DNA from: Limnochorda sp. LNt
Lineage (GTDB): Bacteria; Bacillota; Limnochordia; Limnochordales; Geochordaceae
Assembly: GCF_035593265.1 (NCBI RefSeq)
Contig: NZ_CP141614.1
Span: 930,001-994,000, forward strand
Direction: 5' to 3'
Length of the DNA stretch: 64,000 nt
This document shows, piece by piece, positions 1-64,000 of this stretch; the stretch's first letter is position 1, and each line of letters begins with the position of its first letter. The position numbers and the translations under genes were made by a program. The notes under the pieces are model-generated. The model searched no databases and had not been told where the DNA came from. It saw only the letters and a program-made list of their open reading frames with translations.

Positions 1-911
1 CACTGCGCCAGCAGCTGCCCGAGGGGCGGGCCGTGGTGGCCCTCAGCGGAGGGGTCGACTCGGCGACGGCGGCGGCGCTCGTGCACAGGGCCCTGGGTGA
101 CCGGCTCACCGCCATCTTCGTCGACCACGGTCTGATGCGGCAGGGCGAGCCCGACTTCGTGCGGCGGGAGCTGGGAGAGCGACTCGGCATGCCGCTCATC
201 GCGGTGGATGCAGGGGCACGTTTCTTGCAGGCGCTGCGGGGCGTGCGCGACCCCGAGCGCAAGCGACGGATCATCGGCCAGGAGTTCATCCGGGTCTTCG
301 AGGAGACGGCCGGCGCCTTGCCCGATGTGCGCTACCTGGTCCAGGGGACGCTCTATCCCGACGTGGTGGAGTCGGGCGGCGGCAAGACGGCCACCATCAA
401 GAGCCACCACAACGTCGGGGGGCTTCCCGAGCGCATGGGGCTGCGGCTGGTGGAGCCGCTACGCTTCCTCTTCAAGGACGAGGTGCGGGCCCTGGCGCGG
501 GAGCTGGGGCTGCCCGACCGCATCGTGGACCGCCATCCCTTTCCGGGGCCCGGGCTCGCCGTGCGTATCGTGGGCGAGGTGACCCCCGAGGCGCTGGAGA
601 CGGTGCGGGCTTGCGATGCCATCGTCGTGGAGGAGGTGGAGCGGGCCGGGCTCGCCCGGGAGGTCTGGCAGGCCTTCGCTGTCTGGACCGGCAGCTACAG
701 CGTCGGGGTCAAGGGCGACGCCAGGCTGTACGGCCCGGTGGTGGCGGTGCGCTGCGTGCAGAGCCACGACGGCATGACGGCCGACTGGGTGCGGCTCCCG
801 TACGAGCTCTTGGATCGCATCTCCCACCGCATCACCAACGAGGTGCCCTACGTCTCCCGGGTGGTGTACGACATCAGCCCCAAGCCGCCCGCCACCATCG
901 AGTGGGAGTGA
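1..911 (+). CDS. guaA: GMP synthase (glutamine-hydrolysing), C-terminal part
   Basis: This is the C-terminal part of GMP synthase, which aminates XMP to GMP with ATP and glutamine-derived ammonia. The frame is open back to base 3, so the gene enters from outside the window and the glutamine amidotransferase domain is missing. The visible part starts just before the PP-loop motif SGGVDS of the ATP-pyrophosphatase domain. It then contains [12 protein letters not shown] and ends in the family-typical [12 protein letters not shown] at 33 is not taken as the start because family homology continues upstream of it. hisZ follows after 12 bases. Confidence 0.95.
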
Positions 912-923
912 CGCAGAGGCACC

Positions 924-2303
924 GTGACGGATCTGCCACCGCTTCAGCCACCGCCCGGGACCCTGGACCTCCTGCCCGATGCCGCATCGGCCCGCAGGCG
1001 CCTCGAGGCCCGGCTGCGGGCGCGCTTCGAGCGCTGGGGCTACCGTGAGGTCGTCACCCCCACCCTGGAGCTCGAGGAGGTGGTCCGCCGGGCGGGCGGG
1101 CAGCTCCCCGCTCGCCAGCTCTACCGGTTCGTGGACCGGGAGGGCCAGGTGGTGGTGCTCCGCCCCGACTGGACCGCGTCGGTGGCGCGGCTCATCGCCG
1201 GGCGGCTCCGAACGGCCCCGCTGCCGCTGCGGCTCTTCTACATCGGCAGCGTCTTCCGGTACGACCGGCTCCGTCCCGACGATCCCCGGGAGTTCGGGCA
1301 GGCGGGGGTCGAGCTGGTGGGCGCCTCCTCCGAGATGGCCGACGCCGAGGTGATGGCGCTGGCCTGGGAGAGCTGCCGCGAGGCCGGCATCGAGGGGCCG
1401 CACCTGGAGGTGGGGCACGCCGGCTACGTCCAGGCCCTGCTCGACCAGCTGCCGGCCACGCTGCGGGCCGATGTGCAGCAGGCCCTGGTGCGGCGAGACT
1501 TCGTCACCTTCGAGGCGTTGCTGGGCCGCTCCGACGTACCGGACCGGGTGGCGCGGCTCTTGGCCGGACTCGTGGAGGCCCGGGGCGACGCCCGTGTGGT
1601 GCGCCGTGCTCTGGACGAGTGCCCCGTGGAGAGCGCGAGGGCGGCGCTGGCCTCGCTCGAGCGGCTCATCGGACACCTCGCCTCGCTGGGCCTGGGGCCG
1701 CACCTGGCCGTCGACCTGGGCATGGTCAAGGACCTGGACTACTACACCGGTGCCATCTTCGAGGTGTACGCGCCGGGCGGCGGCGCGTCGCTGGCGACGG
1801 GAGGGCGCTACGACACCCTGATGGCGCGCTTCGGCCTGCCGCTACAGGCCACGGGCTTCGCCCTGAGCCTGGAGCGGCTGACCCGGGCTCGCCAGCGTCG
1901 GGGTCTCCCGGACGGTCAGCCGCGCCTCGACGCCTGGGTCGTCGCGGGTGACGCCCGCGCAGACGAGGATGGCGGCGCGGGTGCCGTCTGGCAGCTGCTG
2001 CGGCGCTTGCGAGAGGCCGGGCTGGTGGCCGCGCTGGATCCGCTGGCGCGTCCCCTCGAGGAGAGCGTCGAGGCGGCACGCCAGCAGGGTGCCGCCTGGG
2101 TCGTGCTGGCGGACGCGAGGCACCGGGCCGATCGGCTCCGGGTCCGGCGCGTGGACGACCAGGGGGACCATCCCTGGCAGGAGACCGACGCCGGGCGCCT
2201 CGTCGAGCTGCTCCGGTCGATGCGTGCACCCGCCGGACCGTCGCCGGCTGACGGCGAGGACGGCACCACGGGGCGGCCCCGGGCCCATCGTCCTCGTCAT
2301 TGA
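924..2303 (+). CDS. hisZ: ATP phosphoribosyltransferase regulatory subunit HisZ
   Basis: HisZ is a histidyl-tRNA-synthetase-like protein without aminoacylation activity. It pairs with short-form HisG to make the allosterically regulated first enzyme of histidine synthesis. The 459-residue product has the class II synthetase core, with the motif 2 region FYIGSVFRYD near residue 110 and GMVKDLDYYTG near 270. The start is GTG. It lies just downstream of guaA and opens the histidine gene run. A full HisS is less likely because short hisG follows immediately. Confidence 0.9.
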   Translation: MTDLPPLQPPPGTLDLLPDAASARRRLEARLRARFERWGYREVVTPTLELEEVVRRAGGQLPARQLYRFVDREGQVVVLRPDWTASVARLIAGRLRTAPLPLRLFYIGSVFRYDRLRPDDPREFGQAGVELVGASSEMADAEVMALAWESCREAGIEGPHLEVGHAGYVQALLDQLPATLRADVQQALVRRDFVTFEALLGRSDVPDRVARLLAGLVEARGDARVVRRALDECPVESARAALASLERLIGHLASLGLGPHLAVDLGMVKDLDYYTGAIFEVYAPGGGASLATGGRYDTLMARFGLPLQATGFALSLERLTRARQRRGLPDGQPRLDAWVVAGDARADEDGGAGAVWQLLRRLREAGLVAALDPLARPLEESVEAARQQGAAWVVLADARHRADRLRVRRVDDQGDHPWQETDAGRLVELLRSMRAPAGPSPADGEDGTTGRPRAHRPRH

Positions 2304-2364
2304 CCGGGTCCGATGCCCCGTGCTATCGTCTGGTAAGCGCCACAGGGATCTGGAAGGGTTGTCC

Positions 2365-3060
2365 TTGGCCTCGATCGACATGCACCACGGACAGGCCCCC
2401 GACCTCACCATCGCGCTGCCGAAGGGCCGGCTCACCTCCGAGGCCGTCGCGCTGCTGGGCCAGGTCGGCCTCGATGCCAGTGCGGCCGTGGGAGCCTCTC
2501 GTGACCTGGTCACCCTGGACCACGGGGCCGGGGTGCGATTCTTGCTGGCCAAGCCGTTCGACGTGCCCACCTTCGTCGCGGCGGGTGCGGCGGACCTGGG
2601 CATCGTGGGCAAGGACGTGCTGATGGAGGTCGAGCCGGCCGTGGTGGAGCTGCTGGACCTGGGCATCGGGCGGTGCCGGATGCAGGTGGCGGTGCCGGAG
2701 GGCTCCGGCGTGCGTGGCGTCGAGGAGATGGAGGCCCCGGTGCGGGTGGCCACCCGTTATCCCCGCGCCACCCTGGCCTACTTCCAATCGGTGGGGCTGC
2801 CGGCGCAGGTGGTGCGCCTGGATGGCTCCATCGAGCTGGCCCCCCGGGTGGGGCTGGCCGACGCCATCGTCGATCTGGTGCAGACCGGTCGCACGCTGGA
2901 GGCCAACGGGCTGGTCGCCATCTCGACCATTGCCGAGATATCGGGCCGTCTCATCGCCAACCCGGTCCGCTGGAAGCTCAAGTACGATCGCATCGCCCGC
3001 CTCATCTCGGAGATGCGGGGTCTGGTGCCCGTCCGCCCGGTGAGAGGGCGGGAAGGGTGA
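2365..3060 (+). CDS. hisG: ATP phosphoribosyltransferase catalytic subunit HisG (short form)
   Basis: HisG catalyses the first committed step of histidine synthesis, joining ATP and PRPP. The product is about 231 residues, which fits the short form that lacks the C-terminal ACT-like domain and needs HisZ. LTIALPKGRL is near the N terminus and the PRPP-binding segment DLVQTGRTLEANGL lies near residue 170. I chose the TTG at 2365 because GGAAGG lies about 6 bases upstream; ATG at 2380 is the alternative but has no clear ribosome site. A 61-base gap separates it from hisZ. Confidence 0.92.
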   Translation: MASIDMHHGQAPDLTIALPKGRLTSEAVALLGQVGLDASAAVGASRDLVTLDHGAGVRFLLAKPFDVPTFVAAGAADLGIVGKDVLMEVEPAVVELLDLGIGRCRMQVAVPEGSGVRGVEEMEAPVRVATRYPRATLAYFQSVGLPAQVVRLDGSIELAPRVGLADAIVDLVQTGRTLEANGLVAISTIAEISGRLIANPVRWKLKYDRIARLISEMRGLVPVRPVRGREG

Positions 3061-3062
3061 CG

Positions 3063-4427
3063 ATGCGGCGATTCGACACCCGGCGCCAGAGCCTCGACGA
3101 GATCCGGGCCGCGCTGCGGCGGCCCCTGCTGTGGGACGTGCCGGTCACCGGTCGGGCCCGCGCCACGCTGGACCGGCTCTTCGGGCCCGGTACCACCCCC
3201 CTGGAGGCAGTGCGCCGGATCCTCGACAGCGTGCGCCGCGAGGGCGACGCCGCCCTCGTCCGCTGGACACGGGAGCTGGATCGCGTGGAGATGCCGCCCG
3301 GCGAGCTGTGGGTGGGTGCGGAGCGCCTGCAAGCGGCGGCCTCCGACCCCTCGCTGGCCTCGCTGGTGCCGCCGCTGCGGGCGGCGGCCGCTGCCATCGA
3401 GCGTTTCCACCGGCGACAGGCGCCAGCGCCGGTCTTCGAGGAGAGCGCCCCCGGCATCCAGGTCGGGTGGTGGCCGCGCCCGGTGCGGCGGGCGGCGGTC
3501 TACGTGCCGGGTGGGCTGGCGCCCCTGCTGTCGACGGTGCTGATGGGCGTCATCCCCGCCCGGATCGCCGGTGTGGAGGAGATCGTGGTGGCCACCCCGC
3601 CCCCGGTCCACCCGGGGATCCTGCTGGCCGCTCGGTTGGCGGGGGCCGACCGGGTGCTGCAGGTCGGGGGCGCCCAGGCCGTCGCCGCGCTGGCCTACGG
3701 CACCGAGTCGGTGCCGCCGGTGGACGTCATCGTGGGGCCCGGCAACCTCTTCGTGCAGCTGGCCAAGCGTGAGGTGGTGGGCATCGTCGGCATCGATGCC
3801 CTCGCCGGCCCCAGCGAGGTCGTGGTGATGGCCGACGGGGAGGCTCCGTCCGGTTGGATCGCGGCCGACCTGGTGGCCCAGGCGGAGCACGCCCCCGACG
3901 CCGCGGCCATCCTGGTCTCCGACTCGGAGCCGCTGGTGGAGGCCGTGCTGGCAGCCATCGAGCGCGAGCTGTCGACGCTCGCCCGTGGCGACCTGGCGCG
4001 CTCGGCGCTGGAGGCGTGGGGCGCGGCCATCGTCTGTCGCAGCCTGGACCCCGAGGGCGTCGAGCTGGTCTCGACCATCGCCCCCGAACACCTGGAGGTC
4101 GTCGCGCAGGACGCGATCGCGCTGGCGGGGCGGGTGCGCTCGGCGGGGGCGATCTTCATCGGGCCGCACAGCCCGGTGGCGCTGGGCGACTACGCCGCCG
4201 GCAGCAACCACATCCTGCCCACCAACGGGACGGCTCGCTTCGCGTCGGGTCTGGGAGTCCACACGTTCGTGCGCGCCAGCGCGATGGTGCACGCCTCTCC
4301 CCGGGGCCTGGCCGGCATGGCCGGCACCGTGCAGGCCCTGGCCAGCGCCGAGGGGCTGGAGGCGCACGCCCGCTCCATCGCCGTGCGGCTGGAGGCGGAC
4401 GACCGGAGAGGCGGCGAGCGACGGTGA
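3063..4427 (+). CDS. hisD: Histidinol dehydrogenase
   Basis: HisD is a zinc enzyme that oxidises histidinol to histidine in two NAD-dependent steps. The product is about 454 residues. Family landmarks include GPGNLFVQLAKREV, PSEVVV, the zinc-ligand segment APEHLE near residue 342, and GDYAAGSNHILPT. ATG 3063 begins two bases after the hisG stop with GGGAAGG just upstream; GTG 3057 is an in-frame alternative. The stop overlaps the hisB start. Confidence 0.96.
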   Translation: MRRFDTRRQSLDEIRAALRRPLLWDVPVTGRARATLDRLFGPGTTPLEAVRRILDSVRREGDAALVRWTRELDRVEMPPGELWVGAERLQAAASDPSLASLVPPLRAAAAAIERFHRRQAPAPVFEESAPGIQVGWWPRPVRRAAVYVPGGLAPLLSTVLMGVIPARIAGVEEIVVATPPPVHPGILLAARLAGADRVLQVGGAQAVAALAYGTESVPPVDVIVGPGNLFVQLAKREVVGIVGIDALAGPSEVVVMADGEAPSGWIAADLVAQAEHAPDAAAILVSDSEPLVEAVLAAIERELSTLARGDLARSALEAWGAAIVCRSLDPEGVELVSTIAPEHLEVVAQDAIALAGRVRSAGAIFIGPHSPVALGDYAAGSNHILPTNGTARFASGLGVHTFVRASAMVHASPRGLAGMAGTVQALASAEGLEAHARSIAVRLEADDRRGGERR

Positions 4428-5044
4428 CGTCGGCCGAGCGCGGGCTGCGTCGCGCCTCGGTGGAGCGCGTGACGGCGGAGACCCGCATCACCCTGACGCT
4501 GGCGCTGGACGGCCAGGGCCGGGCCCAGGTCAAGACCGGCATCGGCTTCTTCGACCACATGCTGATGGCCCTGGCGCACCACGCCCTCTTCGACCTGGAG
4601 CTGGCCGTGGTGGGCGACCTGCATGTGGACGCGCATCACTCGGTGGAGGACACCGGCCTGGCCATGGGCCAGGCGCTGGATCGGGCGCTGGGCGAGCGGC
4701 GCGGGATCGTCCGGTTCGGCCATGCGCTGGTGCCGATGGACGAGGCGCTGGCCCTGGTGGCCGTCGACCTGTCGGGGAGGCCCCTCCTGGCCTGGGAGGC
4801 GCCAGGGCTCGACGGCGCCGCCGGGGCTCGCCTGGGCGACTTCGACGTCGAGCTGGTGCGGGAGTTCTGTCAGGGCCTGGCCTCCGCCGGGCGACTGACG
4901 CTGCACGTGCGCCAGCTGGCGGGCCTCAACCTCCACCACACGGCCGAGGCCGTCTTCAAGGCGGTCGGACGCGCCCTGCGCATGGCCGTGACCGTGGATC
5001 CGGCCCGTCCCGATCGTATCCCCTCCACCAAGGACGTGCTCTAG
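4424..5044 (+). CDS. hisB: Imidazoleglycerol-phosphate dehydratase
   Basis: HisB is a manganese-dependent dehydratase of the sixth histidine step. The 206-residue product has the paired metal-binding signatures GFFDHML, HHSVEDTG and NLHHTAEAVFKA. It is monofunctional, without a phosphatase domain, so histidinol phosphatase must be encoded elsewhere. The GTG start at 4424 overlaps the hisD stop in a GTGA arrangement, indicating translational coupling. Confidence 0.96.
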   Translation: MTSAERGLRRASVERVTAETRITLTLALDGQGRAQVKTGIGFFDHMLMALAHHALFDLELAVVGDLHVDAHHSVEDTGLAMGQALDRALGERRGIVRFGHALVPMDEALALVAVDLSGRPLLAWEAPGLDGAAGARLGDFDVELVREFCQGLASAGRLTLHVRQLAGLNLHHTAEAVFKAVGRALRMAVTVDPARPDRIPSTKDVL

Positions 5045-5071
5045 AGGGAGGCACGGGGGGCGGTCGGCCAC

Positions 5072-5737
5072 ATGCGGATCGGTCTTGTCGACTACGGGAT
5101 GGGCAACCTGGCCTCCGTCGAGCGTGCCCTCAGGGCCGCCGCCCCCGCCTGCCACGTGGTGAGGGTCGTCGATCCGCAGGGGCTCGGCGACGTGCGGGCG
5201 GTGGTGCTGCCCGGGGTGGGGGCCTTCGACGCGGCCATGCGCGCGCTGGACCGAAGCGGCCTGGCGGAGGGTCTCCGCCGCTACCTGCAGGCCGGGCGGC
5301 CGCTCTTGGGGATCTGCCTCGGCTACCAGCTCCTCTTCGACGAGGGTGAGGAGGTGGGCCGGGACCGGCGGACCGGCGCGGTGAGGGGCCTGGGGTGGCT
5401 GACGGGGCGGGTGCGTCGTCTCGGGGCGGGCCTCACGGTCCCTCACATGGCGTGGAACCGCCTGGAGCTGACCGGGCGCTTCGCTCCCCTCTTCGAGGAC
5501 CACCGGCCCGGCGAAGGGGCGTACGTCTACTTCGCCCACTCCTACTATCCCGAGCCCGGGTCGTCGGACGACGTCGTGGCCTGGTGCACCATCCGGGGCA
5601 GCCAGGCCTCGATCCGCTTCGCCGCGGCGGCCTGGAGGGGGGCGGCGGGCGGCGTGCAATTCCACCCGGAGAAGAGCGGCGCCGAGGGGCTCGCCATGCT
5701 GGCGCGCTTCGTACGCTGGGCGGAGCGACAGCGGTGA
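5072..5737 (+). CDS. hisH: Imidazole glycerol phosphate synthase, glutaminase subunit HisH
   Basis: HisH is a class I glutamine amidotransferase that feeds ammonia to HisF. The 221-residue product has the nucleophile motif GICLGYQLLF near residue 82 and the His-Glu pair in FHPEKSG near residue 197. ATG 5072 follows a short gap after hisB. The stop overlaps the hisA GTG. Confidence 0.95.
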   Translation: MRIGLVDYGMGNLASVERALRAAAPACHVVRVVDPQGLGDVRAVVLPGVGAFDAAMRALDRSGLAEGLRRYLQAGRPLLGICLGYQLLFDEGEEVGRDRRTGAVRGLGWLTGRVRRLGAGLTVPHMAWNRLELTGRFAPLFEDHRPGEGAYVYFAHSYYPEPGSSDDVVAWCTIRGSQASIRFAAAAWRGAAGGVQFHPEKSGAEGLAMLARFVRWAERQR

Positions 5738-6479
5738 GGGAGTTCTGGGTGGTCCCCGCCATCGACCTGATGGAGGGGACCGTGGTGCGACTGCGACAGG
5801 GGCGCTTCGACGAGGCGACCCGCTACGCGCGCGACCCCATCGGCTGGGCACGGGCCCTGGTGGCAGCGGGTGCCCGCCGGCTGCACGTCGTCGACCTGGA
5901 CGGAGCCCGGCAGGGCCGGCCGGCGCACCTTCCGCTCCTGGAGCGGATCGCACAGGCGGCGGGGGTGCCGGTGCAGTTCGGTGGCGGGTTGCGCTCCCTG
6001 GAGTCCGTGCGCCAGGCGCTGCAAGCCGGGGCGTCGGCGGTGATGCTGGGCACGGGGGCGCTGGATCCCGGGCTGATCGAGCCGGCCCTGGCGGCCTGGG
6101 GGGCCGAGCGGGTCTGGGCCGCCATCGACGTCCGGGGCGGGCGCGTGGTCGTGAGCGGGTGGACCGAGGCCAGCGACCAGTCGCCGGCGGAGCTGGCGCG
6201 GCGGCTGCACGCGGCCGGCGTGCGGTGGGCTCTGGTGACCGACACGCAGGCCGACGGCACCTCTCGGGCCTCGACCCTGCGGCGGCGCTGGCAGTGGCGG
6301 GCGAGGGCCTGCACGTCCTGGCCGCCGGCGGGGTGGGATCGGCCCCGGACGTGGAGGCGCTGGCGCGTCTGGGCCTGGCCGGCGTCGTCATCGGTCGGGC
6401 CCTCTACGAAGGGAGGCTGACCCTGCCGGAGGCCATCGCGGCGGCCGGCCGCGCGACCGCCTGCGGCGGGGCGACGTGA
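5734..6479 (+). pseudogene. hisA: ProFAR isomerase HisA with a one-base frameshift
   Basis: The gene encodes the TIM-barrel isomerase acting between HisI and HisHF. From GTG 5734 the frame reads a normal HisA (VPAIDLMEGTVVRL, VQFGGGLRSL, AAIDVRGG) to VTDTQADGTSR near 6258, then goes out of frame. The rest of the protein (AAGGVGSAPDVEALARLG, VVIGRALYEG) is in another frame and stops at 6479. Adding one G to the GGG near 6258-6263 restores a 248-residue protein of normal length. As the surrounding operon is intact, a base-calling error is as likely as a real mutation. The following hisF starts one base after the stop. Confidence 0.9.
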
Positions 6480-6480
6480 C

Positions 6481-7281
6481 ATGCAAGCATGCCGCATCAT
6501 CCCCTGCCTCGACGTCGACCGAGGCCGGGTGGTCAAGGGGGTCCGCTTCCAGGACCTGCAGGACGCCGGCGACCCTGCCGAGCTGGCCCGGCGCTACGAG
6601 CGCGAGGGCGCCGACGAGGTGGTCTTCCTCGACATCTCGGCCTCCGCCGAGGGCAGGCGCACCCTGCTGGAGGCCGTCGCCCGCACGGCCGAGGGCCTCT
6701 TCGTGCCGCTGACGGTCGGCGGAGGCGTGCGAAACGAACAGGACGTGCGGGATCTGCTCCTGGCCGGTGCGGACAAGGTGTCGGTCAACACGGCGGCCGT
6801 CGACGACCCGTCGCTGGTCTCACGCCTGTCGGACCGGTTCGGCGCGCAATGCGTGGTGGTGGCCATCGATGCCCGCCGCGGGGGCGACGGCTCGTGGGAG
6901 GTCTACACCCACGGGGGGCGGCGCCCCACGGGCCTCGATGCGGTGCAGTGGGCCGAGGAGGTGGCGCGCCGAGGTGCCGGCGAGCTCCTGGTGACCAGCA
7001 TGGACCGCGACGGGACCCGGGAGGGGTACGACTGCGAGCTCTTGCGGGCCATCACCGACCGCGTCGACGTTCCCGTCATCGCCTCGGGCGGGGCCGGCAC
7101 CCTGGAGCATCTGCGGGATGCCGTGCTGCTGGGAGGGGCCGACGCGGTGCTGGCCGCCTCCATCTTCCACTTCGGCCGCCACTCCATCGCCGAGGCCAAG
7201 GCCTTCTTGCGCCGGCACGGCATCGCGGTGCGCGAGCGACCCTCGGCCGATGGGGGGGACGACCGTGGCCGGCGAGGCTGA
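6481..7281 (+). CDS. hisF: Imidazole glycerol phosphate synthase, cyclase subunit HisF
   Basis: HisF uses ammonia from HisH to close the imidazole ring, releasing IGP and AICAR. The 266-residue TIM barrel carries the catalytic aspartates, D11 in [11 protein letters not shown] and a second in [11 protein letters not shown]. It also has the phosphate-binding segments [12 protein letters not shown] and [12 protein letters not shown]. The C-terminal tail overlaps the hisIE start. Confidence 0.96.
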
Positions 7282-7999
7282 GCGCAGCAACGAGTTCAGC
7301 GCCCTCTCGCCCGACGCGCTGGTCGACAGCGTGCGGTTCGGGCCGGACGGGCTGGTGCCGGCGGTCGCGGTCGACCGTGCGACGGGCGCCGTGCTGATGC
7401 TGGCCTACATGGATCGCGAGGCGCTGCAGACGACGCTGCGCACCGGACGAGCCACCTACTTCAGCCGCAGTCGGGGCCGTCTCTGGACCAAGGGCGAGGC
7501 CTCGGGCAACGTCCAGCGGGTGCGCGAGATCCGGGTGGACTGCGACGGCGACGCGCTGCTGCTGGTGGTCGATCAGCACGGCAGCGGCGCGTGCCATACG
7601 GGTGCCTGGAGCTGCTTCTACCGCCACGTGCCCGTGGGGGAGGAAGGGCCGGCGCCGGCGGGCGCCGCCATCCTGGACGAGCTGCGCCGGGTCATCGCCG
7701 ACCGTCGGCGTCACGCGCCGCCTGGCTCGTACACCGCCGCGCTGCTGGCCCGGGGGGCCGATGGCCCGCTCAAGAAGCTGGCCGAGGAGAGCGGCGAGGT
7801 GATCCTGGCCGCCAAGGATGTGGAGGCCGCCCGGCGGGGTGCCGCTGGAGCCGAGCAGGCTGAGGCGCTGCGCCGGGCCCGGGAAGCCCTGACCTGGGAG
7901 GCGGCCGACCTGCTCTACCACCTCCTGGTGGTGCTGGAGCAGGCGGAGCTGCCGTCGGAGGCGGTCTGGCAAGAGCTGCGCCGGCGGCGGGGGGAGTGA
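7265..7999 (+). CDS. hisIE: Bifunctional phosphoribosyl-AMP cyclohydrolase / phosphoribosyl-ATP pyrophosphatase
   Basis: This fusion carries out histidine steps 2 and 3. The N-terminal HisI domain has [19 protein letters not shown] and ACHTG...SCFY zinc and magnesium motifs (about residues 30-120). The C-terminal HisE domain (about 130-240) has [16 protein letters not shown] and [12 protein letters not shown] chose GTG 7265, preceded by a G-rich ribosome site and overlapping hisF by 17 bases; ATG 7250 is possible. It is the last gene of the histidine run. Confidence 0.94.
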
Positions 8000-8006
8000 G
8001 CGGGCG

Positions 8007-10250
8007 ATGAGCGCGGGAGCCTGGTCGCCCGCTCTGGTACCCTTCTTGCGGGAGCTCAACGAGCCGCAGCGCGAGGCGGTGCAGCACGTGGAGGGGCCGC
8101 TCCTGGTCATCGCCGGCCCCGGCAGCGGCAAGACCCGGGTGCTCACCTACCGCGTCGCCTATCTCATCGCCACCGGGGCGGCGGCGCCCGAGGAGATCCT
8201 GGCGGTCACCTTCACCAACAAGGCGGCCCAGCAGATGGTGGAGCGCCTCGAGCGGCTCCTGGGGCCGGCCCTGGCCCGACGCCTCTGGGTCGGCACCTTC
8301 CATGCGACGTGCGTGCAGATCCTGCGCCGGGAGGCCGCCCACGCCGGGCTGCCCCGTGACTTCGCCATCTACGACACCCCCGACCAGCTCCAGGTGATGC
8401 GCCAGGCGCTCAAGGACCTCGACGTGGACCCGCGTCGCTACGACCCGAGGGGCGTGCTGGCTGCCTGCTCCCAATGGAAGAACCAGATGATCGACCCGGC
8501 GCAGGCCGCCCAGGATGCCACCACGCCGCATGAGCGGCTGGTGGCGCGTCTGTACCGCCGGTACCAGGAGCGGCTGCGGGAGGCACGGGCCCTCGACTTC
8601 GACGACCTGTTGATGGAGACCGTGCGGCTCTTTCGCGAGCAGCCCGACGTGCTGGCCCGGTGGCGGCGGCGGTTGCGCTACATCCTGGTCGACGAGTACC
8701 AGGACACCAACCATGCGCAGTACGAGCTGGTCAACCTGCTGGCGGCCGCCCACCGCAACCTGATGGTGGTGGGCGACGAGATGCAGTCCATCTACGGCTG
8801 GCGGGGCGCCGACATCCGCAACATCCTCTCCTTCGAGCGGGACTACCCCGGCGCCCGGGTCATCCGTCTGGAGCAAAACTACCGCTCCACCGCGACCATC
8901 GTGGAGGCGGCCAACCACCTGATCCGGCACAACACGCGCCGCCTGGAGAAGCGCCTGTGGACCGACAACCCGACGGGGTCGCCCATCGTCTTCTGTCGCT
9001 CGGAGGACGAGCGGGGCGAGGCTGCCTTCGTGGCGGAGCAGATCCGCCAGGCCGTGCGGGAGGGCCGCCAGTACCAGGACGTGGCGCTGCTCTACCGCAC
9101 CCATGCCCAATCCCGGACCTTCGAGGAGGCCTTCCTGGCCCACCAGATCCCGTACCGGATCGTGGCGGGCCTGCGCTTCTACGAGCGCAAGGAGATCAAG
9201 GACGTCCTGGCCTACCTGCGGCTGGTGGCGTCGCCCGGCGACATCCTGAGCCTGCGCCGCATCATCAACGTGCCGCGCCGGGGCGTGGGCGAGGCGGGGG
9301 TGGCACGCCTGGAGGCCTTCGCCGAGGAGCGGGGGCTGCCCGTCGGGGAGGCCATCGCACCCGCCTGCGACGCCGGGCTCTTCAATCGACCGACCACGCA
9401 GGCCCTGCGCACCTTCGCCGCCGATCTGGAGCGCTGGCGATCCCTGGCTCGCGAGGAGGCCCTGACCGCCTGCATCGAGCGGGTGATCCGGGAGTCGGGC
9501 TACCTGGCGGAGCTGCGCCAGGAGGGTACCGACGAGGCCCAGGCCCGCATCGAGAACCTGGAGGAGCTGCTCTCCCTGGCCCGGCGCTTCGAGGAGGAGC
9601 ACCCGGGCGCCGGGCTCGACGAGTTCCTGGCCCACGTGGCGCTGATGTCGGATACCGACGCCTACGACGAGCAGAGCCAGGCCGTCAGCATGATGACCCT
9701 CCACGCGGCCAAGGGGCTCGAGTTTCCCGTGGTCTTCCTGGTGGGCCTGGAGGAGGGGGTGCTGCCCCACGGCCGCTCCCTCTACGAAGCCGAGGCGCTG
9801 GAAGAGGAGCGGCGCCTGTGCTACGTGGGCATCACCCGTGCCAGGGAGCGGCTCTACCTCACCTGCGCCCGCATGCGCGCGATGTACGGGCAGCTGGCGC
9901 AAAACGAGGTCTCGCGCTTCGTGGGCGAGATCCCGACGCACCTGGTCCAGGACGTGAGCCAGACGTGGTGGCGGCGGGAGGTGGCCCGGGCCGCGGCCAC
10001 CCTGGAGGGCGGCGTGCGGGATGCCGCGGGCGCCGCCGTCAGCTGGCGCGGTGGCCGCGGGCAGCTGGGAGACGGGGACGGGGCGGTCGACGCGTGGAAG
10101 CCGGGCGACCGGTTGGCCCACGACGCCTTCGGCGAGGGTACGGTGGTGAGCGCCGAGCGGCACGGTCGCGACCTGATCCTGACCGTCGCCTTCCCGGGCG
10201 CCGGGGTGCGGCGGCTGCTGGCCTCGGCCGCTCCCATCCGACGCGTGTGA
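8007..10250 (+). CDS. pcrA: ATP-dependent DNA helicase PcrA/UvrD
   Basis: This is a superfamily 1A 3'-5' helicase of 747 residues acting in repair and replication restart. Motif I AGPGSGKT is near residue 37, motif II VDEYQDTN near 230, motif III GDEMQSIYGWRGA follows, and late motifs include VSMMTLHAAKGLEFPVV and YVGITRARERLYLT. The last 50 residues (PGDRLAHDAFGEGTVV) match the C-terminal domain typical of PcrA. It starts 7 bases after hisIE, and ligA is on the same strand beyond an opposing carboxypeptidase gene, as in many Firmicutes. Confidence 0.95.
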   Translation: MSAGAWSPALVPFLRELNEPQREAVQHVEGPLLVIAGPGSGKTRVLTYRVAYLIATGAAAPEEILAVTFTNKAAQQMVERLERLLGPALARRLWVGTFHATCVQILRREAAHAGLPRDFAIYDTPDQLQVMRQALKDLDVDPRRYDPRGVLAACSQWKNQMIDPAQAAQDATTPHERLVARLYRRYQERLREARALDFDDLLMETVRLFREQPDVLARWRRRLRYILVDEYQDTNHAQYELVNLLAAAHRNLMVVGDEMQSIYGWRGADIRNILSFERDYPGARVIRLEQNYRSTATIVEAANHLIRHNTRRLEKRLWTDNPTGSPIVFCRSEDERGEAAFVAEQIRQAVREGRQYQDVALLYRTHAQSRTFEEAFLAHQIPYRIVAGLRFYERKEIKDVLAYLRLVASPGDILSLRRIINVPRRGVGEAGVARLEAFAEERGLPVGEAIAPACDAGLFNRPTTQALRTFAADLERWRSLAREEALTACIERVIRESGYLAELRQEGTDEAQARIENLEELLSLARRFEEEHPGAGLDEFLAHVALMSDTDAYDEQSQAVSMMTLHAAKGLEFPVVFLVGLEEGVLPHGRSLYEAEALEEERRLCYVGITRARERLYLTCARMRAMYGQLAQNEVSRFVGEIPTHLVQDVSQTWWRREVARAAATLEGGVRDAAGAAVSWRGGRGQLGDGDGAVDAWKPGDRLAHDAFGEGTVVSAERHGRDLILTVAFPGAGVRRLLASAAPIRRV

Positions 10251-10268
10251 GGGAGGATGCGGCCGTCT

Positions 10269-13966
<3,698 letters not shown>

Positions 13967-13970
<4 letters not shown>

Positions 13971-15508
13971 CGGGGGCGGTGGCCATGACCGAGGAGGAGG
14001 CCCTTCTGTTCGGTTCCATCGAGGAGCTGTCGGAGCGCCTGTGGCGGGGGGAGATCTCGGCCCGGGAGCTGGCCGAGGCCCATCTGCGCCAGATCGAGCG
14101 GATCGACGGGGAGATCCACGCCTACCTGACCGTCGTCGCCGAGCGGGCCCTGACCCAGGCCGACGCCGCGGATCGGTGGATCGCCCGGCGCCGCCAGGAG
14201 CAGGGAGGGCCCGTCGACGTCCGGCGGCTCGACCCTTCCGAGCGGCTGGTGGGCATCCCGTGGGCGTGCAAGGACGTGCTGTGCACCGAGGGCGTGCGCA
14301 CCACCTGCGGGTCGCGCATGCTGGAGAGCTTCGTGCCGCCTTACTCCGCCACCGTCGTGACCCGGCTCGACGAGGCCGGGGCCGTCATGCTCGGCAAGGT
14401 CAACATGGATGAGTTCGCCATGGGCTCCTCCAACGAAAACTCGGCCTTTGGCCCGACCCGCAACCCCTGGGACCTGGACCGGGTGCCGGGGGGCTCCAGC
14501 GGGGGCTCGGCGGCCGCGGTGGCGGCGGGAGAGGCGGTCTTCTCGCTGGGCTCCGACACGGGCGGCTCGGTGCGGCTCCCCGCCAGCTACTGCGGCGTGG
14601 TGGGCCTCAAGCCCACGTACGGGGCGGTGTCGCGCTACGGACTGGTGGCCTTCGCCTCGTCGCTGGATCAGGTCGGCCCCATCGCCCGCCGCGTGCGCGA
14701 CTGCGCCATCGTCTTCGAGGCCGTCGCGGGCCCCGATCCCATGGACTCGACCTCGGCGCCGGGGCCCGTGCCCGCGGTGCTGCCCACGCTGGAGCACGGC
14801 GCAGGGGGTGTGCGGCTGGGCCTTGCGCCCGAGTACTTCGGCGAGGGGCTGTCGGCGCCCGTCCGGGAGGCGGTCATGGGGGCGGTCGCCCGCCTGGAAC
14901 GGGAGGGGGCGACCACGGTGGAGGTGCGGATGCCGCACCTGGAGTACGCCCTGCCCGTCTACTACATCATCAGCCCCTCCGAGGCCAGCTCCAACCTGGC
15001 CCGCTACGACGGCGTCCGCTACGGGCTGCGCCGGCCGGGCGACGACGTCGTGGCCATGTTCTCCCGGACCCGGCGGGACGGTTTCGGCGACGAGGTCAAG
15101 CGCCGCATCATGCTGGGCACCTACGCGCTGAGCACAGGCTACTACGAGGCCTTCTACCTCAAGGCCCAGAAGGTGCGCACCCTCATCCGCCGCGACTTCG
15201 AGCAGGCCTTCGAGCGGGCCGACGTGCTGGTGACGCCGGTGAGCCCCTCCGTGCCCTTCCGGCTGGGGGAGCGCGTCGACGACCCGTTGCAGATGTACCT
15301 GACCGACATCTACACGCTGAGCGTCAACCTGGCCGGATTGCCGGCCGTCTCGGTGCCGTGCGGCTTCTCGCCCGAGGGGCTGCCCATCGGGGTGCAGATC
15401 ATCGGGCCGGCCTTCGCCGAGGCCCGGGTGCTGCAGGTGGCGCGAGCGGTGGAGGCGGCCGTGGCCGACCAGGTGGCCGACCGGCGGCCAGCCGTGGCGG
15501 TGAGGTGA
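13967..15508 (+). CDS. gatA: Aspartyl/glutamyl-tRNA amidotransferase subunit A
   Basis: GatA is an amidase-signature glutaminase of 513 residues that supplies ammonia to GatB. The Ser-cisSer-Lys triad is visible: K102 in WACKDVL, serines in PGGSSGGSAAAVA near 176, and DTGGSVRLPAS near 200. ATG 13967 is translationally coupled to gatC; ATG 13985 (MTEEEALLF) is the alternative. The stop overlaps the gatB start. Confidence 0.96.
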
Positions 15509-17031
15509 TGGACATGCAGGAGCGACCCACGCTGGCGGAGTCCCGCACGGCCCGGGAGGGCCTCCCGGCAGGCTGGGAGGTGGTCATCGGGCTGGAGATT
15601 CACGTGGAGCTGGCCACCCGCTCCAAGGTCTTCTGCGGGTGCAGCACCGAGTTCGGCGCACCGCCCAACACCCACGTCTGCCCGGTCTGCCTCGGGTTGC
15701 CGGGCAGCCTGCCCGTGCTCAACGAGAAGGCGGTGGAGTACGCCGTGCGGGCGGGCCTGGCCCTCAACTGCCGGGTGGCGGAGCGAGCCAAGTTCGACCG
15801 CAAGAACTACTTCTACCCCGATCTGCCCAAGGCGTACCAGATCTCCCAGTACGACAGGCCCCTGTGCACCGACGGCTGGCTGGACGTGCAGGTGGACGGG
15901 CAGACGCGGCGGGTCGGCATCATCCGGGTGCACCTGGAGGAGGAGACGGGCAAGCTGGTGCACTCGACGGCCACCATCGTGGGCAGCCGCTACTCCCTGG
16001 TCGACTACAACCGCTCCGGCGTGCCGCTCATCGAGATCGTGACCCGGCCCGATCTGCGCTCGCCCGAGGAGGCGCGGCTGTTTCTCGAGGAGCTGCGCAG
16101 CATCATGCTCTACCTGGGCGTCTCCGACGTCAAGATGGAAGAGGGCTCGCTGCGCTGCGACGCCAACGTCTCGGTGCGCCGGCCCGGCGAGCGACGGCTC
16201 GGCACCAAGACCGAGGTCAAGAACCTCAACACCTTCAAGGCCGTCGAGCGGGCGCTGCGCTACGAGGCCTGGCGGCAGGCCGCCATCCTGGAGGAGGGCG
16301 GCGTGGTCCGCCAGGAGACCCGGGGCTGGGACGAGGCCAGCGGCTCCACCATCCTGATGCGCACCAAGGAGACGGTGGAGGACTACCGCTACTTCCCCGA
16401 GCCCGACGTGCCGCCCGTCGAGCTGGACCCGTCATGGGTCGAGTCCATCCGGCGCTCGCTGCCCGAGCTGCCCTCGGCCAGGCGCCGGCGCCTGCAGGAG
16501 GCCTACAAGCTGCCCGCCTACGACGCCTCGGTGCTCTGCGAGCACCCCGCGCTGGCGGACTTCTTCGAGGCGGTGGCGCGCCGCACGGGCGATCCCAAGG
16601 CAGCCAGCAACTGGGTGATGGGCGAGGTGCTGCGCCTGCTGCGTGCCATGGGCATGGAGCCGGCCGACCTCGCCGGCCGGGAGACGTGGGTCGCCTACCT
16701 GTCGGAGGTGCTGGCGCTGGTGCGGGGCGGCACCGTCACCGCCAGCGTGGGCAAGGAGGTCCTGGAGGAGAGTCTCCGCACCGACCAGCCGCCCTCGGCC
16801 ATCGTGCGGGCCCGGGGCCTCGAGCAGGTGGGCGACGAGACCCAGCTGGTGCAGTGGGTGCGCCAGGCCATCGCCGCCAACCCCGACGCCGTGGCCTCGT
16901 ACCGCTCCGGCAAGGAGCAGGCGGCCGGCTTCCTGGTGGGGCAGGTCATGAAGCTCTCCCGGGGCAAGGCCAACCCCAAGGTGGTCGGCGAGCTGGTGCG
17001 CCAGGAGCTGGGGCCGCCCGGCCGGGGCTGA
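15508..17031 (+). CDS. gatB: Aspartyl/glutamyl-tRNA amidotransferase subunit B
   Basis: GatB is the kinase/transamidase subunit that phosphorylates and amidates the misacylated tRNA. The 507-residue product starts with the family signature VVIGLEIHVELATRSKVFC, followed by CPVCLGLPGSLPVLN, DRKNYFYPDLPKAYQIS and SMRCDAN-like SLRCDANVSVR. A GatB/YqeY tail domain lies at the C terminus. ATG 15508 overlaps the gatA stop (TGATG). Confidence 0.97.
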   Translation: MDMQERPTLAESRTAREGLPAGWEVVIGLEIHVELATRSKVFCGCSTEFGAPPNTHVCPVCLGLPGSLPVLNEKAVEYAVRAGLALNCRVAERAKFDRKNYFYPDLPKAYQISQYDRPLCTDGWLDVQVDGQTRRVGIIRVHLEEETGKLVHSTATIVGSRYSLVDYNRSGVPLIEIVTRPDLRSPEEARLFLEELRSIMLYLGVSDVKMEEGSLRCDANVSVRRPGERRLGTKTEVKNLNTFKAVERALRYEAWRQAAILEEGGVVRQETRGWDEASGSTILMRTKETVEDYRYFPEPDVPPVELDPSWVESIRRSLPELPSARRRRLQEAYKLPAYDASVLCEHPALADFFEAVARRTGDPKAASNWVMGEVLRLLRAMGMEPADLAGRETWVAYLSEVLALVRGGTVTASVGKEVLEESLRTDQPPSAIVRARGLEQVGDETQLVQWVRQAIAANPDAVASYRSGKEQAAGFLVGQVMKLSRGKANPKVVGELVRQELGPPGRG

Positions 17032-17073
17032 GCCCCGGCGGCCGCGGGGCGCCGGAGAGGGGGCGACGGGCGC

Positions 17074-17541
17074 ATGACGACGGGCGCCCAACGCTTGGAG
17101 GCCGCCCGACATCGGCTGGAGTCCCTGGGGGTGCGGCTGACGCCTCAACGGCGGGTCGTGCTGGAGGTGCTGGCCGCCCAGCCGGAGCGCCACTTCAGCG
17201 CCCAGGAGCTATACGAACGGGCCCGCCGGCGCGCCCCCGCCCTGGGCCTGGCCACGGTCTACCGGGCGCTGCTGCTCTTCGAGCGGGCCGGGGTGGTCAG
17301 CCGTCTCAACGTGGGGCAGGAGGAGGATCGCTTCGAGTTCGAGCTGGAGCGGGGCCACCACCACCATCACCTGGTCTGCCTCGGCTGCGGGCGCATCCTG
17401 GAGTTCAAGGAGGACCTGCTGGAGGATCTGGAGGCCCGCATCCAGGCGGAGACGGGCTTCCAGATCGTCGATCACCGGGTGCACTTCACCGGCTACTGCC
17501 CTCGCTGCCGCGCCCGCGGCGTCGCCCCGCCTAGCCCTTGA
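17074..17541 (+). CDS. Fur-family metal/peroxide-responsive repressor
   Basis: This is a 155-residue Fur-superfamily repressor. The winged helix occupies about residues 10-85 (LTPQRRVVLEVLA, LGLATVYRALLLFERAGVV). A metal-binding C-terminal domain has HHHHHLVCLGCG and YCPRCR, giving two CxxC pairs for a structural zinc. Which metal or signal it senses (Fur, Zur or PerR type) cannot be told from sequence alone. It follows gatB by 42 bases and overlaps the opposing permease gene by 11 bases at its end. A second Fur-family gene lies at 61221. Confidence 0.9.
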   Translation: MTTGAQRLEAARHRLESLGVRLTPQRRVVLEVLAAQPERHFSAQELYERARRRAPALGLATVYRALLLFERAGVVSRLNVGQEEDRFEFELERGHHHHHLVCLGCGRILEFKEDLLEDLEARIQAETGFQIVDHRVHFTGYCPRCRARGVAPPSP

Positions 17542-18895
17542 GGCCGCTGAAGGAGATACCCTCCACGAAATAGCGCTGGAAGACCACGAACAGGATCAGC
17601 ACCGGCAGCGCCGCCACCACGGCCCCGGCCAGCAGGGGGCCCCAGTCGAACCCGACGGCGCCGTACGCCCGTCGAAACGTCGACAGCCCCACCATCAAGA
17701 CGAACTTGTCCTGCGGGGACGTCAGCACCACCAGCGGCCAGAAGAACTCGTTCCAGGCGCCCTGGAAGGTGAGGATGGTGACCGCCCCCAGGGCCGGGCG
17801 CGCCAGGGGCAGCACGATGCGGCGGAAGGTGGTGCCCGGCGAGGCGCCGTCGATGCGGGCCGACTCCTCCAGCTCCTTGGGCAGCGACTCGAAGAACTGC
17901 TTCATGATGAAGACCGCACTGGCCCCCACCAGCCCCGACAGGATGAGACCGGTGAAGGAGTTGAGCAAAGTCGGCATCCCCCACAGCCTCGACAGCCCGA
18001 AGATGCCGTCGCGCAGCACCAGGTAGTTGGAGATGAAGGTGACCTGGCTCGGCACCATCATGGAGAAGAGCATGACGACGAAGAGGACGTTGCGCCCGGG
18101 GAAGCGCAGCCTGGCCAGGGCGTAGCCGGCCATGGAGGCGAAGGCCAGGGTGGTCAGCACCTTGGCCGTGGCCACCCACAGCGAGTTGCCGATCCAGGTG
18201 AGGAAGAGGTTGCGGCCGGTGGTGCGGCTGTAGTTCTCCCCGAAGACCCGGGTGTAGTTGTAGAAGACGTAGGGGATGACCCCGGGCGTGATGGTGTTCC
18301 AGCTCTGAACCCGTCCGAGCCGCTCGGTCCGGTTGGGGGAGAGGGTGGCCTCCACGAAGCGGTAGCCGCGCGGCACCTCCACGTCGACGGGCAGGCGATC
18401 GACGGTGATCTGGCCCGTGTGGCGCACCTCGAAGCGGTAGGTGACGAGGACGCTGCCGTCGGGGCCCGGCTGGCGGGAGGCGATGGACGGCCCCACCACC
18501 TCGGCCATGTCGGCGGCGAAGGGCCCCGTGCGCACCGCACCCGGCCCGGCCCCGGGCACCCGGCGGGGGACGGCGACCCGCGGCAACTCGATGCCCTGGA
18601 CGGCCAGCTCGGCGGGCACCTCGTAGGTCACTTCGAACGGCACGACGGCCCCTGGTGCGAAGGCGCCGAACCAGCCGCTGCCGCCCCCGGCCTGCCCCAA
18701 TCGGTAGGCGGCCACCCAGTTGCGCCAGCGCAGCTGCGGGGGATCCAGCCGGGGCGGCCACTCGGCCGGGTTGTCCTTGAGGCTGGAGAGGACGGCGAAG
18801 AGCAGCGGCCCCATGAAGAGGATGGAGAAGAACAGGAGCAACAGGTAGATGGCACCGGCCCGAGCCCACCGGCGGCGGGCGATCGCGTCGCTCAC
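17531..18895 (-). CDS. Carbohydrate-type ABC transporter permease (MalG-like) with large insertion
   Basis: This is an inner-membrane permease of the MalG/carbohydrate uptake family. TM1 (IYLLLLFFSILFMGPLLFAV) is near residues 16-36 and the core with the EAA loop ESARIDGASPGTTFRR is in the last 240 residues. At 454 residues it is about 170 longer than usual. The extra sequence (about 45-210) sits between TM1 and TM2, looks soluble, contains many prolines and beta-like stretches and would be outside the membrane. The GTG start directly abuts the upstream permease stop. No ATPase gene is nearby. Confidence 0.88.
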   Translation of the reverse strand: MSDAIARRRWARAGAIYLLLLFFSILFMGPLLFAVLSSLKDNPAEWPPRLDPPQLRWRNWVAAYRLGQAGGGSGWFGAFAPGAVVPFEVTYEVPAELAVQGIELPRVAVPRRVPGAGPGAVRTGPFAADMAEVVGPSIASRQPGPDGSVLVTYRFEVRHTGQITVDRLPVDVEVPRGYRFVEATLSPNRTERLGRVQSWNTITPGVIPYVFYNYTRVFGENYSRTTGRNLFLTWIGNSLWVATAKVLTTLAFASMAGYALARLRFPGRNVLFVVMLFSMMVPSQVTFISNYLVLRDGIFGLSRLWGMPTLLNSFTGLILSGLVGASAVFIMKQFFESLPKELEESARIDGASPGTTFRRIVLPLARPALGAVTILTFQGAWNEFFWPLVVLTSPQDKFVLMVGLSTFRRAYGAVGFDWGPLLAGAVVAALPVLILFVVFQRYFVEGISFSGLKG

Positions 18896-20029
18896 CTAGC
18901 GCTCCACCACCTTTCGCTGGATCAGCACCACCACCAGGGTCAACAGGGCCAGGGTCATGGCGGCGGCGGCCGCCTGCCCCACCCGCGGGACTGCCCCGCC
19001 CGGGAAGACGTTGCTGTAGACGTAGTAGGCCAGCGTGATGACCGACTCCAGGGGTGCCTGGTCGCCGATGACCGCCACCTGGTCGAACATCTGCAGCGTG
19101 CCGATGAGCCCCAACGTCACCACGAGGAACGTGACGTGGCGCAGCTGCGGCAAGGTGATGTGGCGAAACTGCTGCCATGCCGACGCGCCGTCGACGGATG
19201 CCGCCTCGTACAGCTCCCGGGGGATCTCCTGCAACCCGGCCAGGTAGAGCAGCATGAAGGTGGGTGCCGTGGTCCAGGTGTTGAGAAGCATGATGGCCTC
19301 CAGCGGGATGGGGGCGGAGACGGGGCCACCCGGCCAGCGGCGGCGCGTGTTGAGCCACGGGATGGCCACCGGCTGCACCCCCTCGACCGGCGTCACCACG
19401 CCGGCCACCCACAGCGCCGCGCTCGCGGCTCCCGCCAGCAGCATGGCCGTCACCAGGAGGCTGGGCTCCAGGGGGGAGGCGGGCCGCCCTCGCCCGCGCT
19501 CGTAGAGCACCAGCGCGGACTGCAGCACCACCGTCCCCACCACCCAGGCCACGAGCACCCGACGGTAGACCAGCGCGACGGTCAGCAGGTAGTTGATGGC
19601 CCCGGCCCGCTGGTACAGCCAGATGAAGATCAGCGTGATGACGACGCTGGATGCGACGCTGGGCATGTAGTAGGCGGCGCGAAAGAAGGTGATACCCCGC
19701 AGCTTCTGGTTGAGGGCCAGGGCGAGCATCAGCGCGAAGACCGTCTGGGCGGCGGTGACGACCACAGCGAAGGTGATGGAGTTTTGCAGTGCGGTCAGGA
19801 AGCGCGGCTCCGTCAGCAGGGCGACGTAGTTGCGCAACCCGACCCAGGTGGGTGCGCTGAAGAGGTCGTACTGGGTGAAGCTGAAGTAGAGCGTGCGGGC
19901 GAAGGCGTAGGCGAAGAAGACCACCAGCGAGAAGAGGAAGGGCGCCAGGAACAGATAGGCCGCCACGGCCTCCTGCACTCGCTCGCTCAGCATCGGCCGG
20001 CGCAGCCCCGGTGTCCGACCCTCCTTCAT
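18896..20029 (-). CDS. Carbohydrate-type ABC transporter permease (MalF-like) with extra segment
   Basis: This is a membrane permease of the MalF type, partner of the next gene. Landmarks are the N-terminal AYLFLAPFLFSLVVFFAYAF, QNSITFAVVVTAAQT, and the EAA loop YEAASVDGASAWQQFRHITL. At 377 residues it is about 80 longer than typical. The extra part (about 155-240) contains two further hydrophobic segments and a short soluble stretch inside the permease core. ATG 20029 has GGGAGG 8 bases upstream. The gene is followed without a gap by the second permease. Confidence 0.88.
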   Translation of the reverse strand: MKEGRTPGLRRPMLSERVQEAVAAYLFLAPFLFSLVVFFAYAFARTLYFSFTQYDLFSAPTWVGLRNYVALLTEPRFLTALQNSITFAVVVTAAQTVFALMLALALNQKLRGITFFRAAYYMPSVASSVVITLIFIWLYQRAGAINYLLTVALVYRRVLVAWVVGTVVLQSALVLYERGRGRPASPLEPSLLVTAMLLAGAASAALWVAGVVTPVEGVQPVAIPWLNTRRRWPGGPVSAPIPLEAIMLLNTWTTAPTFMLLYLAGLQEIPRELYEAASVDGASAWQQFRHITLPQLRHVTFLVVTLGLIGTLQMFDQVAVIGDQAPLESVITLAYYVYSNVFPGGAVPRVGQAAAAAMTLALLTLVVVLIQRKVVER

Positions 20030-20126
20030 GGCGACGCCTCCCACGCGGTGTGGCCGACGGGTGCCAGGGCCGAGGGGGCGCCCCCGGCGTCGAGCCGGGC
20101 GGCGCCCCGCCTCATCCTCGACGGGC

Positions 20127-21389
20127 TCAGCGGCCCGTCAGCTCGTCCAGCCGGCGCTGCGCGTCGGCCAGCGCCTGCTGGGGCGTCAGCTCTCCGGTCA
20201 TGACGGCGGAGAGGGCCTCGTTGACGGGCGTCATCCAGTCTCCACCGTAGCGCCCGAACTTGAAGGGCTGCACGTTGCCCTCGGAGGCCCCGCGGAAGAC
20301 CACCAGGTTGGCCTGGGCCTCGGCGGTGGCCTGCTTGAAGTACGGGTCGTCGAGCAGTGCCTGCCGGCTGGGGAGGGCCAGGCCGCGCTGCAGCACCCAC
20401 TGCTGCGCCTCCGGGCTCGTCAGGGCCTCCAGCACCCGGAAGGCCTCCTCCTTGACCCGGGAGGCGGCGTTGATGGACCAGGAGACGGTGTAGATGAAGT
20501 TGCCCCGCTGCCCGGTGCCGGCATGTCGCGGGAGCAGCGTGGCGCCGTAGGGCAGGTTGGGGGCCTGGTCCCGCAGGAAGCCCAGGATCCAGGCGCCCTC
20601 GATGGCGGTCGCCACGCGCTCGGTAGCGAAGGCGCCGCCGCCCCAACTCTGGCCGATGTCGGCGGGCAGGATGCCGATGCCCTCGTCGACCAGCCCGGTG
20701 TACCACTCGAAGGCCTCGACGAAGCCCGGCTGGGAGAGGTCGCTGCGGCCGCGCTCGTCGAAGAGCCGGAAGCCGGCGGCGTAGGCGAACGCGCCGAACC
20801 GGGCGAACTCGGGCGCCAGCGCGATGCCGTAGATCCCCTCCTGGGGCCGGCTCACCCGGCGCAGCTTGTCGGTGAAGCTCGCCCACGTGTCGCTCTCGTC
20901 AGGGTAGGGCACGCCGGCCTCGTCGAAGATGTCCTTGTTGTAGAAGACGGCCAGCGTGTTGAAGTCCTTGGGGATGCCGTAGACCTTGCCCTGGTAGGTG
21001 AAGGCCTCCAGCAGGCTGGGGATGATGTCCTCCTTGGAGAGGGCCTCGGAGCGTTGCAAGTAGGCGTCCAGCGGCTCCAGCTGGCCGGCCGCCATCAGGG
21101 GCTCGGCCCAGAAGATGTCGACATAGAAGAGATCGGGCGCCGTACCGGCGGAGAGGCTGTTGAAGAGGTAGGTGGAGAAGTCCTCCGCGATGGGCTCGTA
21201 GCGCACCTCGATGCCGTACGGCTTGACGGCGGGCTCGACGAACCGGGTGATGAGCTCCTCGACGATGGCGACGTCGGTCCCGGCCCATCCCGAGACGCGC
21301 ACCACGGTGCCGGCCCATGCCGGCGAGACGAGCAACAGCAGCATGAGCAGCAAGATCGAGACTCGCCCGGCGCATCGATGCAGTCTCAC
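20127..21389 (-). CDS. Extracellular solute-binding protein of a sugar ABC importer
   Basis: This is a family 1 solute-binding protein of about 420 residues. It has a hydrophobic signal sequence (VSILLLMLLLLVSPAWAG) without a lipobox cysteine at the expected place, followed by VVRVSGWAG, LSAGTAPDLFYVDIFW, GKVYGIPKDFNTLAVFYNKD and SPEAQQWVLQRGLALPSR. These are typical of the maltose/glycerol-phosphate binding group. The ligand cannot be named. GTG 21389 was chosen because it sits directly before the signal peptide with a GGAAAGGGG upstream. It lies between lacI and the two permeases. Confidence 0.9.
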   Translation of the reverse strand: MRLHRCAGRVSILLLMLLLLVSPAWAGTVVRVSGWAGTDVAIVEELITRFVEPAVKPYGIEVRYEPIAEDFSTYLFNSLSAGTAPDLFYVDIFWAEPLMAAGQLEPLDAYLQRSEALSKEDIIPSLLEAFTYQGKVYGIPKDFNTLAVFYNKDIFDEAGVPYPDESDTWASFTDKLRRVSRPQEGIYGIALAPEFARFGAFAYAAGFRLFDERGRSDLSQPGFVEAFEWYTGLVDEGIGILPADIGQSWGGGAFATERVATAIEGAWILGFLRDQAPNLPYGATLLPRHAGTGQRGNFIYTVSWSINAASRVKEEAFRVLEALTSPEAQQWVLQRGLALPSRQALLDDPYFKQATAEAQANLVVFRGASEGNVQPFKFGRYGGDWMTPVNEALSAVMTGELTPQQALADAQRRLDELTGR

Positions 21390-21497
21390 GTGACTCGCAC
21401 CCCTTTCCAGGTCGTCGACGAGACGCGCTCCCAGCTCACCACGACCGGCAGGCGCTGCGACGGATCGCCTCCTCTCCATGGTTCCATGGTCGGCGAG

Positions 21498-22601
21498 CTA
21501 CGGCGAGCTCGAGGGGGCCGGGCCCGTCGAAGCCCGCACCACCAGCTCGGGCCTCAGGAGCACCCGAGACGGGATCCCGTCGTGCCCTCGCTCGATGAGG
21601 CCGACGACCGACTGGGCCGCGGCCACGCCGAGCTGGCGACGGGGCTGGTGCACGGTGGTGAGCGGCGGCGAGGCGCGGGCCGCGTCGGAGATGTCGTCGT
21701 AACCTCCCACGGAGAGCTCCTCGGGCACGGCGATGCCCATCTCCCGGGCCGCGCGCAGCACGCCCAGGGCCATCAGGTCCGACGCGGCGAAGATGGCCGT
21801 GGGGCGTGGACGGCGGCGCAGGAGCTCCACGGCGCCCTGGTAGCCGCTCGCCTCGGTGAAGTCGCCCTCGACGAGGCAGGCCTCTTCCCACTCCAGGCCC
21901 ACCTGTCGGAGGCCGGCCGTGAACCCCGTCAGGCGCTCCCAGCTGACGGGCGCCCACCGGTGGCCGTTGATCATGGCGATGCGACGATGGCCCAGCGCGG
22001 CCAGGTGCCGGGCCATCAGCCGAGCACCCTCGATGTGGTCGCAGCCGACCGAGACGGCGCGCTCCCCCTCCACCGGCACGTCGATGGTCACCAGGGGGAA
22101 GGGCAGGCGAGCCAGCTCGCCCCAGCGGGGATCGTCGGTGCGCAGCCCCAGGAAGACGGCGCCGTCGATCTGACGGTGCGCCGCCAGGTCCATGAAGGAG
22201 GGAGCGCCCCCGTCGTAGAGCCCGTCACCGAAGACCAGCAGATCGTAGCCGGCCGTCGCCAGCCCCTCCAACAGCCCGTCGACCACCTCCGAGGCGAAGG
22301 GGTGGGAGAAGCGAGCCCGCTCCTGGCCGAGGAAGTAGACCCCGATGAGGCGGCTGCGGTGGGTGACCAGGGTCTTGGCCGCGGCGTTGGGGCGGTAGTT
22401 GAGCTGGCGGGCGACCTCGAGCACGCGCCGGCGCGTGGTAGGGCTGACGTCGGGGTGCCCGTTGAGCGCCCGGGAGACGGCTGCGACCGACAGACCCAGG
22501 GCCCCGGCGATGTCGCGGAGAGTAGCCCGACGTCCAGGAGGTGGGCTTAAACGTTTGCGAGACGGAGGGGTCGTGCGTCCGATCGCCTGGCGCTGCGCCA
22601 C
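21498..22601 (-). CDS. LacI-family transcriptional regulator
   Basis: This is a 367-residue regulator with a LacI DNA-binding head (TLRDIAGALGLSVAAVSRALNGHPDVS, about residues 30-56), a hinge, and a periplasmic-binding-like effector domain with GCDHIEGARLMARHL and IFAASDLMALGVLRAARE. It is first in line with the ABC importer genes on the same strand and probably controls them in response to a sugar. The GTG 22601 start has a G-rich ribosome site and leaves about 28 residues ahead of the HTH, longer than usual. No ATG, GTG or TTG lies between it and the HTH. Confidence 0.9.
   Translation of the reverse strand: MAQRQAIGRTTPPSRKRLSPPPGRRATLRDIAGALGLSVAAVSRALNGHPDVSPTTRRRVLEVARQLNYRPNAAAKTLVTHRSRLIGVYFLGQERARFSHPFASEVVDGLLEGLATAGYDLLVFGDGLYDGGAPSFMDLAAHRQIDGAVFLGLRTDDPRWGELARLPFPLVTIDVPVEGERAVSVGCDHIEGARLMARHLAALGHRRIAMINGHRWAPVSWERLTGFTAGLRQVGLEWEEACLVEGDFTEASGYQGAVELLRRRPRPTAIFAASDLMALGVLRAAREMGIAVPEELSVGGYDDISDAARASPPLTTVHQPRRQLGVAAAQSVVGLIERGHDGIPSRVLLRPELVVRASTGPAPSSSP
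22549..22556. promoter_or_regulatory. LacI-type operator-like palindrome inside the start of lacI
   Basis: AAACGTTT with flanks GCTT/TGCG resembles the central part of operators bound by the LacI family (central CG pair). It lies about 45 bases inside the predicted coding region of the lacI-type gene. It could give autorepression by roadblock, or be chance. No second copy was noticed ahead of the binding-protein gene. Confidence 0.35.
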
Positions 22602-22620
22602 TCCCTCGCCCCCCTTCCCT

Positions 22621-22647
22621 CGAAGTGACGGCAGCACCGTCACTTCG
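22621..22647. promoter_or_regulatory. Perfect 11-bp inverted repeat upstream of lacI
   Basis: CGAAGTGACGG and CCGTCACTTCG are perfect complements separated by five bases. The element sits 20 bases upstream of the lacI-type start codon, just ahead of its ribosome site. There is no T-run after it on either strand, so a terminator is unlikely. An operator or an RNA hairpin in the leader is more plausible. Confidence 0.45.
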
Positions 22648-22872
22648 CCGATCGGCGGACGATCTCCTGCCGCGAACTGCGCTATTCTGGTCGCGCTTAA
22701 CCGAAGACGAGGTCGCCTTCGATGGCCCTTCATATGCACTCTGTTCTAAAACGATTCAGTCATGAGGACGTCCCGTCTGGCCGGGCGCGGTCCGGGTCAC
22801 ACTACGGACGGGCGCCGCCGCTCCGGGCCGTCACCCGGGAGAGGGCGAAGCGCTCCAGGCAGGGGGGCCGCG

Positions 22873-23067
22873 ATGACGACGGACGCGAGATTGCCCCCGA
22901 CCGACGACGAGCCGGTGCCGACCCACCCCGGAGGCGAGCGAGAGGACATCCTGCGTGCCCGGCCGGTGCCGCGCGAGGCGTCGTCGCAGCGGGGCCAGTG
23001 GAAGAGCGGTCATGCGCCCGGGAGTCGCAAGGACCGCAAGGTACGCCCCCACCGCAAGCTGACCTGA
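22873..23067 (+). CDS. Small hypothetical protein, 64 residues
   Basis: An ATG with GGGGGG about 5 bases upstream opens a 64-residue frame. The first half is acidic and proline-rich (PTDDEPVPTHPGGERED) and the second half is strongly basic (GSRKDRKVRPHRKLT). No hydrophobic segment and no family was recognised. The charge split is unlike a random shadow frame, but length and composition alone do not prove it is expressed. Confidence 0.3.
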   Translation: MTTDARLPPTDDEPVPTHPGGEREDILRARPVPREASSQRGQWKSGHAPGSRKDRKVRPHRKLT

Positions 23068-23207
23068 CCCCGGCAGGAAGTCGCCCGCTGCCCACGAAGC
23101 GCACCGTCGTGCCGCCCTTCCCGTGGCGCGGGAGGGGCGGGCGCGACGAGAGGTCCTGCGTCGGCCGGCGTGCCGGCGCACGGCCCGACCGCGTGGAGGT
23201 AGCGCAC

Positions 23208-24008
23208 GTGAGCAGGGCGAGGCTGGCCGTCATCGGTGGCACCGGCTTCGAGGATCCGTCCATCCTGGGCCGACCGCGGGAGACCACCACCATCACGACC
23301 CGTCTGGGGGCGGCCACGGTCTCCCTCTACGCCCTCGACGGGGTGACCGTGGCCTATCTGTCGCGCCACGGGCCCGGGCACAGCGTGCCGCCCCACCGCA
23401 TCGACTACCGGGCCAACATCGCCGCGCTGGCCGCCCTGGGGGTCCAGCGTGTCGTGGCCACGGCGGCCGTCGGCTCACTGCGCCGCGAGCTGCCGCCGGG
23501 CACGGTGGTGGTAGCCGACCAGTTCCTCGACTTCACCCGTCAGCGTCCCGTCACGTTCTTCGAGGACGACGCGGTGGTGCACACAGACTTCAGCGAGCCG
23601 TACTGCCCCCAGATCCGGGCGGCCCTGGTGGCGACAATCCGGCAGCAGGGGTTGCACGTACAGGAGACGGGCTGCTACGTCGGGATGGAAGGGCCGCGCT
23701 ACGAGACGCCGGCGGAGGTGCGGGCCCTGGCGGCGCTCGGCGGTGATGTGGTGGGGATGACCGGCCTGCCCGAGGCGGTGCTGGCCCGGGAGGCCGGCAT
23801 CTGTTACGCGGTCGTGGCGGTCGTGACCAATCTCGGGGCCGGACTTTCCGCCTCCTCGCTCAGCCACCAGGAGGTCGTCGCGGTCATGGACGAGCGCCGG
23901 CCCCGGCTGCTGCGGGCCATCCTGCAGGCGCTGGCGTCGCTGCCCGAGGCTCGGGGCTGCCCGTGTGCCGCTGCCCCGGGCCGTGGCCTGGTCGCCTCCA
24001 TGCTGTAG
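23208..24008 (+). CDS. mtnP: S-methyl-5'-thioadenosine phosphorylase
   Basis: MtnP splits methylthioadenosine into adenine and methylthioribose 1-phosphate, recycling the by-product of polyamine synthesis. The 266-residue product has [49 protein letters not shown] and [14 protein letters not shown], all typical of the MTAP branch of purine phosphorylases. GTG 23208 has GGAGG 8 bases upstream. The next gene mtnA uses its product, and speE at 37362 would generate MTA. Confidence 0.93.
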
Positions 24009-24009
24009 A

Positions 24010-25065
24010 ATGACGAGCGTGGTGCATCGAGCCATGGAGACGAAGTCGTCGGCGGTCCGCGCCTATCGCTGGGAGCCCGACGGGCTATGGCTGCTGGACC
24101 AGCGCCGCCTGCCGGCAGAGGAGCGGTGGGTGGCGTGCCGGCGGCCCGAGGACGTGGCGCGGGCCATCCGGGAGATGGTGGTGCGCGGCGCGCCCCTCAT
24201 CGGGGTGGCCGGGGCGTACGGCGTCGCATTGGCGTGTCGCCTGCACGCGGGCGATCCCGACGCGGTCGAGCGGGCGGCCGAGCAGCTGCGGACGGCGCGC
24301 CCCACGGCGATCAACCTCGCGTGGGCCGTGGACAGGGTGATGGCCCGCCTGCGCCGCGAGGGGTACGCGGCGGAGCTGGCCGCCGAGGAGGCAGGGCGCC
24401 TGGCCGACGAGGACCAGCACTCCTGCTGGCGCATCGGTGAGGCGGGGGCGACTCTGATGCCCGTGGAGGGCGGCGTGCTGACCCACTGCAACACCGGCGC
24501 CCTGGCGACGGCCGGCATCGGCACGGCCGCGGGGGTCATCCGTCGAGCTGTCGCCCGGGGCCACCGGCTCCGGGTCTACGCGACGGAGACCCGCCCCTAC
24601 CTCCAGGGCGCACGGCTGACGGCCTGGGAGCTGAGCCGGGAGGGCATCGACGTCACGGTCATCACCGACGGCATGGCCGGCTACGTGATGCAGAAGGGGC
24701 TGGTGCAGGCCGTGGTGGTGGGCGCGGACCGGGTGGCTCGAAACGGGGACGTGGCCAACAAGATAGGCACGTACGGCCTGGCGGTGCTGGCCCGGGCGCA
24801 CGGCATCCCGTTTTACGTCGCGGCTCCCTACTCCTCCGTCGACCTGTCGCTACCGGATGGCGACGCCATTCCCATCGAGCATCGTGACCCGGCCGAGGTG
24901 ACGCAGGTGGCAGGGGTGGAGGTGGCGCCCCCGGGCGTGCCCGCCCTGCATCCCGCCTTCGACGTGACGCCGGCTCATCTCGTCACGGCCATCATCACGG
25001 ACCGCGGGGTACGCTACCCGCCCTACCTGCGGTCCTTGCCCCTCGAGGAGGCGACCGCCCCATGA
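24010..25065 (+). CDS. mtnA: S-methyl-5-thioribose-1-phosphate isomerase
   Basis: MtnA isomerises the MtnP product to methylthioribulose 1-phosphate in methionine salvage. Motifs are [14 protein letters not shown], the active cysteine in [33 protein letters not shown], and the catalytic aspartate in [19 protein letters not shown]. The start is uncertain: ATG 24010 lies one base after the mtnP stop, and ATG 24034 gives the more usual N terminus. The stop overlaps gltX by ATGA. Confidence 0.93.
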
Positions 25066-26579
25066 ACCCATCCCGAGCTGAGCGTTTTGATGCCGTGCGG
25101 GTCCGCTACGCGCCCAGCCCCACGGGCTACCCCCACGTCGGTGGCATCCGCACGGCCCTTTACAACTGGCTGTTCGCCCGCCATCACGGGGGCAAGTTCA
25201 TCCTGAGGCTGGAGGACACCGATCGGAGCCGCTCCACCGAGGAGTCGGCCCGGGCCATGCTGGAGGGCCTGCGCTGGGTGGGCCTCGACTGGGACGAGGG
25301 CCCCGACGTGGGCGGTCCCTACGGACCCTATCGGCAGACGGAGCGGCGCGAGCTCTACCAGCGCTATGCGTCGCGCCTGGTGGAGGCGGGTCGGGCCTAC
25401 CCCTGCTACTGCACCCCTGAGGAGCTCAAGGCCCGGCGCCAGGAGGCCCTGGAGCGGGGCGAGGCGCCCAAGTACGACCGGCGTTGCCTGCACCTGACCG
25501 ACGCCGAGCGCCGCCGGCTGGAGGCCGAGGGGCGGCCCAAGGCGTTGCGATTCCGGATGGATGACGCGGGCGAGACGGTGGTGCAGGACCTGGTGCGGGG
25601 CGAGGTGCGCTTCGAAAACACCCTGCTCGACGACTTCGTCATCATCAAGTCCGACGGGCTGCCCACCTACAACTTCGCCGTGGTGGTCGACGACCTGGAG
25701 ATGCGCATCACCCACGTCATCCGGGGGGACGAGCACCTCTCCAACACCCCCCGGCAGGTGCAGGTGTACCGCGCACTGGGGGCCGAGCCTCCCGCGTTCG
25801 CGCACCTCTCCATCCTGCTGGCGCCGGACCGCTCCAAGCTCTCCAAGCGTCACGGGGCCCAGTCGGTCGACGCGTTCCGCGAGAGGGGCTACTTGCCCGA
25901 GGCCATCGTCAACTACCTGGCCCTGCTGGGTTGGGGCTACGACGCCGAGCAGCAGATCTTCACCGTCGAGGAGCTGATCGACAAGTTCTCGCTGGCGCGC
26001 GTCTCCAAGAACCCGGCCATCTTCGACATCCAGAAGCTGGAGTGGATGAACGGGTACTACCTGCGCCGCCTCTCGCTGGAGGAGCTGGCGGCACGGGCGC
26101 GCCCCTTCCTCGAGAGAGCCGGGCTGACCGCGCTCATCGAGCGGGAGGCCGAGATGGGCGAGCGCCGGCTGATGCGCGCGCTGGAGCTGTCGCAGAGCCG
26201 GCTGCGCACCCTGGCCGACGTGTCCGAGTGGGTCCGCTACTACTTCGAGGAGACCGTCGACTACGACGAGCGGGCGGCCCGCAAGCACCTGCTCAGGGCC
26301 GGCGTGCCCGAGCTGCTCGAGCGCATCGCCGGAGGGCTGGAGGGGATCGAGCCCTTCGACGAGTCGACGCTCGAGGCCTACTTCACGGCCCTCCGTGACG
26401 AGACCGGCCTCAAGATGGGCGACGTGCTGCAGCCGGTGCGGGTGGCCGTGACGGGCAAAGATGTGAGCCCGGGCATGTTCGAGGTACTGGCCCTGGTGGG
26501 CAAGGGAGCTGCCGCCCGGCGGCTGCGTCAGGCCGCGGCGTGGGCCCGCGAGCGGCTGGCCAGCGTCTCGGCCGGGTGA
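25062..26579 (+). CDS. gltX: Glutamate-tRNA ligase
   Basis: GltX is a class I synthetase of 505 residues charging tRNA-Glu and, with GatCAB present, probably tRNA-Gln as well. The HIGH-type signature is [20 protein letters not shown] near residue 15 and the KMSKS-type loop is SKLSKRHG near residue 260. Anticodon-binding helices follow. ATG 25062 overlaps the mtnA stop. Confidence 0.96.
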
Positions 26580-26596
26580 GCCGGGCGGCTGACGGG

Positions 26597-27412
26597 ATGG
26601 CGCTCGTGCCGACGTGGGCGACCGCCGTCGGCCTGGCCCTCGCCGTGGCGGGCGCGGGTGGCGGCCGGGCGCTGACGCCGGGCGGGCGGTGGCGGCGACC
26701 CTCGTGGGAGCCCTGGTCTTCGGTGCCGGGGGCTGCCGTGGCCGCGCTGCTGGTCGGCTTCTTCGTCTCGGGATCAAGCCTGACCGCCTGGCGCCGGCGG
26801 GTGCGAGGCGCCGTCCGCGCCCGAGGCCATCGGCGGGCCGGGACGCCCGCCAGGTGCTGGCCAACGGCGGCGTCGCCTCCGTGGCCGCGGCTTCGCGGCT
26901 CGTGGCCGTGAGCGGGCTGGCCCGGCATGGGCGTACGACGCCCTGGTGGCCGGTAGCCTGGCCGCCATGACCGCCGACACGTGGGCCACCGAGGTGGGGC
27001 TGGCCAGCGGGCGCACCCCGTCTCCATCATCGGGTGGCGGCCCGTCGAGGCGGGGCGCTCGGGCGGCGTGACGCTGCCGGGCACCGCCGCCGGGACGGCG
27101 GGCGCGGCCCTGATGGCTGCGCTGACGTGGGGTATGCTGGGATCCCCCGCCCTGGCGTGGGGCGCGCTGGTGGGGGGCGTGTCGGGGATGCTCCTCGACA
27201 GCCTCATCGGGGCGGCCTGGCAGGGCCGGTGGCGCTGCCATCGCTGCGGGCGTGCGGTGGAGCGGCCCCGGCCACACCTCCAGACCTGCGCGGGCCCCCT
27301 CCGCCTGGAGGGCGGCCGGCCCTGGCTCGACAACGACGGGGTCAATGCGCTCTCGTCGGTCGCCGCGGGGCTCGTCGCCGTGGCCGCGACGCTCCTGGCC
27401 GGGGCGGCGTAG
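26597..27412 (+). pseudogene. DUF92 (TMEM19-like) membrane protein with multiple frameshifts
   Basis: DUF92 proteins are polytopic membrane proteins; a related plant protein has been linked to phytyl-phosphate kinase activity. Family pieces occur in order but in shifting frames: LALAVAGAGGGRALTPGG, then VAATLVGALVFGAGG, then VAALLVGFFVSGSSLTAWR, then GRDARQVLANGGVASVAA, then AAMTADTWATEVGLASG, then VSIIGWRPVEAGRSGGVTL, LLDSLIGAAWQGRWRCHRC and WLDNDGVNALSSV to the stop at 27412. Breaks lie near 26690, 26728, 26820-26845, 26931 and 27010. Most can be repaired by one base in a G-run. No point nonsense mutations were needed to explain the breaks. It follows gltX directly. Confidence 0.8.
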
Positions 27413-27458
27413 CGCCGGGGCGGCCAGCACCGTCCCGTGCGGGCAGCCGGGCGTCCGG

Positions 27459-28826
27459 CTAGGCGAGGCGGGGCTGCCTCTCCCGGGCCTGGGGAGGCGC
27501 TCCATCCAGCAGCGACAGGGCCGCCTGGCGGTACAGCTCCGACGCCCGGGCCGCATCGCCGCGCCTGGCCATCAGGTCGCCGTGCTCGAGCCGGAGCCTC
27601 CCTATCTCGGACCTCGATCCAAGATGCTCCAGAAGCTGGGCGGCCTGCTCGTAGTGGGCCACCGCCTCGTCCAGGTCGCCGAGGAGGGCGAACACACGGC
27701 CCAGGTGCCAGTGCGCCCGGGCCTTGAGCCCCGGTCGGTCGTGCTCTTGCGCCAGCGCCAGGGCCGTGTAGCCGTGCCGTAGGGCCGGCTCGCGCTGCCC
27801 GATGCTGGCATAGCACCAGCCCAACTCCATGTGGTCGTAGATCATGAACGGGACGTCGCCCAGCGCCTCATGGGAACCCAGGCCCTTCACGAGCGACTCG
27901 ATGGCCTCCTGCCAGCGGCCCAGTCGCTGGTAAGCCAGCCCCATGTTGTGCTGAGCCCTGTTGACCCAGGCCGCGAACCGCAGGCGGATGGCGAGCGACA
28001 GGCTCTGCGTGAAGTACTCGAGCGCCTCGTCCGCCCTGCCCATGTCGAGCGCCGCGAGCCCCAGGCTCGTGAGGACGGGGACGAGATAGCGCTCGCCCAG
28101 CCTCTCCGCCAGCGGGAGGGCCTCTTGCAGGTAAGCCATGGCTTGCTGGGCCCGGCCGGCCTCACGAGCCAGCGTCCCCACGTGGAACAGGGTCTCGTAC
28201 CTGAGCATGCTGTCACCACGGGTCGCCTCGAGGATGACCAGGGCCCGCTGCGCATGATCGTAAGCCGTCTCGAAGCGGCCCTCCTCGTACTCGAGATACG
28301 AGAGCGCCAGTACCGCCTGCACGCGCTCGGGTCCGGGCGCCAGGTCATCCGACAGGCTCAGGGCTGCCGCGATGGCCTCCTGCGCCTCTTCTATCCGTCC
28401 CGACCCGGCCAGGATCCGACCCAGGGTCACCAGCGCGCTGACGGTCAGAGGGGTGCTGCGAAGGGCACGCGCGCGGTCCAGCGCGGCCCGAGCCAGCCGT
28501 TCGGCCTCCGCCGGATTCGCGGCCGCCACGCAGTCTCGGGCTGCCCGGAGCAACCGCGCGATCTCCTGCTCGCCGGCACGGTCGGTCACGGGCTCGGCCT
28601 CCTCCGACGAGCCCACGAGGTACGTGACGGTAACCCCGAAGAATGACGCGAGCTTCTCCAGGACGTGCCGGGTCGGGTTGACGGCCCTGCCCGAGCGCAG
28701 CTTCCACAGGTAGGACAGCGACAGGCCGGTGCCCTCGGCCACCTCCCTCAACGTCCAGCGCTTGCCGTCAGGACGCCTCACCGTCTCGAAAAGGTGGCGC
28801 AACCGCTCCACCACGACGTCATTCAC
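27459..28826 (-). CDS. XRE-family regulator with TPR domain (RRNPP-like architecture)
   Basis: This 455-residue protein joins an N-terminal helix-turn-helix (LREVAEGTGLSLSYLWKLRS, about residues 26-45) to a long all-helical TPR array (about 85-445; repeats such as AALDMGRADEALEYFTQSL and LLGDLDEAVAHYEQAAQLL). The HTH resembles that of EspR-type regulators. HTH plus TPR is the layout of RRNPP receptors such as PlcR, NprR and PrgX, which bind secreted and re-imported peptides. The GTG start has GGGAGGTAGGAG upstream. A divergent 52-residue signal-peptide ORF begins 181 bases away. Peptide sensing is an inference from layout. Confidence 0.8.
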   Translation of the reverse strand: MNDVVVERLRHLFETVRRPDGKRWTLREVAEGTGLSLSYLWKLRSGRAVNPTRHVLEKLASFFGVTVTYLVGSSEEAEPVTDRAGEQEIARLLRAARDCVAAANPAEAERLARAALDRARALRSTPLTVSALVTLGRILAGSGRIEEAQEAIAAALSLSDDLAPGPERVQAVLALSYLEYEEGRFETAYDHAQRALVILEATRGDSMLRYETLFHVGTLAREAGRAQQAMAYLQEALPLAERLGERYLVPVLTSLGLAALDMGRADEALEYFTQSLSLAIRLRFAAWVNRAQHNMGLAYQRLGRWQEAIESLVKGLGSHEALGDVPFMIYDHMELGWCYASIGQREPALRHGYTALALAQEHDRPGLKARAHWHLGRVFALLGDLDEAVAHYEQAAQLLEHLGSRSEIGRLRLEHGDLMARRGDAARASELYRQAALSLLDGAPPQARERQPRLA

Positions 28827-28871
28827 GGGCTCCTACCTCCCTCTACGCCGGGATGTGAACGAGGCGTTGCG

Positions 28872-28877
28872 ACTATA
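28872..28877 (-). promoter_or_regulatory. Candidate -10 element for the XRE-TPR gene
   Basis: On the minus strand the hexamer reads TATAGT, five of six matches to TATAAT, about 46 bases ahead of the start codon. No good -35 at 17 bases was found; TTGGCC lies further upstream at about 22 bases. Confidence 0.4.
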
Positions 28878-28885
28878 GTATCACA

Positions 28886-28897
28886 GCGTGCGCACGC
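28886..28897. promoter_or_regulatory. 12-bp perfect palindrome between divergent promoters
   Basis: GCGTGCGCACGC is self-complementary over its whole length. It lies between the candidate promoters of the XRE-TPR gene and the small secreted-peptide ORF, where a dimeric regulator could control both. Assignment as its operator is inference. Confidence 0.4.
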
Positions 28898-28933
28898 AGG
28901 GCCAAACAGTCTGTTCGTGACGCGCGGCCGCGC

Positions 28934-28962
28934 TTGACCGATTTGGTATGAAATGATACGCT
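28934..28962 (+). promoter_or_regulatory. Candidate sigma-A promoter of the small secreted peptide ORF
   Basis: TTGACC (28934-28939) and TACGCT (28957-28962) are separated by exactly 17 bases in a locally AT-richer stretch. Transcription would start near 28970, about 38 bases ahead of the ATG at 29008. Confidence 0.5.
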
Positions 28963-29007
28963 CGGAGCAGTTTCCGGAGATTCCCTGTAGCGGAGGGGTG
29001 CGGGGTC

Positions 29008-29166
29008 ATGCGGCGGACCTTGGCTATCGTGGCGCTCTTGTTGGGGCTCGTGCTGGCGTCGGTGCCCGCAGTCGCCTCGGGTGGCCTTACGGGAGGCTAC
29101 GCCTTGGCGGGAGGAGGCCGGGTCGTGACGACCGCCGATCCCGGCCTCCCCATCTGGCCGCGCTGA
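29008..29166 (+). CDS. Small secreted peptide, 52 residues (candidate signalling peptide precursor)
   Basis: ATG 29008 has GGAGGGG about 9 bases upstream and a promoter candidate at 28934-28962. The product begins MRRTLAIVALLLGLVLASV and continues PAVAS, a textbook Sec signal sequence with an AVA cleavage site at residues 21-23. The predicted mature part is 29 residues, glycine-rich, ending DPGLPIWPR. It is divergent from the XRE-TPR regulator. Precursors of RRNPP signals have this size and layout, with the active peptide at the C terminus. No family match was recognised, and a truncated larger gene cannot be excluded. Confidence 0.5.
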   Translation: MRRTLAIVALLLGLVLASVPAVASGGLTGGYALAGGGRVVTTADPGLPIWPR

Positions 29167-29371
29167 TGGACGGCCGCTGGCTGGGTCTGTGACGCATCAC
29201 ACCGAGCCGTGCCGGCGGGGCATCCGCTCGGGGTGTTGCCCCTGACGGATAGCGCCCGACCGGCAGTCGGCGCGCCGCCGCTGCTCGGCCCCGGCGGGGG
29301 CCTCGCGACGTGGCCGGCGCGTGGCGCTGCACGGGCCGAGGTGGCCTCCATCGTACGTGCCGGTGCGCAGG

Positions 29372-30358
29372 TCAGCGGTGGAGCCAGACGGCCATCGAGT
29401 AGTAGAGCGGGATGCCGAGGATGACGTTGAAGGGGAAGGTCACCCCCAGCGACAGGGTCACGGGCAGGCCGGGGTTGGCTTCGGGCAGCGCGAGGCGCAC
29501 CGCCGCGGGCGCGGCGATGTAAGAGGCGCTGGCTGCCAGCACGGCGAAGAGAGTCGTCCCGCCCACGCTCAGCCCGATGAGCGATCCGGCCAGCGCGCCC
29601 AGCGCGCCGCCCACCAACGGCATCGCCACAGCGAAGAGCCCCAGGAAGCCTCCCCCCGACGCGAACGCGCTCAGTTGCTGGCCCGCCGTGAGTCCCATCG
29701 CCAGCAGGAAGACGGAGAGGATGCCCGGGAACAGGTCCAGGATGAAGGGGTCCATCATCGCCCGGCCATCCTCCCCGACGAGGGCCCCGACCAGCATGCT
29801 GCCCAGCAGCACCACCGGGCTGGCGCCCAGCAGAGTCTCCCGCAACGCCGGCCAGAGAGCCGGCCCCGCTCTATCCGCGCCGGAGGCCGCGTGGCGCCGG
29901 GCCAGCAGGATGCCGCCGATGACCCCGGGTGCCTCCATCAAGGCCATCACCGCCGTCATGAAGCCCTCGGGGGCGATGCCCCTACGTGCCAGGAAGTTGG
30001 TGGCCGTCACGAACGTGACGACGCTGATGGAGCCATAGTGGGAGGCGATGGCCGCGGCGTTGACCGGGTCCATCCCGCCGAGCCGCACCAGGACGCCGAA
30101 GGCCAGCCCTGGCAGCACCAGCATGCCCAGGACCAGGCCTGCCAGGGCCGTGACGAGGAAGCGGTCGGTGAGGCCCTCCTGCGCGAGTTCGGCGCCTCCC
30201 CGGAAGCCCACGGCCATCAACAGATACAGCGAGGCCCCCGTCACCAGGCCCTTGGGGATGGACAGCTCGGATCGGAGGGCGCCCGCCAGCAAGCCCAGTG
30301 CGAAGAAGAGGATCATGGGCGAGAGCAGGTTGTGCAGGGCCGATGCGAGGAATTCCAT
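29372..30358 (-). CDS. sbtA: Sodium-dependent bicarbonate transporter SbtA-type permease
   Basis: This 328-residue membrane protein has about ten hydrophobic segments in two halves. It carries SbtA-like signatures AAIASHYGSISVVTFVTATN, MALMEAPGVIGGILLARR, ILSVFLLAMGLTAGQQL and AVLAASASYIAAPAAVRLAL. The family imports bicarbonate with sodium. ATG 30358 has AAAGGAG upstream. The start region is preceded by three phased repeats (30375-30410) and then a divergent HTH gene, which suggests a locally regulated unit. It supplies HCO3- plausibly for carboxylases such as the AccAD system, but that link is a guess. Confidence 0.85.
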   Translation of the reverse strand: MEFLASALHNLLSPMILFFALGLLAGALRSELSIPKGLVTGASLYLLMAVGFRGGAELAQEGLTDRFLVTALAGLVLGMLVLPGLAFGVLVRLGGMDPVNAAAIASHYGSISVVTFVTATNFLARRGIAPEGFMTAVMALMEAPGVIGGILLARRHAASGADRAGPALWPALRETLLGASPVVLLGSMLVGALVGEDGRAMMDPFILDLFPGILSVFLLAMGLTAGQQLSAFASGGGFLGLFAVAMPLVGGALGALAGSLIGLSVGGTTLFAVLAASASYIAAPAAVRLALPEANPGLPVTLSLGVTFPFNVILGIPLYYSMAVWLHR

Positions 30359-30374
30359 GAAGTAGTCGGCTCCT

Positions 30375-30410
30375 TTCGTGAAGCACTATTCGTGAACTTT
30401 AGTTCGTATG
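30375..30410. promoter_or_regulatory. Three direct repeats at 14-bp spacing (operator candidate)
   Basis: TTCGTGAA at 30375-30382 and again at 30389-30396, then the degenerate copy TTCGTATG at 30403-30410, are spaced exactly 14 bases apart. They fill the region between divergent sbtA and the HTH gene. The local GC is lower than the surroundings. They are probable binding sites for the HTH regulator at 30478 and would cover the sbtA promoter or leader. Confidence 0.5.
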
Positions 30411-30477
30411 TCGTGGACCGTCAACGGCCCCCGGACTGTCTCTCGGGGCGCCAGGCGGGCGCGTGGGGGGAGGCGGG

Positions 30478-30810
30478 GTGAGGCGCTGGACTTTCCTCAG
30501 CAATCACGCCCAGGTGCTGCTCTGCATCGCGAGGGACCCGTCGGTGACCGCCCGCGAGATCGGCCGGCAGGTGGGCATCACCGAGCGGGCGGCCCAAAAC
30601 ATCATCCGGGACCTGGAGGCGGCCGGGTACGTGACGAAGCAGCGACAAGGCCGTCGCAACCGCTACGCGTTGCACCTGGATCGCCCCATGCGCCATCCGG
30701 CGCAGCGGGGCTTGACGGTGCGCGACCTTCTGGAGATGCTGCAAGATCCGCGGGTGACGGCAGCGCCGTCGCCCGATGAGACGGTGCGACCCGAGCGACC
30801 CGAGGCGTGA
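30478..30810 (+). CDS. Winged-helix HTH regulator, divergent from sbtA
   Basis: This 110-residue protein has a MarR/ArsR-like winged helix (VTAREIGRQVGITERAAQN as recognition region, then LEAAGYVTKQRQGRRNRYAL as wing). A short tail contains GLTVRDLLEML. There are no cysteine metal sites. GTG 30478 is preceded by GGGGGAGG. Divergent from sbtA with phased repeats between them, it most likely regulates sbtA and itself. The signal is unknown. argS begins 31 bases after its stop. Confidence 0.75.
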   Translation: MRRWTFLSNHAQVLLCIARDPSVTAREIGRQVGITERAAQNIIRDLEAAGYVTKQRQGRRNRYALHLDRPMRHPAQRGLTVRDLLEMLQDPRVTAAPSPDETVRPERPEA

Positions 30811-30840
30811 GGCCACGCAGCTTCCGAGGTGAGTGCGGCC

Positions 30841-32850
30841 ATGGACGTCCTACGCTTCGAAGATCTCGTCTACGAGCTGGGTGACGCAACCCGCCCAACG
30901 GTGGTTTCAGGAGCGGTCCCGGAAAACGGGGTGTTGGTTATCCGAGGGCTCGTGACGTTACGCAGCCTCATCGCCCGCGAAGTTGGTGAAGCCGTTGGTC
31001 GCTTGCTGCGCCAGGGCGGCCTCGAGTGGCCCGGCGGCCTCGAGCCCCTGGTGGAGCAGCCCGCCCGCATTGAGCACGGTGACTACACCACCAACGTGGC
31101 GCTCCAACTCGCCCGCCACCTGCGAAAGCCCCCGATCCAGATCGCGGCTCAGCTGGCCGGAGAGCTGCGGACGCTGCCGATGGCTTCCCGGGTGGAGGCG
31201 GCGGCGCCCGGCTTCGTCAACATCTGGCTCGATTGGCGATGGTGGGCGTCTCACGGCACGATGCTCCCTGAGCCGTCCAAGGAGCGCGCCGCCGAGAAGG
31301 TCGTGGTCGAGCACACCTCCATCAACCCCAACAAGGCGGCCCACGTGGGGCATTTGCGCAACGCCTGCATCGGAGATACGCTTGCCCGCCTGTTGCGGCG
31401 CGTGGGGTATCGGGTGGAGGTCCACAACTACATCGACGATCTGGGAGACCAGGTGGCCGATACGGTCGTCGGCATCCTGCACGTCCCGATCACGGGCCGC
31501 TACAGCCGTTTCGGCGACTTCTGCTGGGACGTCTACGCCCGGGTGAGCCAGGCGTACGAGCGTGACGAGGCGCTCAAGGCCCGGCGGGCCGAGGTGCTGC
31601 ACGCGCTCGAAGCCGGAGACAACAACACGGCGTGGCTCGGCAGGCTGGTGGCGGAGCGCGTCGCGCAAGAGCACGTCGCCGAGATGGGCGCGTTCGGCAT
31701 CACGTACAACCTGCTGGTTTGGGAGAGCGACATCGTACGGGAGGGGTTCTGGGCGGCCGCCTTCGAGCAGTTGCAGCGGTCACCCCTGTTCGTCAAGGAG
31801 ACCCGGGGGCGCCTCGCCGGCTGCTGGGTGCTCAAGCAGCCCCAGCAACAAGAAGGCCCTGCCGAAGCGGCCGTCGGACAGGAAGACGAGGCGGGCGACG
31901 ACGAGCACCTGACCGACAAGGTCCTGGTGCGTTCCAACGGCGTGCTCACGTACACCGCCAAGGACATCGCCTACCATCTCTGGAAGTTCGGCCTCTTGGG
32001 CAAGGAGTTTCGCTACCGGCGTTTCGCCCAGGGCTTGTGGACGACGGCGCCGGAGGGCACGAGCCGGCCGTTCGGCCGGGCCAAGCGCGTGCTCAACGTG
32101 ATCGACCGCCGCCAGGAGTACCCCCAGGCGATGGTTCGTCTGGCGCTCCAGGCCCTCGGTTTCGGGGAGGCCGCAGGGGCGGTGCACCATGTCTCGTACG
32201 GCGTGGTCAGCCTGAGCCCGGCCACGGCCGCCCGGCTCGGCATGGACACCTCGGATGGGCGCTCGTCTTACCCCATGTCGGGGCGCGAGGGGATCGGCAT
32301 CAAGATCCGCGACCTGCTCGACCTCATGGAGGCCTCCATCGATCGGGAGCGTTCCCGGCAGGTGGGGCTGTCGAGCCGGGCCATCGCGGCCGGGGCGATC
32401 CGCTACTTCTTGCTGCGCTACAATCTCGCAACCGAGATCGTCTTCGACATGGACAGCGCCCTCGACGTCCACGGCAACACCGGCCCGTACCTGATGTACG
32501 CCCACGCGCGAGCGGCCGGGATCCTGCGCAAGGGCGGCCTGGAGAGCCGGAGCGTCCCGCCGGCTCCCGAGCGCGTGCCCGAGATCTCCCAGGTTGAGCG
32601 GGCCCTGCTGCGGCACCTCGCCGATTGGCCGGACACCCTGGAGATGGCGGCGGTGGAGCTCAACCCGACGCTGGTGACGACGTACGCCTACGAGCTGGCG
32701 CAGCGCTTCACCGACTTTTACGAAAACATGCCGGTGTTGAAAGCACCCGAGCACGAACGGCCTTTCCGGCTCTGGCTCGTCGCCCTCTCCCGCGCCGTGC
32801 TCGCCGACGCGCTGGATGTGCTGGGCCTGCCGGCGCCCGAGCGCATGTGA
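30841..32850 (+). CDS. argS: Arginine-tRNA ligase, atypical
   Basis: This is a class I synthetase with an N-terminal Add-1-like domain (EHGDYTTNVALQLARHLRKP), the HIGH signature in NKAAHVGHLRNACIGDTLAR, a catalytic core, and the DALR anticodon domain (GNTGPYLMYAHARAAGILRK). The HIGH region with HTSINPNKA and NYIDDLGDQ looks more like archaeal/eukaryotic ArgS than the common bacterial type. There are about 50 extra N-terminal residues and an acidic, glutamine-rich insertion (QPQQQEGPAEAA to AGDDEH). The start is uncertain: ATG 30841, GTG 30829, or a later GTG. It may be a second argS in the genome. Confidence 0.85.
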   Translation: MDVLRFEDLVYELGDATRPTVVSGAVPENGVLVIRGLVTLRSLIAREVGEAVGRLLRQGGLEWPGGLEPLVEQPARIEHGDYTTNVALQLARHLRKPPIQIAAQLAGELRTLPMASRVEAAAPGFVNIWLDWRWWASHGTMLPEPSKERAAEKVVVEHTSINPNKAAHVGHLRNACIGDTLARLLRRVGYRVEVHNYIDDLGDQVADTVVGILHVPITGRYSRFGDFCWDVYARVSQAYERDEALKARRAEVLHALEAGDNNTAWLGRLVAERVAQEHVAEMGAFGITYNLLVWESDIVREGFWAAAFEQLQRSPLFVKETRGRLAGCWVLKQPQQQEGPAEAAVGQEDEAGDDEHLTDKVLVRSNGVLTYTAKDIAYHLWKFGLLGKEFRYRRFAQGLWTTAPEGTSRPFGRAKRVLNVIDRRQEYPQAMVRLALQALGFGEAAGAVHHVSYGVVSLSPATAARLGMDTSDGRSSYPMSGREGIGIKIRDLLDLMEASIDRERSRQVGLSSRAIAAGAIRYFLLRYNLATEIVFDMDSALDVHGNTGPYLMYAHARAAGILRKGGLESRSVPPAPERVPEISQVERALLRHLADWPDTLEMAAVELNPTLVTTYAYELAQRFTDFYENMPVLKAPEHERPFRLWLVALSRAVLADALDVLGLPAPERM

Positions 32851-33127
32851 GGGTAGGGTCACCCTCCCCTTTCCCTTCGTCCCCTGCGCCCCTACCGCAC
32901 GGAGCAGCCGAAGGCGTACAGGTAGGCGAGCAGCACCTGGTGGACGAGATAGATTCAGCCGAGCAGCAGCACGAGGCGTCCGCCTTCGCGACGCGGGCTC
33001 CTGGATACGCTGCAGCCTTGGCTACGGCCGCTTTAGGTGAGCACCAAATTGCCCGAAATCCTTTGGGATAGGAATCGTAGAACGGCTGTGAGCCGCCAGC
33101 TCGCCCCAAGAGGAGCCGCGCGAGGTG

Positions 33128-33266
33128 ATGGGTCCCGTGAGAGCCTGGTTTGTGCTGAGCAATCTGGTAGTACAGCTCTTCCTTGGCGCGCTCCTGTTCC
33201 GTGACGTTTTCGGCATGCCTGGTGCGCCAAATGGGGCCGTTATCCTTCTCATCATGGCTCTAGTTA
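33128..33266 (+). pseudogene. 5' part of a small membrane-protein gene split by an insertion sequence
   Basis: ATG 33128, preceded by an AGGAG site, encodes MGPVRAWFVLSNLVVQLFLG and a second hydrophobic stretch (GAVILLIMALV). The frame runs into the insertion sequence at 33267, where it stops within three codons. The continuation is at 34878, in frame if the element and one copy of the 7-bp duplication are removed. Codon use is less GC-rich than that of the neighbours. No family was recognised. Confidence 0.55.
33260..33266. repeat. Target-site duplication, left copy
   Basis: CTAGTTA lies directly before the left end of the insertion sequence. The same seven bases directly follow the right end at 34878-34884. 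Flanking bases differ, so the duplication is exactly 7 bp. Confidence 0.8.
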
Positions 33267-34877
33267 GTGCCTCCTGACAAAATCACTGTCCGTCGTTAGA
33301 GGGGAGTCTGAACCTTTAGCAACCCCAGCTCGTCATGCCGCCCTGTCCGGTCCTGCCCCGGCGGGGGTCTGCTCAGGCGCCTGCCGGGGCCAGGGCCAGC
33401 AGCCGGCGGGCCGCCCGGGTCAGGTTGTGGGCGAAGATGCCCTCCCCGCTCCAGGTCGCCGCCCGCTCGGCGCCCCGATAGCGGCTGCGGTCGAGTTCAA
33501 AGGTGTCTTTGAGATGCGCAATGCGCCCCTCCTGGCCGCTGCGCCAGCGCAGCAACCGCCGAAAGGCCCAGCGTCGCTCGAAAAGTCGACGAGCCCGACC
33601 GCCTCGGGCCGGCAGGGCCACGTGCGCGATGCCCATCGCCCGCAGCGCCGCGTCGTTGGCCCGGCTGCTCATGCCCGGTCGGCGGCCACCGCTCGGGCGT
33701 GGCTCCGACCGCGTGGATGTGGCCCGCCACGGCGTCCACCAGCAAGCTGTCGTCGCTGGGATTGCCGACATGCAGCCGCCAGTGGCTGATGAAGCCCTCC
33801 TGGGTCTCCACCAGGGTCAGCTTGTAGCCGAACTCGACGGGCTTCGAAAGCTTCCCCCGCCGGATGGGGCGCGCATCCGGGTCGAAGAGGCTGACCAGCC
33901 GGTCCGGGATGGTCCGGATGCCCTGCAAGCGAAGCCGGGTCTGCTCCAGCACCCGGCGCAGGCGGCGGGTGTACGTGACCAGACCCTGCGCGAGGGCCCG
34001 GTAACGAGCGCCGACCGCCGGACCGAGCTGTCGGATGCGGCGCTGGACAGCCCGAGCCATGCGCTCGGCCTCCTGAAGCGTCTGCTCGGCCCGCCGAGCC
34101 ACTTCGGCGGTAAGCCGGTCCACCTCGGCCTGGGCCTTCTCCCCTCCCCGGCGAAGCACCTGGCCGATGCGGCGCAGCCGGCGGCGGACCGAACGCAGGC
34201 GGTCTCGGACCGAAAGGCGTACCCCGATGCCGGCTTCCTTGGCCCGGCGCATCAGCCGCGTCAGCACCCGCACCCCGTCGGCCAGCAGGCCCGCGTCGGT
34301 GGGGTGATGGATGTTGGCTTCCACCACCGTGGTGTCCACCCGGATCCGCTGGCCGTGGCGCTTCATCAGCCGCGCCTCCACCAGCTGGGCCATCAGGGCG
34401 TCGTTGAGTTGCTCGATGACTTCCGGACCCAGTCGGTGCGTCAGCTTGATGAGGGTGGTGGCATCGGGCACCTTGTCGGTCAAGCGCAACCGGCAAAAGC
34501 GCCGCCAGACCAGGCTGTCGGCCACTTCCTTGACGAGGGCCTCGAAGCCCAGCCGGTAGCGGCGCTTCAGGTACATCATGCGCAGGTACGTCTCCAGGGG
34601 GATGGTGGGCCGACCCCGCCGGGCCGTGAGCTTGCGCCGGATAGGCTCCAGGAAGCGCTCGTCGTCCAGCAGCCGGTCGATGATGGCCAGCTCCTTGGGC
34701 AGCTCGAAGAGCTGGGGGTCGATGAGGCTTTCGAAGAGGTCCGCCTTGAACGCCACGTTGCGGTCCCGACGCACGATGCCATGCCTCCTGGGGCCGATTT
34801 TAGCATCATTCGGTCTCGGGGAGGAGAGGGGTGAGCCCGTCACGACGGCCTTCTCTGGACGAGTTTATCAGGGGCAA
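33267..34877 (-). mobile_element. Insertion sequence, 1611 bp, ISNCY/IS5-like, with terminal inverted repeats
   Basis: Bounded by the 7-bp direct repeat CTAGTTA. The left end GTGCCTCCTGACAAAATC and the right end (minus strand) TTGCCCCTGATAAACTC match at 14 positions with one gap. Inside is one transposase gene on the minus strand. Length, short imperfect ends and a 7-bp duplication suit the ISDol1-type group of ISNCY, recalled rather than searched. The insertion splits a membrane-protein gene. Confidence 0.85.
33373..34774 (-). pseudogene. DDE transposase of the insertion sequence, frameshifted
   Basis: The GTG start at 34774 has AGGAGG 9 bases upstream. The product has an N-terminal domain (LTARRGRPTIPLETYLRMMY), the first catalytic aspartate in RIRVDTTVVEANIHHPTD, a long helical insertion rich in arginine (about 165-290), HVGNPSDDSLLVDAVAGH, and then loses frame near 33690. 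Two single-G additions (near 33683-33694 and 33671-33676) restore VAADRG and MSSRANDAALRAMG, leading to EGRIAHLKDTF with the catalytic glutamate and the end at 33373. As read, the element would be immobile unless these are base-calling errors. Confidence 0.85.
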
Positions 34878-34884
34878 CTAGTTA
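34878..34884. repeat. Target-site duplication, right copy
   Basis: CTAGTTA directly follows the right inverted repeat of the insertion sequence and matches the left copy at 33260-33266. Confidence 0.8.
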
Positions 34885-35110
34885 ATATCGCAACCCTAGT
34901 AGCTCTTCGGATGCCGGCAACCGACCAGCATCGACGCTTCGAGTTCTACTGGCGCCTTGGGGGCATGGTAGTAGTTGCCGCGGTCGCCGTCCATGCATGG
35001 ATCGATCCCGCTGCGGGTCACGATGTGGCTACCGCGGTCGTTGGCGGCCTTGCGACGGCAACATACCTTTTCGGCCCTGCCTTGGTGCGAAAATGGCGTA
35101 AGGCTTGCCA
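34885..35110 (+). pseudogene. 3' part of the membrane-protein gene split by the insertion sequence
   Basis: After removing the element the frame continues NIATLVALRMPATDQHRRFE, then WRLGGMVVVAAVAVHAWID, GHDVATAVVGGLATATYLFG and PALVRKWRKA. This gives a protein of about 125 residues with four hydrophobic segments. The natural end is unclear because the frame runs on past 35110 into sequence of different character. Lower-GC codons set it apart from the core genes. Confidence 0.5.
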
Positions 35111-35270
35111 CGCAGAGCTAGCTACGGGCCCGTTCTGTACCTCCTGGGCCAGCGCGGCTGCGGTGTCGAGGATGAGTGCCAGCACCTGCTCCACCTCATG
35201 CAGGATTTCGGGGAGCGTACCTGGCGGGGCTACCGCTGTAGAGCCCGTGGCGGAGAGCCGGAGGAGAACG

Positions 35271-35309
35271 AAGCCAGGGAAGGGATGACCGACGGGACTA
35301 TCCCTTCAG
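35271..35309. repeat. 39-bp hairpin-bearing direct repeat, copy 1
   Basis: Matches 36332-36370 at 38 of 39 bases. It contains the inverted repeat GAAGGGAT/ATCCCTTC around a 14-base loop. Copy 2 covers the last codons and stop of the DUF2442 gene, so copy 1 marks where a related gene end once stood. Confidence 0.75.
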
Positions 35310-35399
35310 AGTCCAGGGGCAAATTGGCGCAGGAACCGGTGCTGGGACCTGTCCAGGTCGAGCTGCCCGGGCCTGCCTTCCCGTAGGGCCACCGCTCGC

Positions 35400-35742
35400 A
35401 TGCGCTGTAAGAGGTCCTGGGCAGTCGACGAGGACACCGCGGACCGCCTGATCGCACTGGCCCCGCGGCAGGGCATCCTGGCCGGCGGGGACCCACAGGC
35501 TCTGGCAGCTGAGCCGCCTGGTGGCAACGGCGCGAACCTTACGACAGCGGCTCGCGGCGGCTGAACAGCGCCGAGCGACACCGACCGTCAACGAGGAACA
35601 GATGCGGACGGGGCTCGACGAAGCGCTGCGGATCGTAAATGGGGCAGATGCGGAGGCCTTCCGGCGCCTTGTGCGCGCCTTCGCCCGGCTGGCTGCCCCC
35701 CACCCGTCCCGCCGGCAGGTGCGGGTGGAGCTGGTGCCGGAT
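35400..35742 (+). pseudogene. Remnant of a large serine recombinase, C-terminal tail
   Basis: In shifting frames the sequence reads DEDTADRLIALAPRQG, then LVATARTLRQRLAAAEQRRA and MRTGLDEALRIVNGADAEAF, then RLVRAFARLAAPHPSRRQVR and VELVPD. The coiled-coil, then Ala/Leu-rich segment, then short beta ending is typical of the tail of large serine recombinases. No catalytic domain is present. It abuts repeat copy A, which carries a relic of the tRNA-Glu 3' end. Confidence 0.5.
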
Positions 35743-35820
35743 CCTCGCGCCGGGTGGCACCCGGGGCTCGTTTGTGGTCCGAGAAACGCGACTTGTTGGT
35801 ACTCCCACCGGGGTTCGAAC
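35743..35820. repeat. tRNA-Glu 3'-end relic with downstream flank, copy A (attachment-site-like)
   Basis: This 78-bp stretch matches 37109-37187 at about 90%. Its last 24 bases are, on the minus strand, GTTCGAACCCCGGTGGGAGT plus ACCA, a relic of the T-arm and acceptor end of the tRNA at 37164-37239. The rest of the tRNA is absent here. The repeat begins with a CCGGG/CCCGG hairpin. Duplicated tRNA 3' ends are the usual signature of element integration. Confidence 0.7.
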
Positions 35821-35954
35821 TTCTCGCGTTTCACCGGCGCCTTCTTCGTGTGCCCGCGTAATTGGGCATGCGACACCCCGGGAATGCTTCCCGGATGCTC
35901 GAGCGGCGTGCAGTACCTGCGTGGTAGAATTACCTTCGAGGAGATGAACGGAGC

Positions 35955-36128
35955 ATGGCCTGGCAAGATCTGGTCGAGGTAAACCCCGCCGTCTTAAAAG
36001 GCAAGCCGGTCCTCCGGGGCACACGGGTTCCGGTGCATCTGGTCGTCGGGAACCTGGCCGGGGGCGCGTCTGTCGAGGAAGTCATGGCCTGCACCGATGC
36101 GTCACCCAGGAAAGGTGCGGGCGGGTAG
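35955..36128 (+). pseudogene. DUF433 antitoxin-like gene, 5' fragment
   Basis: ATG 35955 opens MAWQDLVEVNPAVLKGKPVL followed by RGTRVPVHLVVGNLAGGASV. This is the start of a DUF433 protein, often paired with a PIN-like toxin partner (DUF5615). Family similarity ends near 36090. The frame then runs 13 codons into the remains of an opposite-strand DsbA-like gene and stops. The DNA-binding or dimerisation half is missing and no partner toxin is present. Confidence 0.65.
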
Positions 36129-36331
36129 ATGAAGCGCACCTGGCCGGCGTGAACGTCGCGCTCCGCCAGCCAAGGCTGGACCTCCCGGGCGAAGGTGGCA
36201 CAGTGCGGGCAAGCAAAGTCGAGGTAGGCGATCACTGTGACCGGAGTCGACGCTCGGCCCAGGGACCGTTCAAGCACCTCCCAGCGGGCTTCAAGGGGAG
36301 CCGGCGGCGCCTGGGCAGGCCAAAAGATAAA
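36088..36331 (-). pseudogene. DsbA-like thiol-disulfide oxidoreductase fragment
   Basis: On the minus strand the frame reads a membrane-anchor-like GFIFWPAQAPP, then TPVTVIAYLDFACPHCATFA and AGQVRFIYPPAPFLGDASVQ. The CPHC motif marks a thioredoxin-fold DsbA/disulfide-bond protein. Both ends are lost: the 5' end stops at the 39-bp repeat (36332) and the 3' end at the junction with DUF433 near 36090. Confidence 0.6.
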
Positions 36332-36370
36332 GCCAGGGAAGGGATGAGCGACGGGACTATCCCTTCAGGA
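36332..36370. repeat. 39-bp hairpin-bearing direct repeat, copy 2 (terminator of DUF2442)
   Basis: The same 39-bp sequence as 35271-35309. On the minus strand GAAGGGAT pairs with ATCCCTTC, and the stretch is followed by CCCTGGCTTTATCTTTT. This can act as the terminator of the DUF4160/DUF2442 unit whose last codons it includes. Confidence 0.65.
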
Positions 36371-36599
36371 GGCCCTCGATGGAGATGTCCTCGTCAAGGT
36401 CCTCCCAATGAATGCCAATGCCGCCACCGATCCAGCGCCAGTTCCTGCGCTGCTCGGGAGTGGCACGGCTCAACTTTGGGAACCACTCGAGCGGCACGCT
36501 GATGCGTCGACCGTCGAGCAGGTCCACATGCATCATCGCGTCGTCGAACTCGACGCGGACGCCCACAGCATCGTGTAGCTTAGTGGCCAAAGTGCTCAC
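36357..36599 (-). CDS. DUF2442 domain protein
   Basis: This 80-residue protein contains MMHVDLLDGRRISVPLEWFP and GGIGIHWEDLDEDISIEGLL, the full DUF2442 core. DUF2442 proteins commonly follow DUF4160 proteins in compact two-gene units on mobile DNA and are suspected toxin-antitoxin parts, though no activity is established to my knowledge. Its start overlaps the DUF4160 end by 20 bases, so the two are translationally coupled. Confidence 0.8.
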   Translation of the reverse strand: MSTLATKLHDAVGVRVEFDDAMMHVDLLDGRRISVPLEWFPKLSRATPEQRRNWRWIGGGIGIHWEDLDEDISIEGLLKG

Positions 36600-36816
36600 T
36601 CCATCGCCTCAGGAACTCGCTCTCGTGTTCTTCGACTATCTTGCGCAGGCGGGATAGCTCCTGCGCAGAGAAGCCGCGAGACCGGGCCAGGCTGGCGGGC
36701 TTTAGCCAGAACTTGGCATAGGCATCGCCGCGCTCGACGTGGATATGAGGCGGCTCATTGCCCTCGTTGCTGAAGAAAAAGAAGCGGTAGGCCGCCAGCC
36801 TTAACACGGTTGGCAT
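36580..36816 (-). CDS. DUF4160 domain protein
   Basis: This 78-residue protein has FFFFSNEGNEPPHIHVERGD and AYAKFWLKPASLARSRGFSA, the DUF4160 signature with its conserved HIHV histidines. It is the upstream gene of the overlapping pair with DUF2442. ATG 36816 was chosen because the family begins MPTVLR. TAAGAT at about 30 bases upstream is a possible -10. The pair is intact amid gene debris. Confidence 0.8.
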   Translation of the reverse strand: MPTVLRLAAYRFFFFSNEGNEPPHIHVERGDAYAKFWLKPASLARSRGFSAQELSRLRKIVEEHESEFLRRWSEHFGH

Positions 36817-36837
36817 GACGTCTCGCCTACATCTTAG

Positions 36838-37105
36838 CACGGGATGGTCCGTACTGTGCCGGATCTTTGCGTGGCGCCTGGAGGGCCGCTCGTACCAGTG
36901 GATCCGTGACCGGCTCAAGGCCGAGGGCGTACCGGCCCCCGGGGCACTCGCGGGCGCAACAGCACCCTGCACACCCTGCTGGGCGAGGACTACATCCTGA
37001 CCTCTGCGGGGTATGCTGCGTGCGATGAGCACTACCGCGAGGGTCCAAAACCGCGTGGTGTACGGTACAAGCCCCGAGAGGAGTGGATCGTTGAGCCTCG
37101 AACAC
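36838..37105 (+). pseudogene. Remnant of a large serine recombinase, recombinase-domain part
   Basis: One frame reads LCRIFAWRLEGRSYQWIRDR then LKAEGVPAPG. After a shift near 36950 another reads RNSTLHTLLGEDYI and later GPKPRGVRYKPREEWIV. This is the pfam Recombinase domain of large serine integrases (R-IF-L-G-SY-I---LN--G-P-P), cut off just before the usual THPAII segment. Catalytic N terminus and C-terminal tail are missing. It directly abuts repeat copy B and the tRNA-Glu gene. Confidence 0.65.
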
Positions 37106-37108
37106 ACC

Positions 37109-37187
37109 CCTCGCGCCGGGTGGCACCCGGCGGCTCTCTTGTGGTCCGAGAAACGCGACTTGTTGGTACCCCCACCCGGATTCGAAC
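37109..37187. repeat. tRNA-Glu 3' end and flank, copy B (attachment-site-like)
   Basis: 79 bp matching copy A at 35743-35820. Here the right part is the real 3' end of the tRNA-Glu gene. The left part carries CGCCGGGTG/CACCCGGCG, a perfect inverted repeat with one central base that could serve as the tRNA terminator on the minus strand. Confidence 0.7.
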
Positions 37188-37239
37188 CGGGGTCTCATGG
37201 CTGAGAACCATGTATCCTAGGCCGCTAGACGATGGGGGC
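37164..37239 (-). tRNA. tRNA-Glu (anticodon CTC)
   Basis: 76 bases including encoded CCA. The acceptor GCCCCCA pairs with TGGGGGT (one G-T pair). The anticodon stem CATGG/CCATG encloses TTCTCAG, giving anticodon CTC for GAG codons. The T-loop GGTTCGAATCC is standard. Its 3' end is the target of repeated integration (copies A and B). Confidence 0.93.
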
Positions 37240-37255
37240 ACCGCAGCCGGGGTGG

Positions 37256-37284
37256 ATTATAGCATAGGCTCCTGGGGCCTGCAA
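37256..37284 (-). promoter_or_regulatory. Promoter of tRNA-Glu
   Basis: On the minus strand TTGCAG and a perfect TATAAT are 17 bases apart, with an extended TGC just before the -10. The -10 lies 16 bases before the tRNA 5' end. Confidence 0.8.
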
Positions 37285-37361
37285 CAAGGATCCGGGGAGC
37301 AGGGAGGCGCCTCATCCCCTGGCAGCGTAAGACCCGGGGTGGGAAGGAGGCGCATGCGGGA

Positions 37362-38192
37362 ATGGAGCTCTGGCTGCTGCAAGACGAGGACGCCCACGTC
37401 CAGATGCGCTTCCGGGTCCTCCAGGTGTTGCACCGTGAGCGCTCGGCCTACCAGGAGATCGCCGTCATGGACCTGGGCAGCATGGGCCGCACCCTGGTGC
37501 TGGACGACGCCATCCAGGTGACCGAGCGGGACGCCTTCGTGTACCACGAGATGCTGGTGCACGTCCCGCTGTGCGCCCATCCCCGGCCCCGACGGGTGCT
37601 GGTGGTCGGCGGCGGGGACCTGGGGGCCGTGGCGGAGATCGTGCGGCACGACGAGGTGGAGCGGATCGACTTGGTCGAGATCGACGCCCGCGTCGTGGAT
37701 CTGTCCCGGACCTACCTCCCCTGGGCGGAGGCGGCCGCCCGCGATCCTCGGCTGACCATCCACTACGGCGACGGCTTCGTCTTCCTCCAGGCGGAAGGGC
37801 CACGCTACGACGTCATCGTCGTCGACGCGCCCGATCCGGTGGGTCCGGGCGTGGTGCTCTTCGAGGCGCCGTTTTACGAGGCGGTGCGCCGCCGGCTCGA
37901 CGAGGGCGGCGTCATGGTCACCCAGTCGGGATCCGTCTGGTTCCAGGCGGAGCTCGTGACCAAGGTGCGGCGCGGCCTGGTGGAGCAATTCGGCCGTGCG
38001 TGGGTCTACTGGGCCGGCGTGCCGTCCTACTCCATCGGGCCGTGGACCTTCACGGGCGTCTCGCTGGGGCCCGACCTGAGCCGGCCGGATCCGGCGCGGG
38101 CCGCGCGCCTGGCCACGCGATACTACTCGCCCGAGGTACATCGGGCGGCCTTTGAGCTGCCGCCCTTCTTGCGGGAGCGCCTCGAAGGCTAA
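37362..38192 (+). CDS. speE: Polyamine aminopropyltransferase (spermidine synthase)
   Basis: SpeE transfers the aminopropyl group of decarboxylated SAM to putrescine (or another acceptor), releasing MTA. The 276-residue product has a beta-rich N terminus (LGRTLVLDDA-like GRTLVLDDAIQVTERDAF, YHEMLVHVPL), the SAM-fold VLVVGGGDLGAVAEIVRH, the acidic VEIDARVVDLS, and DVIVVDAPDPVGPG. In most SpeE the glycine loop reads GGGDG; here GGGDL is slightly unusual. The MTA formed can be salvaged by mtnP/mtnA. Confidence 0.92.
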   Translation: MELWLLQDEDAHVQMRFRVLQVLHRERSAYQEIAVMDLGSMGRTLVLDDAIQVTERDAFVYHEMLVHVPLCAHPRPRRVLVVGGGDLGAVAEIVRHDEVERIDLVEIDARVVDLSRTYLPWAEAAARDPRLTIHYGDGFVFLQAEGPRYDVIVVDAPDPVGPGVVLFEAPFYEAVRRRLDEGGVMVTQSGSVWFQAELVTKVRRGLVEQFGRAWVYWAGVPSYSIGPWTFTGVSLGPDLSRPDPARAARLATRYYSPEVHRAAFELPPFLRERLEG

Positions 38193-38254
38193 CGGTATCT
38201 GTTATACTTCCCCCCGGTAGGGACCACCGACCGCCACCTATTGGGGGGAGACGT

Positions 38255-39202
38255 CTGTACGTCGTCGAGGCCGAGGGCCTGGTCAAGCGCTTCGCCAAGG
38301 TCGTGGCGGTGGACGGCCTCTCCCTCGCCATCCGGGAGGGAGAGGTCTTCGGATTGCTGGGGCCCAACGGTGCGGGCAAGACCACCACGATCCGGCTGCT
38401 GCTGGGGCTCACCCATCCGACCGAGGGGCGACTGCGGGTCTGCGGGCACGACCCGACCCGGGAGCCCCAGGCCGTGCGCCGGTCCGTCGGGTACGTCGGA
38501 CAGGAGATCGCCGTCGACCCCTACCTGACCGCCCGCGAGAACCTGATGGTCTTCGCCGGCCTCTACCATCTGCGCGGAGACGAGCGGCGCCGCCGCATCG
38601 AGGAGGTCCTGGAGCTGGTGGGCCTGGCGGAACGGGCCGACGACGTGGTGCGCACCTTCTCGGGCGGCATGAAGAAGCGCCTCGACATCGCCTGCGGCCT
38701 GCTACACCGGCCCCGCCTGCTCTTCCTGGACGAGCCGACACTGGGGCTGGACGTCGAGACGCGCCGGCGCGTCTGGGACTTCCTCAAGGGCCTGGCCGGC
38801 CAGGGTCTGACGGTGCTGCTGACGACCCACTACCTGGAGGAGGCCGACCGGCTCTGCGACCGGGTCGCTATCATGGACCGGGGCAAGCTGCAGGCCGTCG
38901 GCCACCCGCAGGAGCTCAAGGACGGTCTCGGGGGCGACGTGCTGCGGCTGCGCCTGGCCGCGGAGGCGCCCCTGGCGACGGCCGTCGAGGCGCTCGAGCC
39001 GTTGCCGTGCGTGAGCGCGGTGCAGTCCATCGACGGCGTGCTGGTGGCGCGGGTGCGCTCGGGCGAGTCGGCGCTGCCGCAGGTGATGGATGCTCTGGCG
39101 AGGGTGGGCATCGGGGTGGCGGCGGTCTCCTGGTCCCGGCCCACCCTGGACGACGTCTTCGTGGCCCACACCGGGCGGAGGCTCGAGGAGCATGGGGTCT
39201 GA
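38255..39202 (+). CDS. ABC exporter ATP-binding protein (DrrA/Nod-like)
   Basis: This is the ATPase of a two-gene ABC-2 exporter. Walker A GPNGAGKTTT is near residue 43, the signature SGGMKKRLDIA near 140, Walker B LLFLDEPTLGLD near 160, and a DrrA-type C-terminal domain follows. The coding frame begins YVVEAEGLVKRF but has no ATG, GTG or TTG at its head. I place the start at CTG 38255, which has GGGGGGAG just upstream; the first standard codon, GTG 38303, would remove a needed strand. Its stop overlaps the permease start. Confidence 0.88.
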   Translation: MYVVEAEGLVKRFAKVVAVDGLSLAIREGEVFGLLGPNGAGKTTTIRLLLGLTHPTEGRLRVCGHDPTREPQAVRRSVGYVGQEIAVDPYLTARENLMVFAGLYHLRGDERRRRIEEVLELVGLAERADDVVRTFSGGMKKRLDIACGLLHRPRLLFLDEPTLGLDVETRRRVWDFLKGLAGQGLTVLLTTHYLEEADRLCDRVAIMDRGKLQAVGHPQELKDGLGGDVLRLRLAAEAPLATAVEALEPLPCVSAVQSIDGVLVARVRSGESALPQVMDALARVGIGVAAVSWSRPTLDDVFVAHTGRRLEEHGV

Positions 39203-39965
39203 CGTCTACGTCGAGATCGGCGCCTTCCTGCGGCGGTGGTACTGGCGCCTGCGCCGGGAGCCCGTCTCCATCTTCGCGGCGCTGGCCGAGCCGGTGCTGT
39301 GGCTGTTCCTCTTCGGCAACCTCTTCCGCGGGGCAGGCGTGGCGGCGGAGGCCGGGGGCGACTACCTGGCCTTCATGACGGCGGGGGTGGTGGTGATGAC
39401 CGTCGTCAACGCCGCGCTGGCCGGCGGCATCGAGGTGATGTTCGACCGGGAGCAGGGGCTGCTGCCCCGGTTCCTGGCCGCCCCCATCCGGCCGGCGTCG
39501 GTGCTGGTGGGACGCTTCCTCTTCGTCGTCATCGTGACGTCGCTGCAGGCCGGGGTCATCCTGGCCATGGCCCGCCTGATGGGTGTGCGGCCCGCGACGG
39601 GTCTTCCCGGCGTCGCCGGCGTGCTGGCCATCGGGGTGCTGCTGGGAGCCGGCATCGCCGTGCTGTCGTTGAGCCTGGCCTTCCGCTTGCGGACGCATGG
39701 CGAGTTCTTCGAACTGATCGCCTTCGTCTCGTTGCCGCTGCTCTTCTTGAGCTCGGCGCTGGTGCCGCTGGACGCCATGCCGGGCTGGATGGCGGCCGTG
39801 GCTCGCCTCAACCCCATGACCTACGCCATCGACGCCGTGCGCAGCCTCATGCTGCATGGGTGGGTACCGGGCCTGCTGGCCGGCGTGGCGGGGGTGCTGG
39901 TGCTCTTCGACGCGGCGTGCCTGGCCATCGGGGTGCGCACGTTCTCCCGGGCCATGCGTGACTGA
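39192..39965 (+). CDS. ABC-2 type transporter permease
   Basis: This 257-residue protein has six hydrophobic segments (for example PVLWLFLFGNLF, YLAFMTAGVVVMTVVNAALA, LLGAGIAVLSLSLAF). The ABC-2 signature lies near the end (LVPLDAMPGWMAAVARLNPM). With the preceding ATPase it probably exports a drug, lipid or polyketide-like compound; the substrate cannot be named. ATG 39192 overlaps the ATPase stop. Confidence 0.9.
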   Translation: MGSDVYVEIGAFLRRWYWRLRREPVSIFAALAEPVLWLFLFGNLFRGAGVAAEAGGDYLAFMTAGVVVMTVVNAALAGGIEVMFDREQGLLPRFLAAPIRPASVLVGRFLFVVIVTSLQAGVILAMARLMGVRPATGLPGVAGVLAIGVLLGAGIAVLSLSLAFRLRTHGEFFELIAFVSLPLLFLSSALVPLDAMPGWMAAVARLNPMTYAIDAVRSLMLHGWVPGLLAGVAGVLVLFDAACLAIGVRTFSRAMRD

Positions 39966-40245
39966 CCGGAGGCGGCTCGAGGGCGAGGCCTTGGCCTCGG
40001 GCATCGGCAACGCCGTCGTGCTGGGCGTGGAGGAGTGCCGGCGCGAGCTGGCGGCCCTGCGAGTCATCGGCGCCGAAGGGCGCCGCGTGGGGTGTATGGT
40101 GGCCGCCGGGGGGATCGTGCCGGGCACCGTGGCCTCGGCGCTCGGCATGGTGCTGGGGCTCATCGGCTCGGCAGGGCTCGTCCGGGGGGCCACCGGCGTG
40201 ACAGGCACCACGATGCCGCTGGCCGAATCCCTGCGCTACGAATGA
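39958..40245 (+). pseudogene. FtsX-like permease C-terminal fragment
   Basis: This 95-residue frame reads GNAVVLGVEECRRELAALRV, IGAEGRRVGCMVAAGGIVPG and a terminal hydrophobic segment. The pattern V-ER-RELA-LR-IGA---V--M is the last part of FtsX/MacB-type permeases. The N-terminal membrane part and large extracytoplasmic domain are absent. The GTG at 39958 overlaps the preceding permease stop, so it may still be translated. I read it as a remnant; a genuine small membrane protein is possible. Confidence 0.5.
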
Positions 40246-40273
40246 AGGGCCAAACGGCAGGAGGCTCGGGAGG

Positions 40274-40347
40274 TGGCTGGGGGACCAGGATTCGAACCTG
40301 GATTACGTGGTCCAGAGCCACGCGTGTTGCCGTTACACCATCCCCCA
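40274..40347 (-). tRNA. tRNA-Gln (anticodon CTG)
   Basis: 74 bases including encoded CCA. Acceptor TGGGGGA pairs with TCCCCCA. The anticodon stem CGTGG/CCACG encloses CTCTGGA, giving anticodon CTG for CAG codons. The T-loop GGTTCGAATCC is standard. Confidence 0.93.
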
Positions 40348-40370
40348 GCGGTCGGAGGAGAGCCGAGCGC

Positions 40371-40399
40371 ATTGTAGCACGGGGAGGGCCCCGGGTCAA
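40371..40399 (-). promoter_or_regulatory. Promoter of tRNA-Gln
   Basis: On the minus strand TTGACC and TACAAT are exactly 17 bases apart, with the -10 ending 24 bases before the tRNA 5' end. Confidence 0.8.
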
Positions 40400-40545
40400 C
40401 GGCTGGCATGGCCACATGACCACCGGGGCCCGCGGCTTCCCGCGGAATGGGGATCCGCCCTACGACTCACCCGGTGCGCCCGCCGGGGGGCGCGCACCCT
40501 ATGCCCGAGCGCAGCCCACAGGCTCGCGCACGAGAGGGGGTGAGC

Positions 40546-41037
40546 GTGGAGGTGGCTGGCCTGTTGCAGTCCCTGCGCCGGGCCTTCACGGCGGCCCCGC
40601 CCCAGGAGGCGGCCCGACCGCGCCGGGCCGAGCCCGACGAGGAGTACGGCTGGCTGGGCGGCGAGGGCGCCGAGGCGAGCGGGGTGGCGCTCGGCGAGCG
40701 TGAAGGGGTGGCCGGCGAGGTCGACGACGGGGTCTACGTCAAGCCGACGCCCATCACCTACGGCCAGCGATGCACGATCTGGTACTCGGGCCTCCTGGCC
40801 CGCAACGGCGCGGACCAGGTGTATCTGCACTACGGGTTCGGCCCCGGCGTCTGGAAGGACGTCCGTGACGTGCCCATGCGGCGGGTCGGCTGGGTGGGCG
40901 ACACGCCCCTGTGGGAAGCCAGCCTCGAAGCCAGGGGCTTCGGCACGCTGGAGTTCTGCTTCCACGACTCGGCCGACCACTGGGACAACAACAGCGGGCA
41001 CAACTGGGTCTACCAGATCCACTGGGGCACCCGCTGA
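40546..41037 (+). CDS. Carbohydrate-binding-module-like protein (CBM25/53 type)
   Basis: The 163-residue product has a helical, acidic N-terminal third and a C-terminal beta domain (about 65-163). That domain contains TYGQRCTIWYSGLLARNGAD, LHYGFGPGVWKDV and CFHDSADHWDNNSGHNWVYQ. The W-DNN-G-N---I pattern resembles starch-binding modules of families 25/53. There is no signal peptide and no catalytic domain, so it probably acts inside the cell. GTG 40546 has GAGAGGGGG 5 bases upstream; ATG 40501 and GTG 40540 are alternatives. Confidence 0.65.
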   Translation: MEVAGLLQSLRRAFTAAPPQEAARPRRAEPDEEYGWLGGEGAEASGVALGEREGVAGEVDDGVYVKPTPITYGQRCTIWYSGLLARNGADQVYLHYGFGPGVWKDVRDVPMRRVGWVGDTPLWEASLEARGFGTLEFCFHDSADHWDNNSGHNWVYQIHWGTR

Positions 41038-41062
41038 AATCCCCGTTCGCTAGGGTGACCGC

Positions 41063-41122
41063 GGCAGAGGCCGGCCGACTCAGGGAATCGCCTCCTTTCC
41101 CGGGCTTCGCCGGCCCTCTGCC
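41063..41122 (+). terminator. Long GC-rich hairpin after the CBM-like gene
   Basis: GGCAGAGGCCGGC (41063-41075) pairs with GCCGGCCCTCTGCC (41109-41122) with one bulged base, around a 33-base loop. No T-run follows. Its position 25 bases after the stop suggests a terminator or mRNA-end structure. Confidence 0.4.
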
Positions 41123-41197
41123 CGGCCCCGGCCCGCCGTCCGCAGGTCCACGAAGTGGCGGAGGCGAAGCCCTGGTGGGCGGAGGAGGCCAGAGCCG

Positions 41198-42715
41198 ATG
41201 ACGCACGAGCAGGCGATCCTGGACGAGCTGGCCAGCGACGTCGAGGCCTTCTTGCAGGCCACGTCCGAGGAGCATTACCTAAACGGAGCCGGCCTCAAGC
41301 CCGAGCTCCAGCTGACCCCCATCTACGCCCGCCACGCGCACCTCTTCGAGCGGGAGAGCCTGGAGAAGGTACGCCGTGTGCAGTTGCAGGCCCGCGACGA
41401 ACCGATCCGCCGCCGGGCCCGCCACCTGCTCGACTTCCTGACGGGCGGCTACCTGGAGTCGGCCGTCAAGGAGCGGATGGAGGCGCTCGTCACGCGGGAG
41501 AGCCAGGCGACGGTACCCGTAGAGGGAGAGGCCATCCCTTACCGGACGCTGCCCGTGCGCATCGCCAACGAGCCCGATCGCCAGCGACGGCAACGCCTCT
41601 TCGCGGCTCGCCAGGCCTTCACGGCGGAGCTCAATCCCGAGCGGGAGGCCATCTGGCGGATCACCCGGCAGCAGGTGCGCGCGCTGGGCTACGACTCGTC
41701 GCTGTCGATGTACCGGGAGCTCAAGGGCATCGACTATCCGTCGCTGGGGCCCCGTATGCAGGCGCTGCTGTCGCGTACGCAAGAGGCATACGAGCGGTGG
41801 TTCGGCCCCGCCATCGCCAGGCAGAGCGGCGCCCCACTGGGCCAGGCACGCAAGCACGACGTCGCCTGGATGCTGCGCGCCACCGACTTCGACGGCATCT
41901 TTCCCGCCGACCGGCTGCTGGATGCGCTGCACCGTACGCTGCGGGGCCTCGGCATCGACCCGGGCGGGCAGCCCAACGTGCACCTCGACACGGAGGTGCG
42001 TCCGCACAAGTCGCCCCGGGCCTTCTGCGCCCCGGTAAGGGTGCCTCACGACATCCGGCTGGTCATCCTGCCGCAGGGTGGCCGCGACGACTACCACGCG
42101 CTGCTCCACGAGGCAGGCCATACCCAGCACTTCGCTCACACGCGCCCCGATCTCCCGGTGGAGTTCCGCTACCTGGGCGACAACTCGGTGACCGAGTCCT
42201 TCGCCTTCCTGTTGGAGTACCTGACCACCAACCCGTGTTGGCTGGAGCAGGTGCTGGGAGTCTCGGCCGACCAGTCACGGGCCTACCGCACCTTCGCCTA
42301 CCTCGACCGGCTCTACTTCTTGCGCCGGTACGCCGGCAAGCTGCTCTACGAGATCGAGCTCCACGCCGCCCAGGATCTGGCTGGCATGCCGGCGCGCTAC
42401 GATGCCATCTTGAGCCAGGCGACGGGGGTGCAGTACGGCACGGTCGACTACCTGGACGATGTCGACACCGGCTTCTACGTGGCGGAGTACCTGAGGGCGT
42501 GGGCCCTCGAGGTGATGATGCGGGAGCGCCTGGTGCAGCGCTGGGGTCTGGACTGGTTCGCCCGCCGCGAGGCCGGGGAGCTGTTGCGGGAGCTCTGGGC
42601 GGACGGCCAGCGGGAGGACGGCGACGAGCTGGCGCGGCGGCTGGGCTTCTCGGGGGTTGACTTCGAGCCGCTCATCCGGGAGCTGGAGGCCGGTCCCCCT
42701 CAGGGGTCGGCCTGA
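41198..42715 (+). CDS. M3-like zinc metallopeptidase
   Basis: This 505-residue, mainly helical protein has the zinc motif HEAGH at residues 304-308 (DYHALLHEAGHTQHFAH) and a downstream glutamate in NSVTESFAFLLEYL near residue 334 as probable third ligand. This is the gluzincin arrangement of the M3 (oligopeptidase F/thimet) clan. There is no signal peptide, so it is probably a cytoplasmic oligopeptidase. ATG 41198 has GGAGGAGG upstream. The exact substrate is unknown, and M32-type or uncharacterised relatives are alternatives. Confidence 0.75.
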   Translation: MTHEQAILDELASDVEAFLQATSEEHYLNGAGLKPELQLTPIYARHAHLFERESLEKVRRVQLQARDEPIRRRARHLLDFLTGGYLESAVKERMEALVTRESQATVPVEGEAIPYRTLPVRIANEPDRQRRQRLFAARQAFTAELNPEREAIWRITRQQVRALGYDSSLSMYRELKGIDYPSLGPRMQALLSRTQEAYERWFGPAIARQSGAPLGQARKHDVAWMLRATDFDGIFPADRLLDALHRTLRGLGIDPGGQPNVHLDTEVRPHKSPRAFCAPVRVPHDIRLVILPQGGRDDYHALLHEAGHTQHFAHTRPDLPVEFRYLGDNSVTESFAFLLEYLTTNPCWLEQVLGVSADQSRAYRTFAYLDRLYFLRRYAGKLLYEIELHAAQDLAGMPARYDAILSQATGVQYGTVDYLDDVDTGFYVAEYLRAWALEVMMRERLVQRWGLDWFARREAGELLRELWADGQREDGDELARRLGFSGVDFEPLIRELEAGPPQGSA

Positions 42716-42722
42716 CGGCGGC

Positions 42723-43211
42723 TCAGGATTCGGGCGCGGCGCGTACCTCCAGCGACACCGTGAGGGTGTCGGTCAGCCAGATGCTCCGCACCGACAGGGC
42801 GACGGTGCGGCCACCCAGGGCCATGAGTCGTCCGTCCAGCATACCGGCCACCAGAGCCGGGTCCACCTGGTCGACCTCCCGGCCCACCACCTCCTGCAGC
42901 AGCGCCTGCACCTCGCGTCGCAGCTGCAACTCCTCGCTCGGATCGAGCCCGCTGATCCGCACGGCGGTAGCCCTCACCGGCCGCCGGCGCTGCTCGGCCA
43001 GGCTCGCCTCCAGCCGCTGGAGCCGCCCCTGGAGCTCCTGGACCTGCTGCTCCAGCCGGTCCCGCTGGCGCATGACCGCGTCGACGTGGCGGCCCATCTG
43101 CACGGTGGCGCCGGCGGCCCCGACCAAGGCTCCCAGCACCAAGACGGCCAGCCACGCGGCCAGACGGCCCCTGCTCACCACGTAGAAGGCCGCCCATCCT
43201 CCCGGGCGCAA
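42723..43211 (-). CDS. ytrI: YtrI-like sporulation membrane protein
   Basis: This 162-residue protein has one N-terminal transmembrane segment (AAWLAVLVLGALVGAAGATV), a coiled coil (MRQRDRLEQQVQELQGRLQR LEAS, about 45-75) and a C-terminal beta-rich domain. Bacillus YtrI has the same layout and is encoded next to ytrH and dnaE; the pair is required for normal sporulation there. Primary sequence similarity is weak, so the call relies on layout and neighbours. It lies 3 bases after ytrH on the same strand. The start is TTG 43211. Confidence 0.6.
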   Translation of the reverse strand: MRPGGWAAFYVVSRGRLAAWLAVLVLGALVGAAGATVQMGRHVDAVMRQRDRLEQQVQELQGRLQRLEASLAEQRRRPVRATAVRISGLDPSEELQLRREVQALLQEVVGREVDQVDPALVAGMLDGRLMALGGRTVALSVRSIWLTDTLTVSLEVRAAPES

Positions 43212-43214
43212 CGC

Positions 43215-43547
43215 CTACCGCCCCGTCAGCGTCACGACCAGCCACTGCCCCAACTGGGCCCCGGTCAGGCCGGCCAGGATGACGACCGCCTGGCGAGCCA
43301 GCACGCCGGGCTGGCCCGCCAGCAGTCCCGTCTCGATGGCCTGGATGGTGGGAAAGGAGCCCCCGATGGCCACCACGATGGCCCACAACTTGATCGTGCG
43401 GGCCAGCTCCTGTATGGTGGCAATTGGCGGACGGCCCGTGACGAGGGCGCTCAACCCGCCGAAGAGGCTGCCGCCGATCACCACCCCCATGGAGAGAAAC
43501 AGGGCCGAGGTCACCTGGTACAGGGGCGCCGATGCATCACCCCGCAT
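43215..43547 (-). CDS. ytrH: Sporulation membrane protein YtrH
   Basis: YtrH is a small forespore-linked membrane protein. The 110-residue product, close to the Bacillus length, has three to four hydrophobic segments and the family features FLSMGVVIGGSLFGGLSALV, ARTIKLWAIVVAIGGSF and GLTGAQLGQWLVV. It is divergent from dnaE, matching the Firmicute neighbourhood. ATG 43547 was chosen from family length. This is the best direct hint of sporulation in the window. Confidence 0.8.
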   Translation of the reverse strand: MRGDASAPLYQVTSALFLSMGVVIGGSLFGGLSALVTGRPPIATIQELARTIKLWAIVVAIGGSFPTIQAIETGLLAGQPGVLARQAVVILAGLTGAQLGQWLVVTLTGR

Positions 43548-43681
43548 GGGCGTGCAGACCGCCTCGCCGCCTCCGTCATGGTTGGGGGGCACCCTCTTCT
43601 CTATGCGGTGACGCACGCGTTCATCGATGAGGCATGGAGCGCCTCGGATGCCCGCTCTCGGGCGACAGGGGAGGGGCCAGG

Positions 43682-46600
43682 ATGCCGGCATCCTTCGTGC
43701 ACCTGCACAACCACACGCAGTACAGCCTGCTGGACGGCGCCTGCCGCGTGGAGGACCTGGTGGCCCAGGCCAGGGCCTTCGGCATGCCCGCCGTGGCCAT
43801 GACCGACCACGGGGCGTTGTACGGGGCGGTGGAGTTTTACAAGGCGGCCCGTGCCGCCGGCGTCAAGCCCATCCTGGGTGCCGAGCTCTACCTGGCGCCC
43901 AGGAGCCGCCACGACAAGACCGGGGGACCCTCGGAAGGGGCCTACTACCACTTGCTGCTCCTGGCGGAGGACGACGAGGGCTTCCGCAACCTGATGCAGC
44001 TGTCCACCATCGGTTTCCTCGAGGGCTTCTACTACAAGCCCCGCATCGACATGGAGGTGCTGGCCAGCCACGCCCGGGGCCTCATCACCACCAGCGGCTG
44101 CATGTCGGCCGAGATCCCCACCCTGCTGCTCAAGGGCGACGAGGAGGGGGCCCGGGCGGCCCTGCATCGCTACCTGGACATCTTCGGGCGCGATCACTTC
44201 TACGTGGAGCTCCAGCGAAACGGCGTACCGGGGCAGGAGGGCCTCAACGCGGCCCTGGTGCGCCTGGCCCGTGAGTACGACCTGCCCCTCATCGCCACCA
44301 ACGACGTCCACTACCTGCGCCGGGAGGACGCGGCCTTCCACGACGTGCTCCTGTGCATCCAGACGGGCAAGTTCTTGAGCGACCCCAACCGGCTTCGCTT
44401 CGGGAGCGAGGAGTTTTACCTGCGCAGCCCCGAGGAGATGCGCCGCCTCTTCGCCGACTTGCCCGAGGCGTGCGACCGCACCCTGGAGGTGGCCGAGCGC
44501 TGCAACGTCCAGATCCAACTGGGGCGCCGGGAGCTCCCGGCCTTCGAGACCCCCGCCGGCCAGAGTGCCGACCAGTACCTGCGGGAGCTGGCCTACGAGG
44601 GGGCGCGCCGGCGCTTCGGCGAGATCGCCGAGCCCATCCGTCAGCGGCTCGACTACGAACTGGCCATCATCGAGAAGACGGGCTTCGCCGGCTACTTCCT
44701 CATCGTGCAGGACTTCGTCAACTATGCCCGGCGCAGCGGCATCCCCGTGGGGCCGGGACGGGGCTCCGCCGCCAGCAGCCTGGTGGGCTACTGCCTGGGC
44801 ATCACCAACATCGACCCGCTGCACCACGGCATGATCTTCGAGCGCTTCCTCAACCCCGAGCGCATCTCGATGCCCGACATCGACATCGACTTCGCCGACG
44901 ACCGGCGTGACGAGGTCATCGCTTACGTGGTGCGGCGCTACGGCGAGGATCGGGTGGCGCAGATCGCGACCTTCGGCACCATGGCGGCTCGCGCCTCGAT
45001 CCGCGACGTCGGCAGGGTGCTGCAGATACCCTACGCCGAGGTGGACCGGCTGGCCAAGCTGGTACCGGCCGGGCCAGGGGTCACCCTGGAGGCGGCGCTG
45101 CGCGATGTAGAGGAGTTGCGCAAGCGCTACGAGTCGGAGCCGACGGTGCGCCGGCTCATCGACCTGGCCCGGCAGGTGGAGGGATTCCCCCGGCATCTCT
45201 CGATGCACGCCGCCGGCGTGGTCATCGCCCCCCAGCCGCTCATCGAGCTCGTGCCCCTGGCCCGCACCAGCGACGGCGCGGTGGTGACCCAGTTCCCCAT
45301 GGAGCACCTGGAGGAGCTGGGCCTGCTCAAGATGGACTTCCTCGGGCTGCGCAACCTGACGGTGATCCGCCGGGCGGTGGAGCTCATCGAGTCGCAGCAC
45401 GGCGTGCGCCTGGACGTCGACAACCTGCCGCTGGACGACCCCAAGGTGTACGAGATGCTCAGCCGGGGGGAGACCGACGGCGTCTTCCAGTTGGAGAGCC
45501 GGCTCTTCAAGGGCATGATGCGGGAGCTGCAACCGGACAAGTTCAGCGACCTGGTGGCGGCGCTGGCGCTGGGGCGGCCGGGGCCGCTGCAGTTCCTCGG
45601 CGACTTCGTGGCACGCCGCCACGGGCGCCAGGAGATCCGCTACGCCCTGCCCGAGCTGGAGCCCATCCTGAAGGAGACCTACGGCATCATCGTCTACCAG
45701 GAGCAGGTGATGCGCATTGCCACCGACCTGGCCGGCTACACGCCCGGGCAGGCCGACGTGCTGCGCAAGGCCATGGGCAAGAAGAAGCCCGAGGAGATGG
45801 CCCAGCAGCGCAGCCGGTTCATCCAGGGGATGGTGAGCCGGGGCTACGACCAGACCGTGGCCGAGGATCTCTTCAACGAGATCGAGCGTTTCGCCCAGTA
45901 CGCCTTCAACGTAGCCCACTCGGCGGCCTACGCCCTCATCAGCTACCAGACGGCCTACCTCAAGGCGCACTACCCGGTGGAGTTCATGGCCGCCCTGCTG
46001 ACCAGCGTGGCGGGCAACGACGACAAGGTCAAGCTCTACCTCGACGCCTGCAAGGAGTCGGGCATCCCGGTCCTGCCGCCCTCGGTCAACGACAGCCGGG
46101 GCGAGTTCTGGCCCGAGGGCCGCGCCATCCGCTTCGGGCTGATGGCCGTCAAGCACGTGGGCGAGCCCGCCGTGCAGGCCATCATGGAGGCCCGCCGCGC
46201 GGGTGGCCCCTTCGTGGGGCTCGTCGACTTCTGCTCGCGCACCCTGGAGCACGCCTCGTCGCCCGGCGCCTTCAACCAGCGCGTGGTGGAGAGCCTCATC
46301 AAGGCTGGCGCCCTGGATGCCTTCGGCTCACGGGCCGCCCTGCTGGCAGGGCTCAAGGATGCCTGGGAGAGCTGTCACGGGCGCCGGACCGCGGCGGCCG
46401 TGGAGCAGGCGTCGCTGCTGGACCTGCTCGGCGATCCGGATGCCGGCGCGCAGGCCGCCCGGCCGCAGGACCGGCTGCCGGGCGTGCCGCCGGAGAGCCT
46501 GGAGGAGCGCCTCGCCTGGGAGCGGGAGAGCCTGGGCTTCTACTTGTCCGGCCACCCCGCCCAGCAGTGGCGCGACCGGCTCGAGCGCTTCCGCGAGAGC

Positions 46601-47152
46601 GCGGTCGGCGAGCTGGCCGATGCCCAGGACGGCACCGTGCGGGTGGTCGCGGGCCTCGTGCAGGCGGACCGCCGCGTGACGACCCGCTCCGGCGGTCAGA
46701 TGCGGCGCATCATGCTGGAGGACGAGACGGGCAGCGCGGAGGTGCTGGTCTTCGCTCGCAGCCTGGATCAGTTCGAGGCGGCCCGAGCGGGCGCACCGGC
46801 GGTCGTCTGGGGCACGATCAGCCGCGACGACGACGGCTCCATCAAGATCATCGGGGACCGGGCCATGCCCCTGGACCGCCTCTTGGTGATACCATTGGGA
46901 GGCGCGGGGCGGACGGGTGGCGGCGGCCCGACAGCGGGCCGGCGGGCGGACGCCCTGGTTCAAGAGGTGGCGGAGGTGTTGCGCCGCTTTCCCGGTGACA
47001 CGCCGGTGGTGGTCGAGCTGCAGTCGGGCCACCGCAAGCGACTGGCGGCGGTGCAGCGGACGCTCTGGGTCGACGTGGTGCCCGAGCTCGTGGAGGCGCT
47101 GCAGGCCGTCACGGGGCGACCTCCGCTGCTGCTCACGGAGGGCCAGGCATAG
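43682..47152 (+). CDS. dnaE: DNA polymerase III subunit alpha (DnaE)
   Basis: This is a replicative polymerase of 1156 residues. The PHP domain (FVHLHNHTQYSLLDG, MTDHGALYG) occupies the first 280 residues. The family C core has PVGPGRGSAASSLVGYCLG near 355 and the catalytic aspartates in MPDIDIDFADDRRDEV near 398. Helix-hairpin-helix and a C-terminal OB domain (VRVVAGLVQADRRVTTRSGG) follow. ATG 43682 has GGGAGGGG upstream; an earlier in-frame codon would add unrelated residues. yutG follows closely. Confidence 0.96.
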   Translation: MPASFVHLHNHTQYSLLDGACRVEDLVAQARAFGMPAVAMTDHGALYGAVEFYKAARAAGVKPILGAELYLAPRSRHDKTGGPSEGAYYHLLLLAEDDEGFRNLMQLSTIGFLEGFYYKPRIDMEVLASHARGLITTSGCMSAEIPTLLLKGDEEGARAALHRYLDIFGRDHFYVELQRNGVPGQEGLNAALVRLAREYDLPLIATNDVHYLRREDAAFHDVLLCIQTGKFLSDPNRLRFGSEEFYLRSPEEMRRLFADLPEACDRTLEVAERCNVQIQLGRRELPAFETPAGQSADQYLRELAYEGARRRFGEIAEPIRQRLDYELAIIEKTGFAGYFLIVQDFVNYARRSGIPVGPGRGSAASSLVGYCLGITNIDPLHHGMIFERFLNPERISMPDIDIDFADDRRDEVIAYVVRRYGEDRVAQIATFGTMAARASIRDVGRVLQIPYAEVDRLAKLVPAGPGVTLEAALRDVEELRKRYESEPTVRRLIDLARQVEGFPRHLSMHAAGVVIAPQPLIELVPLARTSDGAVVTQFPMEHLEELGLLKMDFLGLRNLTVIRRAVELIESQHGVRLDVDNLPLDDPKVYEMLSRGETDGVFQLESRLFKGMMRELQPDKFSDLVAALALGRPGPLQFLGDFVARRHGRQEIRYALPELEPILKETYGIIVYQEQVMRIATDLAGYTPGQADVLRKAMGKKKPEEMAQQRSRFIQGMVSRGYDQTVAEDLFNEIERFAQYAFNVAHSAAYALISYQTAYLKAHYPVEFMAALLTSVAGNDDKVKLYLDACKESGIPVLPPSVNDSRGEFWPEGRAIRFGLMAVKHVGEPAVQAIMEARRAGGPFVGLVDFCSRTLEHASSPGAFNQRVVESLIKAGALDAFGSRAALLAGLKDAWESCHGRRTAAAVEQASLLDLLGDPDAGAQAARPQDRLPGVPPESLEERLAWERESLGFYLSGHPAQQWRDRLERFRESAVGELADAQDGTVRVVAGLVQADRRVTTRSGGQMRRIMLEDETGSAEVLVFARSLDQFEAARAGAPAVVWGTISRDDDGSIKIIGDRAMPLDRLLVIPLGGAGRTGGGGPTAGRRADALVQEVAEVLRRFPGDTPVVVELQSGHRKRLAAVQRTLWVDVVPELVEALQAVTGRPPLLLTEGQA

Positions 47153-47180
47153 CAAGGATGCCCGAATGGGAGGCAGCCGA

Positions 47181-47720
47181 TTGGAGCAACAGGTGATCCA
47201 GTGGCTGCGGGAGCGCGGCGTGGAGCTCGCCGACATCGCCGAGGTGGTCGCGCAGCTGCTCAAGCCGCGGCTACCCGACGTCGGACCGCAAGAGTGCCTG
47301 GAGGCGGTCCGGCGCGTGGTGTCGAAGCGAGAGGCGCAGTTCGCGATCCTGACCGGCATCGCGCTGGACGTGCTGGCAGAGAGGGGCCAGCTGCCGGAGC
47401 CGTTGCGGACGGCCATACGGGACGACAGCCCGCTGTACGGCATCGACGAGGTGCTGGCCCTGGCCATCACCAACCTGTACGGGTCGGTGGGGCTGACGGC
47501 CTTCGGGTACCTCGACAAGCGCAAGCTCGGGATCATCGGCCAGCTCAACCGCCACCGGGACGGGGCGGTGCACACCTTCCTCGACGACCTGGTCGCCGGG
47601 GTGGCGGCCGCGGCCGCGGCCCGCATCGCCCATCGTCATCCTCGCCAAGCAGCCCAGCGGGACGGAGCCGGCGAGTACCAGGCGGTGGCCCCGACCGAGG
47701 CGGCCGGCCAGCCGGCGTGA
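47181..47720 (+). CDS. Phosphatidylglycerophosphatase A-like protein (YutG family)
   Basis: The 179-residue product matches the YutG/PgpA-related family: VIQWLRERGVELADIAEVVA, CLEAVRRVVSKREAQFAILT, LYGIDEVLALAITNLYGSVG and FGYLDKRKLGIIGQL. The family is annotated as phosphatidylglycerophosphatase A, which dephosphorylates PGP in phospholipid synthesis; activity for this branch is by similarity. TTG 47181 with GGGAGG 7 bases upstream fits best; ATG 47166 is possible. It lies between dnaE and mtrB. Confidence 0.75.
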   Translation: MEQQVIQWLRERGVELADIAEVVAQLLKPRLPDVGPQECLEAVRRVVSKREAQFAILTGIALDVLAERGQLPEPLRTAIRDDSPLYGIDEVLALAITNLYGSVGLTAFGYLDKRKLGIIGQLNRHRDGAVHTFLDDLVAGVAAAAAARIAHRHPRQAAQRDGAGEYQAVAPTEAAGQPA

Positions 47721-47738
47721 CGAGACGGGGGTGCCACG

Positions 47739-48014
47739 GTGGCGGGAGAGGGCGGCCTGCCCAAGATGACGGGCAGGGAAAGGCCGGACGAGGCCGAAGT
47801 CGTGTTGGGCGATTTCGTGGTCATCAAGGCCATGGAGGACGGCGTAACGGTCATGGGCCTGACCCGTGGGCCGGAGACGCGGTTTCACCACACGGAGAAG
47901 CTGGACCGGGGCGAAGTGATGATCGCCCAGTTTACGTGGCACACATCCGCCATCAAGATTCGCGGCCGCGCCGAGATATGGACCCGCCACGGCCACCTGG
48001 AGTCGGGCCGGTGA
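47739..48014 (+). CDS. mtrB: Trp RNA-binding attenuation protein (TRAP)
   Basis: TRAP forms an 11-subunit ring that, when loaded with tryptophan, wraps (G/U)AG-repeat RNA to attenuate trp genes. The core [37 protein letters not shown] and [13 protein letters not shown] is close to the Bacillus protein. The residues equivalent to T25, Q47 and T49 (tryptophan pocket) and K37, K56 and R58 (RNA contact) are all kept. The N terminus is about 17 residues longer (GTG 47739) unless translation starts at ATG 47766. No trp gene or anti-TRAP gene is in the window. Confidence 0.93.
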
Positions 48015-48044
48015 GACAACCCAGGGCCGGGGGGAGTGGCCTCG

Positions 48045-48251
48045 ATGGGTTGGGTGGTCGTCTACGTCGCCCCCAACCGCGCGGTGGCCGAGATGCTCAA
48101 GAGGCGGCTCGAGAGCGAGGGCCTGCTGGTGGCGATCCGGCGCCTCGGAGACTCGGTCACGGGAGGCAAGCGAGGCCCGTGCCAGGTGATGGTGCCGAGC
48201 TCCGAGGCCCGGGAGGCCAGCGAGCTCTTGCTCCGCTCGCTGAGGGCGTGA
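48045..48251 (+). CDS. DUF2007-like small protein
   Basis: This 68-residue protein (MGWVVVYVAPNRAVAEMLKR, then VMVPSSEAREASELL) resembles small ferredoxin-fold DUF2007 proteins that often precede accD in clostridia. The function is unknown. ATG 48045 has GGGGGAG upstream; GTG 48036 is an alternative. It is part of the run mtrB to accD. Confidence 0.6.
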   Translation: MGWVVVYVAPNRAVAEMLKRRLESEGLLVAIRRLGDSVTGGKRGPCQVMVPSSEAREASELLLRSLRA

Positions 48252-48331
48252 GGGGGAGAGCGATGTAGCCGGGGCGGCCCGGGCAGGGCCTCCCGATGGG
48301 GCCCGCCGCGGCCGGCCGGTTCGCGCCAGTC

Positions 48332-49219
48332 ATGCTGAAGGATCTCTTCCGGGGCAAGCCCCGTTACGTGACGGTCAAGGCCCCCGCCTCCACCCCGGTG
48401 CCGCGTCGGGAGGCCCCCGACGGGCTGTGGACCAAGTGCACCGGGTGCGGGGCCATCCTGTACACCAAGGAGCTGCAGCGCAACGACAGGGTCTGCCCGC
48501 GCTGCGGCTACCACTTCCGCATCGGCGCCTGGGAGCGACTGGCGCTGGTGCTGGACTCGCTGGAGCGCTTCCAGCCCTTCGATCGAGACCTGCGCTCGGT
48601 CAATCCCCTGGGATTCCCCGGTTACGAGGAGAAGGTGGCGCGCTCGCAACAGAGCACGGGGCTGGACGAGGCGGCCATCACCGGCTCGGCCACCATCGGC
48701 GAGTGGCCGGTGGTGGTGGGGGCCATCGACTTCGGCTTCATGGGCGGCAGCATGGGTTCCGTGGTAGGGGAGCGCATCGCGCGTGCCTTCGAGCGCGCGA
48801 CGGAGCTGGGCCTGCCCGTCGTCCTCTTCTCGGCGGGAGGCGGCGGGGCGCGTATGCACGAGGGCATCCTGTCGCTGATGCAGATGGCCAAGACGAGCCA
48901 GGCGGTGGCGCGCCACTCCCAGGCCGGGCTGTTGTACGTCTCGGTCCTGACCGATCCAACCATGGGGGGCATCTACGCCAGCTTCGCCTCGCTGGCCGAC
49001 GTCATCATGGCGGAGCCCGGGGCCCTCATCGGATTCGCGGGGCCCCGGGTGGTCGAGGAGACCATCCGCCAGAAGCTGCCGCCGGGCTTCCAGTCGGCGG
49101 AGTTCGCCCTGCGGCACGGCATGATCGACATGGTGGTGGACCGCCGTCAGATCCGGCCCACCCTGATCCAGTTGCTCGCGCTGCACGCCCCTCGGGAGGG
49201 GAGGCGCCATGGCCGGTAA
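48332..49219 (+). CDS. accD: Acetyl-CoA carboxylase carboxyltransferase subunit beta
   Basis: AccD is the zinc-binding half of the carboxyltransferase that makes malonyl-CoA. The 295-residue product starts MLKDLFRGKPRYVTV like its relatives. It has the four-cysteine zinc ribbon (CTGCGAILY...CPRCGYHF, about 32-57), ALVLDSLERF, and the carboxyltransferase core GFMGGSMGSVVGERI. ATG 48332 was chosen from family N termini; ATG 48296 would add 12 residues. The end overlaps accA by 11 bases. Confidence 0.94.
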   Translation: MLKDLFRGKPRYVTVKAPASTPVPRREAPDGLWTKCTGCGAILYTKELQRNDRVCPRCGYHFRIGAWERLALVLDSLERFQPFDRDLRSVNPLGFPGYEEKVARSQQSTGLDEAAITGSATIGEWPVVVGAIDFGFMGGSMGSVVGERIARAFERATELGLPVVLFSAGGGGARMHEGILSLMQMAKTSQAVARHSQAGLLYVSVLTDPTMGGIYASFASLADVIMAEPGALIGFAGPRVVEETIRQKLPPGFQSAEFALRHGMIDMVVDRRQIRPTLIQLLALHAPREGRRHGR

Positions 49220-50372
49220 CGGGGTGTTCGACTGGGAGCGCCCGCTGGTCGAGCTGGAGAAGCGCATCGACGAGCTGCGAGCCTTCAACGAGGAGCGCGG
49301 CATGCAGCTCGCCGACGACATCGCCTTTCTGGAGCGGCGGGCCCAGCGCCTGCGGGAGGAGATCTACCGCAACCTGACGCCGTGGCAGCGGGTCATGATG
49401 GCCCGGCACAGCGGCCGGCCCACGTTCCTCGAGTACGTGGAGCTCATCTTCGATGACTTCCTGGAGCTGCACGGCGACCGGCGAGCGGGTGACGACGGCG
49501 CCATGGTGGGCGGCATCGCCCGGCTGGACGGCCGTCCCGTCACCGTCGTGGGCACGCAGAAGGGTCGGGACACCAAGGAGAACCTCCAGCGCAACTTCGG
49601 GCTGCCCCATCCCGAGGGGTACCGCAAGGCCCTTCGCCTGATGAAGCAGGCGGAGAAGTTCGGGCGGCCCATCGTCACCTTCGTCGACGTGGTCGGTGCC
49701 TTCCCCGGCATCGAGGCCGAGCAGCGAGGCCAGGGCGTCGCCATCGCGGAGAACATCATGGCCATGAGCCAGCTGCGCACTCCCATCGTCGTGGTGGTGA
49801 CGGGCGAGGGGGGCAGCGGGGGCGCCCTGGCCATCGGGGTCGGAGACCGGGTCTACATGTTGGAGCATGCGTGGTACTCGGTGATTTCCCCGGAAATGTG
49901 CGCGACCATCCTCTGGCGCGACTCGAGCCGGGCCCCCGAGGCCGCGTCGATCCTGCGCCTGACGGCCCAGGATCTGCTCTCGCTCGGCGTCATCGACGGC
50001 ATCATCCCGGAGCCCCTGGGTGGGGCCCACCGGGATAAGGTACGGACCGCCCAATCGGTCAAGGAGGTGCTGCGCTCCGCCCTGGCGGAGCTGGAGTCCA
50101 TCCCCCTCGACGAGCTGGTGGAGCGCCGCTTCCGGCGCTACCGGTCGATGGGCGCCTGGAAGGTCGCCACGGAGGCCGGTAGTCCCCAGCAGGCCGCCGG
50201 CACGCTGGCGGATGCCGTCGCGGCAGCGGACGCGGGGGCTCACGGTCACGGCGCCACCGAGCCCTCGCAGGAGGCCCCGTCCGAGGCCCCCGTGCGGGAG
50301 GGCGACGAGTCGAGAGCTCGCCGGGGGTCTCGCCGGCAGGGAGCCAAGGACGGAGGCGGCACCTCTCGCTAG
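49209..50372 (+). CDS. accA: Acetyl-CoA carboxylase carboxyltransferase subunit alpha
   Basis: AccA completes the carboxyltransferase with AccD. Core motifs include GRPTFLEYVELIFDDFLELH, NFGLPHPEGYRKALRLMKQA, GAFPGIEAEQRGQG and GEGGSGGALAIGVGD. At 387 residues it is about 65 longer than most. The extra C terminus (from about 320) is rich in Ala, Gly, Glu and Arg, looks disordered and has no known motif. ATG 49209 has GGAGGGG upstream and overlaps accD. Confidence 0.94.
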   Translation: MAGNGVFDWERPLVELEKRIDELRAFNEERGMQLADDIAFLERRAQRLREEIYRNLTPWQRVMMARHSGRPTFLEYVELIFDDFLELHGDRRAGDDGAMVGGIARLDGRPVTVVGTQKGRDTKENLQRNFGLPHPEGYRKALRLMKQAEKFGRPIVTFVDVVGAFPGIEAEQRGQGVAIAENIMAMSQLRTPIVVVVTGEGGSGGALAIGVGDRVYMLEHAWYSVISPEMCATILWRDSSRAPEAASILRLTAQDLLSLGVIDGIIPEPLGGAHRDKVRTAQSVKEVLRSALAELESIPLDELVERRFRRYRSMGAWKVATEAGSPQQAAGTLADAVAAADAGAHGHGATEPSQEAPSEAPVREGDESRARRGSRRQGAKDGGGTSR

Positions 50373-50408
50373 GCCGAGCGCTCGCGGTCCGACGAGGGAG
50401 CAAGGGCC

Positions 50409-51833
50409 GTGACACCGTTTCGCCACACCAAACTGGTCTGCACCATCGGGCCTGCCAGCGAGGACGAGACCGTCCTGGGCGCCATGCTGGATGCCGGCAT
50501 GGACGTGGCGCGCCTCAATCTCTCCCACGGCACGCTGGAGGAGCACGCCCGGCGCCTGGACCGGGTGCGTCGCCTCGCCGACCGACGTGGCCGCATCGTG
50601 GCCGCCATGCTCGACATCCAGGGGCCCAAGATCCGCCTCGGCGACGTGGGCGACGATGTGGCGGTCCGGCCCGGCGACCACCTGACCTTGGTCGGCGTGG
50701 CATCGGCCCATACCGGCGCGGACGGCACCATCCCGGTGGTCTACCCGGCCCTGGCCCGCTCGGTGCGGCCCGGTCAGGCCATCTTCCTCGACGATGGGGC
50801 CTTGCACCTGGCCGTCGAGGCGGTGGAGGGGGAGCGGGTGCGGTGCCGGGTGCTCAACGCCGGCGTCGTGCGCTCCCGCAAGGGGGTGGCGCTGCCCGGC
50901 GTCGACGTCGATCTGCCCGCCATCAGCGAGGTGGACCGGGAGCACCTGCACTGGGCGGCGCAGGTCGGGGTCGACGTGGTGGCGGCCAGTTTCGTGCGCC
51001 GGGGCGAGCACGTGGAGGCCGTGCGCCGGGAGCTGGAGGCGGCAGGCTCGCGGGCGTCGGTGGTGGCCAAGATCGAGAGCGCGCAGGGCCTGCGCCACCT
51101 CGACGAGATCGTGGCCGCAGCCGACGGGGTCATGGTGGCACGGGGGGATCTGGGGGTCGACATCCCCCTGGAGGACGTGCCCCTGGCCCAGAAGGAGATC
51201 ATCCGCCGCTGCAACGAGGCCGGCAAGCCCGTCATCGTGGCGACCCAGATGCTGGAGTCCATGGTGCAGAGCCCCGTCCCCACCCGGGCCGAGGTGACCG
51301 ACGTGGCCAACGCCATCTTCGATGGAGCCGACGCCGTGATGCTCTCGGGGGAGACGGCGGTGGGCCGCCACCCGGTGGAGGCGGTGGCCATGCTGCACCG
51401 GATCGCCCTGGGAGCCGAGCGCGGCTACGCCTACGGACGCCCCGTCGAGCGCCGCCCCGGCAGCGTCTCGACCGTGGCTCAGGCCATCAGCCGGGCCACC
51501 TGCGACACGGCGGAGGGCCTGGGGGCCGCCGCCATTCTCTGCTCCACCCAGTCGGGGGCGACCGCCCGCATGGTGGCGCGTTTCCGGCCGCGGGCACCCA
51601 TCGTGGCGGCGACCCCTCATGCCGAGGTGGCACGGCAGCTCGCGCTGGTCTGGGGGGTGGTGCCGGCGGTGGTGGCCAGGGCCCGCAACATCGACGAGAT
51701 GATCGACGTGGCCCTGACCGCCGCGCGCAGCACGGGGCTGGTGCGCTCGGGGGACCGGGTGGTGGTGGCCGCCGGCGTCAAGACCGACCTGCCGGGCTCG
51801 ACCAATCTGCTGCAGGTGCACGTGGTGCCGTAG
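50409..51833 (+). CDS. pyk: Pyruvate kinase
   Basis: Pyk converts PEP and ADP to pyruvate and ATP. The 474-residue product has RHTKLVCTIGPAS, ARLNLSHGT, the metal/active-site stretch VVAKIESAQGL and MVARGDLGVDIP, and the helix VATQMLESM. It lacks the C-terminal PEP-utiliser extension found in many Bacillus enzymes. The start is GTG 50409. In related genomes pfkA often sits between accA and pyk, but it is absent here. Confidence 0.95.
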   Translation: MTPFRHTKLVCTIGPASEDETVLGAMLDAGMDVARLNLSHGTLEEHARRLDRVRRLADRRGRIVAAMLDIQGPKIRLGDVGDDVAVRPGDHLTLVGVASAHTGADGTIPVVYPALARSVRPGQAIFLDDGALHLAVEAVEGERVRCRVLNAGVVRSRKGVALPGVDVDLPAISEVDREHLHWAAQVGVDVVAASFVRRGEHVEAVRRELEAAGSRASVVAKIESAQGLRHLDEIVAAADGVMVARGDLGVDIPLEDVPLAQKEIIRRCNEAGKPVIVATQMLESMVQSPVPTRAEVTDVANAIFDGADAVMLSGETAVGRHPVEAVAMLHRIALGAERGYAYGRPVERRPGSVSTVAQAISRATCDTAEGLGAAAILCSTQSGATARMVARFRPRAPIVAATPHAEVARQLALVWGVVPAVVARARNIDEMIDVALTAARSTGLVRSGDRVVVAAGVKTDLPGSTNLLQVHVVP

Positions 51834-51886
51834 GCCGGGGTGCCTGGCCGCGGCCGGGGCGATAGAAGGGGGAGGGCCGTCGGGCC

Positions 51887-53002
51887 ATGGTCATCGGGGT
51901 GCCCAAGGAGATCAAGCCGGGCGAGAACCGGGTCGCGATGGTGCCGGCCGGCGTGGAGGAGCTGGTGCGCCGGGGCCACCGGGTCCTGGTGCAACGGGGC
52001 GCAGGGAGGGGCAGCGGCATCACTGACGAGGAGTACGTCGAGGCCGGCGCCGTGCTGTGCGAGGGGCCCGACGAGATCTTCGGGCAGGCCGACCTCATCC
52101 TCAAGGTCAAGGAGCCGCTCGCGCAGGAGTGGCCACGACTGCGCCCCGGCCAGGTGCTCTTCACCTACCTGCACCTGGCACCCGACCGGGCGCTGACCGA
52201 GGCCCTGCTGGAGCGCGGCGTCGTCGGCATCGCCTACGAGACCATCCAGACCGACGACGGCTCGCTGCCGCTGCTGACGCCCATGAGCGAGGTAGCCGGG
52301 CGCATGGCCGTCCAGGTGGGGGCCCAGTACCTCGAGAAGGTGCACGGGGGTCGAGGCATCCTGCTGGGCGGGGTGCCGGGCGTGCCCGCCGCCGAGGTGG
52401 TCATCCTGGGCGCCGGGACGGTGGGCTACAACGCGGCCCGCATCGCCCTGGGGCTCGGGGCTCACGTGACGATCCTGGACATCAACGTGGCCCGCTTGCG
52501 GTACATGGAGGACATCCTGCGCGGCAACCTCATCACGGTGGTCTCCAACCGCTACAACGTGGAGCGGGCGGTGCGCTACGCCGACCTGCTCATCGGCGCC
52601 GTGTTGATCCCGGGCGCCCGGGCGCCCAAGCTGGTGACGGAAGGCATGGTGCGCTCGATGAAGGAGGGCGCCGTCATCGTCGACGTGGCCGTCGACCAGG
52701 GTGGCTGCATCGAGACGGTGGACCGCGCGACGACCCATGACGATCCCGTCTACGTCAAGCACGGGGTCATCCACTACGCGGTGGCCAACATCCCGGGGGC
52801 GGTGCCCCGCACGTCCACCTACGCGCTGACCAATTGCACCTTGCCGTACGTCCTGGAGCTGGCCGAGCGGGGCTGGAAGGAGGCCGTGCGGTCCAATCCC
52901 GCGCTGGCGAGGGGCGTCAACGTGGTGGCCGGCGAGGTGACCCATCGGGCGGTGGCGCAGTCCCACGGCCTGTCGTACGTGCCGCTGGAGAGGGCGGTCT
53001 GA
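51887..53002 (+). CDS. ald: Alanine dehydrogenase
   Basis: Ald interconverts L-alanine and pyruvate with NAD; in spore-formers it often serves sporulation and alanine use. The 371-residue product has [50 protein letters not shown], the nucleotide fold [20 protein letters not shown] and [22 protein letters not shown] 51887 has a GGGGGAGGG region upstream. It directly follows pyk. Confidence 0.95.
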
Positions 53003-53010
53003 GGCCAGGC

Positions 53011-54366
53011 GTGCGGAGCATGTCGGAGCTGGAGGCGCAATACGAGCGCCGGTTCGCTGGATCGGCCCGCCTCTACCGGCGGGCCATCCGTCTGTTTCCC
53101 TCGGGGTTGACGCACGATGCCCGGTATTTCGCGCCATTCCCCATCTACGCCGAGCGCGCGTCCGGGGCCTACAAGTGGGACGTCGACGGCCATCGCCTCA
53201 TCGACTACTGGATGGGCCACGGCGCGCTCCTGCTGGGCCACGGCCACCCGGCCGTGGCCCAGGCGGTCCAGACCCAACTGGCACGGGGCACTCACCTGGG
53301 CGCCTCCCACCCGTTGGAGGTGACGTGGGCGGAGCTGGTCCAGCGGCTGATGCCCGCCGCACAGCGCGTCCGCTTCACCAACTCGGGCACGGAGGCCACC
53401 CACCTGGCCATGCGGCTGGCGCGGGCCTTCACGGGACGGCCCCGCATCGTCAAGTTCGAGGGGCACTTCCACGGTTGGCACGACTACGCCGCGGCCTCGG
53501 CCGAGCCCCCTCCCGGCATCGCCCGGGAGGGGGCGGAGGCCACCATCGTCGTGCCACCCAACGACCCCGTCGCCCTGGCCCGGGTGCTCGAGAGCCGCCA
53601 GGACGTCGCGGCCGTCATCATCGAACCCGGCGGGGGGATCTGGGGCGAGGTGCCGACGACCGAGGCGTTCGTGCACGCCGTGCGCGACCTCACCCTGCGC
53701 CACGGGGTGCTGCTCATCTTCGACGAGGTGGTGACCGGCTTTCGCATGGCGCCGGGCGGCGCCCAGGAGTACTACGGCATCCGGCCCGATCTGGTCTGCC
53801 TCGGCAAGATCCTCTGCGGGGGCTTGCCGGGCGGCGCCGTGGCCGGCCGGGCGGACGTCCTGGACCTTCTGGCGTTCCGAGACGACCCGGCGCGCGATGC
53901 TCGGGAGAAGGTGGCGCACCTCGGCACCTTCAATGCCAACCCGCTGTCGGCGGCCGCCGGGATCGCCACCCTGCAGGAGGTGGCGACGGGACGGCCCACC
54001 GCCATCGCCGCCGAGCGGGCCGATACGCTGGTGCGGCGCCTCAACGAGGTGCTCGAGCGCCGGCGTGTCAAGGGCTTCGTCTACGGGCTCTCGTCGTGGT
54101 TTCACATCCACCTGGGGGCCGAGGGCCGCCAGGACCCGCAGGGCCGGTGGTGGCCGGTAAGGCCGGCGCCTCCGGGCGAGGATCTCGCGCCGCACGGCCT
54201 GGTGCAGAGCCTGCGACGTGCCATGCTGCTCGAGGGCGTGGACCTGATGCGCAACGGCGGCTTCCTCTCCACGGCACACGCCGACCAGGAGATCGAGGCG
54301 ACGGCCCAGGCCCTGGACGCCGCCCTCGACCGGCTGGAGCGCGAGGGGAGGCTTCCGCGACGGTGA
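53011..54366 (+). CDS. Class III PLP aminotransferase (glutamate-1-semialdehyde aminomutase-like)
   Basis: This 451-residue fold-type I PLP enzyme has YKWDVDGHRLIDYWMGHGAL, RFTNSGTEATHLAMRLARA, GHFHGWHDYAA, LLIFDEVVTGFRMAPGGAQ and the PLP-lysine loop CLGKILCGGLPGG. It is closest to HemL-type aminomutases, but there is no heme gene nearby. It is translationally coupled to a HypE/ThiL-like gene, so the substrate is open. GTG 53011 has GAGG 8 bases upstream; ATG 53020 is an alternative. Confidence 0.8.
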   Translation: MRSMSELEAQYERRFAGSARLYRRAIRLFPSGLTHDARYFAPFPIYAERASGAYKWDVDGHRLIDYWMGHGALLLGHGHPAVAQAVQTQLARGTHLGASHPLEVTWAELVQRLMPAAQRVRFTNSGTEATHLAMRLARAFTGRPRIVKFEGHFHGWHDYAAASAEPPPGIAREGAEATIVVPPNDPVALARVLESRQDVAAVIIEPGGGIWGEVPTTEAFVHAVRDLTLRHGVLLIFDEVVTGFRMAPGGAQEYYGIRPDLVCLGKILCGGLPGGAVAGRADVLDLLAFRDDPARDAREKVAHLGTFNANPLSAAAGIATLQEVATGRPTAIAAERADTLVRRLNEVLERRRVKGFVYGLSSWFHIHLGAEGRQDPQGRWWPVRPAPPGEDLAPHGLVQSLRRAMLLEGVDLMRNGGFLSTAHADQEIEATAQALDAALDRLEREGRLPRR

Positions 54367-55364
54367 GCGGGCTCCGGGCGGGCAAGCTTCCGCCTGAGAA
54401 GCTGCGCCAGCTGGTGCTCGCCCACCGGGGCCGGCTGCGGCCCGAGGTGCGGGTGCACGCCGGGCTGGGCGAGGATTCCGCCGTGGCCGAGACCGGAGGG
54501 CGTCTGCTGGTGGTCTCCAGCGACCCCATCACGGGGGCCTCGGCGGAGATGGGGCGCATCGGGGTCTACGTCGCCTGCAACGACGTGGCCGCCATGGGGG
54601 CCGAGCCTCTGGGCATCCAGGTCGTGCTGCTGATGCCCGAGGGCACCCCGGACGAGGCCATCGCCGGCATCATGGCGCAGGTGGCCGCGGCGGCCGACCA
54701 CCTCGGCATCGAGGTGCTGGGAGGCCACACCGAGATTACCGGCAAGGTGAGCGCCCCCATCGTCGTCTTGACGGCCATCGGCCTGGTGGAGCCGGACCGG
54801 CTGGTCACGTCGGCAGGCGCCCGTCCCGGTGACGGGCTGCTGGTCACCAAGCCCGTGGGGCTGGAGGGCACGGCCATCCTCGCGGCGGACCGGGCCCAGG
54901 AGCTGGCGGCGGCACTGCCGGGCGACCTGCTCGAGCGGGCGCGCTCGTTCATCGCGGAGGTCGACGCGGTGCAAGACGGGCGCCTGACCGCCGCTCTGGG
55001 CGTCTCGGCCATGCACGACGTCACCGAGGGCGGCCTCGTGGGCGCGGCCTGGGAGATGGCGCAGGCGTCGGGAGTGGGAGTCGAGATCTGGGAGGCAAGG
55101 GTGCCGGTGCGGCTCGAGACGCAGCGGATCTGCCGGCACTTCGGCATCGACCCTCTGCGGCTCATCTCGTCGGGTGCCATGCTGGCCGCCGCCCGAGATC
55201 CCGAGCGGGTGGTGCGGGCCCTGCGGGAGGCGGGCCGCGAGGCGGCCGTCGTCGGGCAGGTGTTGCCGGCCTCCGAGGGGGTGAGGGTGGTGCGCGCGGA
55301 CGGCCGGCGAGACCGGGTGACGGGCGCCCCGCCCGACGAGCTCTGGAGGGTGCTGGCCTCCTAG
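54363..55364 (+). CDS. AIR synthase-related protein (HypE-like)
   Basis: This 333-residue member of the PurM/HypE/ThiL/SelD ATP-binding superfamily has GLGEDSAVAETGGRLLVVSS, CNDVAAMGAEPLGIQVVLLM, LGGHTEITGKVSAPIVVLTA and MHDVTEGGLVGAAWEMAQ. HypE needs a C-terminal cysteine for hydrogenase maturation; the end here is PPDELWRVLAS, with no such cysteine and no other hyp genes nearby. It may therefore be a different ATP-dependent enzyme. GTG 54363 overlaps the aminotransferase stop (GTGA). Confidence 0.75.
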   Translation: MSGLRAGKLPPEKLRQLVLAHRGRLRPEVRVHAGLGEDSAVAETGGRLLVVSSDPITGASAEMGRIGVYVACNDVAAMGAEPLGIQVVLLMPEGTPDEAIAGIMAQVAAAADHLGIEVLGGHTEITGKVSAPIVVLTAIGLVEPDRLVTSAGARPGDGLLVTKPVGLEGTAILAADRAQELAAALPGDLLERARSFIAEVDAVQDGRLTAALGVSAMHDVTEGGLVGAAWEMAQASGVGVEIWEARVPVRLETQRICRHFGIDPLRLISSGAMLAAARDPERVVRALREAGREAAVVGQVLPASEGVRVVRADGRRDRVTGAPPDELWRVLAS

Positions 55365-55383
55365 CCCCGGGCTCGGGCGGGCT

Positions 55384-55412
55384 TTGCCCGGCGGGCTCCG
55401 GTCTGGTAAGAT
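55384..55412 (+). promoter_or_regulatory. Candidate promoter of tRNA-Leu
   Basis: TTGCCC and TAAGAT are 17 bases apart, ending 16 bases before the tRNA 5' end. Confidence 0.55.
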
Positions 55413-55428
55413 GGGTGCGCACCTCCGT

Positions 55429-55515
55429 GCCGGGGTGGCGGAACGGCAGACGCGGAGGTCTCAAAAACCTCTGGGCCTCGCGCCCATGCGGGTTCGAGTC
55501 CCGCCCCCGGCACCA
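55429..55515 (+). tRNA. tRNA-Leu (anticodon CAA)
   Basis: 87 bases including encoded CCA. It starts GCCGGGGTGGCGGAAC and ends CCCCCGGCACCA. The anticodon stem GAGGT/ACCTC encloses CTCAAAA, giving anticodon CAA for TTG codons. The long variable arm is typical of leucine tRNAs. Confidence 0.93.
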
Positions 55516-55584
55516 CCTCGTCCCTTCACCGGCCCCGGGCGTCTGCCATCACCGCACGCTCGTCCCGTGGGGGGCGCTTGGCCG

Positions 55585-57240
55585 ATGCACGCGGAGTCCC
55601 TGGTGCGTCTCTTGGCGGACAACCCCCTTTTGCTGCTCTTCGTGGTGGCCGGGCTCGGCTATCTGCTGGGCTCCGTGCGGGTGGGCCGGCTACGCCTCGG
55701 GGCCGCGGCCGTCCTCTTCGTGGGACTGGCCGTCGGGGCCGTGGACCGGAGGCTGGCGCTGCCGGAGATCGTCTATCAGTTCGGGCTGGTCGTCTTCGTC
55801 TACACCATGGGACTCTCGTCGGGTCCCGGCTTCGTGGCCTCGCTGCGCGGGCGGGGCGTGCGCGACACGGGCTTCGCCCTGGCCGTCCTGACGCTGACCA
55901 CGGCCTTGACGTGGGGCGTGGGCAGGATGCTGGGGCTGCCGCCCGAGCTGCTGGCCGGGCTCTACACGGGCAGCCTCACCCACACGCCGGCCCTGGCGGC
56001 CGTCATCGAAACTCTCCAGGCGGCCGGCCGAGATGCCGTGGCACTGCCCACGCTGGGCTACAGCCTCGCCTACCCGGTGGGCGTGGTGGGAGTCATCGGC
56101 ACCATGGCCGCCCTGGCCCGCCTGTGGCGAGTCGACTACCGGGAGGAGTCGCGGCGGTACGCTCGGGCCTCGGGCGCGCCGGGCAGCGACCCCGTGACCG
56201 CCACCGACGTGGTCGTCACCCGTCCCGAGGTGACGGACGTCCCCGTCGCGGAGCTCTGGCAGCGGCTGCTGGCCCGGCCGGGTGCCGGCGCCGGCCGGGT
56301 GGTGGCCAGCCGGCTGACCCGGGACGGGCGGCAGCAGATCGTGACGGGTCAGACCCGCCTGGCCCTGGGCGACGTGGTGACGCTGGTCGGCGCCGAGGAG
56401 GACCTTCGCCAGGTGGCGTCACGGCTGGGGGAGCCCAGCGCCGTCCACCCCGAGTACGACCGGAGCCAGCTCGAGATGCGCCGCATCTTCGTCTCCAACC
56501 GGCAGGTAGCCGGACGCCGGCTGCGGGACCTGCGGCTGCAGACCCTCTTCGGCGCCACGGTGACCCGGGTCAAGCGGGGCGACGTCGATCTGGTGCCGGC
56601 CGGCGACACGGTGCTGGAGCTGGGGGACCGCGTGCGGGTGGTGGCGCCGAGAGACCGACTGCCGGAGGTGGCGCGCCTGCTGGGCGACTCCTTCCGTGAC
56701 CTGTCGGAGATCGACATCCCCAGCGTCTCGCTCGGTGTCGCCATGGGGCTGCTGGTGGGGCTCGTCCCCATCCCGCTGCCGGGCGGGCTCACCCTGCGGC
56801 TGGGCTTCGCTGGGGGCCCGCTGCTGGTGGCGCTGATCCTGGGGACCCTGGGGCGGACAGGGCCCATCGTCTGGGTGCAGCCCCACAACGCCAACCTGAC
56901 GCTGAGGCAGCTGGGTCTGGTGCTCTTCATGGCCGGCATCGGCACCCGCTCGGGCCATGCCTTCTGGAGCACGCTGATCCAGGCAGGCCCCGCAATCGTG
57001 GCGGGCGCGGCCACGGTAACCCTGGCCTTCGCCGTCGGCACGCTGGTCGTCGGGTATCGGCTGCTGGGCATCCCCATGCCCTTGCTGGGGGGCATGCTGG
57101 CGGGGTTGCAGACGCAACCGGCCGCTCTGGCCTTCGCCTCCGACCAGTCCGGCGACGATCTGCCGGCCCTGGGGTACGCGGCGGTCTACCCGACGGCGAT
57201 GCTGGTCAAGATCCTGCTGGCCCAGCTCCTCCTGCGATGA
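55585..57240 (+). CDS. AspT/YidE-type membrane antiporter
   Basis: This 551-residue protein has about five transmembrane segments, then two TrkA-C (RCK_C) regulatory domains (about 205-375; VPVAELWQRLL, AGRRLRDLRLQTLFGATVTR), then a second set of five to six segments. This is the aspartate:alanine exchanger (AspT/YidE/YbjL) architecture. Repeated membrane motifs are VFVYTMGLSSGPGFV with GSLTHTPALA, and LVLFMAGIGTRSGHAF with GLQTQPAALAFA. The substrate is unproven. ATG 55585 is the best start. Confidence 0.85.
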   Translation: MHAESLVRLLADNPLLLLFVVAGLGYLLGSVRVGRLRLGAAAVLFVGLAVGAVDRRLALPEIVYQFGLVVFVYTMGLSSGPGFVASLRGRGVRDTGFALAVLTLTTALTWGVGRMLGLPPELLAGLYTGSLTHTPALAAVIETLQAAGRDAVALPTLGYSLAYPVGVVGVIGTMAALARLWRVDYREESRRYARASGAPGSDPVTATDVVVTRPEVTDVPVAELWQRLLARPGAGAGRVVASRLTRDGRQQIVTGQTRLALGDVVTLVGAEEDLRQVASRLGEPSAVHPEYDRSQLEMRRIFVSNRQVAGRRLRDLRLQTLFGATVTRVKRGDVDLVPAGDTVLELGDRVRVVAPRDRLPEVARLLGDSFRDLSEIDIPSVSLGVAMGLLVGLVPIPLPGGLTLRLGFAGGPLLVALILGTLGRTGPIVWVQPHNANLTLRQLGLVLFMAGIGTRSGHAFWSTLIQAGPAIVAGAATVTLAFAVGTLVVGYRLLGIPMPLLGGMLAGLQTQPAALAFASDQSGDDLPALGYAAVYPTAMLVKILLAQLLLR

Positions 57241-57282
57241 GAGGGGGTGGCCGCCGCCGCAGCGACGGGCCACCCCACTCTC
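57239..57282. terminator. Bidirectional terminator-like hairpin between convergent genes
   Basis: GAGAGGGGGTGGCC pairs with GGCCACCCCACTCTC, one bulged base, loop 15 bases. It fills the gap between the AspT-type gene and the opposing LysM gene. There is no clear T-run on either side. Confidence 0.6.
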
Positions 57283-57654
57283 TCACGCCGTGCCGCCCCT
57301 GGGGATGCAGATGACCTGCCCCGGGAAGATGAGGCTGGGGTTGGTGATCTGGGGGTTGGCGGCCAGGATCGCGTCGACCGTGGTGCCGAAGCGCTGAGCG
57401 ATGAAGAAGAGCGTATCGCCCGGCTGCACGGTGTAGGCGACGGTGTTGGGCGGGCAGACGCCCGGTGGCCGGGCGATGGGGATGCAGATGATCTGCCCCG
57501 GGAAGATGAGGTTGGGGTTGGCGATCTGGGGGTTGATGGCCAGGATCGCGTCGACGGTGGTGCCGAAACGTTGGGCGATGAAGAAGAGGGTATCCCCGGG
57601 CTGGACGGTGTAGCGCTGCGAGCCCGGCGGGCAAGGAATGCTGGCGTCTGACAC
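57283..57654 (-). CDS. Protein with two LysM domains
   Basis: The 123-residue product consists of two almost identical LysM domains (YTVQPGDTLFFIAQRFGTTV ... NPQIANPNLIFPGQIICIP) about 59 residues apart, each with C-terminal cysteine/proline spacing. LysM binds peptidoglycan or chitin-like glycans. There is no signal peptide, as in LysM proteins of spore coats such as SafA. GTG 57654 has AAGGAGG 7 bases upstream. Confidence 0.85.
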   Translation of the reverse strand: MSDASIPCPPGSQRYTVQPGDTLFFIAQRFGTTVDAILAINPQIANPNLIFPGQIICIPIARPPGVCPPNTVAYTVQPGDTLFFIAQRFGTTVDAILAANPQITNPSLIFPGQVICIPRGGTA

Positions 57655-57796
57655 CGGCACGCCTCCTTCTCGGTCGTCGAGTCGGAGGCAGGCTATGACG
57701 CCGGGATGCTGGTGGCACCGGGGCTGCAGGGCCATTATGCCGGGGCGATGGCTGGCCGGGCCGACGGCCCTCGTCCCCAGGAGGGGTGGATGCGGC

Positions 57797-58603
57797 GTGA
57801 TCCGCTGGGTGGCCAACATCAGCATGCTCTTCACCGAGGTGCCGCTGATGGCGCGCTTCGAGCGGGCGGCTCGGGTGGGCTTCCGGTACGTGGAGTACCT
57901 CTTCCCGTACGAGCTGGACCTGGACGAGGTGGCCGGCGAGTTGCGCCGACACGGGCTCGAGCAGGTGCTCTTCAACCTTCCCGCAGGAGACTGGGCGGCA
58001 GGCGAGCGCGGGATCGCGATCGATCCGTCCCGGAGAGCGGCCTTCCGCGAGGGCGTCGAGCGCGCGATGGAGGCGGCGCTGCGCCTGGGCGTGCGGCGCG
58101 TCAACTGCCTGGTGGGCCGTCGACCGGTGGACGTGCCCGAGGACGAGTTGCGTGCCTGCCTGGTGGACAACCTGCGCCACGCCGCCGACCGCCTGGGGCG
58201 CCACGGCATCGTGCTGCTGGTGGAGCCCGTCAACATCCACGACGTGCCGGGCTACTACCTGACGACGACCCGCCAGGCCGTGGCCCTGCTGGACGAGGTG
58301 GCCCGAGACAACGTGCAGATCCAGTACGACGCCTACCACATGCAGATCATGGAGGGCAACCTGACGCAGACCCTGCGGACGCACCTCTCGCGTATCGGTC
58401 ACATTCAGATCGCCGACGTCCCGGGGCGCCACCAGCCTGGTACGGGCGAGATCCGCTACCCCTTCGTGCTGAGGGCTTTGCACGAAGCGGGGTACGGCGG
58501 GTGGGTGAGCCTCGAGTATGTGCCGCTCGGCTCCACGGAGGCCTCGTTGCGAGAGGCGGCCGCCGCCGGACTCGATGCCCTGGGATTGCCCCATCCGGGT
58601 TGA
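57797..58603 (+). CDS. Hydroxypyruvate isomerase-like TIM-barrel protein
   Basis: This 268-residue xylose-isomerase-like barrel has WVANISMLFTEVPLMARFER, FRYVEYLFPYELDLDEVA, VLLVEPVNIHDVPGYYL, QIQYDAYHMQIMEGNL, HIQIADVPGRHQPGTGEI and GWVSLEYVPLGSTEASL. Together these give the metal-ligand glutamates and histidines of the Hyi family. It may interconvert hydroxypyruvate and tartronate semialdehyde, but related 3-keto-sugar or otnI-type activities are possible. GTG 57797 has GGAGGGG upstream. Confidence 0.85.
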   Translation: MIRWVANISMLFTEVPLMARFERAARVGFRYVEYLFPYELDLDEVAGELRRHGLEQVLFNLPAGDWAAGERGIAIDPSRRAAFREGVERAMEAALRLGVRRVNCLVGRRPVDVPEDELRACLVDNLRHAADRLGRHGIVLLVEPVNIHDVPGYYLTTTRQAVALLDEVARDNVQIQYDAYHMQIMEGNLTQTLRTHLSRIGHIQIADVPGRHQPGTGEIRYPFVLRALHEAGYGGWVSLEYVPLGSTEASLREAAAAGLDALGLPHPG

Positions 58604-58676
58604 GCGGAGGATAGGAGGGCCGCCAGGGCCCACGCCGGCGGCAGGCCTTTGCCGGCCGGGGGCGAAGTCTCCCGTC

Positions 58677-59564
58677 GTGGGCACGCCAGCTGCGCTGGAC
58701 GCGGGCCAGCGGGGCCCGCGAGTGGCCGTCGTCACCGACTCGGTCGCCTGCATCCCGCCCGATGTGGCGGGGGCCCTCGGCATCGAGGTGGTGCCCATCT
58801 GGATCCACCTGGGTGGCCGGAGCCTGCGGGACGGCGTCGACATCTCGCCGCACGAGCTCTACCGGCGCCTGCGCGCAGGGGAGCTGGGGAGCACCTCGGC
58901 CCCGTCACCGGGCGACTTCCTGGAGGCCTTCCGTCGGCTGGCCGAGCGCGGCGCCTCGGCCATCCTGGTCATCACCCTGCCCGCGGAGCTGACGGCGGTC
59001 CATCGCAGCGCGACGCTGGCGGCCGAGATGAGCCCCGTACCCGTGGAGGTCGTGGACAGCCGCACCGCGGCGGCCGCCCAGGGATGGGTCGCCATCGAGG
59101 CAGCCCGTGCCCTGCGCGGCGGCGCCGACGTCGCTTCGGCCATCGCCCGGGCCCGGGAGGTGAGCCGGCGCAGCCGCCTCTTCGCCATGGTGCCCGAGCT
59201 GCAGTACCTGCGGCGAGGTGGCCGCGCCGTCCACGCCCTGGCGCGGCTGGGCGCCAGCCTGGGCATCGTCCCCCTGTTGGCCCTGCGAGACGGCCGCGTC
59301 GAGCCCCTTGCCGTCACCCGCAGCTTCCAGGCTGCCCTCGACCGCATGGTGGAGGAGATGGCGGCCGACGCCGCGACCGGTCGGCTGCACGTCGCCGTCA
59401 TGGAGGCTGATGCCGGGCCGCAGGCCCGGCGGCTGGTCGATGCCGTGCGGGCCCGCCTGGCGCCGGCCGAGCTGATCACCACGACCTTCACGCCCGCCAT
59501 GGGGGTCCACGCAGGGCCCGGCATCGTCGGGGTGGGCTACTGGGTCGAGCCCCGGCCCACATGA
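58677..59564 (+). CDS. DegV family fatty-acid-binding protein
   Basis: This 295-residue protein has VAVVTDSVACIPPDVAGALG, STSAPSPGDFLEAF, VEVVDSRTAAAAQGWVAIEA and the typical C-terminal HAGPGIVGVGYW. DegV/FakB proteins hold a fatty acid for FakA-dependent phosphorylation; no fakA is in the window. GTG 58677 was chosen; a later GTG (58722) would remove only a short variable N terminus. Confidence 0.9.
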   Translation: MGTPAALDAGQRGPRVAVVTDSVACIPPDVAGALGIEVVPIWIHLGGRSLRDGVDISPHELYRRLRAGELGSTSAPSPGDFLEAFRRLAERGASAILVITLPAELTAVHRSATLAAEMSPVPVEVVDSRTAAAAQGWVAIEAARALRGGADVASAIARAREVSRRSRLFAMVPELQYLRRGGRAVHALARLGASLGIVPLLALRDGRVEPLAVTRSFQAALDRMVEEMAADAATGRLHVAVMEADAGPQARRLVDAVRARLAPAELITTTFTPAMGVHAGPGIVGVGYWVEPRPT

Positions 59565-59661
59565 GCCCAGCTGCCCATAACATTTGCCCCTAGCCCCTCC
59601 ACTCGCCGGTGCCGTACCCTGTCGCGGGGCGGCAACGCCGCCCGACCAGGGGGCATGTCGC

Positions 59662-60264
59662 ATGCGTGGTACGAAATCGGGTGCCTTTGCTGGACGTTGG
59701 GTCGTGGTCGGCGTGGCGGCGGGGCTGGTGCTGGCCGCGGGGCTCGTGTGGCGATGGAGTGGCCAGGGCGGCGGCCTGCCCGAGCCGCTGCAGGGTCTCG
59801 ACGCACGCGGTGCCGTGGCGCTGGCCAACCAGTGGGCCGCTCGGGGGGAGGACGTCAAGACCTTCGTCACCCCCGAGGCGGTTCACTTCGAGTGGCCCGA
59901 TGGCCGGCAGGCGCAGGTGCCGCTCGAGGGCGAGACGATGTACGTGGCCGTGGCCCCTTACGTGCACCAGACCCATCCTTGCCAGGTGCACTACATCTCC
60001 AGCTGCCGGGCAGAGCTGGCCGAGGTGCCGCTGCGGGTGACGGTCCGGGGCCGCGACGGCCGTGTCGTGCTGCAGCAAGCGGTCACCACGCTGCCCAACG
60101 GCTTCGTCGAGCTCTGGCTCCCGCGCGGCATGGATCTGTCGCTGACCATCGAGTGGCCCGACGCCGGGCTGGTCGGTCAGGGGCGCGTCGTGACCGGCGC
60201 CAATGCCCCGACCTGCGTTACCGACATCCGACTGGCAAGGGCGGTCGCACCCTCGGAGGGCTAG
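59662..60264 (+). CDS. CueP-family metal-binding protein, membrane anchored
   Basis: This 200-residue protein has an N-terminal hydrophobic anchor (VVVGVAAGLVLAAGLVW). The rest matches CueP: VKTFVTPEAVHFEWPDG, YVAVAPYVHQTHPCQVHYIS, LPNGFVELWLPRG and PTCVTDIRLA. The three cysteines of Salmonella CueP (a C-x7-C pair and one near the C terminus) are kept. CueP is a periplasmic copper-binding protein delivering metal to SodCII; here it would act outside the membrane. No copper-efflux genes are adjacent. It overlaps the opposing racemase gene by 4 bases. Confidence 0.85.
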   Translation: MRGTKSGAFAGRWVVVGVAAGLVLAAGLVWRWSGQGGGLPEPLQGLDARGAVALANQWAARGEDVKTFVTPEAVHFEWPDGRQAQVPLEGETMYVAVAPYVHQTHPCQVHYISSCRAELAEVPLRVTVRGRDGRVVLQQAVTTLPNGFVELWLPRGMDLSLTIEWPDAGLVGQGRVVTGANAPTCVTDIRLARAVAPSEG

Positions 60265-60968
60265 CCGAAGGCCGCCTGCACCGCGGCTCGAGCCAGCACC
60301 TCGGTGGAGTCGACGACGGGCCGCTCGAGGTCGCCCGGGCCCAGCACCAGGGGCAACTCGGTGCAGCCCAGGACGACGGCGGCCGGGTCGAGCCGCGCCG
60401 TCTCGGAGAACAGGACGTCCAGGGCCAGCGAGCGGGCGACGGCGGGCTTGCCGGCCTTCACCTGGTAGATGGCATCCATCACCCGGTCCTGGACGTCGGG
60501 CCCGGGCACCGCCGCCTCGAGGCCGAGCGCTGCGAGGGCTCGCTGATACAGTCCGCTCGTGATGGTGCCGGTGGTGGCCAGCAGCAGCACCGGGCCGGAG
60601 GGCGACGGGGCTCCGGCGCGGTGCAGGCGGCGTCGGGTCTCCTCGGCCGTCAGCCGGATCATGTGCAGCACGGGCACGTCGACGGCCGAGGCGATCTGGT
60701 CGTACCAGGCGTGCGCCGAGTTGCAGGGCATCGCGATCAGCTCGGCCCCGGCGCGCTGCAGGTTGCGAGCCGTCTCCACCAGAGCGGGCAAGGGGCTCGG
60801 CCCCTCGCCCCTGATGGCCGCGGTGCGGTCGGGGATCTGGCTGTTGCTGTCGATGATGACCCGGGGATGATCCTGGTCGCGGGCCGCCGGCACGAGGCGG
60901 ATGATGCGCACGAAGAGGTCGGCCGTCGCCTCGGGCCCCATGCCTCCCAGGATGCCGATGGTCTTCAT
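60261..60968 (-). CDS. Aspartate/glutamate racemase family protein
   Basis: This 235-residue protein has KTIGILGGMGPEATADLFVR, the first catalytic cysteine in LIAMPCNSAHAWYDQI and the second in AAVVLGCTELPLVL. This is the RacX/aspartate racemase branch, not MurI. It probably racemises aspartate or another amino acid. ATG 60968 has GAGGAGG upstream. Confidence 0.88.
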   Translation of the reverse strand: MKTIGILGGMGPEATADLFVRIIRLVPAARDQDHPRVIIDSNSQIPDRTAAIRGEGPSPLPALVETARNLQRAGAELIAMPCNSAHAWYDQIASAVDVPVLHMIRLTAEETRRRLHRAGAPSPSGPVLLLATTGTITSGLYQRALAALGLEAAVPGPDVQDRVMDAIYQVKAGKPAVARSLALDVLFSETARLDPAAVVLGCTELPLVLGPGDLERPVVDSTEVLARAAVQAAFG

Positions 60969-61102
60969 GGATGACGCGCCTCCTCGCCGTGGGAAGCACC
61001 GCCCCGGTCTTCGCCGGCGGAGGCCATCTCCCTGGTGCACCCGATGTCCATGTCGATCGTCCTGTTCGAGCCGGGGAATGTCCTGAGTTGCTGGCACTAA
61101 TG

Positions 61103-61131
61103 TTGACGAGAACCATGTCCAGCAGTATGCT
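61103..61131 (+). promoter_or_regulatory. Promoter of the PerR-like gene
   Basis: TTGACG (61103-61108) and TATGCT (61126-61131) are exactly 17 bases apart. The predicted start near 61138 leaves a leader of about 80 bases before ATG 61221. Confidence 0.65.
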
Positions 61132-61141
61132 CGAACCGGGC

Positions 61142-61187
61142 TTTGCAACGGCCTTCACAAAGACCGCGAATGCGGATGGTTTGCAAC
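61142..61187. repeat. Direct repeats in the PerR-like leader (operator candidate)
   Basis: TTTGCAAC occurs at 61142-61149 and at 61180-61187, 38 bases apart, just downstream of the predicted promoter. They could be regulator-binding sites; they do not resemble the AT-rich Bacillus Per box. Confidence 0.35.
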
Positions 61188-61220
61188 TCGTTCGTGCTCC
61201 CCGGGGAGGGCGGGGTGTCG

Positions 61221-61691
61221 ATGGAGCGGGTTCGGGGCTTCATCCGGCGAACCAAGCAGCGTGAGGTCATCTTGAGGGTGCTGCGCAGCACCCGGAGCCA
61301 CCCCACCGCCGACTGGGTCTACCAGGAGGTCCGCAAGGAGCTGCCCAACATCAGTCTCGGTACCGTCTACCGCAACCTCAAGATCCTGACCGAGTCGGGC
61401 GAGGCGCTGGAGCTGTCCTACGGGAGCTCCTACAGCCGCTTCGATGGCGTCGCGACCAACCACTACCACTTCGTCTGCGAGCGATGCGGCCGGGTGGAGG
61501 ACGTGCCCATGCCGGTCGACGACGAGAAGGATCGGGCGGTCGAGCGGCTGATGGGCGTCAAGGTGCGCCAGCACCGGCTCGAGTTCTACGGACTCTGCCC
61601 GGCCTGCCAGGCGGAGATGGACCAGCGCCTCCCGCATGGTCGGGCCGACAGGGCCGAGACGGCCCTGGACGAGGCCTACCCCACGCACTGA
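61221..61691 (+). CDS. Fur-family repressor, PerR-like
   Basis: This 156-residue regulator has a winged helix (HPTADWVYQEVRKELPNISL, GTVYRNLKILTESG) and a metal-binding domain with HYHFVCERCGRVEDVPMP and GLCPACQ, two CxxC pairs for structural zinc. The HPTA-W-Y--V recognition region and N--H-H ligands resemble PerR peroxide sensors. ATG 61221 lies after a strong G-rich ribosome site; upstream in-frame codons would add leader sequence. It is followed by a strong hairpin. Confidence 0.88.
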   Translation: MERVRGFIRRTKQREVILRVLRSTRSHPTADWVYQEVRKELPNISLGTVYRNLKILTESGEALELSYGSSYSRFDGVATNHYHFVCERCGRVEDVPMPVDDEKDRAVERLMGVKVRQHRLEFYGLCPACQAEMDQRLPHGRADRAETALDEAYPTH

Positions 61692-61696
61692 GAGAC

Positions 61697-61724
61697 GGCC
61701 GGGCCGCGCCGCAGCGGCCCGGCC
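61697..61724 (+). terminator. Perfect 11-bp GC hairpin after the PerR-like gene
   Basis: GGCCGGGCCGC and GCGGCCCGGCC are perfect complements around a 6-base loop, starting 5 bases after the stop codon. No T-run follows. It is probably a terminator of the U-less type. Confidence 0.6.
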
Positions 61725-61779
61725 CCATCACTCCCACCGGCCGGCCACGGGTGGCCCGGCCGCGAGAGGGTCGCCGCCC

Positions 61780-62484
61780 GTGCGCATCGACCGCTCCCTC
61801 AAGAGCGCCACATTCCTGCAGCGTCTCAACCGCTTCGCCATCGCCGTCCACCTCGAGGGCGAGCGGGCGCCCGTGCACCTGCCCAACTCGGGCCGCCTGC
61901 ACGAGTTGCTCACCCCCGGTCGTCCCACGCTGGTGGCGCCAGCGTCGGCTGGCAAGCGGCGCACGGTGGGTGACGCCGCCTTCATGCTGGGGCCCAACGG
62001 GTGGGTCAGCGTCGACGCCCGGCTGCCCGGCCGGCTGCTGGCCGAGGCGGTGACAGAGGGCGCGCTGGACGAGCTGGCCTCGTATCGCGTCGTGCGGCTC
62101 GAGCCTCCGGCACCCGACGAGCGCGACACCCGGCTGGACCTGCTCCTGGAGCGACCGGGCGGTCGAGCCCTGGTGGAGACCAAGTCGGTGACCTTGGTGG
62201 AAGGCGGGACGGCCCTCTTCCCCGACGCCCCCACCGGGCGGGGGCGGCGCCACCTGGTGCGACTGGCCGCCGCCCGTGGGGCGGGATACGAGGCCTACGT
62301 CGTCTTCGTGGTACAGCGGCTCGATGCCCACCGCTTCGCGCCGCACCGGCGGGCCGACCCCGACTTCGCCCGGGCGCTGGTCGAGGCAGCGGCCGCGGGG
62401 GTGCGCGTCCTGGCCGTGGCCTGCGAGGTCGAGCCGCCGGAGATCCGGATCGTCCGGCGGCTCCCGGTCGCCCTGGAGGGGTGA
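61780..62484 (+). CDS. sfsA: SfsA family sugar fermentation stimulation protein homolog
   Basis: This 234-residue protein has FLQRLNRFAIAVHLEGERAP, VHLPNSGRLHELLTPG, RRHLVRLAAARGAGYEAYVV and the nuclease-like DERDTRLDLLLERPGGRALV with ETKSVTLVEGGTALFPDAPT. SfsA was named from an E. coli phenotype; the PD-(D/E)xK-like core and OB-like N terminus suggest nucleic-acid binding or cutting. GTG 61780 has GAGAGGG upstream. Confidence 0.9.
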   Translation: MRIDRSLKSATFLQRLNRFAIAVHLEGERAPVHLPNSGRLHELLTPGRPTLVAPASAGKRRTVGDAAFMLGPNGWVSVDARLPGRLLAEAVTEGALDELASYRVVRLEPPAPDERDTRLDLLLERPGGRALVETKSVTLVEGGTALFPDAPTGRGRRHLVRLAAARGAGYEAYVVFVVQRLDAHRFAPHRRADPDFARALVEAAAAGVRVLAVACEVEPPEIRIVRRLPVALEG

Positions 62485-62510
62485 GGGCGGGGCTCGACGG
62501 CCCCGCCCTC
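62483..62510. terminator. Perfect 11-bp GC hairpin between convergent sfsA and SLH-like genes
   Basis: GAGGGCGGGGC and GCCCCGCCCTC are perfect complements around a 6-base loop and begin at the sfsA stop codon. No T-run is present on either strand. The same size and design as 61697-61724. Confidence 0.6.
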
Positions 62511-62525
62511 GGTCGGCTGCGCGGC

Positions 62526-63785
62526 TCAACCCGCGGTGCTCTGTCGCTGGGCGTTGGGGACGATGACGTCGTTGATGATGCGCTCGATGAGCTCCTGCTG
62601 GGCGAGCTGGCGAGCCGTGGCCCAGTCCGATGCCAGCACGGAGCGCACCAGCTCCGGCGATACGTCCAGGCGGCGGCCGGCTTCGTCCGCGAGGCGGTCG
62701 GCGGCCAGCGACTGCAGCGTCTCCCAGTCGCCGCTCATCAGGGCCTCTGCCTCCTCCGGGGCGATGCCCGCCTGGGTGAGCCGCTCGTAGATCTGCGGCT
62801 TCGCACTCTCGCGGAAGCCCGCCCAGTCGCCCTGCAGGATCATCTGCCACTGCTCGGGGGTCAGCTGCCGGGCGAAGTCCTCCAGCGCCCGCCGGGCCGT
62901 CTCGACCAGCTCCGAGCTGTCGAGGTCCAGGGCCAGGCCGCGCCCCTCGGCTGCCACCACCCGGGCCCGGCCGGCCAGGTCCACCACGGCCCGGACCGTG
63001 TCGCCGTCACGGAGGTCCTCCAGGGAGGCGGGCTGACCGTTGCGCACCACCACGGCGTCATCGGAGAGCCGCACCCGCACCTCGCCCAGCTCGGTGTCGA
63101 TGGAGGCGGTGCCCGTGGTCGACCGCTGCAGCTGGCCGCTCAGGACCAGGACGCGGCGGGCCTCGTAGAGCAGCTGGACGGCTTCGGCCCGCGTCGCCGG
63201 TCGCGACGCGTCGCCGACCTTGATCGAGGCGGGCAGGACGCCCGCCGCCCGGGCCAGCTCCAGCCGGGCGGCCGTCGATGAGCCGGACGGCCAGCGCTCC
63301 CCGATGGCCTCCATCCCGGCCAGGCGCAGCACCGCCCCGGTCATCTCGCCCACGGTGACGGGCAGCGCGAGGTCGACCTCGGTGTGGGAGCGGTCGGAGG
63401 AGATGAGCGCTCCCCGCTCCACCAGCGCCTGCAAGGCGGCCTGCGGGGCCGGCTTGCCCGCAGGGACGGTGACGCCAAAGGCGGCCGCTGCGGCCTGGGC
63501 GAACTCACCCAGGGTCACCGCACGCGAAGCCCTCAGCTCGTCGCCGTCGAAGGCCTCGAGCGCGCCCGTCGGAGCCAGGGCCTCCAGCGCCCGCACCAGC
63601 CCCGGGTCGGTCACGTCGGTGAACCGTCCGGCCGCCCGCTGGACCGCGGTGGATGGCCTGCCCTCCGTCGCATCCTCCGACGAGGCCCGGCCCGGCACGG
63701 CCACCCCCGTGATGACCTGCACGGCCGCGAGGATTACAATGAGGCCGAACATCCAGGCTGTCCGGCCGGAGGCTCCAATGCGCAA
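62526..63785 (-). CDS. Exported protein with SLH-like domains
   Basis: This 419-residue protein has an N-terminal hydrophobic segment (MFGLIVILAAVQVITGVAV) and then about three S-layer-homology-like units (RFTDVTDPGLVRALEALAPT, VTLGEFAQAAAAAFGVT; ATRAEAVQLLYEARRVLVL). A short beta domain (VRVRLSDDAVVVRNGQPASL) and a helical C-terminal half (QLTPEQWQMILQGDWAGF, LMSGDWETLQSLAADRL) follow. SLH domains anchor proteins to secondary cell-wall polymers. TTG 63785 is the probable start, with AAGGAG upstream at a rather long spacing. Confidence 0.7.
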   Translation of the reverse strand: MRIGASGRTAWMFGLIVILAAVQVITGVAVPGRASSEDATEGRPSTAVQRAAGRFTDVTDPGLVRALEALAPTGALEAFDGDELRASRAVTLGEFAQAAAAAFGVTVPAGKPAPQAALQALVERGALISSDRSHTEVDLALPVTVGEMTGAVLRLAGMEAIGERWPSGSSTAARLELARAAGVLPASIKVGDASRPATRAEAVQLLYEARRVLVLSGQLQRSTTGTASIDTELGEVRVRLSDDAVVVRNGQPASLEDLRDGDTVRAVVDLAGRARVVAAEGRGLALDLDSSELVETARRALEDFARQLTPEQWQMILQGDWAGFRESAKPQIYERLTQAGIAPEEAEALMSGDWETLQSLAADRLADEAGRRLDVSPELVRSVLASDWATARQLAQQELIERIINDVIVPNAQRQSTAG

Positions 63786-64000
63786 AGACGTCGCACGCTC
63801 CTTTCCGGTCGTACCCCAGGGATTCGCCGGCCGGGAGTCGAACATCCTTTCTGTAATGTGCGGCAAACCTTGCAATGACGGCCTTTGAGGGCAGAGCCAG
63901 GAGGATGGGCCAGAGCCCGCCCGAGCTGGAGCCCGCTGGATGGCGGTGGCCGGGGCCCTGCCACAGCGGGCATGCAGGGCCAGGGCGGCCCGCCGGGCCG

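Follow-up and report, generated by a model that had tools for sequence, protein, structure and literature searches.

A conserved HTH-TPR regulator with a divergent small-peptide gene in Limnochorda sp. LNt, probably an RRNPP-type signalling cassette of high-GC Bacillota

Our analysis of a 64,000-nucleotide stretch of Limnochorda sp. LNt (contig NZ_CP141614.1; hereafter the window) revealed a real, conserved and coding receptor-peptide pair, which occurs three times in two related high-GC subsurface Bacillota. We put at about three in four the probability that the two genes form an RRNPP-type cassette for peptide signalling. It is most likely a cell-to-cell signalling switch, and most likely a lineage-restricted, autoregulating RRNPP-type pair belonging to a new lineage-restricted subfamily. 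An RRNPP-type pair had already been proposed in an earlier note made from the letters of the window, and that interpretation is supported by the conservation of the pair and by the HTH and nine-TPR architecture of the regulator; export, processing, import, binding, regulation and, with them, signalling are what we infer for it.

The candidate pheromone receptor is an XRE-type regulator of 455 aa, read from a GTG start on the reverse strand (27459-28826). Pfam recognises an HTH_3 domain at its N-terminus (28.0 bits against a cut-off of 23) and many TPR matches, among them TPR_12 (E 3.4e-33) and TPR_2 (E 2.8e-23, positions 1-31 of 34), and a single-sequence AlphaFold2 model (mean pLDDT 87.3) contains an HTH plus nine pairs of TPR helices, in agreement with the HTH-plus-TPR layout first read from the window. 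The top Foldseek matches of this model overall are eukaryotic LGN/Pins TPR proteins, and the best prokaryotic ones are Rap receptors (6t46, 8rst, 4i1a), several of them pheromone-bound; because LGN/Pins outrank Rap, part of the likeness to Rap is shared by TPR proteins in general. Compared with the PDB by sequence, the regulator matches the Rap protein 6t3h (E 7e-6), and its HTH is closest, among solved structures, to EspR (E 6e-9). A search for close homologs in 41 genomes, that of the window and 40 relatives, yielded two: one, 54% identical, in G002, which represents a different genus of this family, and one, a paralog at 50% identity, elsewhere in the window's own genome. The three receptors measure 455, 476 and 469 aa, and invariant residues make up 47-66% of TPR6-8 as against 21-34% of TPR1-5.

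Divergent from the regulator, with its ATG 181 bases from the regulator start as previously described, lies the ORF of a predicted secreted propeptide of 52 aa, MRRTLAIVALLLGLVLASVPAVASGGLTGGYALAGGGRVVTTADPGLPIWPR (29008-29166, forward strand), for which Pfam returns no match. A homologous divergent short ORF stands beside all three regulators (at +182 in the window, +181 at locus L029 and +174, with GTG, at locus L030), and receptor and propeptide genes are direct neighbours everywhere, 173-181 nt apart. The propeptides of L029 (MRRIAAALLLAVLLVLAWVPSFTLGVAGDGYASAASSRIAPMAQDPGSDSWPL) and L030 (MKRLVATVLLAVVLVLGLVGTGTLWIDDGTASAAAGRIVPLRDPGGEGPFPF) are 53 and 52 aa long, pairwise identity among the three is 37-51%, and all follow a common plan of N-terminal RR or KR, hydrophobic core, A-x-A, DPG and an aromatic-Pro-X end. 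Invariant residues are A32, A34, R38, D44-P45-G46 and P51, and the C-termini read WPR, WPL and FPF, meaning that the motif DPG...[W/F]-P-x is present in each peptide. This outcome runs against the refuting condition named in the earlier note, a small ORF or C-terminus without conservation beside orthologous regulators. The window peptide alone, used as query, recovered the G002 copy genome-wide at E 3e-4. A three-row peptide profile, built from the same three sequences that it recovers, was run on 14 genomes of the order and returned the three cassette places with E values from 1e-25 down to 1e-29; no other match in those genomes fell below E 0.01, and the peptide occurs there only beside these regulators.

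Export of the propeptide was judged by heuristics, which find in all three the RR/KR start, a 12-residue core with a mean hydropathy of 3.2-3.4 and the conserved A-x-A. These features are consistent with the Sec signal claimed in the earlier note, but the AVA cleavage motif claimed along with it (residues 21-23) is probably wrong, as it is missing from both relatives, whereas the A-x-A eleven residues further on is conserved (ALA, ASA and ASA at residues 32-34). Cleavage after residue 34 is therefore more likely, and the probable signal peptidase site in the window is Ala-Leu-Ala at codons 32-34 (29101-29109, forward strand). The predicted secreted tail GGGRVVTTADPGLPIWPR (29110-29163, forward strand), which keeps the invariant R38, D44-P45-G46 and P51 and whose processing is likewise putative, has counterparts in ASSRIAPMAQDPGSDSWPL (L029) and AAGRIVPLRDPGGEGPFPF (L030), all of 18-19 aa. 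In known systems the mature pheromone is a short C-terminal piece of the propeptide (PMC10075063), and by analogy the pheromone here is probably the C-terminal part of the tail, DPGLPIWPR or shorter.

It could be argued that we are dealing with a conventional XRE-TPR regulator, repressing or activating, and that the peptide is its output, with a function of its own (bacteriocin-like, in the cell envelope, or as a small membrane protein), and not its ligand. A regulator divergent from its target is a common arrangement, the hydrophobic core might serve as a membrane anchor, and a ligand role for the peptide is a prediction. Yet conservation reaches the very C-terminus of the peptide and includes the A-x-A, as expected for a cleaved signal, and the receptor model shows the same nine-TPR layout as peptide receptors already known. 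Moreover, no immunity, modification or export gene adjoins the peptide gene, which stands alone in the window and at L029 since its downstream neighbour is convergent in both. We consider a peptide that is output and not ligand unlikely, though worth keeping in mind.

The genes around the pair differ among the three loci, and the pair behaves as an accessory cassette. Genes for a glutamyl-tRNA synthetase, a DUF92 protein and a spermidine-synthase-like protein are contiguous in G002 and G003; in the window, the interval between the latter two has been opened by about 10 kb (27459-37250) that include the pair. The adjacency of the two flanking genes in G002 and G003 marks 27459-37250 as a variable region, and this insert also contains a Sbt_1-type transporter, a MarR-like regulator, an argS-like gene and a transposase-like gene. 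The DUF92 gene of the window (26540-27412) looks frameshifted, its C-terminal part (26981-27412) corresponding to positions 135-250 of PF01940; it is intact, at 281 aa, in G002 and G003, and the window copy is either a pseudogene or a sequence error.

Among 398 genomes sampled from the phylum, two had the regulator family, and one congener of each carrier genome gave no hit for it; the three examples of the pair all come from a single bacterial family. Outside that family, a scan of genome contigs for relatives of the regulator gave TPR-region matches only, plasmids gave generic TPR proteins only, and viral contigs gave none. In a second alternative, the regulator would sense another peptide, a protein or a metabolite, and linkage would account for the retention of the adjacent ORF, coding for a small secreted protein. 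TPR domains do bind many partners, and the best structural matches of the regulator are protein-binding eukaryotic TPRs. Linkage alone is insufficient, however, because the pair is kept at three loci amid differing neighbours and the peptide was never found without the regulator in the 14 genomes of the order, and we regard such an arrangement as very improbable.

The small ORF is coding, as identity is lower at the third codon position than at the first and second in all three pairwise comparisons (identities at positions 1/2/3 of 0.54/0.58/0.42, 0.49/0.53/0.31 and 0.55/0.71/0.35). This comparison, although made on the same protein alignment, is a fairer test than a shuffle of nucleotide columns, whose result (0 of 2000) is biased by an alignment built on protein. 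The three loci agree in peptide length and in the region of the start, and each has a purine-rich ribosome site; in the window this site is GGAGGGG (28992-28998, forward strand), 9 nt before the ATG and called good in the earlier note, and its counterparts in the relatives are GAGGGG and GAGGGGGG. A simple signal-peptide filter was passed by only three of the 372 short frames in the window, one of which is the peptide ORF, and with the homologs beside related regulators and the coding pattern this is more than chance. That the ORF is untranslated and the region conserved for a regulatory role of its DNA or RNA, as might be thought from the conservation of boxes in the upstream intergenic DNA itself, has a negligible chance of being true against the codon-position pattern and the constancy of the length, the start region and the ribosome site.

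In all three intergenic regions there are two TATAGT-like boxes, spaced by about 75 bp. The box near the regulator start, GACTATAGTA, occupies the same place at every locus, and the regulator-proximal candidate operator of the window is GACTATAGTATCACA (28871-28885), which contains the palindrome ACTATAGT. A second TATAG-type copy is flanked by a shared TTGAC on one side and by the place expected for the -10 of the peptide gene on the other, and lies 78 bp from the first at L029 and 74 bp at L030. Its form in the window, the peptide-promoter-proximal candidate operator TATGAAATGATA (28948-28959), about 74 bp from the first, is a degenerate copy of TATAGTGATAT/TATAGTGCTAT and the weakest among the three loci. 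The shared TTGAC is part of a candidate sigma-70-type promoter of the peptide gene (28934-28962, forward strand) composed of TTGACC (28934-28939), a spacer of 17 nt and TACGCT (28957-28962). A promoter candidate had been suggested for the small ORF; TTGAC recurs at the aligned place in both relatives, and a generic consensus scanner made no call at 28934-28962. Without mismatch, ACTATAGTANNANA occurs in the window's genome at the two cassettes only; CTATAGTRNTA occurs once each in G000 and G002, both times at a cassette, and is absent from G001 and G003, relatives that lack the cassette. A regulon search by exact boxes gave no sites beyond the cassettes and no target genes, and boxes private to the cassette fit autoregulation.

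In the proposed mechanism, the product of the small ORF would be a Sec-exported propeptide; a first cut, probably following residue 34 of the A-x-A, and further trimming would leave a short pheromone from the C-terminal end, around DPGLPIWPR. Its import would fall to an oligopeptide transporter, and the 17 SBP_bac_5 matches in the genome make such peptide importers plausible. Once inside, the pheromone would bind the divergent regulator at its nine-TPR domain and alter the contact of the HTH with the paired boxes of TATAGT type in the intergenic region; at the least, the output would be control of the peptide and regulator promoters. The two paralogous pairs of the window's genome allow a simple test of specificity, as their peptides diverge after DPG.

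A separate HTH-TPR family (L069-L097, including L095, G000:C1:839600-840883) is class-wide, usually with one copy per genome and generally without an adjacent peptide, and served as a control: a convincing divergent signal-peptide ORF was found beside two of its 28 scored members, compared with three of three regulators here, and nothing convincing was found downstream. In two class-level genomes, a small signal-peptide ORF beside a regulator of this kind looked like part of a further pair. One is a 49-aa ORF of G030 (L007:673-822, reverse strand) that ends in DPGPPHIL, divergent from a regulator at 955-2265 (forward strand); it has no relative beside orthologous regulators. The other, of 74 aa, belongs to G016, a distant member of the class (L013:3013-3237, forward strand, divergent from a regulator at 1480-2820, reverse strand; the same locus as L069), and carries two copies of ARMSIPPIKPF, reminiscent of propeptides in which the pheromone is repeated. 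As further pairs we rejected both (L007/L073 and L013/L069), which do not recur among the 28 scored members and are kept as leads.

RRNPP_detector applies five criteria (PMC10075063): a receptor of 250-500 aa, a TPR HMM match at E < 1e-5 over more than 65% of the model, a propeptide of 10-100 aa, a Sec signal by SignalP, and direct adjacency of the receptor and propeptide genes. Four of the five (receptor length, TPRs, propeptide length and adjacency) are found in the pair, and the fifth, Sec export, is indicated by heuristics. Surveyed across complete bacterial genomes, recognised RRNPPA receptors belonged to Bacilli with a single genus as exception (PMC9765709); a detector of wider reach and a structural phylogeny reported Bacilli and Clostridia (PMC10075063, PMC12700828). 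The stem 'Limnochord' is absent from the main texts of the latter two papers, to which the check was confined, and our literature search gave nothing pairing it with RRNPP, an earlier listing in a supplementary table being possible. We think it rather probable that the cassette represents a new RRNPP subfamily beyond the surveyed groups, in a deep-branching high-GC class of Bacillota (apparently Limnochordia), with an EspR-like HTH and nine TPRs, a DPG-[W/F]-P-x pheromone, an accessory two-gene cassette, and two non-identical copies in one genome as possible separate channels. In such a class, a conserved pair would widen the known range of peptide quorum sensing to include the lineage, and may serve as an outlier in deciding whether the ancestral receptor had five TPRs or nine.

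Among known systems, NprR-NprX of Bacillus (clan B) has the HTH and nine-TPR layout predicted for the receptor described here (PMC12700828). In both, a short Sec-type propeptide (here a predicted one) adjoins the receptor; NprX is unrelated by eye to the propeptides of the cassette, and sequence similarity does not extend to NprR, no NprR chain being among the PDB matches at E <= 1e-5. The gene order also differs, as nprX lies downstream of nprR and is not divergent. Rap-Phr, likewise of clan B, shares a nine-TPR receptor and gives the best prokaryotic fold match, but Rap has lost the HTH (PMC12700828) that our regulator keeps. The DPG motif is widespread in mature peptides of AimR-AimP and of Paenibacillaceae subfamily 08, in clan C (PMC12700828), a parallel with the invariant DPG of the three peptides that may be coincidence. 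Unlike in those peptides, DPG is followed here by 6 further residues, and AimR and AloR of clan C have degenerate TPRs, whereas the regulator gives strong Pfam TPR matches. The likeness to EspR of Mycobacterium (matched chains of 123-153 aa) is limited to the HTH part and implies no peptide partner; EspR has no TPR domain. Finally, PlcR-PapR, with whose peptide the earlier note compared the small ORF, combines an HTH-TPR receptor with a short secreted peptide, as the cassette is predicted to do. PlcR has a five-TPR fold (PMC12700828) as against the nine TPRs of our model.
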